From Candidatus Omnitrophota bacterium (GTDB lineage: Bacteria > Omnitrophota > Gorgyraeia > Gygaellales > Profunditerraquicolaceae): a DNA stretch of 10,342 nucleotides. The first letter of the stretch is position 1; each line of letters begins with the position of its first letter. Location: positions 1-10,342 of the forward strand of contig JAHKBC010000227.1 of NCBI GenBank assembly GCA_018825725.1. The letters run 5' to 3'. Below, in pieces: positions 1 to 10,342 of this stretch. The notes under the pieces are model-generated. The model had not been told where the DNA came from. It ran no database searches and saw nothing but the letters and a program-made list of their open reading frames with translations. The position numbers were made by a program, and so were the translations under genes.

Positions 1-10
1 AGCACATTGA

Positions 11-172
11 GCACCAAAATGCGCCGCTAGGCGCATCTAGTGAAACTCCGCGAAGCGGAGCTAGAGCACCAAAATGCGCCGCTAGGCGCATCTAGTGAAA
101 CTCCGCGAAGCGGAGCTAGAGCACCAAAATGCGCCGCTAGGCGCATCTAGCGAAACTCCGCGAAGCGAAGCT
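11..172. repeat. Tandem repeat, 55-bp unit, three copies, each with two hairpins
   Basis: Copies begin at 11, 66 and 121. The first two are identical over all 55 bp. The third has two substitutions (C at 151, A at 168) and decays after about 172. Each unit holds a 7-bp perfect inverted repeat ATGCGCC-GCTA-GGCGCAT (first copy 19-36) and a second one, CTCCGC-GAA-GCGGAG (46-60). The second is flanked by TCTAG (36-40) and CTAGA (61-65), which can form an outer stem. CTAG, usually rare in bacteria, occurs three times per unit. The unit length is not a multiple of three and contains stops, so it is unlikely to be coding. Its function is unknown: it could be a REP/BIME-like intergenic element or a 3' transcript processing or stability element for the gene ending at 282. 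The array may extend left of the window, because a partial 'agcac' motif is present at 1-5. Confidence 0.95.
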
Positions 173-181
173 AATCCTTTA

Positions 182-206
182 TCTAGCGAGACCCGCTAAA
201 GGCGGG
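182..206. repeat. Diverged remnant of the second hairpin of the 55-bp repeat
   Basis: After the third copy the lead-in TCTAGCGA reappears at 182-189, followed by a new GC stem CCCGC (192-196), loop TAAAG, GCGGG (202-206). The lead-in matches the third copy (which has TCTAGCGA at 146-153), but the stem sequence differs while remaining self-complementary. This suggests conservation of structure rather than sequence. No T-run follows on either strand, so an intrinsic terminator is not supported. The remaining bases 207-281, up to the stop codon of the next gene, are AT-rich and show nothing I recognise. Confidence 0.5.
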
Positions 207-281
207 CATAAAACATTTAAAGTCACAAAGATTCTACCATAAATCAGAGAAAAAAGAAACTATAAAAATATCGCTTACAAT

Positions 282-1850
282 TTAGCCGTTATCCTGCTTA
301 TTATTTAACTGACGCGAAAAATAACCGTCGGTAAATCCGTCAAGTAAAGCAGTGATCTCTCTAAGCCTCAGTTCCTTATCAAATCTCTTTTTTCGCTCAT
401 CTAAGGACAAACCCTCTAACTCCATTTTTATCCGGATGCGTTCGTAATAAAGCTTGGTTACCTCTCCTAATACATCATCTCTTAATTCCACCAGAAGGCG
501 CGAGCGTACGTCTATTGATGTCTGAGCATCTGACCAGATCAAATCCCCCAAATCCCAACTCAAACCTATATCCCAATCAACAGCATCCTTCCCCCTTCTT
601 AAGTAATCATCATCTGTTTTAATAGTAGAACCGGTTTCCCAATGCCATAAATCAGTAAGGTCGCGGTTTAAACCAACGCTCACATCAGGAAGCCACGCCT
701 TTCGCGCTGCAAGCCTTCTCCAGTTCTTTATTTTATCCATTCCCACTTCAGCATAATCAATTGCCGCCTTCTGCACCTTCTGTATATCCGGCTCATCCTG
801 GAAATAATCGACTAACGTTAAAATCTTGTCCGGCAAATTACTTGCTTTGGCTTTAAATAAGCCACTATCGCAAGCCGCATAAATATTATTCTCCTTGTCT
901 ATTGCCAGTTGCCTTATATCCTTGGCTATTAAGCGCATTGAACGCTCATACCACCTATCTTCAATATGCTCAAAGATTGCGGAATCTGAAACCGCAAACA
1001 AACTATTCTGGTCTTCAACCAACAGATATCTTACATTTCGGTTAAACATCCCGTAAAGCGAAACCTCCTCCCAAACCTTGCCGGCATCAATGCTCTTAAA
1101 TATACCTTGAGGGCCAGCCAAATAAATTATCCCGGGGTTAACGGGATTAATTACTACACAGCTTACCCTGCTTTCCTGTCCTTGTTCATCGGTTTCAAAA
1201 AACTGGCCATCTAAATCTTCTTCCGTGTGCTTGGCACCAAACCAGCTAAAACACTTCTCCCACCCTCCCTGGCCAAGATCAGATTTAAATACTCCATTTA
1301 TGCCGCTAACATAGATAATTCCCTGGCCTTGCGGATTATAGGCAATATTTGAAATCTGTCCGGCTGGCAAACCTTGACGCTCTTTAACGAATGTCCTTCC
1401 GCTGTCTCTACTCACAAATAATCCGCTCTGCGTACCCAGATAAACGTAATCCCCGAACGCCAGCACTGTCCAACAGTTATTTTCCTGATCATTCTTACCT
1501 TTAAATATTCTCTGCCATCTTTTACCTCTATCAAAACTAGCGAATAAACCACTGGAAGTTGCAGCATAAATACAGGCTTGTCTGTCTTTATTATTAGCCA
1601 ACCGGTTTATTTTTACGTCTCGGCCAGGGATAGAAAATACAACTCTCCACTCCTGCCCGCCATCAGTAGTCTCTAATACTGAATTCTCTTTTGCCATATA
1701 TATGAGTTTGGTACTTCCCTCGGGTAACAAAAGCGCGCTGACATCTACATTTTCCCTTCCGATATCTTTCCACTCCGGCTCTCCGGCAAAAACTGTGCAA
1801 TAAGCTGCCAGAAATAATCCTATTGCTACTGCCACTAATACCCTCTTCAT
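282..1850 (-). CDS. Secreted BNR/sortilin-like beta-propeller protein with a half-TolC-like C-terminal region
   Basis: The 522-residue product begins with a signal peptide (basic MKR, hydrophobic 4-20, V-F-A before a likely cleavage near 22/23). Residues about 25-335 carry repeated Asp-box-like signatures of photosystem-assembly/sortilin/BNR propellers: TTDGGQEW (61-68), SFDRGKRW (105-112), SRDSGRTF (147-154), SIDAGKVW (253-260), and a degenerate one near 189-198. Residues about 353-522 differ: two short beta-like segments (PDVSVGL near 389 and DIGLSWDLGDLIW near 427) precede a long helical stretch (about 440-512) with an LREITALLDG...GYFS ending. This looks like one half of a TolC-type outer-membrane efflux repeat. 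The start is supported by a strong purine-rich ribosome site (GAGGGGGT) just upstream. I infer an export- or envelope-associated role. The ligand is unknown, and no catalytic residues are recognisable. Confidence 0.85.
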   Translation of the reverse strand: MKRVLVAVAIGLFLAAYCTVFAGEPEWKDIGRENVDVSALLLPEGSTKLIYMAKENSVLETTDGGQEWRVVFSIPGRDVKINRLANNKDRQACIYAATSSGLFASFDRGKRWQRIFKGKNDQENNCWTVLAFGDYVYLGTQSGLFVSRDSGRTFVKERQGLPAGQISNIAYNPQGQGIIYVSGINGVFKSDLGQGGWEKCFSWFGAKHTEEDLDGQFFETDEQGQESRVSCVVINPVNPGIIYLAGPQGIFKSIDAGKVWEEVSLYGMFNRNVRYLLVEDQNSLFAVSDSAIFEHIEDRWYERSMRLIAKDIRQLAIDKENNIYAACDSGLFKAKASNLPDKILTLVDYFQDEPDIQKVQKAAIDYAEVGMDKIKNWRRLAARKAWLPDVSVGLNRDLTDLWHWETGSTIKTDDDYLRRGKDAVDWDIGLSWDLGDLIWSDAQTSIDVRSRLLVELRDDVLGEVTKLYYERIRIKMELEGLSLDERKKRFDKELRLREITALLDGFTDGYFSRQLNNKQDNG

Positions 1851-1867
1851 CTACCCACCCCCTCAAA

Positions 1868-1913
1868 TCCCCGTAACTCCGGGAATTAAACCCAGCGAAC
1901 CGGGTAAGTTCGC
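1868..1913 (-). promoter_or_regulatory. Structured 5' leader with mutually exclusive hairpins
   Basis: On the minus strand, just before the propeller gene, three stems can be drawn. Hairpin A (1905-1890) is ACCCGG-UUCG-CUGGGU, with one G-U pair and a stable UUCG tetraloop. Hairpin B (1885-1868) is UUCCCG-GAGUUA-CGGGGA, with one G-U pair. An alternative stem, GCGAAC (1913-1908) with GUUCGC (1900-1895), would break A. It would leave UACCC free, complementary to GGGUA at 1856-1852 beside the start codon. This is read by eye: no energy calculation was done and no known riboswitch family was recognised. The rest of the 195-bp gap (1914-2045) shows no convincing promoter. The best -35-like words, TTGGCA and TTGAAA, lack a good -10 at proper spacing. 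Confidence 0.35.
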
Positions 1914-2045
1914 ACATCTAAGTTATCTGCCCTACCGACAGAATACTGCCAATATGACTTATGTGCTTAATTAAATAGACGTAAAAGTTTCAAGAATCTA
2001 ACGCATTATTTTCTTTAAGGTATGGGATTAACTTCGAGAGGAATA

Positions 2046-2387
2046 TTAACCGGTGCAGCAAAAATCTCGCAGGTCAATAAGAGAATCAGAACCAAAATCA
2101 AGCCCTGACTGCCAGAGATGCTCGTTTACCTGATTTGACCAAACTACTCTAGCTTGAAGATTAATAGGCTTCTCCAAGAGAGATGAAACTGCTATTTCTA
2201 TACTATGATTAATTTCAAGCGGAACAGTAGAAACAACTCTTGCGCCGCGCACTGACAAATCGATGACTTTGGCAAACTGCCTAGGTATGCAGCCGGGAAA
2301 CAATATAGCATCTGCTTCTACAGGATAACGTGCATACATCCTCCTGGTATGATGTTCATTTATTTTTTGAGAGCAATCTAATTGCAT
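2046..2387 (-). CDS. PilZ-domain protein (probable c-di-GMP receptor)
   Basis: This 113-residue protein is essentially a single PilZ domain. The first c-di-GMP-binding motif RxxxR is present as R16-M-Y-A-R20. The second, D/NxSxxG, is present as D43-L-S-V-R-G48. Later strands (QARVVWSN near 78-85 and SGLDF near 94-98) match the usual end of the fold. Both ligand-binding motifs are intact, so binding of cyclic di-GMP is likely by family knowledge. No output domain or membrane segment is attached, so it probably acts on a protein partner, as many stand-alone PilZ adaptors do. The ATG is preceded by AAAGGA six bases upstream. It lies 91 bp downstream of the CHAT-TPR gene on the same strand and could be its last co-transcribed gene or have its own promoter. 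Confidence 0.88.
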   Translation of the reverse strand: MQLDCSQKINEHHTRRMYARYPVEADAILFPGCIPRQFAKVIDLSVRGARVVSTVPLEINHSIEIAVSSLLEKPINLQARVVWSNQVNEHLWQSGLDFGSDSLIDLRDFCCTG

Positions 2388-2432
2388 AGTTTATCCTTTC
2401 ATCTACCATAAGTATAAACTATAGGACAAGCC

Positions 2433-2466
2433 AAAACCACGGTTTTAGGGCTCTTTAAGAAACCGT
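2433..2466 (-). promoter_or_regulatory. Alternative hairpins between the CHAT gene and the PilZ gene
   Basis: Just after the CHAT-TPR stop, the minus strand carries ACGGTTT (2466-2460), which can pair over 7 bp with AAACCGT (2445-2439). The same AAAACC (2446-2441) can instead pair with GGTTTT (2438-2433) with a very small loop. The two structures share bases and cannot coexist. Neither is followed by a U-run, so a simple intrinsic terminator is not supported. An attenuator-like or processing role is only a guess. A possible -10 (TATACT) for the PilZ gene lies shortly downstream on the minus strand, around 2411-2416, without a clear -35. Confidence 0.3.
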
Positions 2467-2478
2467 TTTCACGGCCGA

Positions 2479-4680
2479 TTATCTGTCTAGCGACAATATG
2501 TCTTCTTTCACTTGGGCGTAATCATTTGTATCAACCTTGCTATATATCTCCTGGCTAAGCCTGAGATATTTCTTAGCTTTTACTTTCTGGCCTTTAAACT
2601 TATAAAGCTCAGCAAGATTGTAATATATCGAAGCCTTTTCTAATGGAGCCTCGATATTTTCAGTAATTTCAAGCGCCTGACAGAAATACTTCTCTGCTTC
2701 AAGCTCACTGCCTAATTCCAAATACAATTCGCCAAACATACTGTAATCTGAAGCAATATTTGGCAGGTTATTATGCGCCAGGTCTATCTTTAAACCCCGG
2801 GCGTAACACTCCAAGGCCTTCTGATATTCCTTCTCAAATAAATACAATTCGCCTTGATTAAAATAATAATCACTTAATTCATCTTTGGCTTTCAGGCTAG
2901 CGAATAACTTCAGGCTTTTATTGTAAAAGGTCCTGGCAGCCTTAAAATCATCCTTATTACTGAATAAAAGGCCTAAATCAAAATAATCACAGGCGAGATT
3001 ATATCTATGATCGGCCTTATGGGATCTTTCGCTATTAATTTCAACACTTTTAGTTAACAACTCTATTGCCGCATTATCATCATCCTTATCCATATACCAA
3101 AGCGCTAATCGGCGTAGGCTTACTGCCTCATTAAGCCTATCTTTATTGTCCGTACTCAAAACCAAGGCCTTGTCGTAAAACTCTTTGGCCTTAGGATAAT
3201 CTCCTTTATCATGGAATATTCTACCGGCGCCTATATACGCAGAAGCCAGCATTTTTTTATCACCTTTTTTCTGGCTATAAATTATATATTCAAAATATGA
3301 TGACAGGGCCCGGCTAAGCATGCCCTGCCTCTGGTAAGCCTGGCATAACAGAGGATACGCAGGTAGAAAATCCGCAGCCTTGCCAAGAATCTGATTACAA
3401 CTTAGAACAGCTTCTGCGTTTCGTCCTTGAGCTAAATGTCCTCTTGTCTTGACAATTTCCAAATATCCCCTGGGATTAACGGCATTAAAATAGACAGAGA
3501 AAATTAAGATTAAAATAGCCGCTCCCGAAGCAACTAAAATACTTTTGACCTCTCTTCTCTTGGAAACAATGAATGTTTTAGCCCGAGGCAGAATCTTTTT
3601 TTTCGGTAAACTAAAAAAAATAAAACTCGGATCGCCGTAGAGTATATAGTTTGCCCATAATACTGAACTGCCGGATGAATTATGGAGTAATTTTAGTCGC
3701 GCCCGGCGCACACATTCACCGACACAATGCGCATGCAGAAGGTATGTATAAAATTCTCTGGCAAAGATTAAGCCGAATTCATCGCGTATTTTGCAGGCCG
3801 CGCCCAGATAGTGCCGTGACCCTGAAAATAAGAAAGCCGAAGCCAAGCCATACACCTTCTCATGATAATTGAAGGAAGGGCTAAGGCTTGACTCTCTGGC
3901 TGACTGACAGGCATTAGAAAAAATCAGGCTGGGCATGGGTAGCGCCTCCCCCATCTTAAGGATATCCCTTACCGTAAACCTGGCATCGATTAAAGACCAT
4001 CCGGTATTCTGGGGATTATCAGGATCATATTCGCAATGTCCGGCGAAATGTACTATGTCGTAATCTCTTAGATTTTTCTTGATATATATTGAATCAACAC
4101 TGGTGGATTTAAAATCAATATTAACTTTTTTATTCCAGGATTCAAACTTAGCCTTGATTAATGAACCTTCTGTGTATGCCGATTTTAAATCTCCGGTTGG
4201 ATTAGCAATAATCAGCATCCTTAATTTTTCCTGGAAGCTGCGGTAAATAGACAGATTCCCCTGCCTTCTGGTATTAATCAGCCTGCCCAGATTAAACCTT
4301 AAACCAAGGAATTCCGAGCCATTTGAAATAATCTCCCACGGTATACCGACCAATTCCTCGTCAATGGAAAGTATCAGGTGGCGCGCATTTGTTGAGCTCA
4401 ACTTATCCTTGACTTGCCTGGTTAACAAATTATCCCAAAGTAATTGCCCTATATTCTTAAAAGCCTTAAAACTTTCCGGGTCCAATTCTCCTTTTTTATC
4501 CGCTTTATTCAGTAAATGCGCGCTTTCCTGGCATAATACGGCTAGTTCATTCCAGGATACAGAGCGTTTACTGTAGTTCCTGACAGTCGAGATAAACTCA
4601 CCTGCCTCAAAGAGGCTCATCTTGAGCTCATTATTGCCCTTAGATACCTCGAGAACCAACATATTACCCCGTGCGTCCAT
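2479..4680 (-). CDS. Membrane-anchored CHAT-domain cysteine protease with C-terminal TPR repeats
   Basis: The 733-residue protein has an N-terminal region (1-95), then a CHAT (caspase/separase-type, clan CD) domain at about 96-356. The expected catalytic pair is visible: His215 in VHFAGHC (211-216; GHC instead of the common GHG) and Cys258 in FSNACQSA (254-261). The ending LWANYILYGDPSF (341-353) is typical of CHAT. A basic stretch (360-379, many K/R) precedes one transmembrane helix at about 380-400. From 405 to the end there are roughly eight TPR motifs; the clearest begin near 479, 519, 562, 603, 643 and 683, about 40 residues apart. The positive-inside rule places CHAT in the cytosol and the TPRs outside. 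The gene starts 5 bp after the anti-sigma-like gene, implying translational coupling. The first ATG lacks a clear ribosome site, and the ATG at codon 7 has GGGG before it, so the start is uncertain by six residues. Substrate is not known. Confidence 0.93.
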   Translation of the reverse strand: MDARGNMLVLEVSKGNNELKMSLFEAGEFISTVRNYSKRSVSWNELAVLCQESAHLLNKADKKGELDPESFKAFKNIGQLLWDNLLTRQVKDKLSSTNARHLILSIDEELVGIPWEIISNGSEFLGLRFNLGRLINTRRQGNLSIYRSFQEKLRMLIIANPTGDLKSAYTEGSLIKAKFESWNKKVNIDFKSTSVDSIYIKKNLRDYDIVHFAGHCEYDPDNPQNTGWSLIDARFTVRDILKMGEALPMPSLIFSNACQSARESSLSPSFNYHEKVYGLASAFLFSGSRHYLGAACKIRDEFGLIFAREFYTYLLHAHCVGECVRRARLKLLHNSSGSSVLWANYILYGDPSFIFFSLPKKKILPRAKTFIVSKRREVKSILVASGAAILILIFSVYFNAVNPRGYLEIVKTRGHLAQGRNAEAVLSCNQILGKAADFLPAYPLLCQAYQRQGMLSRALSSYFEYIIYSQKKGDKKMLASAYIGAGRIFHDKGDYPKAKEFYDKALVLSTDNKDRLNEAVSLRRLALWYMDKDDDNAAIELLTKSVEINSERSHKADHRYNLACDYFDLGLLFSNKDDFKAARTFYNKSLKLFASLKAKDELSDYYFNQGELYLFEKEYQKALECYARGLKIDLAHNNLPNIASDYSMFGELYLELGSELEAEKYFCQALEITENIEAPLEKASIYYNLAELYKFKGQKVKAKKYLRLSQEIYSKVDTNDYAQVKEDILSLDR

Positions 4681-4685
4681 AGGCT

Positions 4686-5384
4686 TTATTTTCTAATTTC
4701 TAATACAACAGAAACCACCTTTTCTTGTAAAACATTAATTTCAATTCTGTATTTACCGATAGATACATCTTCAAAAGCTACACTGCCGGAATCTGTCGAA
4801 TAAGATTCAAGTTCCAGGGTATCTTTAAAAAGGCTAATTCTCATGCCGGGCTTTATTTTATTGATTTTTCTTTTCTTGACCGTGATATGTACATCAAATA
4901 ACTCTCCTCCCTTATTCTTTATTTTCATCTCCACTTTAACGCCCAAAAAATGCTTAAAAACTGTAATTTCATCTTTAAAATCCTTAATACTGCGGCTACG
5001 TAATACCGGCGCCGGAACAAACTCTTTGCCCCAAAGCACATCCGCGCTTGCGGTAATCATCTCCAGGACCTGTCCCTTAACTAACAATATTAACTCCAGG
5101 ATATTGCCTTGCTTCTCAGGAATTAGTTCCCGCCCCCAAACTTTCAAATCTACGGGTATTTTAACCTCCTTTATCTTATTTATGCGCATCTGCGCTGCTA
5201 ATAAACGCAAACATTCAGGGCAAGACGCAATATGTTTCTTAAAATCCAACTCTTCTCCCCGGCTTAATCTGTTCTCCATAAAACATGCTAATTCGTTTTC
5301 ATCGGGATGGCTGCCTTGCGCCAGATTTGAAGATCTCCATTTACTGTAAAGCTGCCTGATTAATTCTTCAATTTTGTTTTTCAT
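4686..5384 (-). CDS. Soluble zinc-finger anti-sigma-like protein with transthyretin-like C-terminal domain
   Basis: The 232-residue protein carries an H-x3-C-x2-C zinc-binding anti-sigma (zf-HC2/ZAS) signature at H51-C55-C58 (HIASCPEC), preceded by the usual helix with HPDENELACFMENRLS (26-41). Unlike most anti-sigma factors it has no transmembrane helix. The middle (75-130) contains an amphipathic stretch (ILELILLVKGQVLEMI, 95-110) bracketed by two similar words, WGRELIP (83-89) and WGKEFVP (118-124). The C-terminal part (about 148-232) has alternating beta-strand spacing, with GMRISLFKD and a TDSGSVAFEDVSIGKYRIEI ending typical of carboxypeptidase-regulatory/transthyretin-like folds. It sits 46 bp after the sigma gene and 5 bp before the CHAT gene, so a sigma-binding cytosolic role and possible cleavage by CHAT are inferred. 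An AGAAAGGG ribosome site lies about nine bases before the ATG. Confidence 0.85.
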   Translation of the reverse strand: MKNKIEELIRQLYSKWRSSNLAQGSHPDENELACFMENRLSRGEELDFKKHIASCPECLRLLAAQMRINKIKEVKIPVDLKVWGRELIPEKQGNILELILLVKGQVLEMITASADVLWGKEFVPAPVLRSRSIKDFKDEITVFKHFLGVKVEMKIKNKGGELFDVHITVKKRKINKIKPGMRISLFKDTLELESYSTDSGSVAFEDVSIGKYRIEINVLQEKVVSVVLEIRK

Positions 5385-5430
5385 AACAAGAAACCCTTTC
5401 TAATATAATAGACGTTTGCGCGGCTATAAT

Positions 5431-6042
5431 CTAACTATCTTCTATCTCAAAACCCTTTTTCTTAAAACAGATCTTTAGCCTCTCTACAATCCTGGCCTTA
5501 CGCATATCAACTGCCGAACGCGAAAGCCTGAGCAAATTTCTTATCTCTTCCAATCCCAAAGCCTGCTCTAAATATAATGACAGAAAAAACTGATCCGCCG
5601 TATCCAGCCGCTTTATACATTCCGATAACCTATTTAACTCCTCCTCTTTCATTACCAGTTCTTTTGTCGACGGAGCATCATCCGGAATTAACTGCCCCAA
5701 GCTCCGGTTATCATCATCCTCCTGATCAAGAGAAATAGTAGGATTTATCTTACGCAAGTAATCAATCGTTGCATTAATACAGACCTGCCTCAACCAACTG
5801 GCCAGGCTGCAACCGTTTTTACCTTTAAAACTACGCAATTTCCTGAAATCATCCTTGACCATAGACAACAGTATCTCCTGAAAAATCTCTCTGGGCATTG
5901 AAACATCATATTTTGATACGGCGCTTATCTTCAATAGATTGTAAATAGATGAGTAAATAAGGCGGGAATACCTATCGATAAATTGCTTCCAGGCTAAGGG
6001 ATTATTGGCGACGCATTTCTGAATAAAATCCAGGTCGCTCAT
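5431..6042 (-). CDS. ECF-type RNA polymerase sigma-70 family factor
   Basis: The product has 203 residues, the size of an ECF (group 4) sigma factor. Region 2 spans about 5-98: the core-binding helix has REIFQEILLSMV (51-62), and the region 2.4-like segment is SLASWLRQVCINATIDYLRK (79-98). An acidic linker (about 106-130) is followed by region 4 at about 132-190, with LEEIRNLLRLSRSAVDMRKAR (164-184) as the helix-turn-helix. No extra C-terminal domain is present. It would direct RNA polymerase to its own promoter set when free. The gene immediately downstream encodes a zinc-finger protein of anti-sigma type, the normal arrangement. There is no ribosome site before the ATG, and an extended -10 element lies directly upstream, suggesting a leaderless transcript in addition to read-through from the glycosyltransferase gene, whose stop is 32 bp away. 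Confidence 0.92.
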   Translation of the reverse strand: MSDLDFIQKCVANNPLAWKQFIDRYSRLIYSSIYNLLKISAVSKYDVSMPREIFQEILLSMVKDDFRKLRSFKGKNGCSLASWLRQVCINATIDYLRKINPTISLDQEDDDNRSLGQLIPDDAPSTKELVMKEEELNRLSECIKRLDTADQFFLSLYLEQALGLEEIRNLLRLSRSAVDMRKARIVERLKICFKKKGFEIEDS

Positions 6043-6048
6043 GGCTAA

Positions 6049-6057
6049 ATTATAGCA
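6049..6057 (-). promoter_or_regulatory. Extended -10 promoter predicted to give a leaderless sigma-factor transcript
   Basis: The minus strand reads TGCTATAAT from 6057 to 6049, a perfect extended -10 (TGn plus TATAAT). No good -35 is found at 16-18 bp, which is tolerated with an extended -10. With the last T at -7, transcription would begin at about 6042, the A of the sigma-factor ATG. No Shine-Dalgarno sequence exists between. The hexamer is of housekeeping type, so this promoter would supply basal sigma expression rather than autoregulation. Confidence 0.5.
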
Positions 6058-6074
6058 CTAAAGTCAGTCGGATA

Positions 6075-7016
6075 TTATATTTTTTTATTGATTAAGCGCT
6101 TATTAAGCATGTTACGCCAAGGTATTCTTTCCAACTTGAATCTTGTTAATAATTTCGGCCTGAATAGTATAATATGGAACAGGGTAAAAATATCGTAGAG
6201 AATTATAAAAGGCAGGTGAAATAAAAAATCCAAAACTCTTTCGTTCTTGATAATTACCAGCCACCGGTTCTTAACCAGGTCAAAATATAAAGCATCGTCA
6301 ATATAATTACGGGCGCATCTTTTACCAATACCTTGTTTTTTTCTGGCGCTTGAGCCTCTTATATGATAGGCGATTGCCTCTGGTATGTAATAACCTTTCC
6401 AGCCCGATCTCTGCGCCCTCCAGGCTAAATCCAGGTCTTCATAGAAAAAGCCAAAATCGGCATCAAAATACTCTTGTCCATTTTTTATTGATTCCAGCAT
6501 CTGCCTGCGATAGAATGCCACTGCTCCGCTAACACCAAAGACATACCCTTCGTTTCTGAATTGCCCTTGATCCTTTAGGCCATAACCACGTTCATAAGCT
6601 GTACGGCATAGGCTTAAAAATAAACCGGTGCTGTCAACATTTATCCTGTCAGCGCGTAAAATTTTCCCGCTGACCATGCCGATATTTTTATCTATGGAAA
6701 AACCGCGTATTGCCCTCTCCAGATAACCAACTTCCAAAACCGCATCGTCATTCATACAGAGCGTAAAATCACCCCGGCTGATTGCAATACCTGCATTCAG
6801 GGCTGCAGCATAGCTTGAAGGCTTGTCCAGGGAGAAAAAATCCACCCTGTCCTGAAAGCCTTTAAAAATCGCACTTATTTCCCTTTGGTTTGAATTATCT
6901 ATGACGATTATCCTGCTAGGAGGCAAAATTTGCTTCAATGCCGAAGAAAGGCATGAATTCAGGTAATTTGGGTTACCTGCGCTGACAATTATCAAATCGA
7001 CTAATCTATTTGACAT
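6075..7016 (-). CDS. Family 2 glycosyltransferase, rhamnosyltransferase-like
   Basis: The 313-residue protein starts with the GT-A fold signature VDLIIVSAGNPNYLNSCLSS (6-25), followed by IIVIDNSN (36-43), and has a DxD-type metal/nucleotide motif as N89-D90-D91 (CMNDDAVL). The acceptor-side motif is FYEDLDLAWRAQRSGWKGYY (191-210), matching the EDxDLxxR pattern of rhamnosyl- and related GT2 enzymes, followed by IPEAIAYHIRGSS (211-223). A hydrophobic tail (about 263-285) flanked by basic residues suggests membrane association. It would transfer a sugar from a nucleotide donor onto a cell-surface glycan on the cytosolic face. Donor and acceptor cannot be read from sequence. It diverges from an O-antigen ligase/polymerase gene, which supports polysaccharide assembly, and lies directly upstream of the sigma gene on the same strand. 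Confidence 0.93.
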   Translation of the reverse strand: MSNRLVDLIIVSAGNPNYLNSCLSSALKQILPPSRIIVIDNSNQREISAIFKGFQDRVDFFSLDKPSSYAAALNAGIAISRGDFTLCMNDDAVLEVGYLERAIRGFSIDKNIGMVSGKILRADRINVDSTGLFLSLCRTAYERGYGLKDQGQFRNEGYVFGVSGAVAFYRRQMLESIKNGQEYFDADFGFFYEDLDLAWRAQRSGWKGYYIPEAIAYHIRGSSARKKQGIGKRCARNYIDDALYFDLVKNRWLVIIKNERVLDFLFHLPFIILYDIFTLFHIILFRPKLLTRFKLERIPWRNMLNKRLINKKI

Positions 7017-7037
7017 TTGCTTTCTATCCGTTAAAAT
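7010..7037 (+). promoter_or_regulatory. Promoter for the O-antigen ligase/polymerase gene
   Basis: TTGACA (7010-7015, perfect -35) is separated by 16 bp from TAAAAT (7032-7037, five of six matches to -10). The predicted start near 7044 leaves about 3 nt before the ATG at 7047, and there is no Shine-Dalgarno sequence, so translation would be effectively leaderless. The -35 lies in the first codons of the divergent glycosyltransferase gene. Confidence 0.55.
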
Positions 7038-7044
7038 TATACCA
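7036..7044 (-). promoter_or_regulatory. Extended -10 promoter for the glycosyltransferase gene and genes downstream
   Basis: The minus strand reads TGGTATAAT from 7044 to 7036, a perfect extended -10. The best -35 candidate (TTAGTA, 7065-7060, spacer 18) is poor. The predicted start is near 7029, about 13 nt before the ATG at 7016. Its -10 overlaps the -10 of the plus-strand promoter by two bases, so RNA polymerase could occupy only one of them at a time. Confidence 0.5.
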
Positions 7045-7046
7045 TA

Positions 7047-8156
7047 ATGCTATTAATTTTACTAACTTTTATCTTTTTCCGTCCTTTTATATCAAGCCTG
7101 GCGTTTCCCTACTTCAATTTTGCATATTCGATCCTGTTCTTAGCGATTATAATCCTTTGGCTGATTATTAAACACCCCAGCATAGAGAAACTAAAAAACG
7201 TCAAGCTGCCTCTCTGCCTATTCATTCTAGCGCTAGCGATTCAATTCTTATTCTCTTCAAACAAATTATTCAGCTTAATCGAATCATACAAGTATATTAC
7301 TGGATTATTGATCTTTCTAATAGCGCTAAATCTAACCGCCCAAGAGAAGGATTCTTTAATTAGAACAATGGTTTTGAGCGCAATAGCAGTGAGCATCCTG
7401 GCCATCTACCAGTATTTTTTTGGATTCACCCATATTTTGGAATATCTTAATAAGGGTAATACCGGCAATCTATTTTTATTAGATACTATCGGGCAAAAAA
7501 GAGTTTTTCTTCCATTCGCATCGCCCAATATGCTGGCTGGATATTTAATAATGGTTATTCCCTTATGCCTGATCGATAAAAAAAGAAGAATATATATATT
7601 GCCTTTATGCATCGGGCTTGTGCTTACCAAATCCCTGGGCGCTATCATAAGCTTATTTATGGTATTGATAATTTATGGGGTATTGCGCTTTAAATCAAAC
7701 AAAAAAATAGTTGCCTTTGCGGCTATAGGAGTTTTGACAATCCTGCTAATTGTTTTTTTAAGAAATTGCTCTCAAAGGTGGCATTTTACCCCCGGATTTT
7801 CCGTAATGATGAGGTGGGGCTATTGGCAGGATACCTGGGCAGTAATAAAAAATAATATATTTACAGGGGTGGGAATCGGAAACTTCGATCTTCCTGACTC
7901 GCGTTTTGCCCATAATTCCTATTTACAAATCTGGGCAGAAATGGGCATACCGGGAATACTTGCTTTCATTTACTTAATTTTAGGAATATCAAGATCTGCA
8001 ATCAGAAAATTAACCAGGCTTGGTTTAGATTATAAATACATGGCTATCTTTTTAGCCTGGTCCGTATTTTTACTGCATAATTCGGTCGATTTCACATTCT
8101 TCTTGCCTGAGGTCTCTTTTGTCTGGTGGTTGTTGTGCGGTTTACTTTTGATCTAG
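7047..8156 (+). CDS. O-antigen ligase/polymerase family membrane protein (Wzy_C/WaaL-like)
   Basis: The 369-residue, highly hydrophobic protein has about ten predicted membrane helices. The periplasmic signature region of O-antigen ligases/polymerases is present: RWGYWQDTWAVIKNN (256-270), then GVGIGNF (274-280), and HNSYLQIWAEMGIPG (289-303), with the characteristic H-N-x2-L and E-x-G-x2-G. Earlier, ASPNMLAGYL (158-167) matches another conserved segment. These proteins join or polymerise undecaprenyl-linked glycans on the periplasmic face. Sequence alone does not separate ligase from polymerase. It is the only plus-strand gene here, divergent from a glycosyltransferase. Its last 15 bp overlap the 3' end of the convergent gene ending at 8142. 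It has no extra C-terminal TPR domain, unlike some relatives. Confidence 0.9.
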   Translation: MLLILLTFIFFRPFISSLAFPYFNFAYSILFLAIIILWLIIKHPSIEKLKNVKLPLCLFILALAIQFLFSSNKLFSLIESYKYITGLLIFLIALNLTAQEKDSLIRTMVLSAIAVSILAIYQYFFGFTHILEYLNKGNTGNLFLLDTIGQKRVFLPFASPNMLAGYLIMVIPLCLIDKKRRIYILPLCIGLVLTKSLGAIISLFMVLIIYGVLRFKSNKKIVAFAAIGVLTILLIVFLRNCSQRWHFTPGFSVMMRWGYWQDTWAVIKNNIFTGVGIGNFDLPDSRFAHNSYLQIWAEMGIPGILAFIYLILGISRSAIRKLTRLGLDYKYMAIFLAWSVFLLHNSVDFTFFLPEVSFVWWLLCGLLLI

Positions 8157-9089
8157 CGGAATAAAAAACAAATAATCAATTAGAATATTATTGGCAGCAC
8201 CATGCAATATTTTAACCTTATTCGAACCGCTCTTTAAGTAAATAGGCCCCGCCCTTTCAATAGCCCAGCTTGCCTTTGCGGGTATTTGCGTACTGCTAAG
8301 ATTGGGAATACTGCCCTGGCCAACAGACGAAAAGGATAGCTTGTTTTCTGCGCCAGACAATACGGATGTTAGAATAGAATAATTACCGGTTAGGGGAGAA
8401 TTAATTTGCAATACACAAGCATCATTTATTGAATCTGAACTTATGAAATTTGTGGCATATAGAGAATCGTATTCGTTAACCTTCCAGTCGCCGATAGCGG
8501 TTTCAGGAGCAATTATATTCGGCGAATAGAACACTTCCATAGACTCTGTTACAGGAAGAAAAAATAAACTTTCTATAGCTACAATATTCTCCGTGCCCAT
8601 CGAGCCGTCATCCGTCTTTGTGCCAAGCCCATCCACCCAAAACCTGATCGATATCTTTCCTGCAGGCAGATCTAGATATTCTTTGTCAAGAAGGGAAATA
8701 AAAAACCACCTTCCGGAATCAGGTTTATCAAGATACCAGATATTTTCTATTCTATGCGAGCCATAGTGCGCGCTTCCCCTTGAATCTAGAATCATGATAT
8801 TCAAATTAGGAGACTGCTTGCTGTAGTTGTGATAAACATATGCGAAAATTCCGTATTTTGAGTACTTTGGTATATCATAGAAAATTTCAGACTGCACAAA
8901 ATTCGTATTAGTAAAAACCGCATTCCTGCTTTTAATTGTTGATTTTTTCCATGCTCCGACAGCTCCCTGTGCATCAACTAAAAATTGCTCGGCAAAAAGT
9001 GGCCCGTTATCACGCAATAACAGTATAATGAAAAATAGAATAAACTTTTGGCTATAAGCTGTCCGGATTCTCCGGATATACAAAATCAT
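8142..9089 (-). CDS. Secreted protein with two tandem CBM6/35-like beta-sandwich modules
   Basis: The 315-residue product has a basic N-terminus, a hydrophobic segment (16-25) and a likely signal cleavage near LFA-EQ (31-35). The mature part reads as two related halves. Half one starts DAQGAVGAWKKS (39-50) and ends IVAIESLFFLPV (169-180). Half two starts APETAIGDWKVN (194-205) and ends NILIDYLFFIPL (301-312). The closing hydrophobic strand before a proline resembles the end of CBM6/CBM35/malectin-type sandwiches, so binding of glycans is possible but unproven. No catalytic motif is seen. GGGAG seven bases before the ATG supports this start, even though it lies within the upstream DUF362 gene (38-bp overlap), implying coupled translation and a shared function. 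The exact family was not recognised. Confidence 0.75.
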   Translation of the reverse strand: MILYIRRIRTAYSQKFILFFIILLLRDNGPLFAEQFLVDAQGAVGAWKKSTIKSRNAVFTNTNFVQSEIFYDIPKYSKYGIFAYVYHNYSKQSPNLNIMILDSRGSAHYGSHRIENIWYLDKPDSGRWFFISLLDKEYLDLPAGKISIRFWVDGLGTKTDDGSMGTENIVAIESLFFLPVTESMEVFYSPNIIAPETAIGDWKVNEYDSLYATNFISSDSINDACVLQINSPLTGNYSILTSVLSGAENKLSFSSVGQGSIPNLSSTQIPAKASWAIERAGPIYLKSGSNKVKILHGAANNILIDYLFFIPLDQK

Positions 9090-10224
9090 CGGATTGCTCC
9101 CAATTCATCATCACATCTTCAATTTTTTCACCCTGAATAATAATGTTGGAGCTATTCAAGTTGCCCAATCCCTGCTCCGAAGCCATGCGGATATGATTTA
9201 CGTACCAAGGAGTGCCCAAATCAGGGTTACTCGGTTTAGGATTCCAGTCTTTAGTAATCAGTCGCGTTGCCGTTGCATCCGTTGCAACAGGATCCCTGCC
9301 TGCTATAACCAAAAAACCCCCTATTTTCTTACTGACATCTACAGCTTTACCACCTAAAAATAATGAAGCCCCCCTGCCCTCCATACCAAACCCGCCGCTG
9401 ACTACCGTTAAAGAAGGCTTTAAGGCTTTATTGATATCTACAATTACCTGATGAAGACCTGCCTCATGAAGCTTAAAACGAGGCTCGCCATATATAACAG
9501 ACGGCATGATACCCATAAAGTTTTTCATTCCCAAGCTAACAGGACAAGGCTTGTGATGTGTTTTAAGGGCAGGAATAGAAATAATAACATCGGCTTCGGC
9601 AACAATATTAGGTATTGCCAGTAATTTTAGCTTGCTCCTAGAGGGGACATATTTAAAGTAGCTGGTATATTCCATAAGGTTAATCAGAAAAATCCTATTT
9701 CCGTATTTCTTATTTAATCTATTTACCAAATGCTGAATCTGGGCCCCTTCCTTGCCTTCCCTGCCCCCAAAATTAATCTTTATCGGCCTCTCAACCCACT
9801 CCCCTATTACAACTTCTTTTGCTCCCGCTCTTAAGCACTCCTCTGACACTGAAGCGACTACTTCGGGATGAGCTATTTCTCCGGCAGCCACAGGATCATG
9901 CCCATCAAGCCCTCCGGATATATAATTAGGTTTAATAAAAACCTTATCGCCTTTTTTAACAATTTTTTTCATCCCCCCTATCAAGGATAATGCTTCTTTA
10001 GTCATGGCATATAAGTTATCCCCCTTTACAATGGATACGTCCGAAATAACGGTTTCTTTTTCGACCGGCTTAGCGGAATCAGTCTTTTTGTCTAATAATA
10101 ATGATATTGTGGAGTATTTTCTATCTTGAGAGGGAATTTCTTTTGCTTCGGGTTTGTCTCTAGGCAATCTAAAAATGAATAATATAGTCAATAATACATT
10201 TACTATTTTCTTAATCTTGATCAT
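9052..10224 (-). CDS. DUF362 family protein with N-terminal membrane anchor or signal
   Basis: The 390-residue protein begins MIKIKKIVNVLLTILFIFRL, a signal or anchor segment (about 7-20), followed by a polar linker to about 60. The DUF362 core follows: GDKVFIKPN (92-100), AHPEVVASV near 118-126, ADVIISIPALKTH (211-223), SLGMKNFMGI (230-239), SGGFGMEGRGAS (276-287) and AGRDPVATDATA (308-319). DUF362 proteins are often annotated as iron-sulfur or hydrogenase-linked, but there is no cysteine-rich ferredoxin motif here (only C130 and C227 in the core). The activity is unknown. The combination of export signal and DUF362 suggests an extracytoplasmic role. It is the first gene of a two-gene transcript with the beta-sandwich gene and has a good promoter upstream. 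The ribosome site is weak (AAAG close to the ATG). Confidence 0.9.
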   Translation of the reverse strand: MIKIKKIVNVLLTILFIFRLPRDKPEAKEIPSQDRKYSTISLLLDKKTDSAKPVEKETVISDVSIVKGDNLYAMTKEALSLIGGMKKIVKKGDKVFIKPNYISGGLDGHDPVAAGEIAHPEVVASVSEECLRAGAKEVVIGEWVERPIKINFGGREGKEGAQIQHLVNRLNKKYGNRIFLINLMEYTSYFKYVPSRSKLKLLAIPNIVAEADVIISIPALKTHHKPCPVSLGMKNFMGIMPSVIYGEPRFKLHEAGLHQVIVDINKALKPSLTVVSGGFGMEGRGASLFLGGKAVDVSKKIGGFLVIAGRDPVATDATATRLITKDWNPKPSNPDLGTPWYVNHIRMASEQGLGNLNSSNIIIQGEKIEDVMMNWEQSDDFVYPENPDSL

Positions 10225-10236
10225 ATCTTTACGCTC

Positions 10237-10251
10237 ATTTCAAATTGAAAT
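10237..10251. promoter_or_regulatory. Palindrome in the leader of the DUF362 gene
   Basis: ATTTCAA-A-TTGAAAT is a perfect 7-bp inverted repeat with a 1-bp centre, between the predicted transcription start (near 10281) and the ATG (10224). A third half-site, TTCAAT, lies nearby at about 10264-10269, and could pair with ATTGAA in place of the palindrome. It is a candidate operator or RNA element, and chance is possible because the sequence is AT-rich. Confidence 0.3.
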
Positions 10252-10287
10252 AGCCTACGGTAATTCAATAGGCCTTCTCACGCTTTT

Positions 10288-10315
10288 ATTATATCAAAAC
10301 ATTATTTTCTTGCAA
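10288..10315 (-). promoter_or_regulatory. Sigma-70-type promoter for the DUF362 / beta-sandwich operon
   Basis: On the minus strand, TTGCAA (10315-10310, four of six -35 matches) is followed by a 16-bp spacer and TATAAT (10293-10288), preceded by TGA as an extended -10. The predicted start near 10281 gives a leader of about 57 nt. Confidence 0.6.
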
Positions 10316-10342
10316 AGGACTAAAGTCGGTTAATCAAGATAG

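Follow-up and report, generated by a model that had tools for sequence, protein, structure and literature searches.

A candidate switch for natural transformation in a family of Omnitrophota: a predicted transmembrane CHAT protease linked to an ECF sigma factor and a soluble zinc-finger protein

The window, a stretch of 10,342 nucleotides from a Candidatus Omnitrophota bacterium (assembly GCA_018825725.1, contig JAHKBC010000227.1), carries three consecutive genes for an ECF-type sigma factor, a zinc-finger protein and a CHAT-TPR protein (Table 1). We propose, with a probability of about 0.6, that the CHAT protein, acting as a receptor in the membrane, eliminates a soluble anti-sigma factor and so switches on competence; the locus would then command natural transformation in this family. 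A housekeeping promoter would make the sigma factor, and the zinc-finger protein would keep it inactive. The CHAT protein would act as a one-component receptor: its TPR part, beyond the inner membrane, would sense a signal, and the protease inside would cut the zinc-finger protein, perhaps after Arg129, freeing the sigma factor. The freed sigma factor would recognise GTTAGATT-N13-CGTCTATT and drive the genes of its own anti-sigma factor and CHAT protein, a feedback expected to give a self-limiting pulse, together with a secreted BNR protein, comEA-comEC, spoVG-aroK-dprA, recA, comM and radC. Linkage, topology, promoter and regulon are supported by sequence and statistics; the binding of the zinc-finger protein to the sigma factor, its cleavage, the cut site and the signal are inferred.

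Table 1. Features of the window, with predicted roles.
Feature	Position	Strand	Remarks
ECF-type sigma gene	5431..6042	minus	203 aa; TIGR02937 match; heads the trio
Soluble zinc-finger gene, probable anti-sigma	4686..5384	minus	232 aa; zf-HC2 match just below cut-off; at least 185 homologues among the matches listed
CHAT-TPR gene, predicted CHAT receptor protease	2479..4680	minus	733 aa; PF12770 match
CHAT domain (predicted cytosolic)	3631..4452	minus	PF12770
His215 of dyad	4036-4038	minus	invariant
Cys258 of dyad	3907-3909	minus	invariant
Asp300, candidate S1 acidic residue	3781-3783	minus	invariant at Cys+42
Membrane helix, residues about 380-398	3487..3543	minus	basic flank on CHAT side
Outer TPR region, residues about 410-720	2521..3453	minus	TPR_12, six stretches
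Arg129 codon	4998..5000	minus	candidate P1 of a putative CHAT cut (VLR^SR)
Putative housekeeping extended -10 (TGCTATAAT)	6049..6057	minus	6 nt upstream of sigma start codon
Probable feedback promoter GTTAGATTATAGCCGCGCAAACGTCTATT	5407..5435	minus	between sigma and zinc-finger genes; zero mismatches to motif
Probable second sigma-dependent promoter GTTAGATTCTTGAAACTTTTACGTCTATT	1974..2002	minus	zero mismatches to motif
Secreted BNR/Ycf48-like gene	282..1850	minus	motif upstream; probable regulon member

The three genes are closely packed, with gaps of 46 nt (sigma to zinc finger) and 5 nt (zinc finger to CHAT; median across loci, 6 nt). Their order was unbroken in 75 of 84 distinct loci, duplicates excluded, and a further count found 43 of 45 loci linked; this linkage far exceeds chance. 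The nine loci outside the unbroken order reflect contig ends, start-codon miscalls or a stretch left out of the reading. Six loci at contig ends were false exceptions, L069 and L073 were start-codon miscalls, and the apparent lack of a sigma gene at L034/L081 was ruled out, as the gene sits in the stretch left unread. A CHAT gene, complete or partial, was present in all 51 sampled genomes of the family, the named genome records being metagenome-type assemblies. The 22 listed gene families that recur around the trio, inspected by eye rather than by profile scan, included no recognisable cas gene. Nothing on the Omnitrophota trio or its regulon appeared among the literature matches listed, from a search with most subscription journals outside it.

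The CHAT protein combines a putative protease domain with a membrane helix. The PF12770 match (E 8.5e-34) covers residues 77-350, the TPRs coming after about residue 415, and both His215 and Cys258 were invariant in 156 of 156 homologues and in 15 of 15 diverse ones. The larger set comprised the window protein, full-length locus proteins (above 690 aa) and the best 119 others of 945. A hydrophobic 19-residue window scoring above 1.6 (KD) lay at the expected position in 152 of the 156, the remaining four scoring 1.54-1.60, and in 155 the flank of the helix facing CHAT was the basic one. On these features the CHAT domain very probably lies on the cytosolic side. Its predicted structure resembled Craspase TPR-CHAT (8d9f, E 3.6e-12) and separase. 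In addition, an Asp at Cys+42, Asp300 here, was invariant in all 15 diverse CHAT proteins. In separase, Asp2151 reads the P1 Arg, and its equivalent in Craspase is Lys670 (PMC9729208); this comparison was made through papers and not by alignment, as searching solved structures by sequence brought up no separase.

Among distant relatives the outer part of the protein varies. It is replaced by F5/8-type-C domains in G138 (twice) and G053, and is absent from the 412-residue protein of G050, the CHAT domain and helix being retained. That CHAT and helix are kept while the outer part is swapped or lost fits what would be expected of a receptor.

The zinc-finger protein matched zf-HC2 (E 6.5e-4) with 20.2 bits, just below the 22.2-bit Pfam cut-off. 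It has an N-terminal H26/H51-C55-C58 domain followed by a C-terminal beta domain, whose strands appear in the predicted model of a relative's protein. In the alignment of 82 proteins, all above 140 aa, H51, C55 and C58 (H-x3-C-x2-C) were retained together in 78; residue 26 was likewise H or C in 78 (Cys in eight relatives), and His26 is a likely fourth zinc ligand. Only borderline hydrophobic windows (1.5-1.7) were found, in six of the 82 (three in the zinc-finger helix, two near residues 91-94 and one near 221), and none of these is a conserved membrane helix. We consider it very likely that the protein is the anti-sigma factor. A predicted model of the fused sigma and zinc-finger proteins (pLDDT 90.5, pTM 0.77) is suggestive of binding. 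This model matched sigma chains, including those of the sigma:anti-sigma entries AlgU-MucA and SigW-RsiW, but at an rmsd of about 13-17 Å, too large to demonstrate docking; sigma factors bound to RNA polymerase also ranked high, and the VIA rows mostly covered the sigma factor and the beta domain.

Much of this had been read from the window by the original prediction, which proposed a linked trio with a soluble H51-C55-C58 protein beside an ECF sigma factor, a His215/Cys258 protease, and CHAT inside with TPRs outside. Each of these points recurred in the relatives: the linkage was conserved, the zinc ligands were kept in most and the dyad in all, and no CHAT-outside topology emerged by sequence. 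Three predicted features go beyond it: the sigma-dependent promoter, feedback onto the genes for the zinc-finger protein and CHAT, and a regulon for natural transformation.

The sigma factor itself matched TIGR02937 (sigma70-ECF; E 5.5e-20) with 71.6 bits, above the 42.9-bit cut-off, and its matches to Pfam regions 2 and 4 were under the Pfam cut-offs. TATAAT occurred upstream of the sigma gene in 46 of 72 regions, compared to 10.5 expected from base shuffles. The single extended -10 at the window may thus be a housekeeping promoter giving a nearly leaderless sigma transcript. Control of the sigma transcript by the sigma motif was rejected as a general rule, since a housekeeping extended -10 mostly lies upstream; as an exception, in L072 a motif site with one mismatch precedes the sigma gene.

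The motif GTTAGATT-N13-CGTCTATT is the probable promoter recognised by the trio sigma factor. With up to two mismatches it occurred within 110 nt upstream of the zinc-finger start in 66 of 75 loci, while 50 shuffles per region gave zero sites. Across 51 family genomes there were 477 sites, compared to 12 with the reversed control, and in genome G000 there were 11 (up to two mismatches) compared to two. At least two sites were found in 55 of 60 CHAT-bearing genomes and in five of 225 others (Fisher 8.7e-47, with related genomes taken as independent). Exceptions were G037, with a single site, and G225, with none; G143 had eight sites with the trio undetected.

We sampled at least 87 motif sites from 10 genomes, leaving out sites already examined (G236, G205, G140, G259 and G235 were sampled incompletely). 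The 87 sites yielded 80 downstream ORFs, seven having no ORF of 45 aa inside 300 nt. Named transformation or recombination genes made up only 29 of the 80: ComEA (9), SpoVG (7), RecA (6), YifB/ComM (6) and RadC (1), with SpoVG included as it heads the dprA operon. The others comprised 10 REP transposases, 10 ORF6N genes and a remainder of other mobile, defence or unknown genes; toxin-antitoxin and restriction genes, a DinD-like protein and Vsr were also among the target kinds. A site preceded comEA in nine of the 10 genomes, with ComEC about 1 kb downstream in eight, and DprA lay downstream of the spoVG site in seven, in a spoVG-aroK-dprA operon. Sites at comEA/comEC, dprA and recA, as looked for in a competence regulator, were therefore present. 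In the window's own incomplete assembly the RecA and YifB matches were below cut-off, so that these targets are known from relatives only. In the F5/8-type relatives no competence gene lay behind a motif site in the stretches read. The BNR gene followed the trio in 27 of 75 loci, the window counted, and its product is a probable member of the regulon. Taken together, we consider control of competence genes by this sigma factor highly likely.

How, then, would the sigma factor be released? Cleavage of the zinc-finger protein by CHAT is the reading we favour, with reservations. Arg129 was invariant in 82 of 82 zinc-finger proteins while flanking residues varied, which makes it a tentative cut site. 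It could instead be structural, because it lies in a short, confidently modelled helix-turn in the zinc finger-CHAT model, not in a disordered loop, and Phe204 (82/82) and Glu191 (81/82) are as invariant. This order would also suit a circuit in which CHAT binds or reshapes the zinc-finger protein, or cuts another substrate, and redox or metal stress is sensed at the zinc site. Soluble ZAS anti-sigmas are described as working through a change of conformation, in most cases under oxidative stress (PMC8999054), and the retention of His51, Cys55 and Cys58 agrees with this. However, none of the homologues compared departs from the catalytic dyad, Arg129 persists in L072 and L074 despite their missing zinc-ligand set, and the nearest studied sigma-adjoining CHAT cuts its inhibitor (PMC10028731), so we regard such a circuit as unlikely.

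A second question is what the switch, whether by cleavage or not, is for. RecA, RadC, the DinD-like protein, Vsr and transposases among the targets, with LexA found in only three of the 10 genomes, could point to a DNA-damage or stress response carrying ComEA and ComEC as passengers. The recurrence of sites at comEA with comEC behind it argues otherwise, dprA and comM are transformation genes, and repair and uptake are described as overlapping in known competence regulons as well (PMC11708029); we consider a damage response improbable. Less probable still is that CHAT is a shut-off device, made with the anti-sigma factor from the sigma promoter and degrading the sigma factor or another factor so that the response stops. 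The probable feedback promoter does precede both genes jointly, but they also lie close behind the sigma gene, with its housekeeping promoter, on the same strand, and a swappable outer domain would be odd in a pure timer.

Outside signals that release an ECF sigma factor through proteolysis are familiar from RseA/DegS/RseP, in which RseA-type inhibitors are membrane proteins. Here the probable inhibitor has no conserved helix (in 82 proteins), unlike an RseA-type anti-sigma, and the predicted protease itself spans the membrane. In Craspase a CHAT protease cuts the inhibitor of an associated sigma factor (PMC10028731), and the grouping of its Csx29, Csx30 and CASP-sigma resembles that of CHAT protease, probable inhibitor and sigma factor in the trio. 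However, its TPRs precede CHAT, and it is bound to Cas7-11/gRAMP, RNA-activated and has Lys670 (PMC9729208), whereas the locus protein runs CHAT, helix, TPRs, with a zinc-finger protein as probable inhibitor and no CRISPR seen. This order of CHAT, helix and TPRs excludes type III-E CASP membership. In Myxococcus xanthus, the ECF sigma factor DdvS is paired with a transmembrane anti-sigma carrying CHAT, DdvA (PDB 8rot, 8rw5), and is reported to act once DdvA is inactivated (PMC4374960). DdvA joins inhibitor, helix and CHAT in one chain, its CHAT match being at the C-terminal end (residues 899-986 of 991). At the locus, by contrast, the probable inhibitor is soluble and the receptor, in which CHAT precedes the helix, is encoded by its own gene; the two genes are distinct in the 75 contiguous loci, which rules out a DdvA-like single chain. 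CHAT, subtilase and carboxypeptidase proteins also occur in the gene context of ECF54, for which proteolytic control was proposed; the likeness is one of gene context, and ECF54 is described as lacking an anti-sigma, where the trio has a probable one (PMC8999054). Given DdvA and ECF54, any claim that precedent is lacking has to be softened, while the linkage, the topology (by sequence) and the soluble zinc-finger protein beside the sigma factor stand from the original prediction. Finally, SigmaX/ComX and sigmaH of Firmicutes are alternative sigma factors described as commanding late competence genes (PMC3364868); they belong to another phylum and are controlled otherwise, and the likeness lies in the genes commanded.

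More broadly, and at somewhat less than even odds, the CHAT proteins may form a one-component receptor family, a CHAT protease, helix and swappable sensor that cuts a soluble anti-sigma factor at an invariant Arg, serving competence in one lineage and other regulons elsewhere with carbohydrate-binding-type domains. If true, gene control would run through a caspase/separase-like protease that is itself a transmembrane receptor, in a simple modular design of CHAT, helix and outer part. Caspase-like CHAT proteases would be connected with the control of sigma factors beyond CRISPR, and the proposed substrate and cut site can be tested. For this uncultured family, the analysis predicts a competence regulon and proposes a specific promoter for it. 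A sensor protease beside a sigma factor with sites at DNA uptake and recombination genes may set the timing of foreign-DNA uptake, and the transposases, toxin-antitoxin, restriction and ORF6N genes under the same competence-type promoter would bear on how mobile genes are timed to it.

The three genes of the window stand close together (table), with 46 nt between the sigma factor and the zinc-finger protein, a probable anti-sigma, and 5 nt between the latter and the CHAT-TPR protein. A profile scan of genome records for the zinc-finger protein returned 45 loci, 44 labelled Omnitrophota or Omnitrophica and one Planctomycetales, and at 43 of the 45 the three genes were consecutive on one strand. 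With further stretches added and duplicates removed, 84 distinct loci remained, 75 of them with a contiguous trio (median gaps, 39 and 6 nt); the other nine comprised six contig ends, two start miscalls and one locus with the sigma gene outside the stretch read. The record titled Planctomycetales (L010) holds a typical Omnitrophota trio and is probably a mislabelled MAG. At 39 of the 75 loci, though not in the window, the sigma gene has on its 5' side a conserved gene whose product, of about 700 aa, resembles a membrane pyrophosphatase by eye.

Positions of the trio genes and promoter motifs in the window
Feature	Position	Strand	Remark
Sigma factor	6042..5431	minus	passes ECF profile TIGR02937
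Zinc-finger protein	5384..4686	minus	weak zf-HC2 match
CHAT-TPR protein	4680..2479	minus	CHAT at residues 77-350, TPRs after helix
Promoter motif (before zinc-finger gene)	5407-5435		exact match
Promoter motif (before BNR gene)	1974-2002		exact match

Scored at E ≤ 1e-20, CHAT was present in 60 of 285 genomes of the phylum, namely every one of the 51 in the window's family plus nine others; the genomes behind this and every other count are incomplete MAGs, sampled in listing order. The window's own genome (81% complete) gave a single CHAT match. The zinc-finger profile matched 48 of the 51 family genomes, over part of its length in G225, and in the remaining three the CHAT match was likewise only partial. 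In one genome (G098) a stop codon interrupts the CHAT gene.

Two kinds of probable promoter were found at the trio. The usual element before the sigma gene is an extended -10 of the housekeeping type (46 of 72 regions have TATAAT vs 10.5 expected). It stands only a few nt 5' of the start codon, a spacing that points to a nearly leaderless transcript. The second is an ECF-like two-part motif, GTTAGATT-N13-CGTCTATT, which lies upstream of a gene for a secreted BNR/Ycf48-like protein that follows the trio at its 3' side in 27 loci. The same motif recurs directly before the zinc-finger gene, within 110 nt at 66 of 75 loci (≤2 mismatches; median distance to the start, 20 nt); it was not found in this interval at the other nine, and 50 shuffles of each of the 75 regions gave none. 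In three divergent loci, L045 (2757), L064 and L073, the spacer is one base longer than usual, and their sigma factor may tolerate or prefer this.

At ≤1 mismatch, the 51 family genomes contained 477 sites, vs 12 for the reversed pattern; 50 of the genomes had at least one, with a median of nine per genome. At least two sites occurred in 55 of 60 CHAT-bearing genomes vs 5 of the remaining 225 (Fisher 8.7e-47, a value that treats related genomes as independent). To describe the targets we sampled 87 of the sites listed in ten genomes, nine of the family (the window's included) and G143, and 80 had an ORF within 300 nt. Profile scans of these 80 ORFs identified REP transposase (10), ORF6N (10), ComEA (9), SpoVG (7), RecA (6), YifB/ComM (6) and DNA methylase (2), with RadC, DinD, Vsr, Cas3 and TcmP once each. 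ComEA, SpoVG, RecA, ComM or RadC made up 29 of the 80, the remainder being mobile, defence or unknown.

The genes comEA, comEC, dprA, comM, recA and radC are core natural-transformation genes. DprA was present in all ten sampled genomes and ComEC in nine. In eight genomes (G000, G108, G120, G149, G089, G245, G273 and G210) comEC lies about 1 kb 3' of the comEA site and on its strand, and the order site-comEA-comEC was read in stretches L128, L165, L220 and L227. Similarly, the spoVG site has dprA behind it, on its strand, in G108, G149, G089, G143, G273, G000 (site with two mismatches) and G120 (at 3.2 kb); the order site-spoVG-aroK-dprA was read in L172, L189, L203 and L132, and in all of these but L132 topA follows (aroK and topA named by eye). 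Competence under sigma control has been reported in Firmicutes, for ComX and sigmaH (PMC3364868).

REP-type Y1 transposase and ORF6N genes begin no more than about 120 nt downstream of the same two-part motif, as do individual genes of toxin-antitoxin-like, methylase, Vsr and Cas3 type (L156, L166, L170, L171, L194, L196, L204, L206, L207 and others); mobile and defence genes appear to have attached themselves to the competence switch. G143 has eight sites (L234-L241), among them those of comEA, recA, comM and spoVG, and despite these all three trio genes were missing from what was found in it, reflecting either an assembly gap or a diverged switch. Two identical sites 988 bases apart, present as a pair in both G149 (contig C16) and G166 (contig C35), which are of different families, point to either a mobile element or misbinning. 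The BNR protein (282-1850), whose promoter is common to the competence genes, has a TolC-like C-terminal part by eye, and a G143 gene resembles it without the BNR part; a role in the outer envelope during DNA uptake is possible.

The CHAT protein was compared across 156 sequences (the window's, those of full-length loci and 119 others, the best listed of 945 homologues). His215 and Cys258 are invariant in all 156. A clear hydrophobic window occupies the place of the helix at about 380-398 in 152 and is borderline in four. Lys and Arg average 5.7 in the 15 residues N-terminal to this helix vs 1.4 on its C-terminal side, and 155 of the 156 have more of them on the N side. The basic flank of a membrane helix marks its cytosolic side (the positive-inside rule), so CHAT is predicted to be cytosolic and the TPRs to lie outside. 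Distant relatives from other families give this topology independent support. In G138 (both copies) and G053, CHAT and the helix are retained but the TPRs are replaced by F5/8-type-C domains, which are typically extracellular and carbohydrate-binding; the outer part of G129 is longer and rich in TPRs, and G050 ends shortly after the helix. A protease core that stays constant while the outer part is swapped is the pattern expected of a receptor. Two F5/8-type-C domains are seen per receptor in L070 and L071, and one in the truncated L072. As the site in L070 precedes a large secreted-looking protein adjoining sigma, these receptors probably run a different regulon.

In the zinc-finger protein, whose C-terminal part is beta-rich in the structure model of a relative, His51, Cys55 and Cys58 are retained in 78 of 82 sequences; Arg129 and Phe204 are present in all 82 and Glu191 in 81. 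The zinc ligands are lost in L072 and L074, both of which keep Arg129. The surroundings of Arg129 vary (VLRSR, ALRGE, VLRTN, AFRDV, AYRGA, TLRNG), usually with a small residue next. On the protease side, an aspartate (Asp300) lies 42 residues past the catalytic Cys; all 15 members of a diverse set have it, and its conservation among the 156 is at least 97%. From the Cys spacing and separase numbering, rather than an alignment, we take it to stand at the position of separase Asp2151. That residue is reported to read the P1 Arg, its Craspase equivalent being Lys670 (PMC9729208), and Arg-specific cutting is described for the clan CD proteases separase, gingipain R and paracaspases (PMC4626109, PMC4357240). 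Together with the invariance of Arg129, this makes a CHAT cut after Arg129 a reasonable prediction. However, Glu191 and Phe204 are as invariant as Arg129, which may therefore be structural, and the models place it in an ordered helix-turn (block pLDDT of 94 for zinc-finger-CHAT and 84 for sigma-zinc-finger, both fused chains from which contact between partners is not provable).

A Foldseek search with the CHAT model gave Craspase TPR-CHAT and separase as nearest matches, and also DdvA. The Omnitrophota trio would work in a similar way to the Csx29-Csx30-CASP-sigma system, but does not belong to it because its CHAT protein differs in domain order and has a membrane helix. In DdvA, a transmembrane anti-sigma as described, inhibitor and CHAT share one chain, whereas here they are two separate proteins. 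CHAT is also reported in the gene context of ECF54 (PMC8999054).

The most likely reading, which up to the regulon rests on sequence statistics, is as follows. The housekeeping promoter would drive the trio operon, and the zinc-finger protein would hold sigma. We infer that the two bind, and that an outside signal would pass through the TPRs to CHAT, which would remove the inhibitor by cutting it. Freed sigma would then switch on genes of DNA uptake and recombination and, through the internal promoter, supply fresh inhibitor and protease, so closing the pulse.
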